DNA from: Algoriphagus sp.
Lineage (GTDB): Bacteria; Bacteroidota; Bacteroidia; Cytophagales; Cyclobacteriaceae
Length of the DNA: 64,000 nucleotides
NCBI RefSeq assembly: GCF_029254265.1
Contig: NZ_JAQWXX010000082.1
Location: 1 to 64,000 of the forward strand
Reading direction: 5' to 3'
A program made the position numbers and the translations under genes. Every line of letters begins with the position of its first letter. Position 1 is the stretch's first letter. Below are positions 1-64,000 of the stretch, piece by piece. Below the pieces are notes generated by a model. That model was not told the origin of the DNA. It was given only the letters and a program-made list of their open reading frames with translations, and did not search any database.

Positions 1-156
1 AGGCATCGAGCCCCTTGGAAGTTTACCCAAGAGAAGAACCTCTGGCTCATAATTGCCCGATGGAATTAAATAAATGTTGAACCAAACGGTCAACGCTATT
101 TAGGGAAGTACAAAGTACATTTTTCAGACTTCTTATTTTAGCTTTCTGACTTTTCC

Positions 157-1392
157 TTAGATTTTCAACTTTTCTGCCCAGCCCATCAATGGCCCACTAC
201 TGATACTAGAGATCAGTGCCAAAATCACCAATCCGATAAAGAGAGACTCGGTGATCAACCCATTTTCCAAAGCGATTAACCCAAGTATGATATCCATACT
301 CCCACGCGTACTTAATCCAAACCCGACTACCATAGCTTTTTTTCGAGGTAAACTTGCAAATCGTCCTCCGATATAGGCTCCCCAGTATTTGGTCAAGAGA
401 CCCACTATGACCACTACCCCTACAATTCCAGGATCAAAGGCTTCAATGAAATTCACTTTGAGTCCGATCGATACAAAAAAGATCGGTGCGAAGATATTAT
501 TGATAAACTGATGGAGAATTTCCTTTGCTTTTTCAGTTAGATACTCAGAATCTCCAAGCGCAACCCCGATTATGAATGCTCCAAAAATCGCATGGATCCC
601 TATGAATTCGGTAAAAGATGCTGCCAAAAAGCAGATTGCTAGGGAAAGTGAAAGTAATCCTCCCGGCCATGCGAGCTTCTTATTGATCCATGGGAGAGTT
701 TTGTTGATCAATCCCTTGCCCAGAGTCAGCATGAAAAATGTGAAAAATAGGGTCAGCCCTATAGTAGGCCAAACGCCCAATCCTCCACTTCCAGACTCGG
801 AGAGCGAAAGAATCACAGAAAACACTATCCATCCCAATACATCCACAATCATTGCAGCGGCAATGATGAGAAGTCCCGTTGGAGTTTTGAATAGATTCAA
901 ATCCATCAAAACCCTCGCTACTACTGCCAGTGCAGTGATAGAGATGGCTAGTCCAAAAAAAGTGGAAGCCACAATTCGATCATTGATGTTGACACCGAGA
1001 AACTCAGGAAATGCATAGGCAACCACAAAACCGGCAATAATGGGTAGCGCCATCGAAGCCACTGCAATTTTCAGCGCATTTTTGCCCTGATTCCATACGA
1101 CTTGAAGCTCCACCTCCAATCCTGCAATGAAGAGTAACAACACCACAGATATTTGCACAAAACCATCCAGTGCAATATTGGACATGGCATGAGACCCAAA
1201 TAAATAATCCTGAGCAGCTGGAAAAAGTGATCCTAAAATTGTTGGACCAATTATAATTCCCGCCAGAATCTCCCCGACAACGGCAGGCTGCCTTAGTTTG
1301 CGGGCAATCTCGGCAAAGATTCGCGCCATGATCAACATGGTCGCAAGCTGAAGGAGAAGGTTGATAACCTCCTTATGGTTTAATGTTTCCAT
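157..1392 (-). CDS. cation:proton antiporter (Kef/CPA2-type Na+/H+ exchanger)
   Basis: 411 aa polytopic membrane ORF with CPA2-like motifs (QPAVVGEILAGIIIGPTILG, GIHAIFGAFIIGVALG). Confidence 0.9.
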   Translation of the reverse strand: METLNHKEVINLLLQLATMLIMARIFAEIARKLRQPAVVGEILAGIIIGPTILGSLFPAAQDYLFGSHAMSNIALDGFVQISVVLLLFIAGLEVELQVVWNQGKNALKIAVASMALPIIAGFVVAYAFPEFLGVNINDRIVASTFFGLAISITALAVVARVLMDLNLFKTPTGLLIIAAAMIVDVLGWIVFSVILSLSESGSGGLGVWPTIGLTLFFTFFMLTLGKGLINKTLPWINKKLAWPGGLLSLSLAICFLAASFTEFIGIHAIFGAFIIGVALGDSEYLTEKAKEILHQFINNIFAPIFFVSIGLKVNFIEAFDPGIVGVVVIVGLLTKYWGAYIGGRFASLPRKKAMVVGFGLSTRGSMDIILGLIALENGLITESLFIGLVILALISSISSGPLMGWAEKLKI

Positions 1393-1398
1393 GGAGGT

Positions 1399-2229
1399 CT
1401 AATTTTTAACGATTAATAGATTACAAGGCAAGGTACTCAAGAGGTCCTCAAGATCATGCGGGAATAAGCGGTCAAAAAATGTCAGCCGTCGATCATCTCC
1501 CACTACCAAAAGATCTGCACCTATTTTCTCACAAAATCTACCCAACTCCACAGCCCATTTCCCACCGGTTACTTTAATATTTATTTTTAGAGTACTGACG
1601 TCAATATCCTTTAGGATTTCTTCCACATAGTCCATTTCATCCTGTACCAATTGCCTTCGGGTATTGGCTATTTCTTCTTCCGAATCCTCACCTGCAGTAC
1701 CCATTTGAAGGCCATACATCTTGATTTCATTTAGAATATGAACCTGATCTGCTTGGACCGCTTTGGAAAAAACAGCACCCTGAGCGATCACAAAAGGGGT
1801 GATTTCAAGTTGGGTCCCATTGATCACTACCTTGGAAAAGCTCGTAGTCTCAGGTTTTGGATCAATCAGTGTGAGTACAGAGCATGGCGATTTACGGATG
1901 ATTTTTCTTCCCACCGATCCGAGGTAGTATTTCAGTAAGCCTTCCTCTTTCAATGCTCCCGCCACCAAAAGATTTACTTCCTCCTCTTTACAGGCTTCTA
2001 ATATCATTTTCACAGGCTTGCCCTGTTTCCAGATTAGTTTGGTTCGATCTCGATCCAGACCATGCCGATCCAAGATTTCCTGAAACTTGGACTCCTGCTC
2101 TTCTGACTTTTCACCGACATGGATCAAAATCAAATCAGATTCGAAAAGGATGGAAAGCCGCTTCACTTCAGCAAGTAAGGCTTCCATTCGTGGGGAAAAA
2201 GCAATAGCAAGGGCGATTTTTCGAAACAT
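1399..2229 (-). CDS. universal stress protein (tandem UspA domains)
   Basis: GSVGRKIIRKSPCSVLTL and GADLLVVGDDRR...LPCNLLIV motifs; ORF extends to 2298 but the Usp-like start is MFRKIALAIAFS at 2229. Confidence 0.85.
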   Translation of the reverse strand: MFRKIALAIAFSPRMEALLAEVKRLSILFESDLILIHVGEKSEEQESKFQEILDRHGLDRDRTKLIWKQGKPVKMILEACKEEEVNLLVAGALKEEGLLKYYLGSVGRKIIRKSPCSVLTLIDPKPETTSFSKVVINGTQLEITPFVIAQGAVFSKAVQADQVHILNEIKMYGLQMGTAGEDSEEEIANTRRQLVQDEMDYVEEILKDIDVSTLKINIKVTGGKWAVELGRFCEKIGADLLVVGDDRRLTFFDRLFPHDLEDLLSTLPCNLLIVKN

Positions 2230-2429
2230 AAATTGGAGACTAAGTACTTTAAATAAGCGAATTTTCCTTTTCATTCCAAGATTCTCAATGGAATCCATTT
2301 ATCCCGAACAGGTTCCATTTATGCCCTAATTTGACTTTCGGAAAAAGGAAGACCCATTTTTCAATATTTTTTGACAAAATTTAATGTCTGGTCTTTTTAG
2401 AATCCAATAAAAATAACCCTATCTCATTT

Positions 2430-4040
2430 ATGAAAAAATCTATATTCAGCTGGTTGTTGATTTCCAGTCTGGGATTTTTCGGAACAGCATTCGCACAGTC
2501 CGATGATTACCCTACGCTGAGTCAAGTCAATCAGCGCATGCAGCAAGTGGCAAAAAACAGCAATGCCACTCTCACTTCTCTGATCAAAACAGCTGGCGGA
2601 AAGGACATCTGGGTACTCAAAGTGGGTACTGGTGATCTGGATCAAAAACCCGCTATCGCAGTCGTCGGAGGAGTTGAAGGATTCCATGTCTTAAGTACCG
2701 AACTCGCAGTTCAATTTGCAGAAAAACTAGTCGCAGAGCATGCAGATGCATTGCAAACTACCACTTTCTACATTTTTCCCAATATGTCGCCTGATGCTTA
2801 CGAGCAATACCACGCTGCCTTGAAATATGAGCGGAGAGGTAATGCCATTTCCGTCGATCATGACCGTGATGGAAAAGCAGGAGAGAATGGCTATTCAGAT
2901 TTGAATGGAGATGGTATGATCACTTGGATGCGTGTTGAAGATCCTATGGGTGATTACGTGGTATCAAAGCAAGATGATCGCGTTCTCGAAAAAGCTGATC
3001 GATCCAAAGGTGAAGCAGGAAAATACTTGGTGTATAAAGAAAGTCGAGATGATGATAAAGACGGCAATTTCGCTGAGGATCTGAAAGAGGGAATCGCTTT
3101 CAATAAATCAATGACCTACAAATTCCCGGTTTTCCAACCATTGGCCGGAGACATTCCAGTATCACAGCTGGAATCTCGTGCGATGCTTGATTACCTTTTT
3201 GAGCAGTGGAATATTTTCGCTTTTGTCACTTTTTCACCAGCTAATAACCTTAGTACTCCACTAAAATACAATGCTGGAGATGCTCGCAAACGAGTAGTAA
3301 CTTCCATACTAGAGAAAGACCAGACGATAAATGCGATGATTTCTGGCATTTACAACGAGACAGTTTCTCAGAAAGCCTTCCAGCAGAACAATCAGGGAAC
3401 TGACGGAGACTTTTTCCAATGGGCCTATTTCCACTTCGGAAGATTGAGTTTCGGTACGCCAGGCTATTGGGTGCCTGAATACAAAGGTGCTGATGGCAAA
3501 GGGAAATCAAATGCCGAAGCGAATTATTTGGCTTGGGCAGATTCTCTGGGTTGGAATGACGTTTTCGTGCCTTGGACTGAAATCCAGCATCCTGACTTCC
3601 CGGGAAAAAAAGTTGAGGTTGGAGGAATCAAACCTTTTCTGATGGCAAATCCCCCTTATGTGCAAGTGGGGAAAATTGCAGACGAGCATACTGATTTCAT
3701 CTTGAAACTTGCCGCGATGCAACCAAAACTGGAAATGCTTAACATCAAGATTGAAAGCTTAGGAAATGGTCTGACCAGAATCTCTGCTGATCTTTTCAAT
3801 AACTCTCCGCTTCCTACACATTCAGATATGGGTGAGCGCTCCAGATGGCTTCGCAAAGTCAGGGTAGATCTCGATGTACCTCAGGATCGAATCATTTCAG
3901 GTGATAAAATTCAACTGATAGATGTAATCGATGCCTATCAAAAAGTATCACTGAGCTGGATCGTTAAAGGATCTGGAGCTGTACCAGTGAAAGCCGGTGC
4001 GCCACATGTCGGTTTTATAAATGCAAACTTTAAACTCTAA
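2430..4040 (+). CDS. M14 carboxypeptidase-like secreted protein, active-site residues degenerate
   Basis: 536 aa, signal peptide, Asp-rich DHDRDGKAGENGYSDLNGDGMITW insert shared with the next ORF; HxxE zinc motif replaced by EGFH. Confidence 0.75.
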   Translation: MKKSIFSWLLISSLGFFGTAFAQSDDYPTLSQVNQRMQQVAKNSNATLTSLIKTAGGKDIWVLKVGTGDLDQKPAIAVVGGVEGFHVLSTELAVQFAEKLVAEHADALQTTTFYIFPNMSPDAYEQYHAALKYERRGNAISVDHDRDGKAGENGYSDLNGDGMITWMRVEDPMGDYVVSKQDDRVLEKADRSKGEAGKYLVYKESRDDDKDGNFAEDLKEGIAFNKSMTYKFPVFQPLAGDIPVSQLESRAMLDYLFEQWNIFAFVTFSPANNLSTPLKYNAGDARKRVVTSILEKDQTINAMISGIYNETVSQKAFQQNNQGTDGDFFQWAYFHFGRLSFGTPGYWVPEYKGADGKGKSNAEANYLAWADSLGWNDVFVPWTEIQHPDFPGKKVEVGGIKPFLMANPPYVQVGKIADEHTDFILKLAAMQPKLEMLNIKIESLGNGLTRISADLFNNSPLPTHSDMGERSRWLRKVRVDLDVPQDRIISGDKIQLIDVIDAYQKVSLSWIVKGSGAVPVKAGAPHVGFINANFKL

Positions 4041-4046
4041 GCCATC

Positions 4047-5792
4047 ATGAAAAAGATAAATACCTTAAAAATGATCGTTATGCTGGCTTTTGCTACCCTT
4101 TGGATAGCAGTTAACCCAGCAAAAGCGCAAGAGAAATTCTTTCGGGCTGTGGGAACTCCCCACAAACCAAAAGTGGAATTGACTTTCAATAAATACTATA
4201 CTTACGAAGGTTTGGTGGATGCAATGAAGAAAATTGCAGCCGCTCATCCGGGATTGGCAAAGATTGAATCAATCGGAAAATCCTATCTAGGTAGAGACAT
4301 TATGACCTTGACTATTACCGATTTTTCGGTTGGCAAATCAGAAGAAAAACCAGCCATGTGGATCGATGGAAATATTCACTCCAACGAGATTCAAGGCGGG
4401 GAATTCTCCCTATATGCAGCTTGGTATCTGACCGAAATGCAAGGAGATAATGAATTTATTCAAGAACTACTTCGGGATAAGACCTTCTACATCACCCCTA
4501 CAATCAATCCAGATGCTCGAAATGACTTTTTCTTAGAACCAAATACCGCAAACTCTCCACGGTCAGGTATGATGGTGCTCGATAATGATGGAGATGGAAT
4601 GGCTGGAGAAGATGGAATGGATGACCTCGACGGCGATGGACATATCACGATGATGATCAGAAAATCACCAACGGGCAGATTTATCAAAGATCCGCAGGAT
4701 CCAAGAAAATTGATTATGGTCGAAGCAGATAAAGTTGGGGAATATGAAATGCTTGGTCAAGAAGGAACTGACGGTGATGGCGATGGTCGGGTAAATGATG
4801 ACGGGGTGGGCTATTACGATCCAAACCGGGATTGGGGATGGAATTGGCAGCCAGATTACATTCAACGAGGAGCACTCAGGTACCCATTTACACTTCCTGA
4901 AAACAGATCCGTGATGGAGTTTGTGATGAAACATCCAAATATTGCTGGCGCGCAAAGCTTTCACAATAGTGGCGGAATGATCCTTCGAGGTCCAGGCGCT
5001 GAAGAAGATGTCAACACCTACAATCGAGAAGATATTCGCATCTACGATGTCATCGGGAAAAAAGGAGAAGAATTACTTCCTGGATATAGATATATCGTGG
5101 TTTACAAGGATTTGTATTCTGTTTTCGGCGGTGAACTGGATTGGTTCTATGGCAATCGTGGAATCTTCACTTATTCCAATGAATTGATGACTTCTTACCT
5201 CTATTTCCATAAGCAATCTGCCGGAAGAGGAAATCAAGATGAAAACTTCGATGTGGATAAATACCTGACTATGGGCGATGCTTTTGTGAACTGGCATGAA
5301 TATGAGCATCCTCAGTTTGGTACTGTCGAGATTGGTGGATTCAAAAAGACCTTTGGACGCGCACATCCAGGATTCTTGCTAGAGCAAGATGCGCATCGAA
5401 ATGCTGCATTTACGATTTACCATGCATATCACACTCCGAAGCTGAGCATCATGGATGTGAAGGAAGAAGAGCTTGGAGGCGGATTGAAAGCTATCACTGC
5501 GACGATCTTTAATGAGCGATTGATGCCAACTCACGCCAGCCAGGATTTGAAATACAAAATCGAGCGACCGGATTATGTGACGATTTCAGGAGCTAAAGTG
5601 GTAGCTGGATTCGTCGTAGAAGATGAAGACTTCAATAAGTTCGCCGAACAAAAAATGTCTCCGGAGCGAATTGCTGTCGAAAATGTACCGGGAATGAGTG
5701 CGGTAAAAGTGAAGTGGATTGTATCTTCAGGATCAAATTATTCCATCACAGTGGACTCTGCCAAAGGCGGAAAAGCCAGCTGGAAGAAGTAA
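4047..5792 (+). CDS. M14 family zinc carboxypeptidase, secreted
   Basis: Signal peptide; WIDGNIHSNEIQGGE (HxxE), QSFHNSGG (third His ligand), FTYSNELMTS; Asp-rich EF-hand-like insert. Confidence 0.88.
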   Translation: MKKINTLKMIVMLAFATLWIAVNPAKAQEKFFRAVGTPHKPKVELTFNKYYTYEGLVDAMKKIAAAHPGLAKIESIGKSYLGRDIMTLTITDFSVGKSEEKPAMWIDGNIHSNEIQGGEFSLYAAWYLTEMQGDNEFIQELLRDKTFYITPTINPDARNDFFLEPNTANSPRSGMMVLDNDGDGMAGEDGMDDLDGDGHITMMIRKSPTGRFIKDPQDPRKLIMVEADKVGEYEMLGQEGTDGDGDGRVNDDGVGYYDPNRDWGWNWQPDYIQRGALRYPFTLPENRSVMEFVMKHPNIAGAQSFHNSGGMILRGPGAEEDVNTYNREDIRIYDVIGKKGEELLPGYRYIVVYKDLYSVFGGELDWFYGNRGIFTYSNELMTSYLYFHKQSAGRGNQDENFDVDKYLTMGDAFVNWHEYEHPQFGTVEIGGFKKTFGRAHPGFLLEQDAHRNAAFTIYHAYHTPKLSIMDVKEEELGGGLKAITATIFNERLMPTHASQDLKYKIERPDYVTISGAKVVAGFVVEDEDFNKFAEQKMSPERIAVENVPGMSAVKVKWIVSSGSNYSITVDSAKGGKASWKK

Positions 5793-5809
5793 AAATTCTT
5801 AACGTATTA

Positions 5810-5846
5810 AATCCCCGGTTTTTGATTAAATCGGGGATTTTTTTTG
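5810..5846 (+). terminator. Rho-independent terminator
   Basis: AATCCCCG...CGGGGATT stem followed by T run, after M14 stop. Confidence 0.8.
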
Positions 5847-5871
5847 TCCAAAAGGGTGATAAACTTCAAAT

Positions 5872-5901
5872 AAAAAACCCTGCCAGATCGCTCCAGCAGG
5901 G
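5872..5901 (-). terminator. Rho-independent terminator for the 5925-6497 gene
   Basis: CCCTGC...GCAGGG stem with A run on + (T run on -). Confidence 0.75.
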
Positions 5902-5924
5902 CTTGGTAATTGAGTTGGTTTAAT

Positions 5925-6497
5925 TTAAAGAGTTGAAACAAAGCTTTCAAATCCTGAAGCAGTCTTCACTTTGAAACTGATTCCATCTTTTCCAGCTTGC
6001 TCGATTTTGTAAATTTTATGCAGTCCTTGAGGATTGTCGATCATCTCTGAATGGATCATTTTGTCTCCATCGTAGATCATTACTTCTACTTCCTTTGAAT
6101 CAAGGTTACTTACCAACAAACGGTAAGAATTACCTTCTATTTTAGATACCCGTGAAAAAACTTCAGGCTTAACTTCTATAAAATTTTCTACAGAAGCAGA
6201 AGAAATCACACCAGACTGATCTAAAACTTGAATTGAGTAGGTTCCTTTTGGAAGATCTGTCAAGTCATACTTTTTTGCAAAAGCCTCAGTTTGATTGATT
6301 CGATCTCTCATAATCAATCGATCCTGAGAATCGGAAATCTTCACAATTACAGTTCCTTTAGGAGCTTCTGTAAATGCTACTGCTACTTTAGCAGCTTCTG
6401 GCTTTGTGATTTGTACTGTTTCGTCAGCTTTTGTTCCTGCTGCGAAAGCTCCTGTTGCAATCCCTGCAACAAAAAGCATGGTGAATAGATTTTTCAT
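5925..6497 (-). CDS. secreted hypothetical protein, beta-sandwich/T9SS-CTD-like repeats
   Basis: Signal peptide MKNLFTMLFVAGIATGAFA; GTYSIQVLDQSG and EVMIYDGDKMIHSE segments. Confidence 0.6.
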   Translation of the reverse strand: MKNLFTMLFVAGIATGAFAAGTKADETVQITKPEAAKVAVAFTEAPKGTVIVKISDSQDRLIMRDRINQTEAFAKKYDLTDLPKGTYSIQVLDQSGVISSASVENFIEVKPEVFSRVSKIEGNSYRLLVSNLDSKEVEVMIYDGDKMIHSEMIDNPQGLHKIYKIEQAGKDGISFKVKTASGFESFVSTL

Positions 6498-6539
6498 GTT
6501 TACTAGTTGGTTTAAATAGGTTCTTAATTTTTGTAACCG

Positions 6540-6557
6540 GCAGATGGGTTCATCTGC
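6540..6557 (-). promoter_or_regulatory. hairpin in 5' leader (GCAGATG-AACC-CATCTGC)
   Basis: Perfect 7-bp inverted repeat between predicted promoter and start codon. Confidence 0.55.
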
Positions 6558-6616
6558 AGAGGGAATTTTGGGCTACTTCAGTCAACCGGGTATGCGGTTG
6601 TGATAAGATTACATTA

Positions 6617-6647
6617 CAAAGGTACCTAACAGTTTTAATTTTGCAAA
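6617..6647 (-). promoter_or_regulatory. Bacteroidetes primary sigma promoter TTTG-N19-TACCTTTG
   Basis: Exact match to TTTG/TAnnTTTG consensus upstream of the 6497 start. Confidence 0.7.
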
Positions 6648-6916
6648 TGTTTCAACAAAACATTATTTTAATTACTGATTACTTAACATTTTACGCTATT
6701 TATTGCGAATTCAATATTATTTTCCCGCAATCGATAGCGAAGTAGTCGGGATTTTGAAAAAACACATTCATTCCTGTATTTATTCTGTAAAAATTGAATT
6801 TGTAAAATATTATTTGCTTAAATAAAAAATATATCGCTTGATTCATCCATAAAATTTCGTAAAACTTTTTTTTAACAAGAATTAATTCTATGGTGTTTTA
6901 TAAATAAAAAATCAAA

Positions 6917-7198
6917 ATAAAAGCAATTTGGAACAATCAAATCATCGCAGAATCAGACCAAACTTTGGTCATTGAGGGGAACCATTACTTCCCGCCGGAT
7001 GCTGTCCGGATGGAATACCTCAAATTCTCTCCTACTCAGACTACCTGTCCTTGGAAGGGAAGGGCTCCTTACTATACCATCGAAGTGGACGGAGAGACCG
7101 ACAAAGATGCTGCTTGGTTTTATCCCGATCCTTCTCCGGCAGCCAAAGAAATCGAAGGATATATTTCCTTTTGGAAAAGGGTGAAGGTCTTGGAGTAA
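6917..7198 (+). CDS. DUF427 domain-containing protein with non-standard start (ATA) or lost start codon
   Basis: In-frame (I)KAIWNNQIIAESDQTLVIEGNHYFPPDAV...KDAAWFYPDPSPAAKEIEGYISFWKRVKVLE; in-frame TAA at 6905 and no ATG/GTG/TTG at the expected start. Confidence 0.7.
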   Translation: MKAIWNNQIIAESDQTLVIEGNHYFPPDAVRMEYLKFSPTQTTCPWKGRAPYYTIEVDGETDKDAAWFYPDPSPAAKEIEGYISFWKRVKVLE

Positions 7199-7216
7199 TT
7201 TAAATAAAGAGTAAAA

Positions 7217-8329
7217 TTATTTTAATTCAAAAATCCCGAATCGCATAAAATCTTCTTCCTCATCCGGATTGATCAGTCGGATTAAAAGTCGGTTGCCCGG
7301 AAGTGCCATTTGAATCTCGCCATAGGGAATCGGAATATCACCCGAAATCTGCTTACCATCTTTGAATAAAATCAGCCTATGATAAGCTGGGTCCTTTGAA
7401 ACGCTATAGTATTTGTCTTCTGTTAGTTTTTTTTCTAAAGAACTACTAGATATATCTTGAAGATATTCAACTGCCATAAAGCCATTATCCCAAGCATGAA
7501 GGGCATAATTCCTTCCTGATAAAATAATGTTATTTAATCTTTGCAAATTGGAAATCGATAATTTTGATTTACCTAATGCATCAAATGACTCGTGCTCGAT
7601 ATCAAATTGACCCTTTTTCACTAAGTTTTGAGAATCAAAAACTGTGATTTGATCATTAAAACTAGAAGTTAAATAAAAACTGCGTCCATCCGGACTTAGT
7701 GTGTAGATCGCAGCAACCATATTTTTCATGTTGATATCCGTTTTTGAAAAAATTGGAAGAGAACGAGCTGAAATAAGTCCAAGGGATTTTTCGGATTCCA
7801 AATTAATTCCTTCGATAAAATTGAGACTTCCAAAATCCTTGGCAAAAACAAAAGAAAAGACATTAGAGATAGTTGTGATAACAATATTCTCACCCGAGGC
7901 ATTTTTTAGCATAGCCAGTTTCTTCGGAAAATAAATTGTTGAGGTAGATAACGGAAGAAATCTAGTCTTTTTAATCAATTTCAAATTTCGGTCATAAAGC
8001 AAAATTTCAATGTCGGTTTTCCCCCAAATATTTCCATCCTTGGAAAAGGCAAGACCACTTAAAAGAGAAACATGCTCATTGGGACCTTCCCCATACAGAT
8101 TTTCAGAAATGATCTTGGTCCCCTTCGAATTAAATAAACTTATTTCTACACCAGCATCTTTACTTTTGGTATATCCTAAATAAACTTGATCTTTTTCGTA
8201 GTAATCCAGAATCCCAACCTCATAGAAGCTGTCAATTTTAAATTCAGATACTTTTTTAAGGCTAACTTGAGCCTTGGTGGACGATAAAAACAATAGTAGC
8301 GAAAATGCTGTGCAGATAAATTTTTCCAT
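7217..8329 (-). CDS. 6-bladed beta-propeller family secreted protein
   Basis: Signal peptide from MEKFICTAF (ORF extends to 8359); repeated propeller-like YxLSPDGRSFYLTSSFNDQI blocks. Confidence 0.65.
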   Translation of the reverse strand: MEKFICTAFSLLLFLSSTKAQVSLKKVSEFKIDSFYEVGILDYYEKDQVYLGYTKSKDAGVEISLFNSKGTKIISENLYGEGPNEHVSLLSGLAFSKDGNIWGKTDIEILLYDRNLKLIKKTRFLPLSTSTIYFPKKLAMLKNASGENIVITTISNVFSFVFAKDFGSLNFIEGINLESEKSLGLISARSLPIFSKTDINMKNMVAAIYTLSPDGRSFYLTSSFNDQITVFDSQNLVKKGQFDIEHESFDALGKSKLSISNLQRLNNIILSGRNYALHAWDNGFMAVEYLQDISSSSLEKKLTEDKYYSVSKDPAYHRLILFKDGKQISGDIPIPYGEIQMALPGNRLLIRLINPDEEEDFMRFGIFELK

Positions 8330-8407
8330 ATTTCTGAAACATAAAAAATAAAGGTGCAAATAAATACACCTTTATCCATTGAACCTGTTTTTGTGATGAT
8401 TCTAATT

Positions 8408-8550
8408 TTATCCTATACTTCCAGCTGTACAATTGCAAGTAGCTTCAGGGTTTTGATCCTCAGTACAATAAAAATTCATTGTGTTTCTGGTGCAATCATT
8501 TACGCTTGTTCCGTTAGGTTGACCTGGTGTACATCGAATTAAACAATTTA
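8408..8550 (-). pseudogene. C-terminal remnant of a small Cys-rich (NVEALA-like) peptide gene
   Basis: ELNCLIRCTPGQPNGTSVNDCTRNTMNFYCTEDQNPEATCNCTAGSIG*, six Cys, upstream of propeller gene; reading continues into unrelated antisense DUF427 DNA. Confidence 0.45.
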
Positions 8551-8560
8551 ATTCGAGAGA

Positions 8561-8698
8561 AGAGCCTCCTATTATACTGTGGAAGTAGCTGGCGAATCCA
8601 ATAAAGATGCCGCTTGGTACTATCCGGAAACCAAACCTGCTGCCAAAGAAATTCAAGGTTATGTCGCCTTCTGGAAAGGTGTAAAAGTAGAGAACTAA
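8561..8698 (+). pseudogene. DUF427 C-terminal fragment (second, truncated copy)
   Basis: RASYYTVEVAGESNKDAAWYYPETKPAAKEIQGYVAFWKGVKVEN* ; 30/45 residues identical by eye to the C-terminus of 6917-7198. Confidence 0.85.
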
Positions 8699-8703
8699 AA
8701 AAG

Positions 8704-8732
8704 ATGCCAGCAATCATTTGCTGGCATTTTTA
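8704..8732 (+). terminator. Rho-independent terminator
   Basis: ATGCCAGCAA...TTGCTGGCAT stem plus T run. Confidence 0.8.
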
Positions 8733-8749
8733 TTAAATTTTTTCGGACT

Positions 8750-9235
8750 CTATTTTTTCCCTTTGTAGCTAGTCGCTTTGGCGACCGTCTCCTGATCAAA
8801 TGATCCTTTCATCTCAAATACCATCAAATCTCCCTCGTCGCCACTAACAACCACCACAAGGTCAGAGATTTTTGAATTTCCTTTGGAATAAACTACGATA
8901 CCGCTTTTTGCCTCTGAAGTTTCCATCAGTAGATCGTATCGCTCTTTTTCCAGACCCTTTTGCAAAGCTTTAAATTCCGCTCTATTCTGGTCGGCATTAT
9001 CAGGAAGGGTAAAGAAATTTAGTTTCTCGATTGATTTGGCCACTGTAGCCATATCATCTTCATTGAGATCAATTTTAAAGCCTTCGGCAAAATTCATAAA
9101 GTTCCCTCCCAGCTCCAGATGAAAGAAATCATCATTGCTTTTGTACTTTTCATAAAGCGTTTTTACACTTTTGCTTTGAGCCTGGGCAGTCAATACTGCT
9201 CCGATTAGTGCTAGGGTTAAGAGTAGTTTTTTCAT
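8750..9235 (-). CDS. DUF4252 domain-containing secreted protein
   Basis: Signal peptide; paralogous to the next ORF; located in sigma/anti-sigma cluster. Confidence 0.7.
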   Translation of the reverse strand: MKKLLLTLALIGAVLTAQAQSKSVKTLYEKYKSNDDFFHLELGGNFMNFAEGFKIDLNEDDMATVAKSIEKLNFFTLPDNADQNRAEFKALQKGLEKERYDLLMETSEAKSGIVVYSKGNSKISDLVVVVSGDEGDLMVFEMKGSFDQETVAKATSYKGKK

Positions 9236-9290
9236 AATTAGTTGGTTTAGTTTTTTTTATTAGTTTAAAATTTCTCTTGTCTTATTTATT

Positions 9291-9836
9291 TTATTTTGCC
9301 CCTTTTGGGCCCTTACTTCCTTTGCCATATTGATCCATGCCAGGAATGTTGGTTTTTTCGGCAAGCATATTTAGATCTGCATAAGTGAAGCTTCCCAGCA
9401 TTGAGAGCAATGTGAAATCACCTTTATCTCCGGAGATCATCATCAGTTCCTTAACCAGACCACCTTCCTCCCGAACCATAAATTTCAAACTACTTCCTTT
9501 GTCTTCGACGATCATCAGATCCTCGTACTTATTTTTAGAAAGTGTTCCCATCGCTTCTTTATAAAAAGCCATACCATCGACTTCTTCTGAAGAAAGGATA
9601 CGAATTCCTTTTACTTTGGAGATCAGAGTGCCTAGTTCCTCCGCGTCTTTGTCCGTACCGGCATTACTTTTCAGAAATCCTCCAGCCATTTGCATCATTT
9701 TCGGAGAAATGTAGACTCTGGAGAACCGGTCATCATCCATATACTTGGAGAAAAACTTCTGGATCGCATCATCTTGGGCATTTGCCTGGAAAATGATAGC
9801 CATCAATAAAAACGGAGCAATCAGTAATTTTTTCAT
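9291..9836 (-). CDS. DUF4252 domain-containing secreted protein
   Basis: Signal peptide; DDAIQKFFSKYMDDDRFSRVYISPKMMQMAGGF pattern. Confidence 0.7.
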   Translation of the reverse strand: MKKLLIAPFLLMAIIFQANAQDDAIQKFFSKYMDDDRFSRVYISPKMMQMAGGFLKSNAGTDKDAEELGTLISKVKGIRILSSEEVDGMAFYKEAMGTLSKNKYEDLMIVEDKGSSLKFMVREEGGLVKELMMISGDKGDFTLLSMLGSFTYADLNMLAEKTNIPGMDQYGKGSKGPKGAK

Positions 9837-10270
9837 TTTTCTATAGTTTTGGAATGACCAAAAATCTGGTCAGTAGTATTCAAATATTTTAGATTACTCA
9901 TCGGTAGCATCTGATCTTGTCCCTTAGACAAATTGTTCTGAATTAGTGCAAAAGCCATCATTACTTCCTCATAAGCAGCTTCCTCAGCCTGCTTTTGCTC
10001 ATAAACTTGCCATCCCCAAACAGATCCGATCAAAATCGCAACTGAAGCTGCCCAACTCATCCAAGATGGATTCAGTCTTCTCACTTTTGCCTCAGGCAAG
10101 CTAATTTTAGAAGGTTCCTCTTTTTTGAAATCGGCGAGAATTCCAAAGAGCATTTTTTCATTTGTATACCCTTCCGAAGCTCGAAGCAAAACCTTCAACT
10201 CCTGCTCTTCTGCAAGGCTGGTTTCTGCATCGTAGTATTTGGCAAGCAGGTCTTCTATTCGTTCGTTCAT
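9833..10270 (-). CDS. putative anti-sigma factor (membrane)
   Basis: Single TM segment, start/stop overlap with upstream sigma factor. Confidence 0.6.
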   Translation of the reverse strand: MNERIEDLLAKYYDAETSLAEEQELKVLLRASEGYTNEKMLFGILADFKKEEPSKISLPEAKVRRLNPSWMSWAASVAILIGSVWGWQVYEQKQAEEAAYEEVMMAFALIQNNLSKGQDQMLPMSNLKYLNTTDQIFGHSKTIEK

Positions 10271-10758
10271 TTGGCTAGTTGTTGGTTGATCATCATTTCC
10301 CGGATTCGTTTTCTGGCTCGATGTAGATTCACTTTCACTTGATCCAGTGAAATCTCCAGATGAGCTGCTATCTCTTCATAATCCAGTCCCTCCACTTCTC
10401 GCAATTGAAAGATATCCTGTTGTTTTTCCGGTAATTCCTTCAAAAGCAACATCACTTTTCGAACCGAATCACTTTGATCTTCAAGTTGTGATTCTTCATC
10501 CGTTAGGTGTTTCACTTCTTCCAAGGACTCTATTTTTTTATTTTGTCGAAAGTGAGACAAGACCTCGTTTTTAAGACTTAGCACCAGCCAACCTGAGAGA
10601 TTTGCATGATTGCTTAGTTCCTTTTCGCGGGTAAATGATTTTTCGAAAACATTCTGAAGTACATCTTCGGCCAGCGCTCGATCCTTTACCCAGCTAAAAG
10701 CGAGACGGTAGAGTCTGCCTCGCTGCGGCCAAATATGTGCTTCAAAAAATGACTTCAT
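10267..10758 (-). CDS. ECF RNA polymerase sigma factor
   Basis: Sigma70 region 2 (YRLAFSWVKDRALAEDVLQNVFEKSF) and region 4 (LPEKQQDIFQLREVEGLDYEEIAAHLEISLDQVKVNLHRARKRIR). Confidence 0.93.
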   Translation of the reverse strand: MKSFFEAHIWPQRGRLYRLAFSWVKDRALAEDVLQNVFEKSFTREKELSNHANLSGWLVLSLKNEVLSHFRQNKKIESLEEVKHLTDEESQLEDQSDSVRKVMLLLKELPEKQQDIFQLREVEGLDYEEIAAHLEISLDQVKVNLHRARKRIREMMINQQLAK

Positions 10759-10786
10759 TTGCTAGGGTAATGCATGAGAATTGGGA

Positions 10787-10804
10787 ATGTTACAGGATGT
10801 TACA
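10787..10804 (-). promoter_or_regulatory. tandem TGTAACAT repeats upstream of ECF sigma gene
   Basis: ATGTTACA-GG-ATGTTACA on +, 10-bp period. Confidence 0.5.
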
Positions 10805-11011
10805 AAAAATATTTTGAGCGAATGATATTTTTTTAGAAACTCAGTAGATCATTTTGAGTTTCTTATTTGAATTTTAATCTAATGAAAATCAAAACTATAA
10901 AGTATAGATTGATTTTAAATTAATTTGAAAAATAGTATGCATGCCGACTATTTATTAATTTGCCTCCAGAATAATCAAGTGATAAATGAGAAAATACAGT
11001 TCAAAAAAGGG

Positions 11012-11042
11012 CATAAAAAAAGCCTCGACCGAAGTCGAGGCT
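11012..11042 (-). terminator. terminator of tRNA-Phe transcript
   Basis: AGCCTCGAC...GTCGAGGCT stem with A run on +, abutting tRNA 3' end. Confidence 0.75.
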
Positions 11043-11117
11043 GGTGGTGATAAGTGGACTCGAACCACCGACTCACGGATTTTCAGTCCGATGCTCTACC
11101 AACTGAGCTATATCACC
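11042..11117 (-). tRNA. tRNA-Phe (GAA)
   Basis: Reverse strand GGTGATATAGCTCAGTTGGTAGAGCATCGGACTGAAAATCCGTGAGTCGGTGGTTCGAGTCCACTTATCACCACCA; anticodon GAA, encoded CCA. Confidence 0.97.
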
Positions 11118-11133
11118 GTTTTTTAAAGTGATG

Positions 11134-11164
11134 CAAAGGTAGGTATTTGGACAGTTGTACCAAA
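11134..11164 (-). promoter_or_regulatory. tRNA-Phe promoter TTTG-N19-TACCTTTG
   Basis: Exact TTTG/TAnnTTTG match with 19-nt spacer, 17 nt upstream of the tRNA. Confidence 0.75.
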
Positions 11165-11219
11165 TCATTTGAAAAAAAAATATTCATAAAAACTCAAGTA
11201 ACACGCTAAATCTATCAAT

Positions 11220-12554
11220 ATGAGCTTTTTACCACAACTTGCATTTGTGCTTATTTTGGGCGTTGCAGGCTATATTTTGACCAAAAGGATCAAATTTCTC
11301 CGAAGAAACATTTTTTTGGGAAAAGCCGAGACCCGAAATGATCACTCTGAAGATCGCTGGAAAACCATGGCCTTGGTCGCTTTTGGTCAGCAAAAAATGT
11401 TTAAGCGCATTATTCCTGCACTGCTTCACTTATTGATTTATGTAGGCTTTGTGGTAATCAATCTCGAAGTTCTGGAATTTATTCTGGATGGAATATTAGG
11501 GACTCATCGATTATTTGCTCCTTTTTTAGGTGGCGTTTACACAGCAGCTATGAACATGTTTGAGTTCTTAGCAGTGGCAGTTCTGTTTTCCTGTGTAGTT
11601 TTTCTTACCAGACGCTATGTCACCAAAGTGGAGCGATTCCAAAAACCGGAAATGAAAGGCTGGCCAGCCCTTGATGCCACACTTATTTTGGTGATAGAGA
11701 TTATCTTGATGATTGCAGTTTTGACCATGAATGCGACAGACCAGATTTTAGCAGAGCGAGGTGCTGATCATTATTTAGCCTTGGGTCCACTTTTCTTTAG
11801 TGGTTTGATTCGGCCATTATTTGAAGGCATGTCAATAGAAGCCTTACACTTCATTGAGCGATTTGCTTGGTGGTTTCACATCGTTGGAATTTTAGCTTTC
11901 GCTGTTTATGTCACTTATTCCAAGCACTTGCATATTTTCTTGGCTTTCCCAAATACCTGGTATTCCAATCTGAAACCTAAAGGTGAAATGGTAAATATGC
12001 CAGAAGTCACAAATGAGGTCAACATGATGCTTGGGATTCCAACAGAAGCGGCAAGTTACCCACCTGCTGAGATTGGAAGGTTTGGGGCAAAAGATATCAA
12101 CGACCTTTCTTGGATCAATATCATGAATGCATATTCCTGCACTGAGTGTGGAAGATGTACTTCTGAATGTCCGGCAAATCTGACCGGAAAAAAGCTTTCT
12201 CCTAGAAAAATCATGATGGATGTACGGGATCGTGCAGAGGAAGTAGGCAAAAGTATTGATGCTGGCGGACCTGGCTTTGAGGATGGTAAATCACTTTTGG
12301 GAGATTACATCACCAAAGAGGAATTAAATGCTTGCACCAGTTGCAACGCTTGCGTGGAAGCCTGCCCTGTCAATATTGATCCACTTTCAATTATTCTTCA
12401 AATGCGTCGCTATGTGGCCATGGAGGAATCCGGTACTCCAGCGCAATGGAATGCGATGTTCCAGAATATGGAAACCAGCTTTTCTCCTTGGAAATTTAGC
12501 CCGTCGGATCGATTCAATTGGGCTGAGAAGGTGAAGGAAGAGGAGGTTAAATAG
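11220..12554 (+). CDS. membrane (Fe-S)-binding protein, HdrC/HdrE-like
   Basis: N-terminal TM helices; two 4Fe-4S motifs [12 protein letters not shown] and [12 protein letters not shown]. Confidence 0.85.
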
Positions 12555-12640
12555 TTGGCAGTTGGCAGTTGGCAGTTGGCAGTTGGCAGTTGGCAGTTGG
12601 CAGTTGGCAGTTGGCAGTTGGCAGTTGGCAGTTGGCAGTT
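12553..12640. repeat. tandem repeat of 7-bp unit AGTTGGC, about 12.5 copies
   Basis: Read directly; starts inside the TAG stop codon of the upstream CDS. Confidence 0.98.
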
Positions 12641-12757
12641 AAGGCAAATTTAGAGTAAAAAGTAAAGTTCAATAGCAGAAAAAATAATTGAGGTTTATGT
12701 GGTTTTCAAGCATCAAAAAGATCTTGTAAATCATAATTCCCATATCGTAAATTAACT

Positions 12758-13552
12758 ATGTCAGAAAATTATAAAGTACCAACCATGGCCGAAATGGCCG
12801 GCAAAGGAGAAACTCCCGAAGTTCTGTTTTGGGTAGGCTGTGCGGGTTCTTTCGATGAGCGATACAAAGCCGTAACGCAGGCTTTTGTGAAAATATTAAA
12901 TAAAGTAGGGGTCAGTTTTGCTGTGCTTGGCCCAGAGGAAGCTTGTACAGGGGATCCTGCTAGAAGAGCCGGAAATGAATTTCTTTTCCAGATGCAAGCC
13001 GTAGCAAATATCCAAGTGATGAATGGCTACGAGGTAAAGAAAGTAGTCACGGCCTGTCCGCATTGCTTCAATACCATTAAAAACGAATATCCAGCATTGG
13101 GAGGAAATTATGAGGTAATCCATCATTCCCAATTCCTACAGCAGCTGATCAATGAAGGAAAAGTAACGCTAAAAGGCGGCGGAGAATTCAAGGGTAAGAA
13201 GATTACCTTCCACGATTCTTGCTACCTCGGCAGAGCAAATAATGTCTATGAAGCTCCTCGTGAAGTGATCAAAGCGCTTGATATAGAATTGGTGGAAATG
13301 AAGCGTTGCAAGACCAAAGGCCTTTGTTGTGGGGCTGGTGGAGCCCAAATGTTTAAAGAACCAGAGCCAGGAAAGAAGGACATTAATATCGAGCGAACTG
13401 AAGAAGCATTAGCCACTGGAGCAAGTACAATTGCTGTGGGTTGCCCCTTTTGTCTGACGATGATGACGGATGGTGTCAAGAACAAAGAGCGAGAAGCAGA
13501 TGTAAAAGTCTACGATCTAGCAGAAATGATTGCCAAAGACATGGGAATTTGA
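12758..13552 (+). CDS. (Fe-S)-binding protein with CCG domains (HdrB/LutA/GlcF-like)
   Basis: Cys-rich VGCAGSF..., HDSCYLGR...CKTKGLCCGAGGAQMF. Confidence 0.85.
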   Translation: MSENYKVPTMAEMAGKGETPEVLFWVGCAGSFDERYKAVTQAFVKILNKVGVSFAVLGPEEACTGDPARRAGNEFLFQMQAVANIQVMNGYEVKKVVTACPHCFNTIKNEYPALGGNYEVIHHSQFLQQLINEGKVTLKGGGEFKGKKITFHDSCYLGRANNVYEAPREVIKALDIELVEMKRCKTKGLCCGAGGAQMFKEPEPGKKDINIERTEEALATGASTIAVGCPFCLTMMTDGVKNKEREADVKVYDLAEMIAKDMGI

Positions 13553-13575
13553 TCAAAAAGCTTTGAATCAATTTG

Positions 13576-13608
13576 ACCCTTTTTGCCGTTAGGTAGAAAG
13601 GGTTTTTC
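13576..13608 (+). terminator. Rho-independent terminator
   Basis: ACCCTTTT...AAAGGGT stem plus T run. Confidence 0.5.
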
Positions 13609-13630
13609 TTTGCCTAAAATTAATAAGTCC

Positions 13631-14119
13631 ATGTACGTATCATTTGACAGTTTAGCAGCACATTCCAGAATATGGGTTTATCAGTCTGAAAGAGCTTTTT
13701 CTTCGAAAGAAATTGAACTGATTGATTCCACACTTCAGCGGTTTTGCGAAGGATGGAATACACATGGAAATTTAATGCCTACTTCCTTTCAACTATTGGA
13801 AGGCCAATTTATCGTATTGGGAGTAGATGAAAGTAGCCTTGGTGCAAGTGGATGTTCGATTGATAGCTCAGTAAGAACTCTGCGCGAGCTGGAAAAACAA
13901 CTGGAAATCAACTTGACAGATCAAGGCAAAGTAAGCTTTAAGAAGGGCAAAGGTCAGATCTCAGTTTATCCAGCTTTGGGAATTAAGTCCAAAGTTTTAT
14001 CTGGGGAAATCGACAAAGACACGCTAGTGCTCAACCCACTTGTGAAAATCAAAAAAGACTTGGAAAAAGTATGGATTTCAGCGAATGAAAGTTGGTTAAA
14101 CAAATACTTTCCAAATTAA
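13631..14119 (+). CDS. conserved Bacteroidetes protein (often labelled 'ABC transporter ATPase')
   Basis: MYVSFDSLAAHSRIWVYQSERAFS; no Walker motifs seen; ORF start at 13583 lies within a terminator. Confidence 0.6.
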   Translation: MYVSFDSLAAHSRIWVYQSERAFSSKEIELIDSTLQRFCEGWNTHGNLMPTSFQLLEGQFIVLGVDESSLGASGCSIDSSVRTLRELEKQLEINLTDQGKVSFKKGKGQISVYPALGIKSKVLSGEIDKDTLVLNPLVKIKKDLEKVWISANESWLNKYFPN

Positions 14120-14157
14120 TTAGTAATATTCAGTATAGATCAATCATAGCGCTTCAG

Positions 14158-16089
14158 ATGAAAAACCATTTTTTATGGATCAGTCTCATTCTCCTAGCCG
14201 GAGTAAGTTCGTGTAAAAGCCTTCAAGAAAAGGGGAATGAGCAATATTTATCAGGTCAATACCAATTTGCAATCAATTCATTTTCTCAGATTTTGGCCAA
14301 TGACTCTAGCAACCAAGAGGCAAATCAAATCATTGCAGAAAGCTACCGATTATCAAACCGTATTGAGGAAGCAGGCCCTTATTATCAAAAACTAACTGAA
14401 ACTGATCCTAGCTTTGAAAGCTATTACAGGCTTGGCTTAAGTCTCAAGGCCCAAGGAAAAAACGAAGAGGCCAAAGTGGCATTCGAAGCTGCAAAAGGCT
14501 ATACTCAAGAAGATCGATTTTTAGCAGAAACCCAGCGTCAGCTTGAAGCAATCAAACTAGCGGGAGGAATTGAAAATTATTGGCCAATGCATGAGTTGGT
14601 TAATTACAAAGAGCTGAATACTGCTGGAGCAGACTATGCGCCAGTGATTTCTGAGGACTTTATCTATTTCACATCTGGTCGCCAAGCTTCCGGCTTATAT
14701 CCAGCTGATGGTTCTCCCTACCATAAATTATTTCGAGCCAGAGCTGATGGCCTTAAGGTAGATGTCAGCGCAGTTCAGGCACTTCCGGAATTCAATAATG
14801 AAGAAGGGCTAAACCAAGCTGCAATCGCAATAAGTCCAGATGGAAATACCATTATCTATGCGCGAGGAAACTCTACATCACCAAAAGACTTACCGGAAAC
14901 GGCATTATTTGCTTCCTACTTCCGTGGCGGGGGATTCACCCAGCCAATCTGGATGCCTGTAAATGAAGATGAATTTTGGTGGAATTCAACCCCAGCTTTT
15001 AGCCCAGACGGATCAGAATTGTATTTTGCTTCGAACCGCCCAGGAGGATTTGGAGGAATAGATCTTTACAAAGCAACCAAACTTGCCAATGGGGATTTCG
15101 GAAATGCAGTCAATCTTGGTCCAACAATAAACACTCCGGGAAATGAGCTTTTCCCACGAATGGCTCCTGATGGGAAATTCTTCTTTTCATCCGACGGACA
15201 TCCAGGTTATGGGAAATTAGATCTTTTCGTAGCAGAAAAAGATGAATCCGGAAAGCAAGTAGTGATTAACCTTGGTGAGAATTTCAACAGTAACAATGAT
15301 GATTTCGGGATTTTTTTCACCGAATATCCGAAAGCTGGATACATCTCCTCCAACCGTGATGGTGGTGTTGGCGATGATGACATTTACTTCTTTGAGGACA
15401 AGACACCAAAGCCGAAAATCATCAATGTATTGCTCAATGTGATCACCAAAGAGCGTGTAGCAGGAGAACCAGATAAAATCTTGAATCAAGCTCGTGTAGT
15501 CCTTTATGATGGAAACAATAAGCAAGCTGGCGGTGATTTCTCCAATACCAATGGAAGGGTGAGGTTTACGCTGAGTCCGAATGCAGATTTTACTATTATC
15601 GCTTCCAAAACTGGGTATTTCTCTAAGTCTGTTCCTTATACGACTAAAGGGAAAACTCCAGATCCGGCTACTTTGATCCAAGAGGTAACCAATATCACGT
15701 TGGATACGACTATTGTATTGGATCAATTAATTCTGGATCGATCCATTGTATTGGAAAATATCTATTATGATTTGAATAAGGCTGATATTCGGCCGGATGC
15801 AGCTTTAGAATTAGATAAGTTGGTTCAAATCTTAAAAGACAATCCATCGATTCGCATTGAGTTAAGTTCACATGCGGATGCCCGTGCAACTGATGCCTAT
15901 AACGATGATTTGACCCAACGAAGAGCACAATCAGCAGTGGATTACTTAGTTTCTCAAGGAATTGCACCAGAACGAATGATTGCAAAAGGCTATGGTAAGC
16001 GTCAGCTGATCATCCAAAATGCACAAACCGAAGAGGAGCATCAAGTCAACCGAAGAACGGAGTTTAAGGTGATAGAGATTAAAGAATAG
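14158..16089 (+). CDS. OmpA family lipoprotein with TPR and WD40-like (PD40) repeats
   Basis: Lipobox GVSSCK; FSPDGSELYFASNRPGGFGGIDLY; OmpA C-terminus IRIELSSHADARATDAYNDDLTQRRAQSAVDYL. Confidence 0.88.
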   Translation: MKNHFLWISLILLAGVSSCKSLQEKGNEQYLSGQYQFAINSFSQILANDSSNQEANQIIAESYRLSNRIEEAGPYYQKLTETDPSFESYYRLGLSLKAQGKNEEAKVAFEAAKGYTQEDRFLAETQRQLEAIKLAGGIENYWPMHELVNYKELNTAGADYAPVISEDFIYFTSGRQASGLYPADGSPYHKLFRARADGLKVDVSAVQALPEFNNEEGLNQAAIAISPDGNTIIYARGNSTSPKDLPETALFASYFRGGGFTQPIWMPVNEDEFWWNSTPAFSPDGSELYFASNRPGGFGGIDLYKATKLANGDFGNAVNLGPTINTPGNELFPRMAPDGKFFFSSDGHPGYGKLDLFVAEKDESGKQVVINLGENFNSNNDDFGIFFTEYPKAGYISSNRDGGVGDDDIYFFEDKTPKPKIINVLLNVITKERVAGEPDKILNQARVVLYDGNNKQAGGDFSNTNGRVRFTLSPNADFTIIASKTGYFSKSVPYTTKGKTPDPATLIQEVTNITLDTTIVLDQLILDRSIVLENIYYDLNKADIRPDAALELDKLVQILKDNPSIRIELSSHADARATDAYNDDLTQRRAQSAVDYLVSQGIAPERMIAKGYGKRQLIIQNAQTEEEHQVNRRTEFKVIEIKE

Positions 16090-16117
16090 ATCTGGATTTT
16101 AGATTTATGATTTTTTG

Positions 16118-16154
16118 AAAGCGGTTGGTCTGAAGAAATAGATCAACCGCTTTT
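16118..16154. terminator. bidirectional terminator
   Basis: AAAGCGGTTG...CAACCGCTTT stem. Confidence 0.6.
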
Positions 16155-16158
16155 GATT

Positions 16159-16551
16159 TTAGAAGACAGACTTTAGATTCAAATACGTAACCATTGGGTC
16201 AAAGTCCTTATCTGAGTGAAGGAGCCTAATGTTTTTTTTAATGCAAAAAGTACCAATAATCATGTCCATAGTTTTTCGAACTGTCACTCCTTTCTTCCTT
16301 AATTCTCTATAGCTTTTTGCTGATTCATAGGCAATTTCTTTTCCCACCAAATCAAAAATGAGTAGATCATTAAACAACTCATAAGCCACTTTTACATCTT
16401 GGTCAAAAGTAAACCCTTGTAGTACTTCAGTCATAATTAGATCTCCAATACAAACGTCTTCGATTCCCAAGATTCGATTCAAAAAATCAGATTGAAGTGT
16501 CGCTTTTCCATTGAAATAATCTATCCAAACAGAAGAGTCAACCATTATCAT
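16159..16551 (-). CDS. vapC: PIN-domain ribonuclease toxin
   Basis: MIMVDSSVWIDYFNG N-terminus, LLHSDKDFDPM C-terminal acidic residues; ATGA overlap with antitoxin. Confidence 0.9.
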   Translation of the reverse strand: MIMVDSSVWIDYFNGKATLQSDFLNRILGIEDVCIGDLIMTEVLQGFTFDQDVKVAYELFNDLLIFDLVGKEIAYESAKSYRELRKKGVTVRKTMDMIIGTFCIKKNIRLLHSDKDFDPMVTYLNLKSVF

Positions 16552-16742
16552 AAATCAGAGCGCATTTTATCAAGATCACCTTCCCATTTTAACTTCCCCC
16601 TGTATTCTTTAATTCGTTCTTGTTTTTTCAACCTAACAATTAGACGGAGCCCTTCTTCTACGGTCGCCTTTTTTGTATTAAAGCCTAAGGCCTTCATAGC
16701 CTCTTCCATTAATTTGTCATCAATTTCTATGTTGGTTCTCAT
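16548..16742 (-). CDS. vapB: VapB-family antitoxin
   Basis: MRTNIEIDDKLMEEAMKALGFNTKKATVEEGLRLIV; immediately upstream of vapC. Confidence 0.88.
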   Translation of the reverse strand: MRTNIEIDDKLMEEAMKALGFNTKKATVEEGLRLIVRLKKQERIKEYRGKLKWEGDLDKMRSDL

Positions 16743-16771
16743 ATGTGTATCATTTTATCAAATATACACAT
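16743..16771 (-). promoter_or_regulatory. vapBC operator candidate
   Basis: Perfect inverted repeat ATGTGTAT-N13-ATACACAT abutting the vapB start codon. Confidence 0.6.
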
Positions 16772-16843
16772 TTAGTCAAAAAAAGTTTCATTTGCTATAA
16801 TTCAACTTTTCCCCAGTCAAGGCCCGATTTCCCTTGGAATACT

Positions 16844-16851
16844 TAACTTTG
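16844..16851 (+). promoter_or_regulatory. -7 element TAACTTTG for purM-like gene
   Basis: TAnnTTTG match 6 nt before ATG; no clear -33 TTTG. Confidence 0.4.
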
Positions 16852-16857
16852 TATACT

Positions 16858-18021
16858 ATGAATGAGCGATACATGCAGCGCGGCGTCTCCGCTTCCAAAG
16901 AAGATGTACATCAGGCCATTTCCAAGCTGGATAAAGGTCTTTTTCCAAAAGCTTTTTGCAAGATCGTAGAAGACACCCTTGGCAATGATCCGGACTATTG
17001 CAATATCATGCATGCAGATGGAGCAGGGACCAAGTCTTCACTTGCGTACTTGTACTGGAAAGAAACCGGTGACCTGAGTGTCTGGAAAGGAATAGCACAG
17101 GATGCGATCATCATGAATACCGACGACTTACTTTGCGTTGGTGCGATCAATAATATTTTAGTCTCCTCTACCATCGGGAGAAATAAAAATTTGATCCCGG
17201 GTGAAGTTATCTCAGCGATCATAGAAGGCACAGAAGAAGTCCTTCAGATGCTTCGTGATAAAGGAGTAAATGCAGTGCTTACAGGTGGAGAAACTGCCGA
17301 TGTAGGCGATTTAGTACGGACGATCATCGTTGACAGCACGGTTACCTGCCGAATGCGAAGAGATGAAGTCATCTCAAACGACAAAATTCAAGGTGGTGAT
17401 GTGATCGTCGGGTTGTCTTCTTTTGGTCAGGCTAACTACGAAACTCAATACAACGGAGGAATGGGCTCAAACGGACTCACCTCTGCCCGTCATGATGTAT
17501 TCAACAAAGTTTTGAAGACAAAATACCCTGAATCTTTTGATCCGGCAGTTCCAGAAAGTCTAGTCTATTCTGGGAAATATAATCTAACCGACCCAGCTCC
17601 AGGCGCCCCGGTAGATATGGGGAAATTAGTTCTCTCGCCTACTCGAACCTATGCACCTATCATGGTGGATGTATTAAACTACATGCGAGGACACGTACAT
17701 GGATTGGTTCATTGCTCAGGTGGCGCACAAACCAAAGTGCTTCACTTTGTAGATAACGTTCATGTGATCAAGGACAATCTATTCGAGACTCCTCCTCTTT
17801 TCAAAATCATTCAAGAAGAAAGCAAAACCGACTGGAAAGAAATGTATAAAGTCTTCAATATGGGTCACCGGATGGAGATTTATCTGGATGAGCGCTATGC
17901 TGAAGAAATCATTGACATCGCTGAATCTCACGGAGTGGAAGCTCAAATCATTGGTCGAGTAGAGCCGCATACAGGTAAAAAAGTAACCATTCAGAGCGAA
18001 TACGGTAAATTTGAATACTAA
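16858..18021 (+). CDS. purM: AIR synthase (phosphoribosylformylglycinamidine cyclo-ligase)
   Basis: MNERYMQRGVSASKEDVHQ, HADGAGTKSSLAY, LTGGETADVGD motifs. Confidence 0.85.
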   Translation: MNERYMQRGVSASKEDVHQAISKLDKGLFPKAFCKIVEDTLGNDPDYCNIMHADGAGTKSSLAYLYWKETGDLSVWKGIAQDAIIMNTDDLLCVGAINNILVSSTIGRNKNLIPGEVISAIIEGTEEVLQMLRDKGVNAVLTGGETADVGDLVRTIIVDSTVTCRMRRDEVISNDKIQGGDVIVGLSSFGQANYETQYNGGMGSNGLTSARHDVFNKVLKTKYPESFDPAVPESLVYSGKYNLTDPAPGAPVDMGKLVLSPTRTYAPIMVDVLNYMRGHVHGLVHCSGGAQTKVLHFVDNVHVIKDNLFETPPLFKIIQEESKTDWKEMYKVFNMGHRMEIYLDERYAEEIIDIAESHGVEAQIIGRVEPHTGKKVTIQSEYGKFEY

Positions 18022-18024
18022 TTG

Positions 18025-19371
18025 ATGGATTGGAAATCTATTGGTAAAAAAGCACTAAAAGCATTCGTATGGATGTTTTTAGTGCTTTTTGCTTTAGCGA
18101 TCATTCTCCTTACTTCAGTAGACAGAAGTCCTATAGAGGATCAGGAATTCTACTCTGAGACTTTAGCACGATTGGAGAATATGCCAATTCAGGGGAATAC
18201 GGGTGATACTTGGCTTGCCGGCTGGGCAAAGGCAAACATGACACCTGAGGAACCTGTTGACTTGGTTGGCTATGCACCAAGAGGGCCCTATGAGTTTGTA
18301 CAGGATAGCAGTTTTGTAAAAGCGCTGACACTAAGCAATGGAAAAACTCAGATCGCCTGGCTCAATTTTGAACTGTTGATCGTCCATCCTTTCTTGGCTA
18401 AATCAATTCAAGATGGGGTAAGTAAAGCAAATCTTTCGATTGATCAGTTAAACTTCACTGCTACCCATACCCATTCTGGAATGGGGGGCTATATGCCCGG
18501 ACCTTTGGGGGAATTAGCTTTTGGTGGTTTTAATCAGGAAACGGTAGATCTAATGGTTTCTAAAAGCATTGAAGCTTTGAAAAAAGCGATTTCCGCCCAA
18601 GACACTGTTTCCATTTCCTTTCGGAAAGCAGACGCTGGGGCTTTTGTGGCCAATCGCTTTATCAAAGATGATCCTATTGATCCTTTTGTACGACAATTAA
18701 TTTTCTCCAAAAAAGATGGGAAGAAAGCTACTTTTCTGACCTACTCTGCCCATGCGACCACGATGAGCTCCAAGTTTATGGGATTATCGGGGGATTATCC
18801 ATTTTACTTAATGCAGGCACTAGAGGTAAATGAATTTGATTTTGCACTTTTTGCAGCAGGGACTGTTGGAAGTCATCGCCCTCTTTCGTTTGGAAATACT
18901 CCAGAATTAGTCACTGAATATGCCACAGCTCTGGACTCTACCATACGAAATCACATGAGCCAATCCGACACTATCAATCGTAAAGAAATTGGATTTGGAC
19001 GATTGGACATTTCGCTTCGGGAACCGCATTTGCGGATTTCTGACAATATTCGGATTCGTCCTTGGTTATTCAACTATTTACTTGGCGATACCAATCCACA
19101 TTTGGATTTCACTCTTATCGGGAATACTTTAATCATTGGATCTTCAGGTGAATTGTCAGGGGTTTTTTATGAAAAATGGGAAAAAGCTGCTCGCGCAAAA
19201 GGGCTAAATCTCATCATCACCACTTTCAACGGTGGATACATCGGTTACATCACCCCTGATCATTTGTATGACGAGCACTTCCATGAAGTCCGGGAAATGA
19301 ATTGGTATGGGCCCGGAAATGGGAATTATTTTGATGCGATGATTGAAGGAATCATTGAAAAAGTCAACTAG
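18025..19371 (+). CDS. neutral/alkaline non-lysosomal ceramidase-like protein
   Basis: NFTATHTHSGMGGYMPGPLGELAFGGF; MTPEEPVDLVGYAPRG. Confidence 0.75.
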   Translation: MDWKSIGKKALKAFVWMFLVLFALAIILLTSVDRSPIEDQEFYSETLARLENMPIQGNTGDTWLAGWAKANMTPEEPVDLVGYAPRGPYEFVQDSSFVKALTLSNGKTQIAWLNFELLIVHPFLAKSIQDGVSKANLSIDQLNFTATHTHSGMGGYMPGPLGELAFGGFNQETVDLMVSKSIEALKKAISAQDTVSISFRKADAGAFVANRFIKDDPIDPFVRQLIFSKKDGKKATFLTYSAHATTMSSKFMGLSGDYPFYLMQALEVNEFDFALFAAGTVGSHRPLSFGNTPELVTEYATALDSTIRNHMSQSDTINRKEIGFGRLDISLREPHLRISDNIRIRPWLFNYLLGDTNPHLDFTLIGNTLIIGSSGELSGVFYEKWEKAARAKGLNLIITTFNGGYIGYITPDHLYDEHFHEVREMNWYGPGNGNYFDAMIEGIIEKVN

Positions 19372-20047
19372 CAGCGCTTACCCAAAGTTGAGCTCGAATC
19401 CAGCCTTTTCTTTTCTTCATTTCGTCCACTTTCTGAAATCCAGCCTTTCCAAACGCTTCTTCATAATCAGGAACATCTGTCCTTTGATGCTGCGTGAAAA
19501 CCCGAAAGAAAACTAGCATTGAAGAATGAATTGTTCGTTGCACATTTGACTGAGGTTTGAAAAAGTCAGCCAAATAGATTTTTGAATGTGGTTTCAATAC
19601 TTTTTTGATCTCCAATAGAAATTGCTCCAATTCGAAATCAGGGAATGTATCCAATACAAAATGAAGCCAAATCTCATCAAACTGATTCTTCGGGTTTGAT
19701 CTGAAATCACCTAAGTGAAAAGTGAGCTTACTTTGTGCCAGATTTTTTTTGGCTTTGCGAAGCATCGCCTCTGAAAGCTCCCAATATTCCCCTTCCAAAT
19801 CAGATTGAAATTCTCGATAATCCAGTCCATCTCCACCTCCGATGATCAGGATTTTTTTCTGATACAGATTCGATACAAACCGAATTTTCAAATCATTCAA
19901 ATCATTTCCAAAAACCAATTTGGATAGAAAGGAATAAAACGGGGCAATAAAACTGTAAAAATCTTTCACTAGATTAAAGGAATAGAATAAACTCCAAAAT
20001 TCCTTTTTATGAAAAATATTTTTAAAACTATCGGAGGACTTCGCCAA
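19364..20047 (-). CDS. class I SAM-dependent methyltransferase
   Basis: ILIIGGGDGLDYREF motif I; start uncertain (ATG 20047 overlaps the divergent gene, GTG 19969 is an alternative). Confidence 0.75.
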   Translation of the reverse strand: MAKSSDSFKNIFHKKEFWSLFYSFNLVKDFYSFIAPFYSFLSKLVFGNDLNDLKIRFVSNLYQKKILIIGGGDGLDYREFQSDLEGEYWELSEAMLRKAKKNLAQSKLTFHLGDFRSNPKNQFDEIWLHFVLDTFPDFELEQFLLEIKKVLKPHSKIYLADFFKPQSNVQRTIHSSMLVFFRVFTQHQRTDVPDYEEAFGKAGFQKVDEMKKRKGWIRAQLWVSAAS

Positions 20048-21367
20048 CTCTTAGCTTCCGTGGACCTAGAACAAATCTCCAAACTATCCCAAAAAGTGGA
20101 CCTCTCAAAAATGGTTGGGCTGGTCTCACAGATGAGTGAAGAGGATCTTTCCAAAATGATGGGGATGCTCAAAGGTGGAAGCAAACCAAAAGTAATTCCA
20201 CAGATCAATGGCGACTTTTATGAGTTGGGAAAAAGTCTGCCAAATCATGAGCGAGAAATTCAGCTTCGGGTGCGGGAATTTATGGAGCGGGAAATCAAAC
20301 CGATTGCAAATGATTATTGGAATCGAGGGGAATTTCCCATGCAGATTATACCGAAAATGGCTGAGCTTGACATTGCCGGATTAACTTATCAAGGGTATGG
20401 TTGCCCGGGGCATTCCGCACTTTTAGAAGGATTTGTAGCTATGGAAATGGCTCGGATCGACACCTCAATTTCAACCTTCTTTGGGGTGCAAAGTGGATTG
20501 GCTATGGGTTCAATTTACCTCTGTGGCTCAGAAGCTCAAAAACTGGAATGGCTTCCAAAGATGCAAAAACTGGAGAAAATAGGTGCCTTTGGATTGACCG
20601 AACCAGAAGTGGGTTCTGGTGTTGCAGGAGGATTGACGACCACATGCAAGAGAGAAGGGGATGTTTGGATTCTCAATGGACAGAAGAAATGGATCGGGAA
20701 TGCCACCTTCTCAGATATGACTATTATCTGGGCAAGAGATCTGGAAGATCAGCAAGTGAAAGGTTTTATCGTCCGAAAAGGAAACCCGGGATTCTTAGCA
20801 GAAAAACTGGAAGATAAAATGGCCCTCCGTACCGTTCAAAATGCTTTGATCACTTTAACAAATTGTGAGGTACCCGAAACAGACCGGCTTCAGGAGGCCA
20901 ACTCCTTTAAGGATACTGCAAAAGTCCTTCGCATGACCCGAGCTGGCGTGGCTTGGCAGGCTGTGGGTTGCGCACGTGGAGCGTATGAGTTGGCTTTGGC
21001 CTACACTAACGAGCGAAAGCAGTTTGGCAGGCCTATCGCTTCCTTTCAACTGGTGCAAGATATGCTGGTGACTATGCTTGGAGATCTTACCGCTATGCAA
21101 ACGATGGTATTTCGTTTGTCAGAAATGCAAGATGCAGACCTGCTTAAGGATGAACATGCCTCGCTAGCCAAGGTATTTTGTACTCTTCGAATGCGGTCTA
21201 TTGTGGATCATTCTCGAGAATTATTCGGTGGCAATGGAATCTTACTTCGACATGATATCGCACGATTCGTGGCAGACGCGGAGGCGGTCTATAGTTATGA
21301 AGGCACCAAGGAAATCAACTCCTTAATTGTCGGGCGAGCGATTACTGGGCACAGCGCATTTGTCTAA
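20009..21367 (+). CDS. acyl-CoA dehydrogenase family protein (glutaryl-CoA dehydrogenase-like)
   Basis: FGLTEPEVGSGVAGGLTTTCKR, YTNERKQFGRPIASFQLVQ, YSYEGTKEINSLIVGRAITG. Confidence 0.9.
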   Translation: MKNIFKTIGGLRQLLASVDLEQISKLSQKVDLSKMVGLVSQMSEEDLSKMMGMLKGGSKPKVIPQINGDFYELGKSLPNHEREIQLRVREFMEREIKPIANDYWNRGEFPMQIIPKMAELDIAGLTYQGYGCPGHSALLEGFVAMEMARIDTSISTFFGVQSGLAMGSIYLCGSEAQKLEWLPKMQKLEKIGAFGLTEPEVGSGVAGGLTTTCKREGDVWILNGQKKWIGNATFSDMTIIWARDLEDQQVKGFIVRKGNPGFLAEKLEDKMALRTVQNALITLTNCEVPETDRLQEANSFKDTAKVLRMTRAGVAWQAVGCARGAYELALAYTNERKQFGRPIASFQLVQDMLVTMLGDLTAMQTMVFRLSEMQDADLLKDEHASLAKVFCTLRMRSIVDHSRELFGGNGILLRHDIARFVADAEAVYSYEGTKEINSLIVGRAITGHSAFV

Positions 21368-22203
21368 AGAAAATACAAAACGAGCGGAAGCATGAAAATT
21401 GCTTCTGTTCGCATTCTTACATGCTCTGCACTAAGCTTTGGATTGAAAAAAGCGAGATAATGCACTAGCCCCATCACTACTAAAATACAGGCAAAAGGCC
21501 GATAGAAAGAGGGGAAAAGTATAAAACAAGCAAGTCCCAGGATCAAGAAAAGAAAACAGGCTCGTCGGATCAACTCGATAAAACTAATCGGGGAAAATAG
21601 CTGTGCGGCAGAAGCAAATCCTGCTTCCTCATCTTGTTTTCGATCCAAATGAGATAGAATCAGGAGATTTATCAAAGCCAATAAAATATAGGCTCCTAAA
21701 AATGCCCAACTATTCCAGTTTAGATCAATTGCATCAACTCGCAGAAGAGGAATCCAAGCAATTCCGAGAACATAGAAAATCGCAATACTTATTTCTTTGG
21801 CCCAAACCATGCTTTTCCCTGCTTTCCGAATCAAAGTCATACTTGCCAGAATAAGCCCGCCAAGTACCAAGCTCCAGATCAACTCTATACTTGATCCAAA
21901 AATTTGGTAAGCCAACCCAAGTCCTACAACTAAAAAAAGGACCAATATCACACTTAAGACTTTACTATTTCTCAAATGAAATTGATGTCTTGGAGAAAGG
22001 TTGGCTTCAGTTTTCTTTCGGCTATCCAGCAAGTGATCCGCTGTATAAATGCTCCAAACCGCCATCCCCAAAAGTAAATAAATGGCTCCACCGAGTTCAA
22101 CCCGAAGCAATTTTGAAAAAAATACTGCCCCAGCAATAGCACCAAACACTACATCCATTGAAAGCCAGGAAAATCGAAGGTAGAGTTTACTCAAAAGGTT
22201 CAT
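21364..22203 (-). CDS. polytopic membrane protein, UbiA-prenyltransferase-like
   Basis: Multiple TM helices; YTADHLLDSRKK reminiscent of UbiA-like family; weak. Confidence 0.5.
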   Translation of the reverse strand: MNLLSKLYLRFSWLSMDVVFGAIAGAVFFSKLLRVELGGAIYLLLGMAVWSIYTADHLLDSRKKTEANLSPRHQFHLRNSKVLSVILVLFLVVGLGLAYQIFGSSIELIWSLVLGGLILASMTLIRKAGKSMVWAKEISIAIFYVLGIAWIPLLRVDAIDLNWNSWAFLGAYILLALINLLILSHLDRKQDEEAGFASAAQLFSPISFIELIRRACFLFLILGLACFILFPSFYRPFACILVVMGLVHYLAFFNPKLSAEHVRMRTEAIFMLPLVLYFL

Positions 22204-22330
22204 AGGTATTCTTTGTAGGTCAACTTTCCAGCTTTATAAATTTGAACTGAACTTAGGATTTTTTTTATTAGTTTGATCCGAAATCGTTTCAGTAGACAGA
22301 TTTCATTTCTCCGCAATAACCTAAAAACCT

Positions 22331-22966
22331 ATGAAAAATCTCAAACTTACCTTTGCCTTTCTTCTAATAGCTACTTTTTCTTTTGCACAAGCGCCAATAA
22401 AAGTCGCATGTGTAGGAAATAGCATCACTCAAGGTCCAGGAAGAGACAATCCAGATAGCTATCCGCTTCAGATGCAAGCCATCTTAGGCGATGACTATCA
22501 AGTGGGTAATTTCGGGGTTAGTGGTCGAACCTTGCTTCGCAAAGGGGACTTTCCGTACTGGAATGAGCCACAATTTCAGGAGGTCAAAGATTTTGCAGCG
22601 GATGTTCTGATCATCATGCTCGGCACGAACGATTCCAAACCACAGAACTGGAAATTCGCTTCCGAGTTCAGACAGGATTACTTGGATATGATTCACGAAT
22701 TCAAGAAAACCATGCCTGTAGACGGTAAAGTCTATGTAATCCTTCCAGTACCGGTAACTCGGGTGAATTTTGGTATTACGCCCGATGTCATGAATAATGA
22801 GCAGCGACTGATGCTAATTGATATCGCTCACGAAAGCGGTTCAGAATTGATCGATCTATATACCCCATTTATGGGAAAAGAAGACTTGCTTCCTGACGGC
22901 GTTCATCCAAATACCGAGGGGTTGGGAATTATGGCGAGGGTGATTGCGAGAGCAATTCGGTTGTAA
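22331..22966 (+). CDS. secreted SGNH/GDSL hydrolase
   Basis: CVGNSITQGPG, MLGTNDSKPQNW, LPDGVHPN blocks. Confidence 0.88.
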   Translation: MKNLKLTFAFLLIATFSFAQAPIKVACVGNSITQGPGRDNPDSYPLQMQAILGDDYQVGNFGVSGRTLLRKGDFPYWNEPQFQEVKDFAADVLIIMLGTNDSKPQNWKFASEFRQDYLDMIHEFKKTMPVDGKVYVILPVPVTRVNFGITPDVMNNEQRLMLIDIAHESGSELIDLYTPFMGKEDLLPDGVHPNTEGLGIMARVIARAIRL

Positions 22967-22973
22967 AGACTAA

Positions 22974-23006
22974 AAGGGTGGTAGTCAAAATCAAAAAACC
23001 ACCCTT
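22974..23006. terminator. bidirectional terminator
   Basis: AAGGGTGGT...ACCACCCTT between convergent genes. Confidence 0.7.
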
Positions 23007-24573
23007 ATTTTTCATTAATAAACCAAACTTGCTTCCATTCTTCTCCGAAAGCATCATTGGCCTGAGGAACTCCAGGAGTACTCCTTCCATCTTCGATGTA
23101 CTTGGTCAATAATAGGCGAAGCTCTTCCACCTTATTAGGCTCAGTAGCCCCAAGGTTATTCTTTTCTCCTGGGTCGGAAGCTAAGTTATAAAGCTGGAAA
23201 TCCGGAAGATTCACTTCCGCAGGATCTCCCGGTCTTGGAAAACTCCAGCCTCCGGAACCCTTCGCTAGGATGAGCTTCCAATCTCCTTTGCGTATCGCGA
23301 AATTCCCTTCTACCGAATGAAAAACTGTTGCCTCTCGAAATGCAATTGATTTCTTTTCAAAATCAAATAACGGTACAAGGGAATAGCTGTCCTCCCCTTC
23401 TGAATCAACAATGGAATAATCAACAATATCAGCAGCTGTGGCAAAAAAGTCCGCAATAGAAATCGTTTCGTCTCGAACAGTACCTGCCTTAATTTTAGCA
23501 GGCCATTTGGCGATAAAGGGAACTCGGTGACCTCCTTCATAGATGTCCGCCTTATGTCCCCGAAAATGCGCACTTGGAAAATGGCCCATTTCAACCAGCT
23601 TATCAAATCCTGCAGCCGGGGAGCATCCATTATCGCTCATGAAAATGACCAGCGTATTTTCATCAATTCCGGCAATTTTCAAAGTTTGATTTATCCTTCC
23701 AATGTAATCGTCTATCATCATCATAAAATCTCCATAAGGAAGCATTTTGCTTTTTCCCTGCCATTCTATTGGGGGTAAGATAGGCGTGTGCGGTGAGGGC
23801 AATGCGAGGTAAAGAAAAAATGGCTTCTCTTGAAGGGCATGAGTTTCGATGTATTCAATCGATCGCTCAAAGAAATTTGGTGTGACTTCTTCATGGATAA
23901 AATCTGGTGAAGTTGGACCTTCCCTCCACCAAGAATATTCTCCTTCATCGATGGTTACTTTATCTGGAATTTTAGTGACATTTCCATTCTCTACATAAAC
24001 ATACGGAGCCATGTCAAGTGACCCTGCATGACCATAAGCATAATCAAATCCTAATTCATTCGGACCGTTGGCTACTGGTTTTGCAAAATCAATCTGATCA
24101 AAATCAGATGAGTTCCAGCCTCCATCTACAAACTCAGTACTTTCCTTTATGCCCCAATCCCAACCCAAATGCCATTTTCCAATAAAGGCAGTTTCATAAC
24201 CTTTTGACTTCAATAGCGACGCTACCGTAGTCCGGGTTTTGGGAATAAGCGCTTTTGATTTTCCTGTCAGCACGCCACTTTTCAAGCTACTTCGCCAATT
24301 ATATCTACCTGTCAACAAAGCATATCGTGTAGGGGTACATACCGAAGAGGTGGTGTGAGCATCGGTAAATCTCATTCCCTCAGAGGCTAATTGATCAAGA
24401 TTAGGAGTGGGAATTTTACTTGCTGAATTAAAGGACTTGATATCTCCATAACCCAAATCATCTGCTAAAATAAAGATGATATTTGGTGATTTTATCTCAG
24501 CGGGCTTTGGCGCACATGCTCCATAAAATAAGACCAAGATCAAAAATGAAAGGAGTTTGGAGACATTCTTCAT
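23005..24573 (-). CDS. sulfatase (arylsulfatase family), lipoprotein
   Basis: NIIFILADDLGYGD and Cys-type signature SSVCTPTRYALLTGRY; lipobox FYGACAP; ORF extends to 24594. Confidence 0.93.
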   Translation of the reverse strand: MKNVSKLLSFLILVLFYGACAPKPAEIKSPNIIFILADDLGYGDIKSFNSASKIPTPNLDQLASEGMRFTDAHTTSSVCTPTRYALLTGRYNWRSSLKSGVLTGKSKALIPKTRTTVASLLKSKGYETAFIGKWHLGWDWGIKESTEFVDGGWNSSDFDQIDFAKPVANGPNELGFDYAYGHAGSLDMAPYVYVENGNVTKIPDKVTIDEGEYSWWREGPTSPDFIHEEVTPNFFERSIEYIETHALQEKPFFLYLALPSPHTPILPPIEWQGKSKMLPYGDFMMMIDDYIGRINQTLKIAGIDENTLVIFMSDNGCSPAAGFDKLVEMGHFPSAHFRGHKADIYEGGHRVPFIAKWPAKIKAGTVRDETISIADFFATAADIVDYSIVDSEGEDSYSLVPLFDFEKKSIAFREATVFHSVEGNFAIRKGDWKLILAKGSGGWSFPRPGDPAEVNLPDFQLYNLASDPGEKNNLGATEPNKVEELRLLLTKYIEDGRSTPGVPQANDAFGEEWKQVWFINEK

Positions 24574-24635
24574 AGCGTAGCAAAATGAGTCCAATCAAAT
24601 TACTGATAAATTGGGAAAAATCACTTTTCGCCAAA

Positions 24636-24670
24636 AAACAAAAAACCACAATCCTTGCGAATTGTGGTTT
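24636..24670 (-). terminator. terminator downstream of atpG
   Basis: AAACCACAAT...ATTGTGGTTT stem with A run on +. Confidence 0.75.
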
Positions 24671-24690
24671 AGAAATTAGGGCTATTGTAA

Positions 24691-25563
24691 TTACTTTCCG
24701 CCAAGTGCTTCTGCACCTGCGACGATTTCTAGAATTTCATTGGTAATTGCTGCCTGACGACTTCTGTTATAAAGCAATCTAAGCTCTTTCAATAAGTCAC
24801 CTGCATTTTCTGTCGCTTTGTCCATCGCAGTCATTCTTGCACCATGTTCAGAAGCATTGCTTTCCAATACCGCTTTATAAAACTGAATTTTCAATGACGT
24901 AGGAACCAACTCCTCAATAATATAAGCTCTTGAAGGCTCCAAGATATAATCGGCTTCAACAGTCTTTACTTCATCAGTTTCAGCATTTGCCATTGGCAAA
25001 AATTGCTCTGTCTGAATGATTTGAGTGGCGACGTTTTTGAATTCGTTGAAAACCAAAACTACTTGATCGTATTCACCCTCCAAGAATGCATTCATTGCAT
25101 ACTCAGCAGCAGCTCTTACATTATCAAATGTTAGGTCTCCAAAAACTTGGTAAAAGTCAGGTATTACAGCGAAATCACGTTTCTTAAATGACTCATAAGC
25201 TTTTTTACCTAATGGTAAAATTGTAATCTCCTTGCCGGCGAATTGCCCTGCAATAGAGGCATTACAAGCCTTGATGACATTTGAATTGAAAGCGCCGCAA
25301 AGTCCTTTATCCGAAGTCACTGGTACGATGAGTACCTTATTGACCTCTCGCTTTTCAGCATAGACGATATCTGCTGCTCCTTCTGAAGCTGCGGAAACGT
25401 TATTCAGGATTTGAGTCAACTTCTGAGAGTATGGACGCATCTGTGTGATTTTGTCCTGTGCTCTTCTGAGTTTAGCTGCGGAAACCATTTTCATGGCCTT
25501 TGTAATCTGCTGTGTAGAGACTACTGAGGTGATCCGTTGCTTTACTTCCTTAAGGTTAGCCAT
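24691..25563 (-). CDS. atpG: F1 ATP synthase gamma subunit
   Basis: MANLKEVKQRITSVVSTQQITKAMKMVSAAKLRRAQ; C-terminal ITNEILEIVAGAEAL. Confidence 0.97.
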   Translation of the reverse strand: MANLKEVKQRITSVVSTQQITKAMKMVSAAKLRRAQDKITQMRPYSQKLTQILNNVSAASEGAADIVYAEKREVNKVLIVPVTSDKGLCGAFNSNVIKACNASIAGQFAGKEITILPLGKKAYESFKKRDFAVIPDFYQVFGDLTFDNVRAAAEYAMNAFLEGEYDQVVLVFNEFKNVATQIIQTEQFLPMANAETDEVKTVEADYILEPSRAYIIEELVPTSLKIQFYKAVLESNASEHGARMTAMDKATENAGDLLKELRLLYNRSRQAAITNEILEIVAGAEALGGK

Positions 25564-25626
25564 CAGTGAATGCTTTGTACTTGGTATAAAAACCCAGGAG
25601 GTGTTATACTCCCGGATTCATTTCAA

Positions 25627-27204
25627 TTATTTCGCGTATTTAGGAGCTAATTCTGCAGCAGCAGTAGCCAAAATCTTTCCTGCTCCGTCGATATCACCCT
25701 TAAGGATCAATGTCAATGCTTCAGGATAAGTTGACTCCAATAATGTGTAGAATTCTTTTTCGAATGCTCTAGCTTTCTCCACTGGAACAGAATCCATCAA
25801 ACCTTTTGTCGAAGCATAGATGATCGCCACTTGGTTTGCTACAGAGACTGGAGAATACTGAGGCTGCTTCAAGATCTCTTGGTTTCTTCTACCTCTTTCG
25901 ATTGTACGCTTAGTAGTCGCATCAAGGTCAGAACCAAACTTAGAGAATGCTTCCAATTCACGGAACTGAGCTTGATCAAGCTTCAAAGTACCCGCTACTT
26001 TCTTCATTGATTTGATCTGTGCGTTACCACCTACTCGAGATACGGAGATACCCACGTTGATCGCTGGACGAATACCTGAGTTGAACAGGTTTGTCTCCAA
26101 GAAGATCTGACCGTCAGTAATAGAGATCACGTTAGTCGGGATGTAAGCAGAAACGTCACCAGCTTGAGTCTCAATGATTGGAAGTGCAGTAAGTGATCCA
26201 CCACCTTTTACCAATGGTCTCAATGAATCAGGAAGATCGTTCATCTGCTGAGCGATTTTATCTGATTTATTGATTTTTGCGGCTCTTTCAAGCAATCTTG
26301 AGTGAAGGTAGAATACGTCACCTGGATATGCTTCACGTCCCGGAGGTCTTCTCAAAAGCAAAGAAACTTCACGGTAAGCTACTGCTTGCTTAGAAAGGTC
26401 ATCATAAACTACCAATGCAGGACGACCTGTATCACGGAAAAATTCACCAATCGCAGCACCAGTAAATGGAGCAAAGAACTGCATTGGAGCAGGATCTGCA
26501 GCAGATGCAGCCACAATAACAGTATAAGGAAGAGCACCACCTTTTTCAAGAGCCGCAACAACGTTAGCTACAGTAGAAGCTTTCTGACCAATTGCAACGT
26601 AGATACAGAAAACGGGCTCGCCTTTATCGTAAAATTCTTTTTGGTTGATGATCGCATCAATTACCACAGCAGTTTTACCTGTCTGACGATCACCGATTAC
26701 AAGCTCTCTTTGACCACGTCCGATTGGAATCATGGCATCAATTGACTTGATTCCAGTTTGAAGAGGCTCGGTTACTGGCTGACGATAAATTACACCAGGA
26801 GCTTTACGCTCAAGTGGCATTTCATATAAGTCACCAGTAATAGGTCCTTTTCCATCAATTGGATTACCAAGAGTATCAACAACTCGACCAAGCATTCCTT
26901 CTCCTACCATAAGAGAAGCAATTTTCTTAGTTCTTTTTACCGTATCACCTTCTTTGATTTCTTTTGAATCACCAAAAAGTACGGCTCCGACATTGTCTTC
27001 TTCAAGGTTCAGAACCATTGCTTTCAAACCATTGTCGAATTCGAGCAATTCACCGGCTTGCGCCTTGGAAAGTCCATAGATACGAGCTACACCATCCCCC
27101 ACTTGAAGGACTGTACCCACCTCTTCTAGTTCCGCGGCTGTTCTTGTTCCTGAGAGCTGCTCTCTCAAAATTGCCGAAACTTCATCTGGTCTTACTTCTG
27201 CCAT
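25627..27204 (-). CDS. atpA: F1 ATP synthase alpha subunit
   Basis: [33 protein letters not shown]. Confidence 0.98.
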
Positions 27205-27229
27205 GATATCGTAGATTAATGCTTTTTAA

Positions 27230-27790
27230 TTAGATTTTACTTTCGTAATGATTCTCGCTAAACTCTGCTTTCAAAATTCTCAGCTTAGAGCTAAGTGACT
27301 CGTCTAATTGACGGTCATTTACTTTTAAAATATAGCCACCGATCAAATCTGGATTAATTTTCTCCACGAGTTGAACTGTTTCCATACCTGAGATTTCCTT
27401 TACCACCTCCAAGAATTGCTTTCTCAATTTTTCGTCGATGGCAAAAGTTGTAGTCAATTCAGCTACCTGAATTGATTTATGAATATTGTATTGGTTTTCA
27501 AACTCTTTCGCTACATCTACTAAGATATTTTCTCTGCCTTTTCTTGAGACAATCTCAAAAAAGGTAAGTGTCATCTTTTGTGCGCCTGTAGCATAAAGGG
27601 CATTAAGAACTTTCAATTTTTTTTCTGAGGAGATAATCGGATTATTCAGCAAAAGCGTAAGATCACGATTCCCCTTAGCCATGGAAGAAAGCTTTACAAA
27701 ATCAGCATGCACTTCTTCAAGGATTCCCTTTTCCAAGGAAAGTTCCATGATAGATTTTGCATACCGGTGAGCTACTCTATGATTTGACAT
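27230..27790 (-). CDS. atpH: F1 ATP synthase delta subunit
   Basis: RVAHRYAKSIMELSLEKG; position in operon. Confidence 0.93.
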   Translation of the reverse strand: MSNHRVAHRYAKSIMELSLEKGILEEVHADFVKLSSMAKGNRDLTLLLNNPIISSEKKLKVLNALYATGAQKMTLTFFEIVSRKGRENILVDVAKEFENQYNIHKSIQVAELTTTFAIDEKLRKQFLEVVKEISGMETVQLVEKINPDLIGGYILKVNDRQLDESLSSKLRILKAEFSENHYESKI

Positions 27791-27798
27791 GGAGTGAA

Positions 27799-28293
27799 TT
27801 AATTAAGCTTAAGTTCGTTTACAAATCCATCAACAAGCTCTTTTTGAGCTTTGTCATCCGATAGATTCTTTCTCAATAATTTCTCTGTTATCTCAAGGGA
27901 AAGTGTTGCAACCTGAGTTTTGACATCTGCCAACGCAGCTTTCTTTTCAGTTTCAATCACTGCTTTTGCGTTGGCGATCATTTGAGCTCCAACTTTAGTA
28001 GCATCATCTTTTGCCTCTTCGATCATCTTTATAGAAGCATCCTGCGCTTTTTTGAGGATAATATCTCTCTCAAGTCTAGCTTCAGCTAACAACTTTTCAT
28101 TTTCAGCTTTAAGGTTAGCCATTTCATTTCTAGCAGTTTCTGCAGACTTCAATGCATTCTCAATGCTACTTTCTCTTTCTTCAAGTGCCTCTAGCATAGG
28201 CTTCCAAGCAAACTTAATCAGAATGAATAGAAGGCCTAAAAAGCCAAATAATTGCCAGAAAATAAGACTGGTACCTGGTGTGATTAAATCCAT
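27799..28293 (-). CDS. atpF: FO ATP synthase b subunit
   Basis: IFWQLFGFLGLLFILIKFAWKPMLEALEERE. Confidence 0.95.
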   Translation of the reverse strand: MDLITPGTSLIFWQLFGFLGLLFILIKFAWKPMLEALEERESSIENALKSAETARNEMANLKAENEKLLAEARLERDIILKKAQDASIKMIEEAKDDATKVGAQMIANAKAVIETEKKAALADVKTQVATLSLEITEKLLRKNLSDDKAQKELVDGFVNELKLN

Positions 28294-28337
28294 GGTTTAT
28301 AATTTTATTTCAGATTGTTCAATAAACTAAAGAAAAG

Positions 28338-28364
28338 GGAAAGGCCTAACGCCAATCCCTTTCC
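28338..28364 (-). other. intergenic hairpin between atpE and atpF
   Basis: GGAAAGG-N13-CCTTTCC followed on - by CTTTTCTTTAGTTT. Confidence 0.5.
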
Positions 28365-28372
28365 AAGATTAA

Positions 28373-28630
28373 TTATGCGATCCCCGCGATGTTTAGCGCG
28401 ATCAACAAACAGATAACTGCTGCAAATAGGGAAACCACCTCGATTAAGGCAGCAATGATCAACATTGCACCCTGGATCTTTCCAGCAGCTTCAGGCTGGC
28501 GAGCAATAGCTTCCATAGCCTGTCCACCAATACGACCGATACCTAGGCCTGCGCCAATCGCAACAATACCTGCACCGATTCCAGCTCCCATTAGAGCATA
28601 ACCAGCAGTCAACAAGATAATAGTTAACAT
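28373..28630 (-). CDS. atpE: FO ATP synthase c subunit
   Basis: GAGLGIGRIGGQAMEAIARQPEAAGKIQGAMLIIAALIEVV. Confidence 0.97.
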   Translation of the reverse strand: MLTIILLTAGYALMGAGIGAGIVAIGAGLGIGRIGGQAMEAIARQPEAAGKIQGAMLIIAALIEVVSLFAAVICLLIALNIAGIA

Positions 28631-28670
28631 AACATTTTATTTATATAATTGAACAAAGAAATTCCTACTC

Positions 28671-29699
28671 TTAATGATGATCGTCATGCGCGTGCTCCGC
28701 TACTGCTGAGCCAATGTACATCGCTGAAAACAGCGTAAATACATAAGCCTGAATAGTAGCTACTAACAATTCGATCAGGTTTATAAAGGTAACCATCAAG
28801 GTACTTGCGATACCAATGGTGATCGATTCGAAGATAAATGCCAAGGCAATAAAGCCTAAGATTACAATGTGTCCTGCAGTGATCGCGACGAATAGTCGAA
28901 CCATCAAGGCAAAAGGTTTGGTGAATAAACCGATAATTTCTACCGGAACGATGATCAAAAGCATTGCCGGTGGCACACCAGGCGTCATGAAGACGTGCTT
29001 CCAATAATCTTTATTTCCATTAACATTGGTAATAATAAAGGTCAATACCGCTAGCACCATTGTGACTGCGATATTCCCTGTCATGTTTGCTGCCCCAGGA
29101 ATCAATCCAAGAAGGTTACCAAACCAAACAAACAAGAATAATGTAATAAGGTATGGAACAAATCGCTTGTACTGTGGTCCAATTGATTTTTGAGCAATCT
29201 CATCTCTTACAAAAATCACAATAGGTTCGATGATTGCTGCTGCTCCTTTTGGAGCTACAGCACCATGCTTCTTATAATGTCCGGCTGCAGATAAAGCGAA
29301 CCAACCCACAAAGATCAAAACAATAAAAAGCATGACCACATTTTTGGTAATCGAAAATTCTATGAAACTAGCCCCATCAACTCTTCCCAAATGATCATGC
29401 TCGTCAATGAAGTAACCTTCATGAGCATATTCTTCTCCGAAAAGATGAGTATCATGATTTTGGAAATTTGAAGAGCTGAAAAACTCTAAACCTCTGTCTC
29501 CTGAATATACTATAACCGGTAGAGGCAAAGTCACGTGTGTATGACCAAAAGTGGCGAAATGCCACTCGTGAGAGTCTTTTACGTGGTGCATGATGAAGCT
29601 TGTCTTATCTTCTTCTCCACCTGCAGCTATTGAATTGCCGGAAAAACCTAGCAAAAATGCTGAAATTAAAAGACTTAGTACCAGTATATTACGCGTCAT
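28671..29699 (-). CDS. atpB: FO ATP synthase a subunit
   Basis: LFVWFGNLLGLIPG, LMVRLFVAITAGHIV; likely start MTRNILVLS (ORF to 29765). Confidence 0.95.
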   Translation of the reverse strand: MTRNILVLSLLISAFLLGFSGNSIAAGGEEDKTSFIMHHVKDSHEWHFATFGHTHVTLPLPVIVYSGDRGLEFFSSSNFQNHDTHLFGEEYAHEGYFIDEHDHLGRVDGASFIEFSITKNVVMLFIVLIFVGWFALSAAGHYKKHGAVAPKGAAAIIEPIVIFVRDEIAQKSIGPQYKRFVPYLITLFLFVWFGNLLGLIPGAANMTGNIAVTMVLAVLTFIITNVNGNKDYWKHVFMTPGVPPAMLLIIVPVEIIGLFTKPFALMVRLFVAITAGHIVILGFIALAFIFESITIGIASTLMVTFINLIELLVATIQAYVFTLFSAMYIGSAVAEHAHDDHH

Positions 29700-29718
29700 C
29701 AACTCTAAATTTTGAGGG

Positions 29719-30123
29719 CTACTTCGAAATCGGGCGCAAGTTAGACAGAAAGGCGTAGATATCAAAAACTAAGTAGAACAAAAAAATAATAAAGAAATCT
29801 GCGATAAACAAAATAATATTCTCCATTCCGGGCCAAACGGCTATCCCAATAAAGACCAATGTCCCAATAAATCTCAAAATCATTGCTAAAACCATGATCT
29901 GAAAGAAATTTTCTCCAAATGATTTTAATAAAAAGCTATTAAGTAAACTGATTAAAAATGAAAAAATCGAAAGGAAAAAGAAGATATTCCATATTTTTTC
30001 ATGAACTACAACGGGAAAAATCCACGTCAAAAGCCAGATCAAAACCGCAATTATTAAAGAAAAAAGAAGAAATCGAATATGACTGTTTTTCGGGAGCACC
30101 ATTGTTACCAATTTAGAATGCAA
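29719..30123 (-). CDS. small membrane protein in ATP synthase operon
   Basis: 134 aa, 4 predicted TM segments, between atpB and AtpZ-like gene. Confidence 0.6.
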   Translation of the reverse strand: MHSKLVTMVLPKNSHIRFLLFSLIIAVLIWLLTWIFPVVVHEKIWNIFFFLSIFSFLISLLNSFLLKSFGENFFQIMVLAMILRFIGTLVFIGIAVWPGMENIILFIADFFIIFLFYLVFDIYAFLSNLRPISK

Positions 30124-30144
30124 AATTAAGGCAATTTTAGAATA

Positions 30145-30375
30145 TCACTTATTATCCTGCTTCATAGACATCCAGAGTTGGTAAAAGGCCATTCCAACGG
30201 ATAGAAAAGAGAATAACAAAAGCCAAACTGGAAATTTCATTTCACTTTTTTGCTGAATCCACCATCCAAACCAAGTACCGGTTCCTATAACTCCGAATAA
30301 TTGGAAAGAAAGACCAATGTATTTTACATATATAGGAGTTCCGTTTGATTTCTTTTTTTCTCCAGTTTCTTTCAT
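30145..30375 (-). CDS. AtpZ/AtpI family protein
   Basis: GLSFQLFGVIGTGTWFGWWIQQK; first gene of ATP synthase operon. Confidence 0.75.
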   Translation of the reverse strand: MKETGEKKKSNGTPIYVKYIGLSFQLFGVIGTGTWFGWWIQQKSEMKFPVWLLLFSFLSVGMAFYQLWMSMKQDNK

Positions 30376-30519
30376 TTCAATTTCATTGTATGCTCTGTTA
30401 GATAAAACTGCTCAATCAAAAATACTCCATTTCTAACCGAGGAAATAAACTAACCCAATTTTCGTTCGCTAAGTAAGTCAAAAAACCTATTTTGGTACTC
30501 AATTTGGGAATAGTCATTC

Positions 30520-33147
30520 ATGAAGAAGTTTTCGGTAGTAGCGTTTGGAGTATTATTTTTTGCGGCAGCATGCTCTTCCGAACGTAATACGTTTACTAAT
30601 AGAACTTTTCATAATCTAACTGCCCACTACAACGCGTATTATCTTGCAGATGTAAAGCTTAAAGAAGTAGAGGCAGAGATCGTATTAAATTATAAAGAAG
30701 ACTACACTCAGGTGCTACCCGTCTTTATTCCAATTGACTCGGCGTCAATTCAAGCTAATCAGGAAAAGCTCCAATCTTCTCGGGAGTTGGCATCAAAAGC
30801 TATCGAATGGCATAAAATAAGTAAATGGGTAGATGATAGTTATTACCTATTAGGGAAGATTGATTACTACCAATCACACTTTGATGACGCGCAGAATACG
30901 TTTAAATACGTCAATGTAAACTCTAAGGATGATGATGTTCGACATAAGACGCTTATCACATTATTGAAACTTTACGTCGATTTGGGTGAGATAGAAAAAG
31001 CAAACTTCACTATTGATTACCTCTCCAAAGAATCTGAAATATCTGATGAAAACCGATATGAGCTTTATCGAACCTTAGCCTATTATTACGAATCACGTCA
31101 GGACAAAAACGGAATTATTGGGGCATTGGATAAGGCGCTAGAATATGCCGTGGATAAAAAAGAAGAGTCTCGAATCAATTTCATCTTAGCTCAGCGCTAT
31201 CAGCGCATTGGACTTGATGCTCTTGCCTATGATTATTACAAAAAAGCACTAGACGGCAACCCTCCCTATGAAAGGAGCTTCTTTGCGCAGCTCTATGCGC
31301 AGCAAGTAGCCGAGCTCAATGCTTCCAAAGACTTAAAAAAGGTCCGAAATTATTACGAGGATCTATATAAGGACCCTAAAAATAGAGATCTAAAAGACGT
31401 TGTGATTTATGAGCGTGCCTTATTTGAGGAGAAACAAGGTGACACTGAATTGACCCTATACTTACTTCACCAAGCGGCCAAAGAACCAGGAAGCAATCCA
31501 AGACTGAAAGGATATATCTATCAAAAACTCGCTGAAATCAATTTGGAGCAGTTTAAAGACTACCGGTCTACTAAATATTATTTGGATTCTGCATTGACAT
31601 TCATCAATACAACTGATCCTGTTGCACTTCAAATTCAGGAACAAAAAATATCTTTAGACAATTATGTATTTCATTTCGAACGAATCGAAAAGAATGACAG
31701 CTTGATTACGCTAGCCAAAATGTCTCCTGAAGACCAACGTTTAGTCGCAGAAAACTTTATCAAATCAGAAGAAGAACGACTCATGGCCGAAGCTAAAGCT
31801 GCCGAAAAACCAAAAAACACAAGTCTCTTTGACAACCTTCTTGCTTTTAGTGATAGGGGCTCAGGATCATCTACCTTCTACTTTGATAATGGAGTAGCAA
31901 TGCAACAAGGTGCGATAGAGTTTAGAAAAACATGGGGTACCCGACCACTACAAGATAATTGGAGACGGAGCGCAGTTAGTTTTCAAAGCTCCACCCCTAC
32001 AATTCCTGAACCATCAGAAAATGATTCAACGGCCTTGGATAGTGAAAACAATCCTTTAAGCAATCTTCCAGATCTAGAATCTCTGCTTTCAGAAATCCCT
32101 AACAGTCCGGATCAATTGAATGAGTTGAATCTGCAGCTTGAAGAATCCTATTTCGAATTGGGAAAATTACTTTATTTCAATCTTGATGAAGTTCAACAAA
32201 GTGTTAACAATCTTGAAACCTTAGTAAGGTTATATCCAGGATCAAGTCGTAAACCTGAAGCGTATTATTTATTATACCTAAGTCAAAAAGATCTTGGAGG
32301 AAATTCACAACAATATGTGACGCGCTTGAACCGTGAATTCCCAAGTTCTCAATATACTTTCTCTGTGAATAATCCGCAGGCTGCTTCAGGCAACATGGCT
32401 TACTTAGAATCCTCCCAAAGGTATCAGAAAGCCTATGAAGCCTATTATTCGGGTCAATATCAGACTACCAAGGAACTTATTCAATCTACACTCGAAGAAT
32501 ATCCATTAACTCGAAATACCGAACGACTGATCTTACTTGACATCATGGTTACGGGTAAAACAGAAAGTCGAGCATTCTATCGGGAGCGATTGGAAGCCTA
32601 TATTCTCAACTCTCAGGATGAGGCATTGAAAGAATTGGCAAAGAATATGCTTAACCCTTTACTATCCGATGAGGAGCTGGCTGCATTGAATCCCAAAAAA
32701 CTGGAAATAAGTGATTCTACAGCACTTGCAGGTGAAGAAGTAAAAGAATTGGAGGATCCGATTGATTTAGCAGTTTCACCTTTTAAAATCAACAACTCTC
32801 AAACGCATATCTTTGTGGTTGCGATGAGTCCGAGTGAAGCGGAGGAGGCAAAAAATTTACTTGGTGATTTGGAGAATTTTCATGCAAAGAATTTCTCTAA
32901 TTCAAGATTAAGAACGGGAAATATGAATATGAATCGGGAAAATGCGATTTACATTATCAGCCCATTCTCAAACGCAGAAAAAGCCTTAGATTATTTCAAC
33001 ATCTTCCAAAAAGATTTTGAATCTGAGGGAATGTCAGCTGAGGTAAAAGGAAATTCCTTCTTTATTTCGATAGAGAATTTCCAAGTGCTAAACAAAAGTA
33101 AAAATCTGGAAGAATACAGGGCTTTTTTTAAGTCCGTTTATAAGTAA
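30520..33147 (+). CDS. TPR lipoprotein, T9SS SprE/PorW family
   Basis: Lipobox FFAAACSSERNTFTNRTFHNLTAHYNAYY; repeated TPRs. Confidence 0.8.
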   Translation: MKKFSVVAFGVLFFAAACSSERNTFTNRTFHNLTAHYNAYYLADVKLKEVEAEIVLNYKEDYTQVLPVFIPIDSASIQANQEKLQSSRELASKAIEWHKISKWVDDSYYLLGKIDYYQSHFDDAQNTFKYVNVNSKDDDVRHKTLITLLKLYVDLGEIEKANFTIDYLSKESEISDENRYELYRTLAYYYESRQDKNGIIGALDKALEYAVDKKEESRINFILAQRYQRIGLDALAYDYYKKALDGNPPYERSFFAQLYAQQVAELNASKDLKKVRNYYEDLYKDPKNRDLKDVVIYERALFEEKQGDTELTLYLLHQAAKEPGSNPRLKGYIYQKLAEINLEQFKDYRSTKYYLDSALTFINTTDPVALQIQEQKISLDNYVFHFERIEKNDSLITLAKMSPEDQRLVAENFIKSEEERLMAEAKAAEKPKNTSLFDNLLAFSDRGSGSSTFYFDNGVAMQQGAIEFRKTWGTRPLQDNWRRSAVSFQSSTPTIPEPSENDSTALDSENNPLSNLPDLESLLSEIPNSPDQLNELNLQLEESYFELGKLLYFNLDEVQQSVNNLETLVRLYPGSSRKPEAYYLLYLSQKDLGGNSQQYVTRLNREFPSSQYTFSVNNPQAASGNMAYLESSQRYQKAYEAYYSGQYQTTKELIQSTLEEYPLTRNTERLILLDIMVTGKTESRAFYRERLEAYILNSQDEALKELAKNMLNPLLSDEELAALNPKKLEISDSTALAGEEVKELEDPIDLAVSPFKINNSQTHIFVVAMSPSEAEEAKNLLGDLENFHAKNFSNSRLRTGNMNMNRENAIYIISPFSNAEKALDYFNIFQKDFESEGMSAEVKGNSFFISIENFQVLNKSKNLEEYRAFFKSVYK

Positions 33148-33150
33148 ACT

Positions 33151-35457
33151 ATGAGTAAAGCTATTAAACCAAAAGGCACAACGTGGGTATCCAAAGTAGT
33201 AAAATACATTTGGATCGCATTTGTAGCTGGTTTTTTTGGATTCATCCTATTTGTCTGGATGATCAGTGTCAATTTTCTTGGATTATTCGGCACCCTTCCG
33301 GACTTCAAAGCATTAGAGAATCCAGATTCAGAAATTGCTTCTGGATTATATTCAGCGGATGGAGTTCTATTAGGAACTTATTATCGAGAAAACAGAAGCC
33401 CTATTAAATACGAAGATCTCTCTCCAAACTTGGTAAATGCACTTATTTCAACTGAAGATGTTCGTTTTAATGAACATTCTGGGATTGATATGACTGCCAT
33501 GATACGTGTTTTTGTGAAGTCAATTATTCTAGGTCAAGATGCTGGTGGAGGATCAACTCTAAGTCAACAAACAGCCAAAAATTTATTCAAAACTAGAACT
33601 GATGAAAATCAAGGAGTTCTAAGTTCCATTCCTGGACTTCGTATGTTAATCATCAAAACCAAAGAATGGATCGTCGCAACTCAACTTGAGAAAGCGTACA
33701 CCAAAAATGAAATCCTTACACTTTATCTGAACACCTCGGAGTTTGGATCGAATGCTTATGGAATCAAAACTGCCTCTGAGACTTTTTTCAACAAAAAACC
33801 CTCTGACTTGGCCGTGCAAGAAGCCGCTGTCTTGGTGGGACTTTTCAAAGCTCCAACTTATTACAGCCCGGTTTATAATCCTGATAATTCACTTAGGCGA
33901 AGAAACACCGTGTTGTACCAAATGGTGAAAAATGATCATTTGACTGAGGAAGAGTTCGATTCCCTTTCAGCTTTGCCTATTGAATTAGACTATAGCGTAG
34001 CCAATCAAAACAAAGGTCTGGCAACTTACTTTAGAGAAATTGTTAAATCTGACTTGCTACAATGGACAAAAGAAAACCTAAAGTCAGACGGTTCAGCCTA
34101 CGATCTTTACGGTGATGGGCTGAAAATTTACACCACAGTAGATAGCCGAATGCAACGCTATGCAGAGGAAGCAGTTGATGAGCACATGAGATCACTGCAG
34201 AATGCATTTTATAAAGAAATGGGAAATCGCGATCCTTGGGTGGATGGGGATAATCGTATCATCCCGAATTTCATCGAAGATGCTGTTAAAAGAACTGAGG
34301 CTTATCGACTTTTGAAAATCAGATTTGGCAATGACACTGATTCTATCAATTTGAAATTGAATGAAAAAAAGCGAATGTCTGTCTTCTCATGGGAAAAAGG
34401 AGAAATTGACACGCTGATGAGTACCATGGATTCCATGAGGTATTACAAGAAATTCCTTCAGACTGGATTTATGAGTATGGATCCTCATACTGGTAAAATT
34501 AAAGCATGGGTAGGTGGATTGGATCATAAGTATTTCAAGTTTGATCATGTGAAGCGAGGTAAAAGACAACCAGGATCAACATTCAAACCTTTCGTATATG
34601 CCGCTGCTATCGAAAATGGTTACAGTCCTTGTTATTCAGTAATTGACCAGCCTGTAGAAGTATATATACCGGGTCAACCTGCTTGGAGTCCTGCCAATGC
34701 AAATGGGAAGTTTACCTATGAAAAAATGACCATCCGTAAAGCAATGGCTCAATCGGTCAACTCGGTGACTGCTTATATGATGAAAAAACTAAGCCCAAAA
34801 ATCGTGGTTGAGACTGCTCGAAGATTGGGTGTGACCAGTGACTTAGAAGAGGTACCTTCATTGGCTCTAGGAGTTAATGATGTGTCAATTTTCGAAATGG
34901 TGGGAGCTTTTGGAACTTTTGTAAATAAAGGAGAACATACTACCCCATTCTATATTGACCGGATTGAGGATAAGAATGGAAATGTGATTCAGCAATTCAC
35001 AGCTAAAAAACGTCCAGCGATGAGTGAGGAGCACGCCTATTTAATGACCTACATGCTACGAGGTGGCTTTGAAGAGGAACAAGGTACTAGCCAAGGTGTG
35101 CCATATGCTTTAAGAGAAGGAAATGAGTTAGGTGGTAAAACAGGAACTACTCAGAACGCTTCAGACGGATGGTATATGGGTATAAGCAAGGATTTGGTAA
35201 GTGGAACTTGGGTTGGTGGGGATGACCGTGCAATTCACTTTAGGAGCTGGACTTCAGGGCAAGGCGGAAGAACAGCAAGACCTATTTGGGTAAAGTATAT
35301 GGAGAAAGTATATGCTGACAAAAGCTTGGGGTACACTAAAGGCCCTTTTCCAAGGCCGGAGCGACCACTAAGTATCGAGATTGACTGTGACGTTTATGAA
35401 AAAGAAAGTCAGCGCTTTGCGGACTTTGATTATGACGCCAAGAAAAACGATTTCTAA
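33151..35457 (+). CDS. penicillin-binding protein 1A (transglycosylase/transpeptidase)
   Basis: GT51 STEDVRFNEHSGID, GGSTLSQQTAKNLF; TP RQPGSTFKPFVYAAAIENG, GKTGTTQNASDGWYMG. Confidence 0.96.
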   Translation: MSKAIKPKGTTWVSKVVKYIWIAFVAGFFGFILFVWMISVNFLGLFGTLPDFKALENPDSEIASGLYSADGVLLGTYYRENRSPIKYEDLSPNLVNALISTEDVRFNEHSGIDMTAMIRVFVKSIILGQDAGGGSTLSQQTAKNLFKTRTDENQGVLSSIPGLRMLIIKTKEWIVATQLEKAYTKNEILTLYLNTSEFGSNAYGIKTASETFFNKKPSDLAVQEAAVLVGLFKAPTYYSPVYNPDNSLRRRNTVLYQMVKNDHLTEEEFDSLSALPIELDYSVANQNKGLATYFREIVKSDLLQWTKENLKSDGSAYDLYGDGLKIYTTVDSRMQRYAEEAVDEHMRSLQNAFYKEMGNRDPWVDGDNRIIPNFIEDAVKRTEAYRLLKIRFGNDTDSINLKLNEKKRMSVFSWEKGEIDTLMSTMDSMRYYKKFLQTGFMSMDPHTGKIKAWVGGLDHKYFKFDHVKRGKRQPGSTFKPFVYAAAIENGYSPCYSVIDQPVEVYIPGQPAWSPANANGKFTYEKMTIRKAMAQSVNSVTAYMMKKLSPKIVVETARRLGVTSDLEEVPSLALGVNDVSIFEMVGAFGTFVNKGEHTTPFYIDRIEDKNGNVIQQFTAKKRPAMSEEHAYLMTYMLRGGFEEEQGTSQGVPYALREGNELGGKTGTTQNASDGWYMGISKDLVSGTWVGGDDRAIHFRSWTSGQGGRTARPIWVKYMEKVYADKSLGYTKGPFPRPERPLSIEIDCDVYEKESQRFADFDYDAKKNDF

Positions 35458-35480
35458 AACACAAAAAATACTCTTTTTAA

Positions 35481-35509
35481 AACAGCCTTAATCCAAGGCT
35501 GTTTTTTTT
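35481..35509 (+). terminator. Rho-independent terminator
   Basis: AACAGCCTT...AAGGCTGTT plus T run. Confidence 0.8.
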
Positions 35510-35520
35510 AATTTTAGACC

Positions 35521-37326
35521 ATGCAATCATCTTCCTATCTTCCAAGTGAGCATTTGAATCTTCCAGATCAACCGGGAGTTTATAAGTATTTCAATGAAGA
35601 AGATGATCTTATCTATGTAGGAAAAGCGAAAAGCCTTAAAAAGCGAGTTAGTAGCTATTTCAACAAAAATTCCGGGGTAAATCTTAAAACTCGGAGAATG
35701 GTGAAAGAGATCAGAAAGATTGAAATCACTATCGTCAATAGTGAGCTTGATGCCCTACTTTTAGAAAATAACTTAATTAAAAAATCACAACCGAAGTACA
35801 ATATCTTACTTCGAGATGACAAAACATACCCCTACCTTTTGGTAACCAAAGAAAATTTTCCGCGGATATTTCAGACAAGGAAATTGATTCCAAAACGTGG
35901 AACCTACTACGGCCCTTTTGCAAGTGTAAAGGCCATGAATAATGTGTTGGACTTAATCAGAGAACTATTTACTATCAGAACCTGCAAACTTGATCTCTCG
36001 CCCTATAAGATTGCAGAAGACAAATACAAAGTATGCCTTGAGTATCATATCGGAAATTGCCAGGGACCATGTGTGGGCCTTCAAAAAGAGCAGGAATATT
36101 TGAAAGATTTAGAACAGGCGAAGCATATCTTAAGAGGTAATCTAGGACAGGCTAAAACATTTTTCAAACAAGAGATGCAGTTCCATGCTGAAAATCTTGA
36201 GTTTGAAAAGGCACACAAGCTCAAGGAAAAACTAGAACTCCTCGAAAAGTATCAATCCAAATCACTGGTAGCAAGTCCCTCTATCAAAAATCTGGATGTT
36301 TGTACAATTGTCAGCGATGAAAATACAGCATATGTAAATTACATGCGCGTAAAAAATGGGACTTTGATCACTTCCAAAAATGTTGAATTGAAAAAAAGAC
36401 TGGATGAAACAGAAGAAGAGTTGCTAATAACAGCACTTATTCGGCTTCAAGATCAATTCAACAGTGATGCCGATGAAGTCCTGCTTAATATTGAATTAAC
36501 AGAACCAATTGAGGGTCTAAATGTAAACACTCCAAAAATCGGAGATAAGAAAAAACTTATTGAATTATCCCATAAGAACGCCTTATTCTACAAAAAGGAA
36601 AAAGCATTGCTTATCGGCTTGAACCAAGACAAAAAAGACAGAGTCATTAAGCAATTGAAGGAGGATTTAAGCCTTCAAGAAGTTCCTGATCACATTGAAT
36701 GCTTTGACAATTCAAATATACAGGGGACTAACCCCGTAGCCAGCATGGTCTGTTTTTTAAATGGAAAGCCTGCCGTAAAAGAATATCGGCATTACCATAT
36801 CAAAACGGTAGAAGGGCCCAATGACTTTGCAAGCATGAAGGAGATCGTTGGGAGACGCTATAAAAGACTTTTGGAAGAAGGTAAACCAATGCCAAAGTTA
36901 GTCGTGATCGATGGCGGAAAAGGGCAACTTTCATCAGCCGTAGAAGCTTTACAAGAATTAGGAGTTTACGGTCAAATGCCGATTATTGGTATAGCAAAAA
37001 GACTGGAAGAAATATACTTCCCGGGAGATTCCTACCCCATTCATATCGATAAAAAATCAGAGAGTCTAAGACTATTACAGCGAATTCGAGATGAAGCTCA
37101 CAGATTTGCAATTACATTTCATCGAAACGTGAGAAGCAAAAATGCTTTTGGAACTCAATTGACAGCTATACCTGGTATTGGAGAAAATACAGCTGATAAG
37201 CTCTTAAGTCATTTCAAGTCAGTAAAGAAGATCAGTCAAGCAACTGAAGAAGAAATTGCAAGTATTATTGGCCCTAGTAAAGCAAGGGGTCTATTTGAAT
37301 GGAAAGAAAAAAATAAAGGGGCTTAA
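35521..37326 (+). CDS. uvrC: excinuclease ABC subunit C
   Basis: GIY-YIG domain PGVYKYFNEEDDLIYVGKAKSLKKRVSSYF; UvrC RNase H-like and HhH domains. Confidence 0.97.
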   Translation: MQSSSYLPSEHLNLPDQPGVYKYFNEEDDLIYVGKAKSLKKRVSSYFNKNSGVNLKTRRMVKEIRKIEITIVNSELDALLLENNLIKKSQPKYNILLRDDKTYPYLLVTKENFPRIFQTRKLIPKRGTYYGPFASVKAMNNVLDLIRELFTIRTCKLDLSPYKIAEDKYKVCLEYHIGNCQGPCVGLQKEQEYLKDLEQAKHILRGNLGQAKTFFKQEMQFHAENLEFEKAHKLKEKLELLEKYQSKSLVASPSIKNLDVCTIVSDENTAYVNYMRVKNGTLITSKNVELKKRLDETEEELLITALIRLQDQFNSDADEVLLNIELTEPIEGLNVNTPKIGDKKKLIELSHKNALFYKKEKALLIGLNQDKKDRVIKQLKEDLSLQEVPDHIECFDNSNIQGTNPVASMVCFLNGKPAVKEYRHYHIKTVEGPNDFASMKEIVGRRYKRLLEEGKPMPKLVVIDGGKGQLSSAVEALQELGVYGQMPIIGIAKRLEEIYFPGDSYPIHIDKKSESLRLLQRIRDEAHRFAITFHRNVRSKNAFGTQLTAIPGIGENTADKLLSHFKSVKKISQATEEEIASIIGPSKARGLFEWKEKNKGA

Positions 37327-37338
37327 AAAGCCCCTTTT
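37315..37338. terminator. bidirectional terminator between uvrC and gldN
   Basis: AAAGGGGCT...AGCCCCTTT overlapping the uvrC stop codon. Confidence 0.75.
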
Positions 37339-37341
37339 ATT

Positions 37342-38157
37342 TTACCATTCCCAAAGGGAATTTTCAAATTCTAATAATTTATACTCGAAAGCAAGTGCAT
37401 CTAAATAGGCTTGCATATCCTGATTTGGATTTTGAGATGAAATCAAATCTGCAATCAGCGCATCATCAGGGTTGGTGAATCTCCTAACAACCGATCTAAA
37501 TAATCTTGTTTCAAAAGCTTCATCATAAGTGAGACTTTTGGAAAGATTATTGAAATTAATCCAACGTGCTTCAGGATGATTTTTGAAGTAGTTGTAGAAA
37601 TCTTTATATCGGATATATGCAATTGTTTTTTGACCCGCATCAGAATTTGTAGCAGATGGCATCACCAACTCAATGTATTTAATATCGAATACTGTCTCAG
37701 AGTGATGCTTATCAAACACAAAGTCTTCTTTGAAATCCAAGTAATAAAGTTGCTTCACGAAAATACTATCACCCGTAGCGTTTAACCAGAAATTCTCTTG
37801 AAACTCCGCTATTGATAGTGGAGTAGTAAATTCAGGATCTGCAAAAACTTCAAGAGCATTTTCATCTACCACAGATTTGTAGATCTGATTTATGATTCCA
37901 TTTGACTTAGTGTCTCCAGAACCATAAAGAGGAAGATTATACTTTTCTCTAAGGTCAATTCGACGCCAAACACCAATTTGATACATCTTATCATCTTCCC
38001 TTATTCTCTTAGCAGAGAAGACCGTGTCCATTTCAAATTGTCTATCGCCAAATCCAGATGGATTTACACTTGTTGCGATTTGTGCTTCACCCCTTAAAGG
38101 AGCTAGCCCTGCTACAAGAAATAAGGACAGGATTAATTTTGGAAGAAGCTTTTTCAT
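37342..38157 (-). CDS. gldN: T9SS/gliding motility protein GldN
   Basis: Last gene of gldKLMN order; KMYQIGVWRRIDLREKYNLPLY. Confidence 0.92.
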   Translation of the reverse strand: MKKLLPKLILSLFLVAGLAPLRGEAQIATSVNPSGFGDRQFEMDTVFSAKRIREDDKMYQIGVWRRIDLREKYNLPLYGSGDTKSNGIINQIYKSVVDENALEVFADPEFTTPLSIAEFQENFWLNATGDSIFVKQLYYLDFKEDFVFDKHHSETVFDIKYIELVMPSATNSDAGQKTIAYIRYKDFYNYFKNHPEARWINFNNLSKSLTYDEAFETRLFRSVVRRFTNPDDALIADLISSQNPNQDMQAYLDALAFEYKLLEFENSLWEW

Positions 38158-38188
38158 ATTTATATAATTTTTTCTCTAACCAATCTGA

Positions 38189-39802
38189 TTACTTGATTCG
38201 GACTGGAACAACTTGTCTCAATTCAGTAGGAATTTTATTACCTCTAAAATTTGTACGAGTTACTTGTCTAATTTCGAAAACGATAACATCTCCTGCTTTT
38301 GCACTTTCTAATAACGATCGCATCGCCAAAGAATTGCCTGAAGAAATCTGAGCTGTTTGTCTAGGAACTTCATTTCTCAATAATCTCATTTCCCCACCAG
38401 TAACCTCAAAATTAGCATCTTTAGCCATCGTTCTACCGAATGTAGGCTCAGGCTTAGCAAGCAACTTAATACCCGTCAAGGTTCCGATTGGATGAGCAAG
38501 ACTTAGATCCAACTCACTTCCATTTGAAGTTACAGGAACTAATGAAGGAGCAGGAACTGGCTTGATATCATAATCAACTGCACCAATTTTATTTCCTCCA
38601 CTGCTTACTCCGATGTTTACTTTACCTGAAGCTCCAGGTATTACAGTCAATTGACCAGGTTTATTACCCTTTATAGATTGACCATTGGAAACTGCAAATT
38701 CAGGAGAATAACTATTCCCAAGAGCAGGCACCTCGATTAATAATTCGTTTGCACAATCTGCGTAAAGTTGCTGAACCACCTCAGAAGAAACTTTGATTAC
38801 TGGCTGTGCGACAAAGTATTCGTATTCAACTGGAAGGACCTTGTCTTCACCACCTACATTAGTAATAATTTCACCTTTCAAAATTCTCTTAGCTAGGCCT
38901 CTATCGTCGTATTCACCAGCTGGAGTTACAGAAAATTCTATTTTACCAAATCCTTTTGCATCTACAGGGACAGATCTACCATCAATTGTCATGGTAGGTG
39001 CAGCCGAAGTAGAACTTGAAGCAATAAACATATCTGCTTCAAATTTTGTACCAGCGGCCACAACATTTGACAATGCTGCAATTCTTGCCTCTGTAACATC
39101 AGCCTTGAAGAAGAAAGATCCAATTGAATTCTGTATAGCCTTCAATGATTCACTCTCTATATTCAAAACTTCATTTTGAAATTGTGAAAGCAAGGCGATC
39201 ACCGCTCCAACTGGGGATTTAACAAATGTCAAGGCAACAAAATCCTTATTCTTTACTTCCATATCGTTTGCGAAAAGCTCGATGTCTTTTGCATCTTTCG
39301 CTATGGGCTGGAATTGCATATCCGGGAAACCTATCTTAGTCAAAATAGCGGAAATTTGATTTGGATAAGCATTCAGCTTTTCCTTCATTTCCTCTCCACG
39401 ACCATTATTAGCGAAGAGATTTCCAGTTATTTCCGTATTCTTCAAGTTCGCATTGACAAAGTTTCCTTCATCATTCTTAGCATTAGATTGAACAATCAAA
39501 TCTTGCTTCAAATTTTCAAGGTAATCGTAGACTTCTTTAGTAGCCTCTCTTACCTCTTTCGCAGCTGCCACTTTTGGTACATCCACTTCTTTATTTCCTT
39601 GCTGCTCTACCGTATAGGCGATAGACTCAACAGTCGAAACGTTTTTACCAATGAAATTTTTGGAAGTTCTTTCCATCCCATCATTGATCAATATAAATTT
39701 CTGGAGAATTTGGTTGCTGACCTGGAGAGCCAATAAGGCCGTCAAAACCAGGTACATCATACCAATCATCCGCTGTCTAGGTGTCTCTTTAGCTCCTGCC
39801 AT
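38189..39802 (-). CDS. gldM: T9SS/gliding motility protein GldM
   Basis: MAGAKETPRQRMIGMMYLVLTALLALQVSNQIL. Confidence 0.96.
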   Translation of the reverse strand: MAGAKETPRQRMIGMMYLVLTALLALQVSNQILQKFILINDGMERTSKNFIGKNVSTVESIAYTVEQQGNKEVDVPKVAAAKEVREATKEVYDYLENLKQDLIVQSNAKNDEGNFVNANLKNTEITGNLFANNGRGEEMKEKLNAYPNQISAILTKIGFPDMQFQPIAKDAKDIELFANDMEVKNKDFVALTFVKSPVGAVIALLSQFQNEVLNIESESLKAIQNSIGSFFFKADVTEARIAALSNVVAAGTKFEADMFIASSSTSAAPTMTIDGRSVPVDAKGFGKIEFSVTPAGEYDDRGLAKRILKGEIITNVGGEDKVLPVEYEYFVAQPVIKVSSEVVQQLYADCANELLIEVPALGNSYSPEFAVSNGQSIKGNKPGQLTVIPGASGKVNIGVSSGGNKIGAVDYDIKPVPAPSLVPVTSNGSELDLSLAHPIGTLTGIKLLAKPEPTFGRTMAKDANFEVTGGEMRLLRNEVPRQTAQISSGNSLAMRSLLESAKAGDVIVFEIRQVTRTNFRGNKIPTELRQVVPVRIK

Positions 39803-39842
39803 TTTTAAGTTTTAATGGATTTTTAAATGAATTGAAGAGAAA

Positions 39843-40643
39843 TTAACCTTTCATAGCGGAAAGCATTCCACCATAGATTTTATTCAATGAACTCACGTTT
39901 TGATTCAATTTTGAAAGCTCGTTTTTGAAAGCTTCTGTTTCTTTACCAGCCTCGCTAAGACCTTCCATAGCAGCGGTCATATTAGAATAGAATTTATTCA
40001 ATGTCTTCACATGGCTGTTTGCATCCTGAAGTTCCATTTCATATACAGAATTCAAGGCTGATAGATTCTTAGTGACTGTCTGAACTTGCATATGATAAGC
40101 TTTTGCGTCCTGAGATGCAGAAGACATTTCAGTAAGGGCCGCAGCAGTCTTGCTGTAAGAAGCATTCATATCTACTAAAGTCTTTGCAGCAGATTTTACA
40201 TTTGTAGCATATTCGTTGGTTGCTACTGCTGCATCAGCGAGATTACCCATCTTTGCAGCAGAAGTCGCAAGGTTTTGCATTCCTTTTCCTAAGCTTTCGA
40301 TAAGTTCTGGACCAACTTTAGCATTTGCTAGCATTTCATCTAACTTTTGAGTGGTGTTATCACCAGTTGATGCCTTCGCCGTTCTCTTTACTCCCGGAGC
40401 ATCTCCTGCAAGTTCTGGATATACTTTTGACCAATCTACTTCTTCAGCTTTTGGCTCAAATGCCGATAGGAAGAAAATAAATGCCTCCGTAGAAAGTCCT
40501 ATTCCGATCATCCAGTTAGCGCCCTGCCAATCCAAGATTTTAAACATAGCACCAAGGATCACGACAGCAGCACCAATACCATAAACTTTTGGCATAATAC
40601 TGGAATAAAATTTAGCTGAGAAAGAGTTGCTGTTACTAGCCAT
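39843..40643 (-). CDS. gldL: T9SS/gliding motility protein GldL
   Basis: MPKVYGIGAAVVILGAMFKILDWQGANWMIGIGLSTEAFIF. Confidence 0.95.
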   Translation of the reverse strand: MASNSNSFSAKFYSSIMPKVYGIGAAVVILGAMFKILDWQGANWMIGIGLSTEAFIFFLSAFEPKAEEVDWSKVYPELAGDAPGVKRTAKASTGDNTTQKLDEMLANAKVGPELIESLGKGMQNLATSAAKMGNLADAAVATNEYATNVKSAAKTLVDMNASYSKTAAALTEMSSASQDAKAYHMQVQTVTKNLSALNSVYEMELQDANSHVKTLNKFYSNMTAAMEGLSEAGKETEAFKNELSKLNQNVSSLNKIYGGMLSAMKG

Positions 40644-40691
40644 TTTTTGAATAAAATTAAGGTTTAAGTGTTTTTTAGTGGGTTTGTTTTT

Positions 40692-41786
40692 TTATCTTCT
40701 TTTTCTTTGCGAGCTTTTAACATCCATGGACCCTGACCTACCAATAAATGTCATTGCAGTTCTGAATCCAATGTGAGCCTGAGCAACATCTTCGTATTCG
40801 TATGTTCTTGTACTGGTCTCTAAATAATGAGCAATATCTTTCCAGCTACCGCCTCTCACTACTTTTCTTGGCTCATTAGGATCATCAAATACTGGATCTA
40901 AATCCCATGTAACAGTTCTCGAAGTTGTAGCATAGGCATCAAGTACCCATTCTGCTACATTTCCAGACATATTATATAGACCAAAACCATTTGGCGCAAA
41001 AACGTCTACTGGAGCAGTATAAGCAAATCCATCATCAATGTAATTTCCTCTACCTGGTTTGAAGTTTGCCATCAGACAACCTCTTTTATTTTTCAAGTAA
41101 GGACCTCCCCAAGGATATTTTGCCACATCTTTTCCTCCTTTTGCAGCATATTCCCATTCAGCTTCGGAAGGAAGCCTGAAACTAGGAGCATCAAAATCAT
41201 ATTCGTCTCTTGAATTTTGATAATAAGTTCTCCATTGAGCATACTTATTAGCCTGATCATACGTCACCCCTACTACAGGGTAGTCATCAAAAGCAGGATG
41301 ATCAAAGTAAAACTCCATCAAAGGATCTCCATAATGGTATGTAAAACTTGTAGACCAAACGGTCGTGTCAGGTCTCAATTCTTCATAGTTCAATTGTGGA
41401 GGATCTTTTAGAGTAGTTGGTGTACCTGTATCTAAATCACCATTTTTCACAGATTCCAAAAATTGTCTGTATTTATTATTGGAAACTTCGTACTTGTCCA
41501 TAAAAAATTCCGAAACCGTAAACTGTTTGTTAAGAGACGATTGAGTAAATGCAATATCTTCATCAGATTGACCCATCCAAAAAGTCCCAGCTTTTACAGG
41601 AACCATGTCGTAAGGAAGGTTTTGTTGCCAGCTATCGCGTTTCGGAACTCCAGTTACTTCTCCTCTCCTGTTCATCTTTTCACTAGCCGATCCTTTTTTA
41701 TTAAATAGACTACAACCAGGTAAAAGTGTCGCTACCACCAACCCTAAAGTGATTGGCATTAAGCGCAAATTCATTTTTTTATACAT
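40692..41786 (-). CDS. gldK: T9SS/gliding motility lipoprotein GldK (SUMF1/FGE fold)
   Basis: Lipobox TLLPGCSLF; GTFWMGQSDED, FRLPSEAEWEYAAKGG, VVRGGSWKD; ORF extends to 41864. Confidence 0.95.
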   Translation of the reverse strand: MYKKMNLRLMPITLGLVVATLLPGCSLFNKKGSASEKMNRRGEVTGVPKRDSWQQNLPYDMVPVKAGTFWMGQSDEDIAFTQSSLNKQFTVSEFFMDKYEVSNNKYRQFLESVKNGDLDTGTPTTLKDPPQLNYEELRPDTTVWSTSFTYHYGDPLMEFYFDHPAFDDYPVVGVTYDQANKYAQWRTYYQNSRDEYDFDAPSFRLPSEAEWEYAAKGGKDVAKYPWGGPYLKNKRGCLMANFKPGRGNYIDDGFAYTAPVDVFAPNGFGLYNMSGNVAEWVLDAYATTSRTVTWDLDPVFDDPNEPRKVVRGGSWKDIAHYLETSTRTYEYEDVAQAHIGFRTAMTFIGRSGSMDVKSSQRKRR

Positions 41787-41842
41787 AAATGACGTTTTTT
41801 CGTTCATTAGATTTTCCTCAACTCTTAAAGTGCTTAAGATGC

Positions 41843-41875
41843 GAAATTTAGCTGAATTTGGCACAATAATGCAAA
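41843..41875 (-). promoter_or_regulatory. promoter for gldKLMN: TTTG-N21-TAAATTTC
   Basis: Near-consensus Bacteroidetes promoter; overlaps 5' end of maximal gldK ORF, so start is downstream. Confidence 0.5.
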
Positions 41876-41935
41876 TAACCTGCCAAATTTAAAGTAATGT
41901 TTATGCTTCTTATAAAGCGTTAAATTTCACGAATG

Positions 41936-42916
41936 TCAAAACCTAAATCTAGGCGTCCGCTGAATCACTCGCTGAACATCTTTGGTGACATCCGACAAAG
42001 AATAACGTAACAACAATTCGTGGCTGGTTGGAGCTTTGGCTTCCAATCCTCCAAAAACCAAGTCAAATGAATATCCTAATTTTAAAGAATTGTCTCTCAA
42101 TAGACTATATCCCATTATAAGTGATATAGACTCTTCTCCTCTAAAACCAATACCACCACTTATTCTGTTTTGATGCGTCGCAATAACGCTAACCTCATAG
42201 GAAAAATTATTAAACGAGACAGATTTTAACAAAAAACTCGGCTCTATTCTCAATTGACCAACTGGCCTGAATCTATATCCAAAAAGCAAATAGGAATGAT
42301 TTCTAAGTTGATTAGCATACGCTCCATCTCCAAAATCAAACGCTGGTTCATTGAGGTGCCTACTACTCAAACCAAGGTAATAATCGCCCCGGTCAAATAA
42401 GAGCCCCGCTCCAAAATTTAAATTTATTTGGCTTTCTTTTCCGGAATTTGGAAGATTTGGTTCAGGATTGACCACAATCAACTCCCCATAGTCAATTGCG
42501 CTGGAAAAAAATCCAGCATATGCGCCAAAACTTAATGTAGCTCTTTTCAATTTTTTGTGATAGGCACCTTGGAGGTTAATCTCCAAATTACCAGTTGGTC
42601 CAATCTGATCATTCACTATAGTGAGCCCATAGCCAATATTTTTGCCATCCAAGCTACCCTGAGCTGTGATAAGCTGGGTGATAGGCGCTCCTCCTTGTCC
42701 AGAACTGGTTGAATAATTCAACCATTGGGATCTATGCAGAGCGGAGAACCTATATCCACCATCCTTACCCGCAAAAGCCGGATTATAATACATGCCATTG
42801 TACATGTACTGTGTAAACTGAGCATCTTGCTGGGCCCTTAAAGATGTAAATCCAAAAAAGAAAATAATCAGGAAGAAACAATTTAAAAAGCACTTCCTCA
42901 GGCCTCTTTCAAGCAT
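41936..42916 (-). CDS. PorP/SprF family T9SS membrane protein
   Basis: QQDAQFTQYMYNGMYYNPAFAGKDGGYRFSALHRSQW. Confidence 0.93.
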   Translation of the reverse strand: MLERGLRKCFLNCFFLIIFFFGFTSLRAQQDAQFTQYMYNGMYYNPAFAGKDGGYRFSALHRSQWLNYSTSSGQGGAPITQLITAQGSLDGKNIGYGLTIVNDQIGPTGNLEINLQGAYHKKLKRATLSFGAYAGFFSSAIDYGELIVVNPEPNLPNSGKESQINLNFGAGLLFDRGDYYLGLSSRHLNEPAFDFGDGAYANQLRNHSYLLFGYRFRPVGQLRIEPSFLLKSVSFNNFSYEVSVIATHQNRISGGIGFRGEESISLIMGYSLLRDNSLKLGYSFDLVFGGLEAKAPTSHELLLRYSLSDVTKDVQRVIQRTPRFRF

Positions 42917-42992
42917 TTTTATCTGGTTTAAGTCAATTTCAAAACTATTGTAAGGATTTAAACTGAAAAACCATTGATTTTGATTCTAAGAA

Positions 42993-43766
42993 TTACAAAT
43001 TATTGGCTTTTTTGATATAAAGCTCCAAAGCTCCAGTCATACTTGGCGCATTTGGTAGTGGTGCTTCAATATCGAGAATTAGGTCTAAGTCCCTGACTGC
43101 TTGGGCTGTAGTAGGACCAAATGCAGCTATCCTAGTATTCCCTTGTGAAAAATCCGGGAAATTTATCTTTAAAGATTTTATCCCAGACGGGCTGAAGAAA
43201 GCAAGAATATCATATTTAACATCAGCTAAGTCAGATAAATCCGCCGCTATGGTATGGTAAATGATTGCTTCGGTAAAGGCTATTCCTGCTTTTTCGAGAT
43301 AGTTAGGAATATCGTCTTTGCGTATATCCGAACAAGGAAAAAGATATTTTTCGGATTTGTGCTTCTTGAAATAATCAAATAAATCTTCTGCGGTCCTTTG
43401 CCCTACAAATAGCTTTCGCTTTCTAATGACAATATACTTCTGTAAATAATGTGCAGTCTGATCAGAAATACAGAAGTATTTCATATCAGCAGGCATCTCG
43501 ATTTTAAAATCTTTGCAAATAGCAAAAAAATGATCTATCGCATTTCTACTAGTAAATATGATGGCAGTGTGCTTAAGAATATCTATTTTTTGCTTTCTGA
43601 ATTCCTTAGAAGGCACAGGCTCTATTTTGATAAACTGCCTAAAATCAATCTTGAGATTATATTTTTCAGCCAATTGCTTATAAGGCGAATTCACATCACT
43701 TGGAGCAGGTTGAGATACAAGGATACTTTTTACCGGTTTAAACCTGTCTTTTGTAGCTGCGCTCAT
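42993..43766 (-). CDS. hemD: uroporphyrinogen-III synthase
   Basis: HemD-like IIFTSRNAIDHFF, ILAFFSPSGIKSL, IAAFGPTTAQAV. Confidence 0.88.
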   Translation of the reverse strand: MSAATKDRFKPVKSILVSQPAPSDVNSPYKQLAEKYNLKIDFRQFIKIEPVPSKEFRKQKIDILKHTAIIFTSRNAIDHFFAICKDFKIEMPADMKYFCISDQTAHYLQKYIVIRKRKLFVGQRTAEDLFDYFKKHKSEKYLFPCSDIRKDDIPNYLEKAGIAFTEAIIYHTIAADLSDLADVKYDILAFFSPSGIKSLKINFPDFSQGNTRIAAFGPTTAQAVRDLDLILDIEAPLPNAPSMTGALELYIKKANNL

Positions 43767-43794
43767 ACTTGTTGTATTGTTTTGAATATCAAAA

Positions 43795-44913
43795 TTATCC
43801 TCCGAGAATCATCACCCACTTTGCAATTATTAAAAAGGGTACTAATTCAGCGATGCAAAGGTAAGTAAATAAATGATATTTCTTAAAGCTGAGCCTATTC
43901 ATCATAATGAAGAACAAAACCAAAACGCCTATAATATAAAACCAAAAAAAAGTAGAGAAAGATATTCCTACAGCACTTTTTGCGAAATCGAAATCATTCA
44001 TCAAAAAATAGGCTGAGATCAAAATAAGGCCTGTTATGGCTATCATTACTAAGCGTAACAAGTAAAAAAAGTGTGGAAATTCTATTTTATTTAATTCAAA
44101 TAAATATGCTATAATCCGAATAGCAGTAAATTTAATTATGGTAAGTATTAATAAAATTAATGCCCCTATTAACCATCCAATCAGCAGATTTTGAAAAGTA
44201 ATATCAACTCTTGATTCTAACCAATCCATTTTAAATAAAACTGCTCCAAGGATCAACCCTAAGGAAGACATTAGATTGACTATCAGTACGAAAACCAAGA
44301 TATCAAACGAAAAGAATTTTTGGAGACTCCCCGAATCGGAAAAATCTTCCGCATTCAATAAAGAAATCGGCCTCGTCATCATTGAAAATATGAACGGATA
44401 GGCCATTTTATAAAGCGTGACAAATAACAAAATCAGTAAAAGTGCAAAAATGAAAAAATCTCTGATTTGTTGTCTTGTCCCTCCATCTCGCTTTTGAAGC
44501 TCGGCTTCTGCTACTTGTATTCCCGATTGTACGCTTATAGGTTGGATTAATTTCTTAGCACTAACATCCTCCAAACTAATTCCGGATTTGAACAAGGTTA
44601 ACGTAGTCTTGGAGGAGTCAGAAATTGCCTTTATACTCTCCAGACTTGCAATGAATGCCGTATCTTCTTTAGTGAAAAACCAAAGCTTTTCACCCAAAAA
44701 AGCCACAGACTCTTCAGGAAACTGAAATGAAAAATATGAGTTTGGGAAAGAGTTTAGATCCAACCGAAGTAATAAGCGATCATTTGAATCAAACCAGGTC
44801 TCTCGACCCGAGGCTTCCCATTGATCACTATAATTCTCTAATACCTGAGCTTCTCCTTTTGAAAAAAAAGAAAATCCCAGAATTAAGAAAAGAAAAAAGA
44901 TACGTTGCTTCAT
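43795..44913 (-). CDS. DUF4271 domain-containing membrane protein
   Basis: Signal peptide, C-terminal TM bundle, adjacent to hemD. Confidence 0.75.
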   Translation of the reverse strand: MKQRIFFLFLILGFSFFSKGEAQVLENYSDQWEASGRETWFDSNDRLLLRLDLNSFPNSYFSFQFPEESVAFLGEKLWFFTKEDTAFIASLESIKAISDSSKTTLTLFKSGISLEDVSAKKLIQPISVQSGIQVAEAELQKRDGGTRQQIRDFFIFALLLILLFVTLYKMAYPFIFSMMTRPISLLNAEDFSDSGSLQKFFSFDILVFVLIVNLMSSLGLILGAVLFKMDWLESRVDITFQNLLIGWLIGALILLILTIIKFTAIRIIAYLFELNKIEFPHFFYLLRLVMIAITGLILISAYFLMNDFDFAKSAVGISFSTFFWFYIIGVLVLFFIMMNRLSFKKYHLFTYLCIAELVPFLIIAKWVMILGG

Positions 44914-44916
44914 GAA

Positions 44917-46617
44917 TTAAAATCTAGCCAAATAACCAAAGTGTATTCGCGAATAAGAAAATTGAAGCGGTTGTAAATTCGACTTACCCACTCCGTAGAT
45001 AAATCGAAACAATCCTGATCCCGTCTCCAGATTCAATCCAGCACCAAAAGATACTGGTCGGTCAATTGCCGTTGCAAAGTACGGGTTTTCAAGAATCCCT
45101 GCATCTGCAAATACCATCAGAAATGAATTTTCTCCGAAAAATAATCGCTGTTCCATGCTTAGGTATCCAAAGGATCTGGCATAAAAAAAGTTTTCGTTAA
45201 ACCCACGGATTGTTTTTAGGCCACCAAGTCTAAATAGGTCATTTAAAAGTAGGTTGTCATTTTGAATTAATCCTCCACTGCCTTTAAACCACATTCCCCA
45301 TGTTGGCCTAATAAAAAAATGTTTTTCGTAGCTACCCTGAATCTGATACTGTGGTGTATTGAGATCGATCCCCGAATAGACCTCGTCTGGAATACCAGTG
45401 TTTTGGAGAATCTTTTTATTTCCGGCGGCTAGCTCAACGTTGAATAAACTTCCTCTCCTCGGAAAAAATGGATCTTCTAAGGAATTAAAATGTACACTAA
45501 TTCCATATTGATTCCATCGAAAATCGGCCACATCAGGCAGATCTGTGACCTCCCGATATGCATATGTACTTATTAAATCCCCCGCCTGTCTTTTGGTAAA
45601 GAAATTGAGATAACTATTTGAAGAAATCCTATATCCAAAATCCAGACTTAAAAACCTATTTAAGAACGTAGTATCCTGCTTTAGTAGGCTGAACCCAATT
45701 TGTACATCGATAGGGGAATTAAAAAGGAAAGATTCTTTTGCTGAAATATCCAAACTCTGACTTTGCAGATTAAGTCGCTGCCAGTGGATTTCTACATCTC
45801 TTCCTTTTCCTCCAAGATGATACAACTCCAAATCCAATTGGCCTGTAATCAGCATTTTTCCAGGCTCGTTTTCATTTGGAAGTAATCCTACAATTCCATC
45901 TAAAACATTCGTATTTCGATCTCTTAGGTCAAATGTGGGAAGCGCTTTTTTGATTTGGAAAGAAAGTCCAGGTTCGCGAGTAAGGGAGAAATAAGGTGAC
46001 CTCCTAAGTTGCCGACTTGCTTGATTTAGTTGCTTTTGGGAAAAAGGGGATCCCGGAATGATTCCTGTTAGATTTTGAATGTATTTCCCCTGAGTTTTAG
46101 TACTCCCACTCACTTCCACAGAATCCCAAAGAATAAGTGGCCCTGAATCAAAAACCAAATTACTACGGATAGAATCTCCCTCTATTTTGATTTCACCAAA
46201 GTTTATTTTTGCAAAAGGGAAACCCTGATTTTCTGCTTCAGAGACAACCTTCTGCATCCAGACCAAAGCTGAATTATAGTTCTTCTCAATTGGATAAAGA
46301 CTTCTTGAAAATTCGGCAGGAACATTTTCTGTTCCAATTGCTTTCCAAACGTATTTCTTCCCCAAAACCACTTTCACAAAGAGCGAATCGGACCTTCGCT
46401 CTTCTTCAAAAAAAGCTTCCAAATATCCTTCATTTCGAATAGCAGTCTGAAGAGAATCCAAAAACTCAGTTTCCTTAGTCTTAGAAAAAAAGATTTTGCT
46501 TCCTTTCCACTCAGTTTCTGGGATGGTTTCCCATTTCAAAAAAGTAGTCTCCTGCGCCTCCACGGAAAATCCGAACGCCAAAAAAAACAAGACTATCAAG
46601 GTAAACTGAAACTTCAA
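44917..46617 (-). CDS. BamA/TamA family outer membrane protein
   Basis: POTRA-like N-terminus, C-terminal surface-antigen barrel (RLGGLKTIRGFNENFFYARSFGYLSMEQRLFFGENSFLMVFADAG). Confidence 0.85.
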   Translation of the reverse strand: MKFQFTLIVLFFLAFGFSVEAQETTFLKWETIPETEWKGSKIFFSKTKETEFLDSLQTAIRNEGYLEAFFEEERRSDSLFVKVVLGKKYVWKAIGTENVPAEFSRSLYPIEKNYNSALVWMQKVVSEAENQGFPFAKINFGEIKIEGDSIRSNLVFDSGPLILWDSVEVSGSTKTQGKYIQNLTGIIPGSPFSQKQLNQASRQLRRSPYFSLTREPGLSFQIKKALPTFDLRDRNTNVLDGIVGLLPNENEPGKMLITGQLDLELYHLGGKGRDVEIHWQRLNLQSQSLDISAKESFLFNSPIDVQIGFSLLKQDTTFLNRFLSLDFGYRISSNSYLNFFTKRQAGDLISTYAYREVTDLPDVADFRWNQYGISVHFNSLEDPFFPRRGSLFNVELAAGNKKILQNTGIPDEVYSGIDLNTPQYQIQGSYEKHFFIRPTWGMWFKGSGGLIQNDNLLLNDLFRLGGLKTIRGFNENFFYARSFGYLSMEQRLFFGENSFLMVFADAGILENPYFATAIDRPVSFGAGLNLETGSGLFRFIYGVGKSNLQPLQFSYSRIHFGYLARF

Positions 46618-46663
46618 TGGGCCGCGAAGGATTGATTATATTCGCAAAATAACAGAATTCAAC

Positions 46664-47785
46664 TTGGCAGGCATCTACATACACATTCCTTTTTGCAAGC
46701 AAGCTTGTCATTATTGTGACTTTCACTTTAGCACCAATCTCGATCGAAAAGATCAAATGGTCAATGCGATCATCAAAGAATTAAAACTTCGGAACACTTA
46801 CCTTAAGGGAGTCCCGGTAAAAACCATTTACTTTGGCGGGGGAACACCTTCCTTACTCGCTGCAGACCAGATAGAACGGATTTTAAATGCTATTCATACT
46901 TTCTATCCAACTGAATTGAGTGAAATTACTTTGGAAGCTAATCCTGATGATTTAAGTCGGGAAAACCTTTTTTCGTGGAAAAGCCTTGGGATTGACCGTC
47001 TAAGCTTGGGAATTCAAAGTTTTGATGATTCAATATTGAAGTTTTACAACCGAGCGCATTCTGCTTCTGAATCTAAAAATGCGATTGAAAATGCCCGGAA
47101 GGCTGGCTTTGAAAAGTTTAGTCTTGATCTGATTTATGGATTTCCTTACGTAAATCATGATTTGTGGAAAAAAGATCTTTTCACTGCTATCTCCCAAGAT
47201 CCAGGACATATTTCAAGCTATGCCCTGACTGTTGAGCCCAAAACTGCTTTGGGGACTTGGACCAAACACAAAAAATTTACTCCCGCCTCAGAGGATTTTG
47301 TTGCCACTCAATTTGAGATCCTTCAAGAGGCTACCGAAAAGGCCGGATATGTTCAATATGAGATTTCAAATTTTGGAAAAGCAAATCAGTTTGCCCTCCA
47401 CAATACCAATTATTGGAAAGGTGTGCCTTATCTGGGTGTGGGTCCAAGTGCACATTCATTCGATGGTGAAAACAGGGGAGCCAATCCTGCCAATAATTCC
47501 TCCTATCTGAAATCACTGGAACAGGGACATCATACTTTTCAAATAGAGGAATTATCAAAAAATGATCATCTGAATGAATACATTCTTACCGGACTTCGGA
47601 CAATGTGGGGAATAGATTTTAATCATATTTCAAAGGCTTACCAGCTAGATCTTTTGCAATTGAAAAAATCTATTTTAAGTCAGATGGAAGATCAAGGTTG
47701 GCTCGTTTGGAAAGATAAAAACTTATCTTTGAGTAAAAGTGGTAAGCTTTTGGCCGATAGCATTGCAGAAGCACTTTTTACCTAG
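46664..47785 (+). CDS. hemW: radical SAM heme chaperone HemW
   Basis: AGIYIHIPFCKQACHYCDFHFS; TTG start. Confidence 0.95.
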   Translation: MAGIYIHIPFCKQACHYCDFHFSTNLDRKDQMVNAIIKELKLRNTYLKGVPVKTIYFGGGTPSLLAADQIERILNAIHTFYPTELSEITLEANPDDLSRENLFSWKSLGIDRLSLGIQSFDDSILKFYNRAHSASESKNAIENARKAGFEKFSLDLIYGFPYVNHDLWKKDLFTAISQDPGHISSYALTVEPKTALGTWTKHKKFTPASEDFVATQFEILQEATEKAGYVQYEISNFGKANQFALHNTNYWKGVPYLGVGPSAHSFDGENRGANPANNSSYLKSLEQGHHTFQIEELSKNDHLNEYILTGLRTMWGIDFNHISKAYQLDLLQLKKSILSQMEDQGWLVWKDKNLSLSKSGKLLADSIAEALFT

Positions 47786-47799
47786 GTAGAATTAATCTT

Positions 47800-48111
47800 A
47801 TGAATAACAATCCATATTTCAGTAGAAAAAAAGAGGCAGCTCCCCTTGAATCAGCGTTTAACGATTTGCTCAAAGCATACCGAATTGAAGGCAAATTCAA
47901 AGAAAAGTCCCTTATTCATGATTGGCCGGAACTTGTGGGAAAAACCATAGCAGATCGGACTAGTAGTGTATTCATTAGAGATCAAAAACTATTCGTAAAG
48001 CTAACTTCAGGGCCTGTCAAGAAAGAGTTGATGATGCATAAAAGCAGTTTAATGCTTTTGATAGAGGAAAAGTATGGTAAAGGTGTTGTAGAAGATCTAG
48101 TTTGTATTTAG
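47800..48111 (+). CDS. DUF721 (DciA-like) protein
   Basis: DWPELVGKTIADRTSSVFIRDQKLFVKLTSGPVKKELMMHKSSLM. Confidence 0.85.
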   Translation: MNNNPYFSRKKEAAPLESAFNDLLKAYRIEGKFKEKSLIHDWPELVGKTIADRTSSVFIRDQKLFVKLTSGPVKKELMMHKSSLMLLIEEKYGKGVVEDLVCI

Positions 48112-48229
48112 GACCTCTATAATTTTTTCCCGCTGATTTCGTTTTAGACTTTTTAACAAACTGGAGTAATTGCCTAGTCCATCAGATATTCTAATTTTAG
48201 TATTCTTGCCCATTGACTTTGGCGGATAA

Positions 48230-50290
48230 ATGATCAAACTACCACAATTCAACATCGGAAAACTCAGCATGCTCCTTGCCATTTTGGTTTGGCTGGCATT
48301 GCTATTTGTTGATTTAGTGAGGCTTTTTGGAATACTAAATGAGATGGAATCGGGGATTGCCATCGAATTCACCTGGATTCTGGAAATACTCTTTTTCCTA
48401 ATGGTGTATTTGTTTTATTCCTATTCTATTTCTAAAAACGCCAAAAATGAATTCATTAATTTAATTTGGAGAGCGGCTTCCACGGGAATTTTTGCGGTAG
48501 GGGTTTCAGCTTTGATCTTCTTATTCTATGGATTTATCAGTGAAAGTAGGCTTTCACAGGAACCATTTCTGAGAAATCTTTTTTACCACATCAATTTTGC
48601 TCTTACCACGGTATTTCTGATTTCTTCTGCCTTGCTTTGGAAGCATCTTATACTTTATCAAAGAAGTAAACGTGTAGTAAAACAATGGCAGGCTTATGAG
48701 TTTGCAATGCTGGTTGCGATGTTTTTCATTTTCTTTAATCAAAATACCCTAGACTATAGCTTTTTATTTGGTTTAGTGCTTCTGATTGGTTTGGGGATTG
48801 TACTCTCGGGTAATCTTAAATGGATCCCCTACCTCACTTTTAAAGAGAAATGGAAGTCTTTACTTTTTCTGTCTATCATTTTGCTTTCATGTACATTTCT
48901 ATTTGTGCAGATGCAAGGCTATACAGACCAAGTTATCTACCCGGTTAATTTAACAGATAACCTATTTCTGATTAGTTTATTTGGCTTTATTTTCTCCTAT
49001 GCCCTTTTCAGTTTTTTGGTAACTCTCTTCAATTTACCAACATCTTCTGTTTTTGAACAAAAACTTACAGAAGCGATTAGCTTCCAGAGACTCAGTCAAT
49101 CCATCAAGCCAGAAGAGAATGAAGAGCAGGTTTTGGATATTTTAATGGACTCTTGCATGAGTGCAACCTACTCTGATGGAGCATGGATAGAGATGGGTAG
49201 AAATGACTATCCTGACGGGTTCTTGAAAGAGCAATTTCTGGATGCGGAAACTCGAACAGAACTGTCAGAACTTATGGAGGGATCAAAAGTTGCCAAAGAA
49301 TGGATCTCTGAAAATCGACCAGAAAACTTAAGCCCACTTGCCATTAGACTAGATCACCCAAAATTCGAATCAGTATTATTGGTACCATTGATCATCAATA
49401 AAGTGCCGATTGGAAGGATGGTTTTATGTAAAGAAGTCAAAGATGGCTTCAACAAAGAGATGATGAATATCGTCAGCACGTTCGTAAGTCAGGCTTGTAT
49501 TTCGGTCGAGAATCATAGACTCCTCAATCAGGCGATTTTGAACGAGCGGTATCAGGAAGAGTTAAAAATTGCACAGCGTGTTCAAAAAGCGCTACTTCCG
49601 GCTACCTTGGATCACAATTCTGATTTTGACCTTTGTGCGTATTCCAATGCCGCCGATGAAGTGGGGGGTGATTATTATGATACTTATAAGTTAAGTGAGG
49701 ATCGCTTTGTATTAATCATCGGTGATGTATCTGGCAAAGGGACCTCGGCAGCATTTCACATGTCGCAGATGAAAGGAATATTTCAAAGTCTGATTCAATT
49801 GAACCTGAGCCCTGCTGATTTTTTCATAAAAGCCAATGCAGCGTTGGGCAAATGCCTGGAAAGAAACCATTTCATCACTTCTTCAATTTTCTTGATAGAT
49901 ACTAGTAATAAAACGATAAGTCATGCTCGAGCAGGTCACGTTCCTTCACTTTATTACCAGTCCCAATCAAACAAATCCGACTATTTAGGAATAGATGGCT
50001 TGGGATTAGGAATTTTAAGAAACATACAGTACGAGAAACACGTTGAGCAAAAAACATTTACTTACCATTCCGGAGACGTCTTGGTTTTATTTACAGACGG
50101 AATAGTTGAGGCAAAAAATCAAAAATCTCAACAATTCGGGTTCGAACGATTGAGGACCTTGCTTGAGGTATATCACGAACTTAGCCCAATAGAAATCCAA
50201 TCAAAAATAATAGACTCTCTTCATAGCTTTGTTGGAGGAGATATTAAGATTGATGACGATTACTCGCTAGTGGTAGCTAAGTTCAATTAA
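48230..50290 (+). CDS. membrane GAF-SpoIIE PP2C serine phosphatase
   Basis: N-terminal TM helices; C-terminal DEVGGDYYDTYKLSEDRFVLIIGDVSGKGTSAAFHMSQMKG. Confidence 0.92.
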   Translation: MIKLPQFNIGKLSMLLAILVWLALLFVDLVRLFGILNEMESGIAIEFTWILEILFFLMVYLFYSYSISKNAKNEFINLIWRAASTGIFAVGVSALIFLFYGFISESRLSQEPFLRNLFYHINFALTTVFLISSALLWKHLILYQRSKRVVKQWQAYEFAMLVAMFFIFFNQNTLDYSFLFGLVLLIGLGIVLSGNLKWIPYLTFKEKWKSLLFLSIILLSCTFLFVQMQGYTDQVIYPVNLTDNLFLISLFGFIFSYALFSFLVTLFNLPTSSVFEQKLTEAISFQRLSQSIKPEENEEQVLDILMDSCMSATYSDGAWIEMGRNDYPDGFLKEQFLDAETRTELSELMEGSKVAKEWISENRPENLSPLAIRLDHPKFESVLLVPLIINKVPIGRMVLCKEVKDGFNKEMMNIVSTFVSQACISVENHRLLNQAILNERYQEELKIAQRVQKALLPATLDHNSDFDLCAYSNAADEVGGDYYDTYKLSEDRFVLIIGDVSGKGTSAAFHMSQMKGIFQSLIQLNLSPADFFIKANAALGKCLERNHFITSSIFLIDTSNKTISHARAGHVPSLYYQSQSNKSDYLGIDGLGLGILRNIQYEKHVEQKTFTYHSGDVLVLFTDGIVEAKNQKSQQFGFERLRTLLEVYHELSPIEIQSKIIDSLHSFVGGDIKIDDDYSLVVAKFN

Positions 50291-50313
50291 TAAAGAAAAC
50301 TAGAAATATTAAA

Positions 50314-50646
50314 ATGCTAACTATAATAAATACCCGTGAAAATGGATGCCACATCTTAGCACTTGAAGGAGAAGTGGATGCTAGTAATTCGGTAATGATT
50401 GATGAAGCGATTCAAAAATTAATTGGAGATGGTAGTAAGTCTATTGTTGTTGACGGTCAAAAGTTAGAATACATTTCGTCAGCAGGGCTGGGAGTATTTA
50501 TGTCCTATTTGGAAGATTTCGAAGAAAAAAATGTGGATTTTAAAATTTTCGGGCTCTCCGAAGGAGTTCTCGAGGTATTCAAAATATTAGGTTTACACCA
50601 ATTGATGAATATTTATCCAACTAAGGAGGCTGCCTTTAATTCTTAA
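50314..50646 (+). CDS. STAS-domain anti-sigma factor antagonist
   Basis: GEVDASNSVMIDEAI, LEYISSAGLGVFMSYL (phosphorylatable Ser). Confidence 0.92.
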   Translation: MLTIINTRENGCHILALEGEVDASNSVMIDEAIQKLIGDGSKSIVVDGQKLEYISSAGLGVFMSYLEDFEEKNVDFKIFGLSEGVLEVFKILGLHQLMNIYPTKEAAFNS

Positions 50647-50647
50647 A

Positions 50648-51061
50648 ATGGAGCATCGGATCACCATATATTGTCAGACTACAGCACTTTCAGAACTTAG
50701 GGAGTTTCTTCGAAACACCCTGACAATGCCTATACTTTCCGAAAGTCAGAAGCTACAAATCACTCTTGCGGTGGAAGAGGTATGTGCTAATCTAATCATA
50801 CATTCGCATCAATGTAACGCAGCAGATCATATTGATCTAGAGATAAAAGAATCTGACAATAAACTTATTTTTGAAATAAAAGATCAAGGAACGGCTTTTA
50901 ATCTTTTGGATTATGAAGTCCCTAACCTGATTAAAGTGAAAGGAGAAAAGCGAAAAGGTGGTTTAGGCATCATTTTGGTTAAAAAGATTATGGATGAAAT
51001 TGAATTTGAATCAAGCAAAGGAACCAACACCTGTAGGCTGATCAAATGGATTCACTCCTAA
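50648..51061 (+). CDS. RsbW-like HATPase serine kinase/anti-sigma
   Basis: LAVEEVCANLIIHSH, IKDQGTAFNLLDYEVP, GGLGIILVKKIMDEIEF. Confidence 0.92.
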   Translation: MEHRITIYCQTTALSELREFLRNTLTMPILSESQKLQITLAVEEVCANLIIHSHQCNAADHIDLEIKESDNKLIFEIKDQGTAFNLLDYEVPNLIKVKGEKRKGGLGIILVKKIMDEIEFESSKGTNTCRLIKWIHS

Positions 51062-51149
51062 TTCTTGTTAAATGCTTAGTATTCGGGGCATTTGACTTTA
51101 AATCCTAATAAATTTGTAAAATTGCATTCGCTTAGTAGGAATCAAATCC

Positions 51150-53153
51150 ATGAAACACCGAACGACTTCGGCATATATACTTTCCCTGATATTGTCTTTG
51201 GGGCTTTCTTTACAGGGAAGCACTGAGCCACAATCCACTTCACAACAGGAAGCTCTGCTCACTATAGGTGGTAAGAGTATAGACAAAGACGAATTAATCT
51301 ACTTGATTTCCAAGGGACAAGGACCATCAGAGACTGTTTCAAGTGGAATTGCACGTGAAGAGTTTGATGAAAACCTGGATCTTTTCATCAATTACAAATT
51401 AAAAGTAAGGGAAGCTGAAGCCCAAGGTCTCGATCAGACGGAGGAGTTTATGAGAGAATTTGAATCCTTTAAAGAAAATTTAAGAGCTCCATTCCTGATC
51501 AAAAATTCCCTAGAAGAAGGGGAACTTCGCAAGGCATATTCCAGAATGCAAGAAGTCATTCGAGCAAGCCATATTCTGATTCAATTCCCTCCAACCCCCT
51601 CAAAAGAAGATAGTCTAATAGTTCTGAAAATGGCTTTGAAGGTAAAAAATGAGGTAGAGAATGGAGGAAACTTTAACCAACTGGCATTGGAATATTCAGA
51701 CGATCCATCTGCAAAGCAAAACAAAGGTGATTTAGGCTATTTTACTGCCTTACAAATGGTCCAACCTTTCGAGGATGCTGCATATAACATGAAGCCGGGA
51801 GAAGTCTCAAATCCAGTCCTTACCAATTTTGGTTACCATATCATTGCAGTTCAGGATCGTCAGCCCAATCCCGGTCAAGTTCAGGTTTCTCATATTTTAG
51901 TCCGAATTGATCCCAATAACCCAAATGGTGAAGATCTGGCAAAGCGGAAAGTCAACGACATCTATATTGAGATTCAGAAAGAATCTACTACTTGGGAAGA
52001 TATAGTTAGAGATTATTCTGAAGATCCTTCCTCACGCGAAAAAGGAGGACTACTTCCTTGGTTTTCAGTAGGATCTATGATTCCTGAATTTGAGATGGCA
52101 GCATTTATGCTCACAGAACCTGGTGAAGTTTCCCCTCCTATTCGTACCCAATATGGGTATCATATCCTAAGACTGGAAGAAAAAAAGCCCCTTGAATCCT
52201 TTGAAAGCCTTGAAGACAATATCAAATCCAGAATCTTGAGAGACTCAAGATCCACCATGATCAAGTCTCAAGTGATGGCCATTCAAAAATCCCGATATAA
52301 TTTTGAGGAAAATGAAACAAATGTCTCAAACTTAAGAAGTAAGTTAAACGAGCTGTCCAAATCAGAATTCAGGAACTACATAGAAACTAATGGAGAAACC
52401 TCCAAAGACCTATTCAAAATTGGAAATAAAAGCCAGACGGCATCAGATCTGTTGGATTTCTTAGATCAGGAAGAGTTAGCTATCAAAACCAATCAGAAAT
52501 CATTTGACTTTTGGTACGACAGATTTGTGGCAAAAAGTCTCAATGAAGCTGAAGAAAAAGACCTTTTAACCAATAATAAAGACTATCAAATGCTCTTGAA
52601 AGAGTATCGAGACGGAATTCTTCTTTTTTCTTTAATGAATAAGGAAGTTTGGCAAAAAGGTATTGAGGATTCAGTCTCACAAAAAGCATATTTTCAAAGA
52701 AATATCGAAAAGTACCAATGGCCTAACCGTGTAAATGCCTACATAGTAAAGGTGTTGGATCTTTCAAAGAGTGAAAAGGCTAAAGAACTGTTAGCTAACA
52801 AAACGCTTTCACCGGAATTGGTAACTAGTTTTGAATCCTATTTCGGGGAAAATAGTCCTTTGGCATACCAAACAGAGTCTGGTTTAATACCCTATGAGAC
52901 AGACCCAGTATTGTCAAAAGCAAATTTGGATATTCCTTATCAGGAAATCGAAGCAAACGGTCACCTACATCTGATCTTGCTGGGGGCCAAAATTCCTGCT
53001 GGACCCAAAGAATTTGAAGAAACAAGGGGATTAGTCATTCGGGATTTTCAGGAATCGCTTGAAAAAGAACTAGTCGCTGAACTCCGCAAGAAGTATCCTG
53101 TACAAATCAATAGTAAGGCGAGAGAAGAAGCCTTCATTTCGCTAAATCAGTAA
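51150..53153 (+). CDS. peptidylprolyl isomerase with two parvulin domains
   Basis: RASHILIQFPP...SDDPSAKQNKGDLGYF and VSHILVRIDP...SEDPSSREKGGLLPWF. Confidence 0.92.
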   Translation: MKHRTTSAYILSLILSLGLSLQGSTEPQSTSQQEALLTIGGKSIDKDELIYLISKGQGPSETVSSGIAREEFDENLDLFINYKLKVREAEAQGLDQTEEFMREFESFKENLRAPFLIKNSLEEGELRKAYSRMQEVIRASHILIQFPPTPSKEDSLIVLKMALKVKNEVENGGNFNQLALEYSDDPSAKQNKGDLGYFTALQMVQPFEDAAYNMKPGEVSNPVLTNFGYHIIAVQDRQPNPGQVQVSHILVRIDPNNPNGEDLAKRKVNDIYIEIQKESTTWEDIVRDYSEDPSSREKGGLLPWFSVGSMIPEFEMAAFMLTEPGEVSPPIRTQYGYHILRLEEKKPLESFESLEDNIKSRILRDSRSTMIKSQVMAIQKSRYNFEENETNVSNLRSKLNELSKSEFRNYIETNGETSKDLFKIGNKSQTASDLLDFLDQEELAIKTNQKSFDFWYDRFVAKSLNEAEEKDLLTNNKDYQMLLKEYRDGILLFSLMNKEVWQKGIEDSVSQKAYFQRNIEKYQWPNRVNAYIVKVLDLSKSEKAKELLANKTLSPELVTSFESYFGENSPLAYQTESGLIPYETDPVLSKANLDIPYQEIEANGHLHLILLGAKIPAGPKEFEETRGLVIRDFQESLEKELVAELRKKYPVQINSKAREEAFISLNQ

Positions 53154-53207
53154 AATTATAACCAAAGGAAGTTTCCTGAAATCGAACTTCCCGAAGGAAA
53201 AACAAAC

Positions 53208-54572
53208 ATGAAATTACTCAACCGACTTACGTTTTCATTTCTAGCTACACTATTGGCGACATCTGCTTTTGGTCAAGCTACAACCACTACAGGTCAAGTT
53301 CTGGACAAGATTGTAGCAAAGGTGGACAACTACATTCTACTGGAATCAGACGTGCAAAAAACCTACATTGAAGCAGTAGCCCAAGCACAGCAAGGGTTAG
53401 AACCTCCTACGCGCTGTGAAGTATTTGAGTCACTAATGATCAATAAATTGATGGTGGCAAAGGCAGAAATTGATTCTGTATTGGTAACAGACGCAGAAGT
53501 AATGCTTCAAACTGACTCCCGCTTCAACATGGTAATGCAGCAGTTTGGCGGGGATGAAGCAACTTTAATTCAAGCCTACGGCAAAACTTCAGATCAGCTG
53601 AAAAACGAAATTGAAGAAGTGATCCGAGAACAACTCATCGTCCAAAGGATGAGAGGCAAAATCACTGAAGGGCTTACTGTCTCGCCAGCTGAAGTAAGAG
53701 CTTTTTATAATAGTATTCCAAATGATTCTTTGCCTTTCTTCTCGGCTGAAGTAACTGTAGGCCAAATCGTAAAAAAACCGGAGGTTAACCCTAGAACAAA
53801 AGAGGAGATCTTTGAACAACTGCGACAATTTAAAAATGATATTGGCACTGGCAAAGCAGATTTTGCCACACTTGCCCGTCAATACTCAGAAGATCCAGGA
53901 TCAGGAGCACAAGGAGGAGACCTTGGATTTTTTAGAAGGGGTGAACTTGCTCCAGAATTTGAGTCTACTGCCCTAGCATTGAAGCCGGGCGAGTTGAGTG
54001 ATCCTGTTGAGACAGATTTTGGAGTGCATTTGATCCAGCTTTTGGAGGTGAAAAATGGAACGTTTAACACCAGACATATTCTTAGAATCCCAAAGCCTAC
54101 AGCCGAGGATATCAAAAAATCCGAGCGCTTTTTGGATAGTTTGAAAACAGAGATTCAAGCCGGTAGAATTGAGTTTGCTAATGCAGCAAAGGAATACTCT
54201 GACGATAGAGCCACGTCCGATAATGGTGGATTCTTCACAGATCCTGCGAATAATTCAAATCGTCTAACCCTTAGAACACTCGAAGATCCTGTTTTATACT
54301 TCACGCTTGATAGTATGGAAGTTGGAGCAATCACCAAGCCTATTCAGTATGAAGATCCCCGAGAAGGCACAAAGCTTAGAATCTTGTATTACAAAGCGAA
54401 ATATCCGGCACATCGGGCTAATTTAGACGATGACTATGAAAAGCTAAAGGCCGCAACACTTCGTAGAAAAGAAGATGAGCTCCTTAGCAAATGGTTTATC
54501 ACAGCTAAAGAAGACATCTTTATAGACCTTGATCCAATTTATGATCGTTGTAATGTCTTATCTGGAAAGTAA
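53208..54572 (+). CDS. SurA-like peptidylprolyl isomerase
   Basis: LDKIVAKVDNYILLESDVQKTY; SEDPGSGAQGGDLGFFRRGELAPEFE. Confidence 0.93.
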   Translation: MKLLNRLTFSFLATLLATSAFGQATTTTGQVLDKIVAKVDNYILLESDVQKTYIEAVAQAQQGLEPPTRCEVFESLMINKLMVAKAEIDSVLVTDAEVMLQTDSRFNMVMQQFGGDEATLIQAYGKTSDQLKNEIEEVIREQLIVQRMRGKITEGLTVSPAEVRAFYNSIPNDSLPFFSAEVTVGQIVKKPEVNPRTKEEIFEQLRQFKNDIGTGKADFATLARQYSEDPGSGAQGGDLGFFRRGELAPEFESTALALKPGELSDPVETDFGVHLIQLLEVKNGTFNTRHILRIPKPTAEDIKKSERFLDSLKTEIQAGRIEFANAAKEYSDDRATSDNGGFFTDPANNSNRLTLRTLEDPVLYFTLDSMEVGAITKPIQYEDPREGTKLRILYYKAKYPAHRANLDDDYEKLKAATLRRKEDELLSKWFITAKEDIFIDLDPIYDRCNVLSGK

Positions 54573-54607
54573 AAAAAAACCGAAGCAAATGCTTCGGTTT
54601 TTTTTTA
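54571..54607. terminator. bidirectional terminator
   Basis: CCGAAGCA-AA-TGCTTCGG flanked by A and T runs. Confidence 0.85.
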
Positions 54608-54643
54608 CTCTTAATTGAGAAATTGTTACATGATTTTAAATCA

Positions 54644-54961
54644 TTATTTCTTTCCAAAAAGGGCTTTTAATGCCAAACCAAATTGTTTGAAGCCCTCTAG
54701 TAAAAAGCCTTTGGACTCCTTTAATTTTGGTTCAATGTCTTCCTTTCGCTCGTTAAACTCCCGCTCTAGCAAATCCTTCCCTTTTTTTAGCTCTGCTTCG
54801 AGTGTTGTCTTATTTTCCTTGAGTTCCTGAATTTTTTTTTCTATCTCCTCCTTCACATCCATGCCTGCATCGGCACCCTTCTTTACCAATTCTTCTATTT
54901 TGTCACCAATCTCTTGGAGAACTTTTTCGATATCTTTTGTTTTTGATTGGTGCTCTTCCAT
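54644..54961 (-). CDS. small charged coiled-coil protein, unknown function
   Basis: 105 aa continuous amphipathic-helix heptads. Confidence 0.6.
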   Translation of the reverse strand: MEEHQSKTKDIEKVLQEIGDKIEELVKKGADAGMDVKEEIEKKIQELKENKTTLEAELKKGKDLLEREFNERKEDIEPKLKESKGFLLEGFKQFGLALKALFGKK

Positions 54962-55030
54962 GATTCATTTTTTTTGGTCAGACTTCAATTTAGCAATAAT
55001 CAACAAAGAATTATCGCGATCTAAATTCTT

Positions 55031-56824
55031 TTAATTTTCGATCGATTCACTAGCTTGGGTCTGTTTCTCGTACAGTTCTGCATAAACTCCTTTTTGAGCC
55101 ATAAGGGTTTCATGATTTCCACTTTCCACTATTTTCCCATCGTCTAAAACGATAATTTGATCAGCCAATTTTGCAGAAGAAACCCGGTGAGAAATAATAA
55201 TTGAAGTTCTGTCCTGCATGATTTTCTTCAATGCTGAAAGTATGACATTTTCAGTTTTAGTATCTACAGCCGAAAGACAATCATCCAAAATAAGGATTTT
55301 TGGAGCTTTTGCGATAGCTCTTGCAATAGAGACCCGCTGCTTCTGACCTCCAGACAAAGTTATACCTCGCTCTCCAAGCATGGTGTCAAACCCTTTAGGA
55401 AAATCAAGAATATTTTGATACACATCAGCATCTTTTGCTGCTTGAAAAATTATTTCCTCATCAGGAGTGTCTATACCAAAGGCAATGTTATTGGCAATCG
55501 TATCAGAAAACAGGAATACATCCTGAGGCACATATCCAATTTGTCGGCGAAGATCAGAAATGTCATAAGACTGAACCGGGATTCCATCGATCTTAATATT
55601 TCCATTCGTTGGATCATACATTCGCATCAACAAATTAGCCACAGTCGATTTTCCAGAACCTGTAGTTCCTATAATACCCAAAGTCTGTCCTTCGCTGATT
55701 TTAAAATTGATGTGATCCAAAGCCTTGATACCTGAATCCGGATAAATAAAAGATAAGTCGGTTACTTCAATAGAACCCTGAATATCTCTTAGGAGGTTTT
55801 CCGAACTGACAATATCATTTTTAATATCAAGAAATTCGTTGATCCTCGTTTGAGATGCCGCTGCACGCTGTATAATACTAGTAATCCAGCCAAGTGATGT
55901 CACCGGCCAAGTTAACATGTTTACATATAATATAAATTCCGCAATAACCCCATATCCAATCTCTCCATTAATCACCTGCAATCCTCCTACATACACTGTG
56001 ATAATGGTAGAAATTCCTACCAAGGCCATGATAAGAGGGAAGAAAAGAGCATTTACCCGAGTCAATCGAATGGATTTTAGCTTATAGTCTTTACTTGCTT
56101 TTGCAAAATCATTTGCACTATCCTTCTCTCTTACAAAAGCTTTTAAGACGCGTATTCCAGAAAAGGCTTCTTGAACGAAAGTGCTCAATCCGCTCAAACT
56201 CCGCTGAATTTTTTCTGATCGCTCATTGATCATATTATTGACAAAATAAATACTGATCGATAGAACAGGAAGTGGAAGAAGTGAATACAAAGTCAACTCT
56301 GGGTTGATCATAATCATATAAGAAATAACCAATGGGAAAAGGATCAATAAATTTAATCCATACATGATCGCGGGACCCAGGTACATCCGAACCCGACTGA
56401 CATCCTCCGTGATTCTGGCCATTAAATCTCCTGTACTATTTTTTCGATAAAAGCTTAATGGTAAATTTTGATAATGTGCATAGATTTCATTCTTCATGTC
56501 AAACTCGATTTTTCGAGACATGATTATAATGGTCTGCCTGATGAGAAATAGAAAAAATCCCCTCAGTAGTGCCATCACCAGAATTAGAATACCGAAGACA
56601 AAAACAAATTTTAAAAAAATCTCTTGAGCTATTTCTCCTATTCCACCTAGCTGTAAAGGCCTATAAATGGACAAACTTTCAACCACATAATCTATGGCAA
56701 GTCGAACCAATTGCGCAGGAATAATTACGAAAATATTTGATATGACCGTAAATACTATTCCCAAGAGCAAAAAACCCTTGTATTTAAGGAAATACTTATT
56801 GAGTCTCCAAAGTGGCTTCACCAA
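55031..56824 (-). CDS. ABC transporter, permease + ATPase (MsbA-like exporter)
   Basis: Walker A GTTGSGKST, signature LSGGQKQR, Walker B ILILDDCLSAVD, N-terminal TMD. Confidence 0.95.
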   Translation of the reverse strand: MVKPLWRLNKYFLKYKGFLLLGIVFTVISNIFVIIPAQLVRLAIDYVVESLSIYRPLQLGGIGEIAQEIFLKFVFVFGILILVMALLRGFFLFLIRQTIIIMSRKIEFDMKNEIYAHYQNLPLSFYRKNSTGDLMARITEDVSRVRMYLGPAIMYGLNLLILFPLVISYMIMINPELTLYSLLPLPVLSISIYFVNNMINERSEKIQRSLSGLSTFVQEAFSGIRVLKAFVREKDSANDFAKASKDYKLKSIRLTRVNALFFPLIMALVGISTIITVYVGGLQVINGEIGYGVIAEFILYVNMLTWPVTSLGWITSIIQRAAASQTRINEFLDIKNDIVSSENLLRDIQGSIEVTDLSFIYPDSGIKALDHINFKISEGQTLGIIGTTGSGKSTVANLLMRMYDPTNGNIKIDGIPVQSYDISDLRRQIGYVPQDVFLFSDTIANNIAFGIDTPDEEIIFQAAKDADVYQNILDFPKGFDTMLGERGITLSGGQKQRVSIARAIAKAPKILILDDCLSAVDTKTENVILSALKKIMQDRTSIIISHRVSSAKLADQIIVLDDGKIVESGNHETLMAQKGVYAELYEKQTQASESIEN

Positions 56825-56877
56825 ATAAAAATTTTAAAATCGAGAAATAAGTTAAGGGAAACTGGATAAATTAATCT

Positions 56878-56907
56878 TTTGAAGGCCAATAAAAGTATTT
56901 AATTTTG
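56878..56907 (+). promoter_or_regulatory. promoter TTTG-N18-TAATTTTG
   Basis: Exact TTTG/TAnnTTTG match upstream of dehydrogenase gene. Confidence 0.65.
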
Positions 56908-56968
56908 TATTGGACCTCGTACCAATGTTTCAACCCAAATATAACACATTCTAAAAAGCTAAGTTCAC

Positions 56969-58069
56969 ATGTTAGAGATTAAACCGACCGAAACCGTAAA
57001 TGAGGGATCTATATTTGGTCAAATCATCAAGATGGACCACGAGCAGCTTGTCATTTGTAATGATCAAGCCACTGGTCTAAAGGCACTGATTGGAATTCAC
57101 AACACTGTTTTAGGGCCTGCTCTTGGAGGTACTAGAATGTGGCCATATGCTTCAGAACAAGAAGCAATAACAGATGTCCTCCGACTTTCCAGAGGCATGA
57201 CTTTTAAAAATGCACTCGCAGGTTTGAATCTAGGAGGAGGAAAAGCCGTAATCATCGGTGATCCAAAACTTAAAAACGAAGCATTTATGCGACGATTCGG
57301 AAGATTTGTCGAAAGTCTGGGTGGAAGATATGTGACAGCAGAGGATGTAAACATGAAAACTTCCGACATGGAGTACATTTCCATGGAGACTCGTCACGTA
57401 GCCGGCCTGCCTGAGATCAAAGGTGGTTCAGGTGACCCGTCCCCAGTAACTGCTTTTGGAGTTTACACGGGAATGAAAGCAGCCGCAAAAAAGGCTTTTG
57501 GTTCTGATTCACTTTCCGGAAAAAAAATTGGTGTTCAAGGAGTAGGTCAAGTCGGCAAGTACCTTATCGAATACTTGATCAAGGAAGGCGCTGAAGTCAT
57601 AGTGACCGATATCTTTGAGGAGAAACTACGGGAAGTGGCCAAAGCAACAGGAGCTCAGGCAGTAGATCCAAATGTTATTTATGACCTTCCAATGGACATT
57701 TACTCACCGAATGCTTTGGGTGCAACAATCAACGATGAAACCATTGACCGATTGAAGTGTGCAGTAATCGCTGGTGGAGCTAATAATCAACTTAAAGACG
57801 AGGATAAACATGGCAAAATTTTGATCAAGAAAGGCATTGTTTATGCTCCGGATTTCTTGATTAATGCAGGAGGTGTAATCAATGTTGGAATGGAGTATTT
57901 GGGAGATTACAACAGAGAGATAGTTTTTCAACAAACTGAAAAAATCTATGAGACCTGTATGACGATATTTGCAAAATCAGAAAAAGAAAATATCCCTGCA
58001 CAACAAGCTGCCATTGAGACAGCAAAAGCAAGAATAGAGTCTATTGGCAGAGTTAAATTGCCTTTTTAA
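56969..58069 (+). CDS. Glu/Leu/Phe/Val dehydrogenase (leucine dehydrogenase-like)
   Basis: GPALGGTRMWPYASEQEAITDVLRLSRGMTFKNALAGLNLGGGKAVI. Confidence 0.95.
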   Translation: MLEIKPTETVNEGSIFGQIIKMDHEQLVICNDQATGLKALIGIHNTVLGPALGGTRMWPYASEQEAITDVLRLSRGMTFKNALAGLNLGGGKAVIIGDPKLKNEAFMRRFGRFVESLGGRYVTAEDVNMKTSDMEYISMETRHVAGLPEIKGGSGDPSPVTAFGVYTGMKAAAKKAFGSDSLSGKKIGVQGVGQVGKYLIEYLIKEGAEVIVTDIFEEKLREVAKATGAQAVDPNVIYDLPMDIYSPNALGATINDETIDRLKCAVIAGGANNQLKDEDKHGKILIKKGIVYAPDFLINAGGVINVGMEYLGDYNREIVFQQTEKIYETCMTIFAKSEKENIPAQQAAIETAKARIESIGRVKLPF

Positions 58070-58091
58070 AATACCACAATCCAATAAATGG

Positions 58092-58122
58092 CCACCGGGA
58101 AAGTATTTCCGGTGGTTTTTTT
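58092..58122 (+). terminator. Rho-independent terminator
   Basis: CCACCGG...CCGGTGG plus T run. Confidence 0.85.
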
Positions 58123-58185
58123 GTCTTGTCTAACTTGGGATTAGCCAAGCCAAATTGACTATATTTACAGCTCCTTTCCAACATT

Positions 58186-59370
58186 ATGCTAAATAGAAGA
58201 ATTCTCAGGGTCAAGGCTTTCCAAAACCTATATGCCTATGAGCAGTGCAAAGGTTCTAACCTCAACCTTGCCAAAGATTATATCAAAGCCGCTTTTCTGC
58301 CAGACCTTAACAGTATGGAGGTGCAGGATAAAGTAGCTCTCACCAAGGAGGCTGAAGAAGCAATTAAGCTGTTTGATCAAAATCTTGAATCAAAGGAGTT
58401 ACTGAAAGCTAGTGAGGCCAGTGCAAAAGTAAAAAAAACAGTTTTAGAAGCTCTAAAACAATATCATCAAGCAAATGAGAAAGATCATCAGTTTCTTCTG
58501 AAAAACATGGTCATCTCAGCTGAGCGAATCCCCCAACTTTACCTTTCAGCAATCGAACTTCTCCGGTCCTTTGGAAAGCATGTCGAAAAGGAAGTAGAAA
58601 AAAAGAAAAAGCTTGCAGGAAATACGCCTATTGGTTTTGGGAATGAACTAAACTTAGCAAATAACAAAGTACTTAATTCACTCGGTGAATCAGAAACTTA
58701 TTTGGCGGCTTTGGCTCGAAACAACGTAAATCTTGATGACCTAGAGTTGGAGGTTAAAGAGTGGTTTAGAGATTATATCAAAACCTCAGAGATTTATCAA
58801 GATTACCTTAAAATTGAAAACCCAAGTCTTGAAGAAGATCTAGAAGCCGCAGATAGCTTATTGAAAAAGATCATTTTCAAAAATGAAGTTATCCTCAATT
58901 ATTTTTCTGAGAAAGATCTTAACTGGACAGAAAATAAATCTGTCGTTAGAAGTCTTGCTTCTAAAGTATTGAAAAATGCCGCAAATCTAGATCAAGAAAG
59001 CGATGGTCAAATGCCAGAGATCGCAATCAACTGGGATGAGGATAAGGAGTTTTTTGAAAATATCTTTAACTTCACGATTCAAAATGATGCTGAGAGTAAG
59101 GTACTAATCTCTCAAAAAACCAAAAATTGGGATATTGATAGATTGGCCTACACGGATAAAATCATTATTTCGATGGCTCTTGCCGAGATGAAGAATTTTC
59201 CAAGCATCCCGGTTAAAGTGAGTATCAATGAATACATAGATATTTCTAAGACTTACAGTACTCCTAAAAGTAAGCAGTTTGTAAATGGGTTACTAGATGT
59301 AATGGCGAAAGAGCTAACCGAAAAAGGAGATATCCGTAAGAGTGGTAGAGGACTTTTAGACAATAAATAA
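58186..59370 (+). CDS. nusB: transcription antitermination factor NusB, N-terminally extended
   Basis: C-terminal NusB domain (WDIDRLAYTDKIIISMALAEMKNFPSIPVKVSINEYIDISKTYSTPKSKQFVNGLLD). Confidence 0.92.
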   Translation: MLNRRILRVKAFQNLYAYEQCKGSNLNLAKDYIKAAFLPDLNSMEVQDKVALTKEAEEAIKLFDQNLESKELLKASEASAKVKKTVLEALKQYHQANEKDHQFLLKNMVISAERIPQLYLSAIELLRSFGKHVEKEVEKKKKLAGNTPIGFGNELNLANNKVLNSLGESETYLAALARNNVNLDDLELEVKEWFRDYIKTSEIYQDYLKIENPSLEEDLEAADSLLKKIIFKNEVILNYFSEKDLNWTENKSVVRSLASKVLKNAANLDQESDGQMPEIAINWDEDKEFFENIFNFTIQNDAESKVLISQKTKNWDIDRLAYTDKIIISMALAEMKNFPSIPVKVSINEYIDISKTYSTPKSKQFVNGLLDVMAKELTEKGDIRKSGRGLLDNK

Positions 59371-59377
59371 TATAATC

Positions 59378-59680
59378 ATGAGCAAAAACAGTAATTCACT
59401 CATCGCATTCTTAATAGGAGCTGGAGTAGGTGCTACATTAGGGATTTTATTCGCACCTGATGCAGGAAATAATACCAGAGATAAACTTTCTTTCAAACTA
59501 TCAAAGTATAAAAAGGAACTCGAAGACCTAATAGAAGACTTGGTAGAAGGAAAAGAAACTCATCTTAATGAAGCAAAAACAGAAGGTAAAAGAGTAATAT
59601 CCGATGCAAAAAATAAAGCTGAAAACCTTCTAAGTGACGTCAATAAATTAATAGATCAAATCAATCAAGGTAACAACTAA
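59378..59680 (+). CDS. YtxH domain-containing protein
   Basis: LIAFLIGAGVGATLGILFAPDAGNNTRDKL. Confidence 0.88.
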   Translation: MSKNSNSLIAFLIGAGVGATLGILFAPDAGNNTRDKLSFKLSKYKKELEDLIEDLVEGKETHLNEAKTEGKRVISDAKNKAENLLSDVNKLIDQINQGNN

Positions 59681-59685
59681 TCGTT

Positions 59686-60225
59686 ATGAAAATCAATTCA
59701 ATCAAAGTAGGCGCTTTCGCTATGCTGCTATCCCTAGGGTTAGCATGTAATCCAAAAGAGTCCCAAGATGCTAAAATCAAGGCATTGGAAGATAAAATTG
59801 CGGCACTAGAGACTCAAAATACTGCGGTAACACCTGTAAATGTTCAGTCAACTCAGGCAGCAGATCCATCTTCTTTAGGCCAGTTTGAATTTCCAGCAAT
59901 GGAATATGACTTTGGCACTATCAATGAAGGTCAAGTAGTGGAGCACGTATTTAATTTCACCAACAACGGACAGGCTCCATTGGTGATTTCAAATATTACT
60001 GCTTCTTGCGGATGTACTAGCCCTGACTGGACTAAGACACCAGTAAAACCAGGTGAAGAAGGTTTTGTGAAAGTAGTATTTAATTCTACTGCAAAATCCG
60101 GATCTCAAGCTCCTACAGTGACTATTCAAGCAAATACAAACCCAACTGTGACAAGACTTCGTCTTAAAGGAACAGTTAATCCTAAAAATTCAGGTTCTGT
60201 AGCAGTTGGACCTGTGAAGAAATAA
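59686..60225 (+). CDS. DUF1573 domain-containing lipoprotein
   Basis: EYDFGTINEGQVVEHVFNFTNNGQAPLVISNITASCGCTSPDW. Confidence 0.93.
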   Translation: MKINSIKVGAFAMLLSLGLACNPKESQDAKIKALEDKIAALETQNTAVTPVNVQSTQAADPSSLGQFEFPAMEYDFGTINEGQVVEHVFNFTNNGQAPLVISNITASCGCTSPDWTKTPVKPGEEGFVKVVFNSTAKSGSQAPTVTIQANTNPTVTRLRLKGTVNPKNSGSVAVGPVKK

Positions 60226-60227
60226 AT

Positions 60228-60545
60228 ATGCTTTCAATTGTATTAGCTCAGGCCTCAGTAGGCGGTGGTGGCATCTTGGGCCAGGTATTCTTATTTGGCT
60301 CAATTATCTTAATCATGTATTTCTTCATGATCAGGCCACAGCAAAAAAAACAGAAAGACTCGAAAAAGTTTATTGAGGAAATCAAGAAAGGGGATGATGT
60401 TGTAACTATTGGAGGCCTTCACGGAAAGGTTTACAGTACTGATACTGATACCGTGATTCTCGAACTTGACAGAGGTCTAAAGGTCAAAGTAGAAAAGTCT
60501 GCAATTTCTCTAGATTTCTCCAAGAAACCCGCAACAACCAAATAA
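60228..60545 (+). CDS. yajC: preprotein translocase subunit YajC
   Basis: YFFMIRPQQKKQKDSKKFIEEIKKGDDVVTIGGLHGKV. Confidence 0.96.
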   Translation: MLSIVLAQASVGGGGILGQVFLFGSIILIMYFFMIRPQQKKQKDSKKFIEEIKKGDDVVTIGGLHGKVYSTDTDTVILELDRGLKVKVEKSAISLDFSKKPATTK

Positions 60546-60553
60546 ATTGAATT

Positions 60554-61522
60554 TTGCCGGAAACTAAAAAATCCTCTTCAAGGATTTCTGCTAAAAAACT
60601 CTCTAATCTTAAAGTGGTAGTACTCTGCATCGCAGCGGCTACCACTTTTTGGATTTTAAATGCCCTCAATAAGGACGATTATACCACTGTGGTAGATTTT
60701 CCAATCGAGTTGGTATATGACAGGGAAAGGTATGTTTCCGTGGCAGAGGAGCCGGAAAACATTCAAATCGAAATATCAGGAAATGGATGGGATTTACTCC
60801 GAAAGTATTTCAATTTTAATAGCCAGAGTTTCCTTGTTGAAATCTCAAATCCATCTTCAAGAGATTATATTTTAACATCGGACCTTAAGCGAGGACTGAG
60901 TGATTTTTTAGGACCTACCCAAGTTATCTCTATCCTGGATGACTCAATTAAATATAATATCAATAGGATTCAGACTATTAAGATCACACCAAAGCTGGAC
61001 AGTACTAGTTTTAGTCTATATAAAAATTTTAAACTTCTGGGCACCCCAGAATTTGAACCTCCACAGTTAACCTTTACTGGTCCCAGTTCACTTTTAGACT
61101 CATTAAAAAAGACTTTTACAGTCAATCTTAATGAAAATAAAATCAATAAAGACTTGTCCAAAGAAGTGAAATTAAATCTGCCCAAGGATATGGCATCTTT
61201 GGTGTCGATTAAAGAAAAAACGGTCACTGTAAAATTAGATGTAGTAGCATTTCTGGAGGGAAACAAGCGACTAAGGATCAAAAAGATCAACTTTCCCCGA
61301 TCAGTAACTTTGGAGAATGAGGAAGAACCGTTGATGATGGACTATCTTGTTGATGAACGCAGTTCGGACCAACTCAAAGAATTAGAATTTGAGGGGGTTG
61401 TCGATTATTATAAGCGAAATAAAGAGGATAGTACGATCACAGTCGAAGTGAAACCTTTGCCTTCATTTTTGGATCAAGTACGAGTAACCCCTCCTAAATT
61501 GAAACTTCGCTATGGGAACTAA
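60554..61522 (+). CDS. CdaR/YbbR-like domain protein
   Basis: Single N-terminal TM then YbbR-like repeats; TTG start, in-frame TGA 6 nt upstream. Confidence 0.75.
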   Translation: MPETKKSSSRISAKKLSNLKVVVLCIAAATTFWILNALNKDDYTTVVDFPIELVYDRERYVSVAEEPENIQIEISGNGWDLLRKYFNFNSQSFLVEISNPSSRDYILTSDLKRGLSDFLGPTQVISILDDSIKYNINRIQTIKITPKLDSTSFSLYKNFKLLGTPEFEPPQLTFTGPSSLLDSLKKTFTVNLNENKINKDLSKEVKLNLPKDMASLVSIKEKTVTVKLDVVAFLEGNKRLRIKKINFPRSVTLENEEEPLMMDYLVDERSSDQLKELEFEGVVDYYKRNKEDSTITVEVKPLPSFLDQVRVTPPKLKLRYGN

Positions 61523-62117
61523 TCCTCCTCTGCTGGTTGGAATCACAGGAGGAATCGGATCAGGAAAATCAACCGTTGCAAAAGTCTTCGGAATTTTGGG
61601 AATCCCTGTCTACTATGCTGACGACAGAGCTAAGTGGTTGATGAGCAATAATCCGGAATTGAAGTCCGCAATCTCGAAAGCATTTGGTAGCCAGAGTTAT
61701 TTAAATGGGATTTTAAATCGATCCTATTTGGCACAAACCGTTTTTTCCGACTCCGAAAAAGTGGCTAAAATCAATAGTCTTGTCCATCCAGTTGTAGCGC
61801 TTGACTTTAAAGAATGGGCTATTGAGCAAAAAAGCCCTTACGTATTAAAGGAAGCTGCTTTGATTTTTGAAACTGAAGGTCATAAACATTTAGATGCTGT
61901 AATCAATGTCAGCTCTCCACTCAAAGTCCGCATTTCCAGAATAATGATGCGAGATCCTCACCGTTCTGAGGAACAAATCAACCATATTATTGATCAGCAG
62001 TTGCCTGATGAAACAAAAAATGAATTAGCTGACTTTGTGATTAAGAATGTGGATAACAAACTGCTAATTCCTCAAATTTTGAAGGTTCACGAACAATTAA
62101 AAGCCCGGAGAAATTAA
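61512..62117 (+). CDS. coaE: dephospho-CoA kinase
   Basis: GITGGIGSGKSTVAKVFGILGIPVYYADDRAKWLM. Confidence 0.96.
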   Translation: MGTNPPLLVGITGGIGSGKSTVAKVFGILGIPVYYADDRAKWLMSNNPELKSAISKAFGSQSYLNGILNRSYLAQTVFSDSEKVAKINSLVHPVVALDFKEWAIEQKSPYVLKEAALIFETEGHKHLDAVINVSSPLKVRISRIMMRDPHRSEEQINHIIDQQLPDETKNELADFVIKNVDNKLLIPQILKVHEQLKARRN

Positions 62118-62207
62118 TCATTATCGAACCTCTATGGAGTTTTGTAAAAACTAACATACTGTTTTAAACATGAATAGCTCTTTTAGGTTAAATCATAAAG
62201 CTATTCC

Positions 62208-62936
62208 ATGAAATCTCTAAAATATCAGCTATTCTTACTCGTAACCTTGACTTTCATTTTTTCATGTCAAGCACAAAAAAGCACCAAACTTGAAAACTCT
62301 ACATATACTTATGTCACTCCGACTAGAGATGGTACCGGCAAGGTTTATCTTGGCCGGGAGATTTCTCAAGTGATGGGATTCCAGGGAAAGGATTGGCTTG
62401 AGCGTGCAAGCCGAGAACGTGAGGAGGGAATTTCTATAGCTCTTAAAAATCTTCCGATCACCTCAGAAAGCGTTGTTGCAGATATAGGAGCTGGCTCAGG
62501 ATATTATACTTTTCGAATTGCGCCTAAAGTTCCAGATGGAAAAGTTTACGCAGTAGAGATCCAACAAGATGCAATCAACTATCTGAATGCGAGAAGTAAG
62601 GAATTGGGGCTTTCAAATGTATCCACCGTAAAGGGAAGTGAACAAAACCCAAATCTTCCCAAGAATTCAATCGACCTTGTAATAATGGTCGATGTCTATC
62701 ACGAACTTGCCTATCCAAAAGAAATGCTTGCCTCCATTCGTGAGTCCTTAAAACCAGATGGAAAAATTTTACTTCTGGAATATCGGGGTGAGGATCCGAG
62801 TATACCGATCAAGCCACTTCATAAAATGACCGTATCTCAGGTTGAAAAGGAGTTGAATGCAAATGGATTTAAACTAATCCAAAATGGTAAATTCTTGAAA
62901 ATTCAGCACTTTTTGGTTTTTGGAAAGGATAATTAG
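62208..62936 (+). CDS. SAM-dependent methyltransferase with lipoprotein signal peptide
   Basis: MKSLKYQLFLLVTLTFIFSC lipobox; motif I VVADIGAGSGYYTFRIA; IDLVIMVDVYHELAYP. Confidence 0.82.
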   Translation: MKSLKYQLFLLVTLTFIFSCQAQKSTKLENSTYTYVTPTRDGTGKVYLGREISQVMGFQGKDWLERASREREEGISIALKNLPITSESVVADIGAGSGYYTFRIAPKVPDGKVYAVEIQQDAINYLNARSKELGLSNVSTVKGSEQNPNLPKNSIDLVIMVDVYHELAYPKEMLASIRESLKPDGKILLLEYRGEDPSIPIKPLHKMTVSQVEKELNANGFKLIQNGKFLKIQHFLVFGKDN

Positions 62937-62947
62937 AAGCCAAATCC

Positions 62948-63373
62948 CTACAACTTCTTCTCTGACCAACTCTTATTTACGATTTTCCATTGGCCATCAA
63001 TCTTAATCAAGGTCAGGAAATCATAGTAATAGATTCCAGGCCAATACAACTCAGTTTCTGCTACTGCTGTGTTTCCTTGAACTCGAATTGAAACAATCTC
63101 ATTTTTATACTGATCCCGATTTCGGGGTTCGCCTTTTGAAGTACCAGTAGCCCAGGCATCATACGAAGTAATCGTGAGTTCATCTCCTCTGAACCCAATT
63201 AATCTGGCTTCGGAAAGAAATGCTTGGTCTAGCTTAGTGCGATCTCGATCCATCATACCATCAAAATAAAGCTGAACCGTCTGGATAATAGCCTCTCGCT
63301 CGGAAGTTGTTTGACCTTTTACATTAAAATGAAAAGTGACTAAAAGAAGAAATAGAATAAGAAAACGCTTCAT
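62948..63373 (-). CDS. secreted nuclear transport factor 2-like (NTF2/SnoaL) protein
   Basis: Signal peptide; IQTVQLYFDGMMDRDRTKLDQAFLSEARLIG...DGQWKIVNKSWSEK. Confidence 0.82.
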   Translation of the reverse strand: MKRFLILFLLLVTFHFNVKGQTTSEREAIIQTVQLYFDGMMDRDRTKLDQAFLSEARLIGFRGDELTITSYDAWATGTSKGEPRNRDQYKNEIVSIRVQGNTAVAETELYWPGIYYYDFLTLIKIDGQWKIVNKSWSEKKL

Positions 63374-63520
63374 TTGAGAGATATTTTGAAAATAATTTTG
63401 ACTAGTTAATCTAAGTCCTTAAATCGACTTTGGTGTAAATCTTTTAATTTTAACTTAGAACTTTTACGAGGTGTTTAAGATACTTAATCCTGAAATAGCT
63501 TATTTTTCAACTTTAAAACC

Positions 63521-64000
63521 ATGAATCAATCCTTCAAACTTCGTACCGTCAATGTCACTCGATACATATTGCCTCTTCGGGAAGGTGGCTCCCTTCCTGC
63601 GTTGGCAGATGCGGATGATGGGTTCAAATATGTCTTAAAATTTCGTGGAGCAGGTCAGCGGGAAAAAGCACTAATCTCCGAATTTCTAGGGGGAGAAATT
63701 GCCAGACTCCTAGGCTTAAATGTACCTGAATTGGTTTTTGCGAACTTAGACCCCGCTTTTGGGAGATCTGAAGGCGATGAGGAGATTCAAGATTTGCTCA
63801 AAGGAAGTCAAGGACTAAATCTCGCATTGCATTTCCTTTCAGGAGCAATTAATTATGATCCTGTGGCTAAGCCTGTAGATCCATTGTTAGCTTCAAAAAT
63901 CGTTTGGTTGGATATGTTCATCACCAATGTGGATCGAACTTTTCGGAATACGAATATGCTGATCTGGAACAGGGAACTTTGGCTTATCGATCATGGTGCC
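63521..64000 (+). CDS. HipA-family kinase, partial (runs off window)
   Basis: Not in ORF track; MNQSFKLRTVNVTRYILPLREGGSLPALADADDGFKYVLKFRGAGQREKALISEFLGGEIARLLGL...IVWLDMFITNVDRTFRNTNMLIWNRELWLIDHGA. Confidence 0.75.
   Translation, partial: MNQSFKLRTVNVTRYILPLREGGSLPALADADDGFKYVLKFRGAGQREKALISEFLGGEIARLLGLNVPELVFANLDPAFGRSEGDEEIQDLLKGSQGLNLALHFLSGAINYDPVAKPVDPLLASKIVWLDMFITNVDRTFRNTNMLIWNRELWLIDHGA

Follow-up and report, generated by a model that had tools for sequence, protein, structure and literature searches.

Two neighbouring genes in the window (the whole stretch of 64,000 nucleotides of Algoriphagus sp. DNA that was analysed) encode a pair of M14 peptidase homologues in which the second protein, P2, retains the residues of an active enzyme and the first, P1, appears to be catalytically dead. 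Because the dead and the intact copy are inherited together across the phylum, P1 probably works together with the live enzyme and is no leftover in decay. The reading that we favour, and consider rather likely, is that P1 is an obligate non-catalytic subunit that would associate with P2 in a periplasmic or secreted M14 module, in the manner of alpha-MPP.

Gene layout and active-site residues

The features of the locus are listed in Table 1. As an earlier note on this DNA had described, both reading frames are intact and full-length, lie 6 bp apart, begin with a signal-peptide-like N-terminus (...AKA/QE in P2, read by eye) and share an Asp-rich insert that resembles a calcium site. Both products are presumably exported to the periplasm or secreted, and their genes are probably translationally coupled. 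The hairpin and T run downstream of P2 are a weak sign, consistent with a two-gene operon: this hairpin is one of 4 matches where 3.4 are expected by chance, so it carries little weight alone. The window is contig 18 of its genome, and the nearest named relative is A. marinus, with 96% identity of P1.

Table 1. Features of the P1-P2 locus (window coordinates)
Feature	Coordinates	Strand	Remarks
P1 (ORF1), M14-fold pseudopeptidase	2430..4040	+	536 aa; predicted secreted; C-terminal all-beta domain; lacks canonical zinc ligands and catalytic Glu
P1 signal peptide, AFA/QS	2430..2495	+	read by eye, from sequence inspection only
P1 E83-G-F-H86	2676..2687	+	opposite the HxxE zinc motif of M14
P1 Asp-rich insert (DHDRDGKAGENGYSDLNGDGMIT)	2856..2924	+	acidic D145, D147 and D157 invariant across P1
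P1 N225-K226	3102..3107	+	aligned with Asn144-Arg145 of M14 (carboxylate binding); mostly retained
P1 S269	3234..3236	+	opposite the third zinc ligand (His196, CPA numbering)
P1 P344	3459..3461	+	at the place of catalytic Glu270; Pro in 33/39 non-redundant P1s
Spacer, P1 stop to P2 start	4041..4046	+	6 bp; short spacing conserved in relatives
P2 (ORF2), intact M14 metallocarboxypeptidase	4047..5792	+	581 aa; predicted secreted; architecture as P1
P2 H111-S-N-E114 zinc motif	4377..4388	+	H and E invariant, 115/115
P2 H306, third zinc ligand	4962..4964	+	114/115
P2 E379, catalytic Glu	5181..5183	+	115/115
Terminator-like hairpin and T run	5809..5845	+	just 3' of the P2 stop

Peptidase_M14 (PF00246, cut-off 21.6 bits) is the only Pfam match, with scores of 55.1 bits for P1 and 119.5 bits for P2, and membership of family M16 (HxxEH) was not found. 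Automatic annotation would probably call both proteins active, as both match the general M14 model only, and would mislead for one of them. Their homology extends along almost the entire sequence (26% identity; BLASTP E 1e-26; profile-profile alignment E 2e-115). In P2, the M14 match begins at residue 58, after a short stretch ahead of the domain, and the protein matches a procarboxypeptidase A of the PDB by sequence (E 1.6e-15). The predicted structure of P1 alone (pLDDT 73.8, pTM 0.76) has a confidently modelled C-terminal beta-rich domain and low confidence around the former cleft. A Foldseek search of this model against the PDB returned carboxypeptidases as all of the best matches (E 3e-10), with modest TM-scores by target of about 0.4-0.55 in keeping with the low-confidence cleft. 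On the Pfam match and the model, the fold of P1 is that of M14.

In P2, R172, N260, R261 and Y357 are invariant in 115/115 sequences, and the zinc, Tyr and Glu positions line up with those of solved carboxypeptidases in the PDB. Position and motif suggest that R172 is the equivalent of Arg127, and N260-R261 that of Asn144-Arg145; with this assignment, P2 would possess the full set of active M14 residues (HxxE, His, Arg127, Asn144-Arg145, Tyr248 and Glu270).

The profile-profile alignment places H111, E114, N260, R261, H306 and E379 of P2 opposite E83, H86, N225, K226, S269 and P344 of P1, in agreement with the substitutions that had been listed for P1 (EGFH, His to Ser, Arg to Lys, Glu missing). 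R172 of P2 lies opposite a gap in P1, a point that the earlier note had not raised. Residues were counted in 115 P1 sequences and in a non-redundant subset of 39. No P1 among the 115 has a His at position 83 or 269, and none has a Glu within positions 342-346; neither the zinc ligands nor the catalytic Glu270 of an active M14 enzyme are in place. Position 269 is Gly in 24 and Ser in 13 of the non-redundant sequences (37/39 together). Hence the substitutions are real and belong to the P1 family as a whole, and P1, judged by its sequence, would be dead in the sense of neither binding zinc nor catalysing.

Two of the changes proposed earlier require qualification. The swapped order of Glu and His is present here and frequent, and yet not universal: position 83 is Glu in 26/39 and Asp in 7/39 non-redundant P1s, while position 86 is His in 25/39 and Q, Y, L, I, D or another residue in the remaining 14/39. 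The motif NKSM does place K226 opposite R261, but as an active-site change this is mild, since Asn is found in 34/39 and Lys or Arg in 38/39.

P1 also has conserved residues that P2 lacks at the aligned places, among them N273, Y333 and H335 (the last in 36/39 non-redundant P1s), which shows that P1 is under constraints of its own. N273 and L274 form a conserved P1-specific loop next to the former zinc site. When alternative zinc ligands were sought outside the Asp-rich insert and the residues common to P2 (H387, E396), no invariant trio of His, Glu or Asp stood out in the P1 sequences.

Other M14 copies were noted in passing. The same genome encodes a further M14 paralogue (G000:C104; L189:3934-5853, minus strand) that keeps HSGE, HRN and GDEL and has an Asp at the expected third zinc His (NSMDTRVP), as does a copy in a relative (L190); the Asp may reflect an altered metal site or result from the alignment. 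In genome G516, a second P2-like copy (L182:508-2232) lies beside an intact P2 and has LN for HN where the third zinc ligand is expected; here catalysis seems to have been lost a second time and independently. In genome G310 (L180:3234-4867), P1 is split into two overlapping frames (186 and 365 aa) ahead of two intact P2 copies, either by a true frameshift or by a sequencing error. Solo M14 relatives with intact zinc motifs (L135-L138, in G011, G081, G187 and G116) branch apart from P2, and no P1-like neighbour was found within the stretches fetched around them.

Co-inheritance and evolutionary history of the pair

The co-occurrence of the two genes across Cyclobacteriaceae, which had been suggested as a check, was examined in 198 genomes with an orthologue threshold of best E < 1e-100 for each protein. 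P1 and P2 were found in the same 53 genomes, and no genome was discordant. In a phylum sample of 396 genomes (P2 threshold E < 1e-60), P2 was present in 37, and 36 of these also had P1 or a piece of it; no genome of this sample had P1 only. The sole genome with P2 and no P1 (G329) has its P2 at the first bases of a contig, so that an upstream P1 would be cut off. These counts ignore the relatedness of the genomes, and the tree described below spans several families and classes.

Relevant observations on gene order can be summarized as follows:

(i). In 108/108 loci that hold both genes, P1 directly precedes P2 on the same strand. In most of them the spacing is 0-13 bp; overlaps of 4 bp are found in five distant loci, and larger negative spacings probably come from the first-start choices of the ORF finder.

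(ii). In one genome (G384), the two genes sit on separate contigs, neither of them near a contig end, and both are retained.

(iii). In about 60 loci of relatives (L039-L118; compare window positions 4038-4046), P1 and P2 are in frame, with one TAA and one to a few codons between them. Readthrough of this stop was rejected as a general feature, as distant pairs are out of frame or overlap by 4 bp. No fused P1-P2 gene was seen in the genomes searched (198 of the family and 396 of the phylum sample).

(iv). Upstream of P1, in divergent orientation, are genes for a cation-antiporter-like and a UspA-like protein (window positions 157-2298). Many Cyclobacteriaceae loci have this neighbourhood, but in other families it was not seen next to the pair. 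Since their conservation is limited to a part of the family, these flanking genes were rejected as parts of the module.

The pairing of P1 with P2 is more than chance. Both genes are under purifying selection: among pairs with dS of 0.3-1.5, the median dN/dS is 0.055 in P1 (85 pairs) and 0.025 in P2 (47 pairs), and matched pairs give a ratio of P1 dN to P2 dN of about 2.2. The possibility that P1 is a pseudogene or a sequencing error was rejected in view of an intact frame in more than 100 loci and a dN/dS of about 0.055. The idea that an intact pseudopeptidase is maintained together with an active partner, already put forward in the earlier note, is thus well supported by co-occurrence, synteny and selection.

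In the phylogenetic tree, P1s group on one side and P2s on the other, with branch support of 100/99 and 100/100; many families are represented on both sides, and one P1 clade covers several families and classes. This separation indicates that duplication and loss of catalysis predate the spread of the pair over the sampled phylum. Much the same groups recur in the P1 and the P2 tree. Sequences from another family (f7) lie nested among those of Cyclobacteriaceae, a pattern suggesting that the two genes are at times transferred together. The distances of P1 and P2 are correlated (0.875; partial correlation 0.70 given the UspA-like and antiporter-like neighbours), the highest value among six gene pairs tested; the correlation is supportive but confounded by shared ancestry.

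Possible roles of P1

Our preferred reading can be outlined as follows. P2 would be the zinc enzyme and the catalyst of the module. P1 would be an ancient duplicate that lost zinc binding and catalysis and retained the fold, the calcium-type Asp-rich insert and a basic residue where the C-terminus of a peptide would bind. The most economical mechanism is that P1, in a complex, stabilises P2 or completes a substrate-binding surface, as alpha-MPP does for beta-MPP; the help given to P2 might accordingly concern stability, presentation of the substrate or control of activity. A P2 of this clade practically never occurs in the absence of P1, and P2 is therefore likely to depend on P1. Adjacent, co-occurring genes with one apparently dead partner are also what would be expected of the genes of a heterodimer. 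A pathway in which both proteins act without forming a complex would account equally well for the pairing and joint inheritance of the genes, and the absence of a fused P1-P2 gene from the genomes searched is a point against contact. A joint AlphaFold2 model, in which the in-frame TAA was read as Gly and 46 natural pairs in register were supplied as paired rows, had low confidence (pTM 0.46, pLDDT 62) with a poorly folded P2 half, and is uninformative, favouring neither a heterodimer nor its absence.

Another explanation, which we regard as fairly unlikely, is that P1 is a separate binding protein of the same pathway, whose dead cleft captures the C-termini of peptides or of cell-wall material without a stable complex with P2. 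Retention of N-[K/R] at the carboxylate-binding position would suit such a function, as would the conserved N273-L274 loop beside the former zinc site, and vertebrate M14 pseudopeptidases do mainly bind matrix proteins (PMC11266112). By itself, however, capture of C-termini leaves the near-absence of P2 without P1 unexplained.

A role of P1 as an inhibitor or chaperone, keeping the protease silent or folded until export ends, seems to us quite improbable. In pancreatic procarboxypeptidases, this task falls to N-terminal prodomains; little sequence precedes the M14 domain of P2, and P1 is always encoded first, directly ahead of P2, an arrangement that would befit a helper of this kind. On the other hand, M14 enzymes without a prodomain exist and need no such helper, and no inhibitory element was recognised in P1.

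The least likely rival, a changed or relocated metal site built on the swapped E83..H86 and conserved polar residues such as H335 or N273, might appeal to the frequent acidic residue at position 83 (33/39), to H86 and H335, and to the binding of metal by Csd4 despite a non-canonical M14 motif (QxxE..H; PMC4220969), but we consider it highly improbable and the earlier suggestion of such a site disfavoured, because H86 is replaced in 14/39 non-redundant P1s, the third ligand place is Gly or Ser in nearly all, and the catalytic Glu is absent throughout, so that a shifted zinc site would have a swapped pair that is not universal and no third ligand.

Comparison with known systems

On the evidence above, we class P1 among pseudopeptidases of the M14 fold and regard its pairing with P2 as a variant on the dead/live peptidase pairs already known, with P1 as the candidate subunit of P2. 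Whether it amounts to a two-subunit bacterial M14 carboxypeptidase with an obligatory zinc-less subunit, in other words to an independent evolution of the MPP-type arrangement, is in our view evenly balanced.

P2 aligns with the canonical M14 enzymes CPA and CPT at the zinc, substrate and catalytic residues, and differs from them in its Asp-rich insert, its C-terminal beta domain and its P1 partner. A 2024 review of metallopeptidase pseudoenzymes lists M14 pseudopeptidases from animals (vertebrates) and yeast only (PMC11266112). A search of open-licence papers found no bacterial M14 pseudopeptidase, and a prior description elsewhere is possible. The eukaryotic proteins (AEBP1/ACLP, CPXM1, CPXM2, CPD domain III and Ecm14) share the M14 fold with P1 and, like it, are substituted at positions of the zinc site, Arg145 or Glu270 (Table 2 of PMC11266112). 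They carry, however, one to several active-site changes and all keep H69 (same table), whereas in P1 all three zinc ligands and the Glu are replaced. Neither are they operon partners of an active paralogue; CPD domain III shares its chain with active domains.

A caution against inferring function from motifs alone comes from Helicobacter pylori Csd4, a bacterial M14 protein with the non-canonical metal motif QxxE..H and a C-terminal Ig-like domain (PMC4220969). Csd4 is a working, metal-binding D,L-carboxypeptidase; P1, in contrast, lacks all three ligands at their expected positions.

In other peptidase families, the pairing of a pseudoenzyme with a live relative is already known. Prokaryotic MPP homologues of family M16 come from a two-gene operon (PMC11266112), and bacterial M16B heterodimers, both halves of which are needed for function, are described in a 2025 review (PMC12731061). 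MPP and the M16B pairs (TTHA1264/1265, SPH2681/2682, AlbF/AlbE) likewise consist of an active homologue and a zinc-less one, of about 50 kDa. They belong, however, to another family and fold (M16, HxxEH, clamshell cavity), and their complex is proven, while that of P1 and P2 is our inference. A dead/live M14 pair found across a bacterial phylum would offer a clean and genetically tractable case of the service that a pseudopeptidase renders to its partner.
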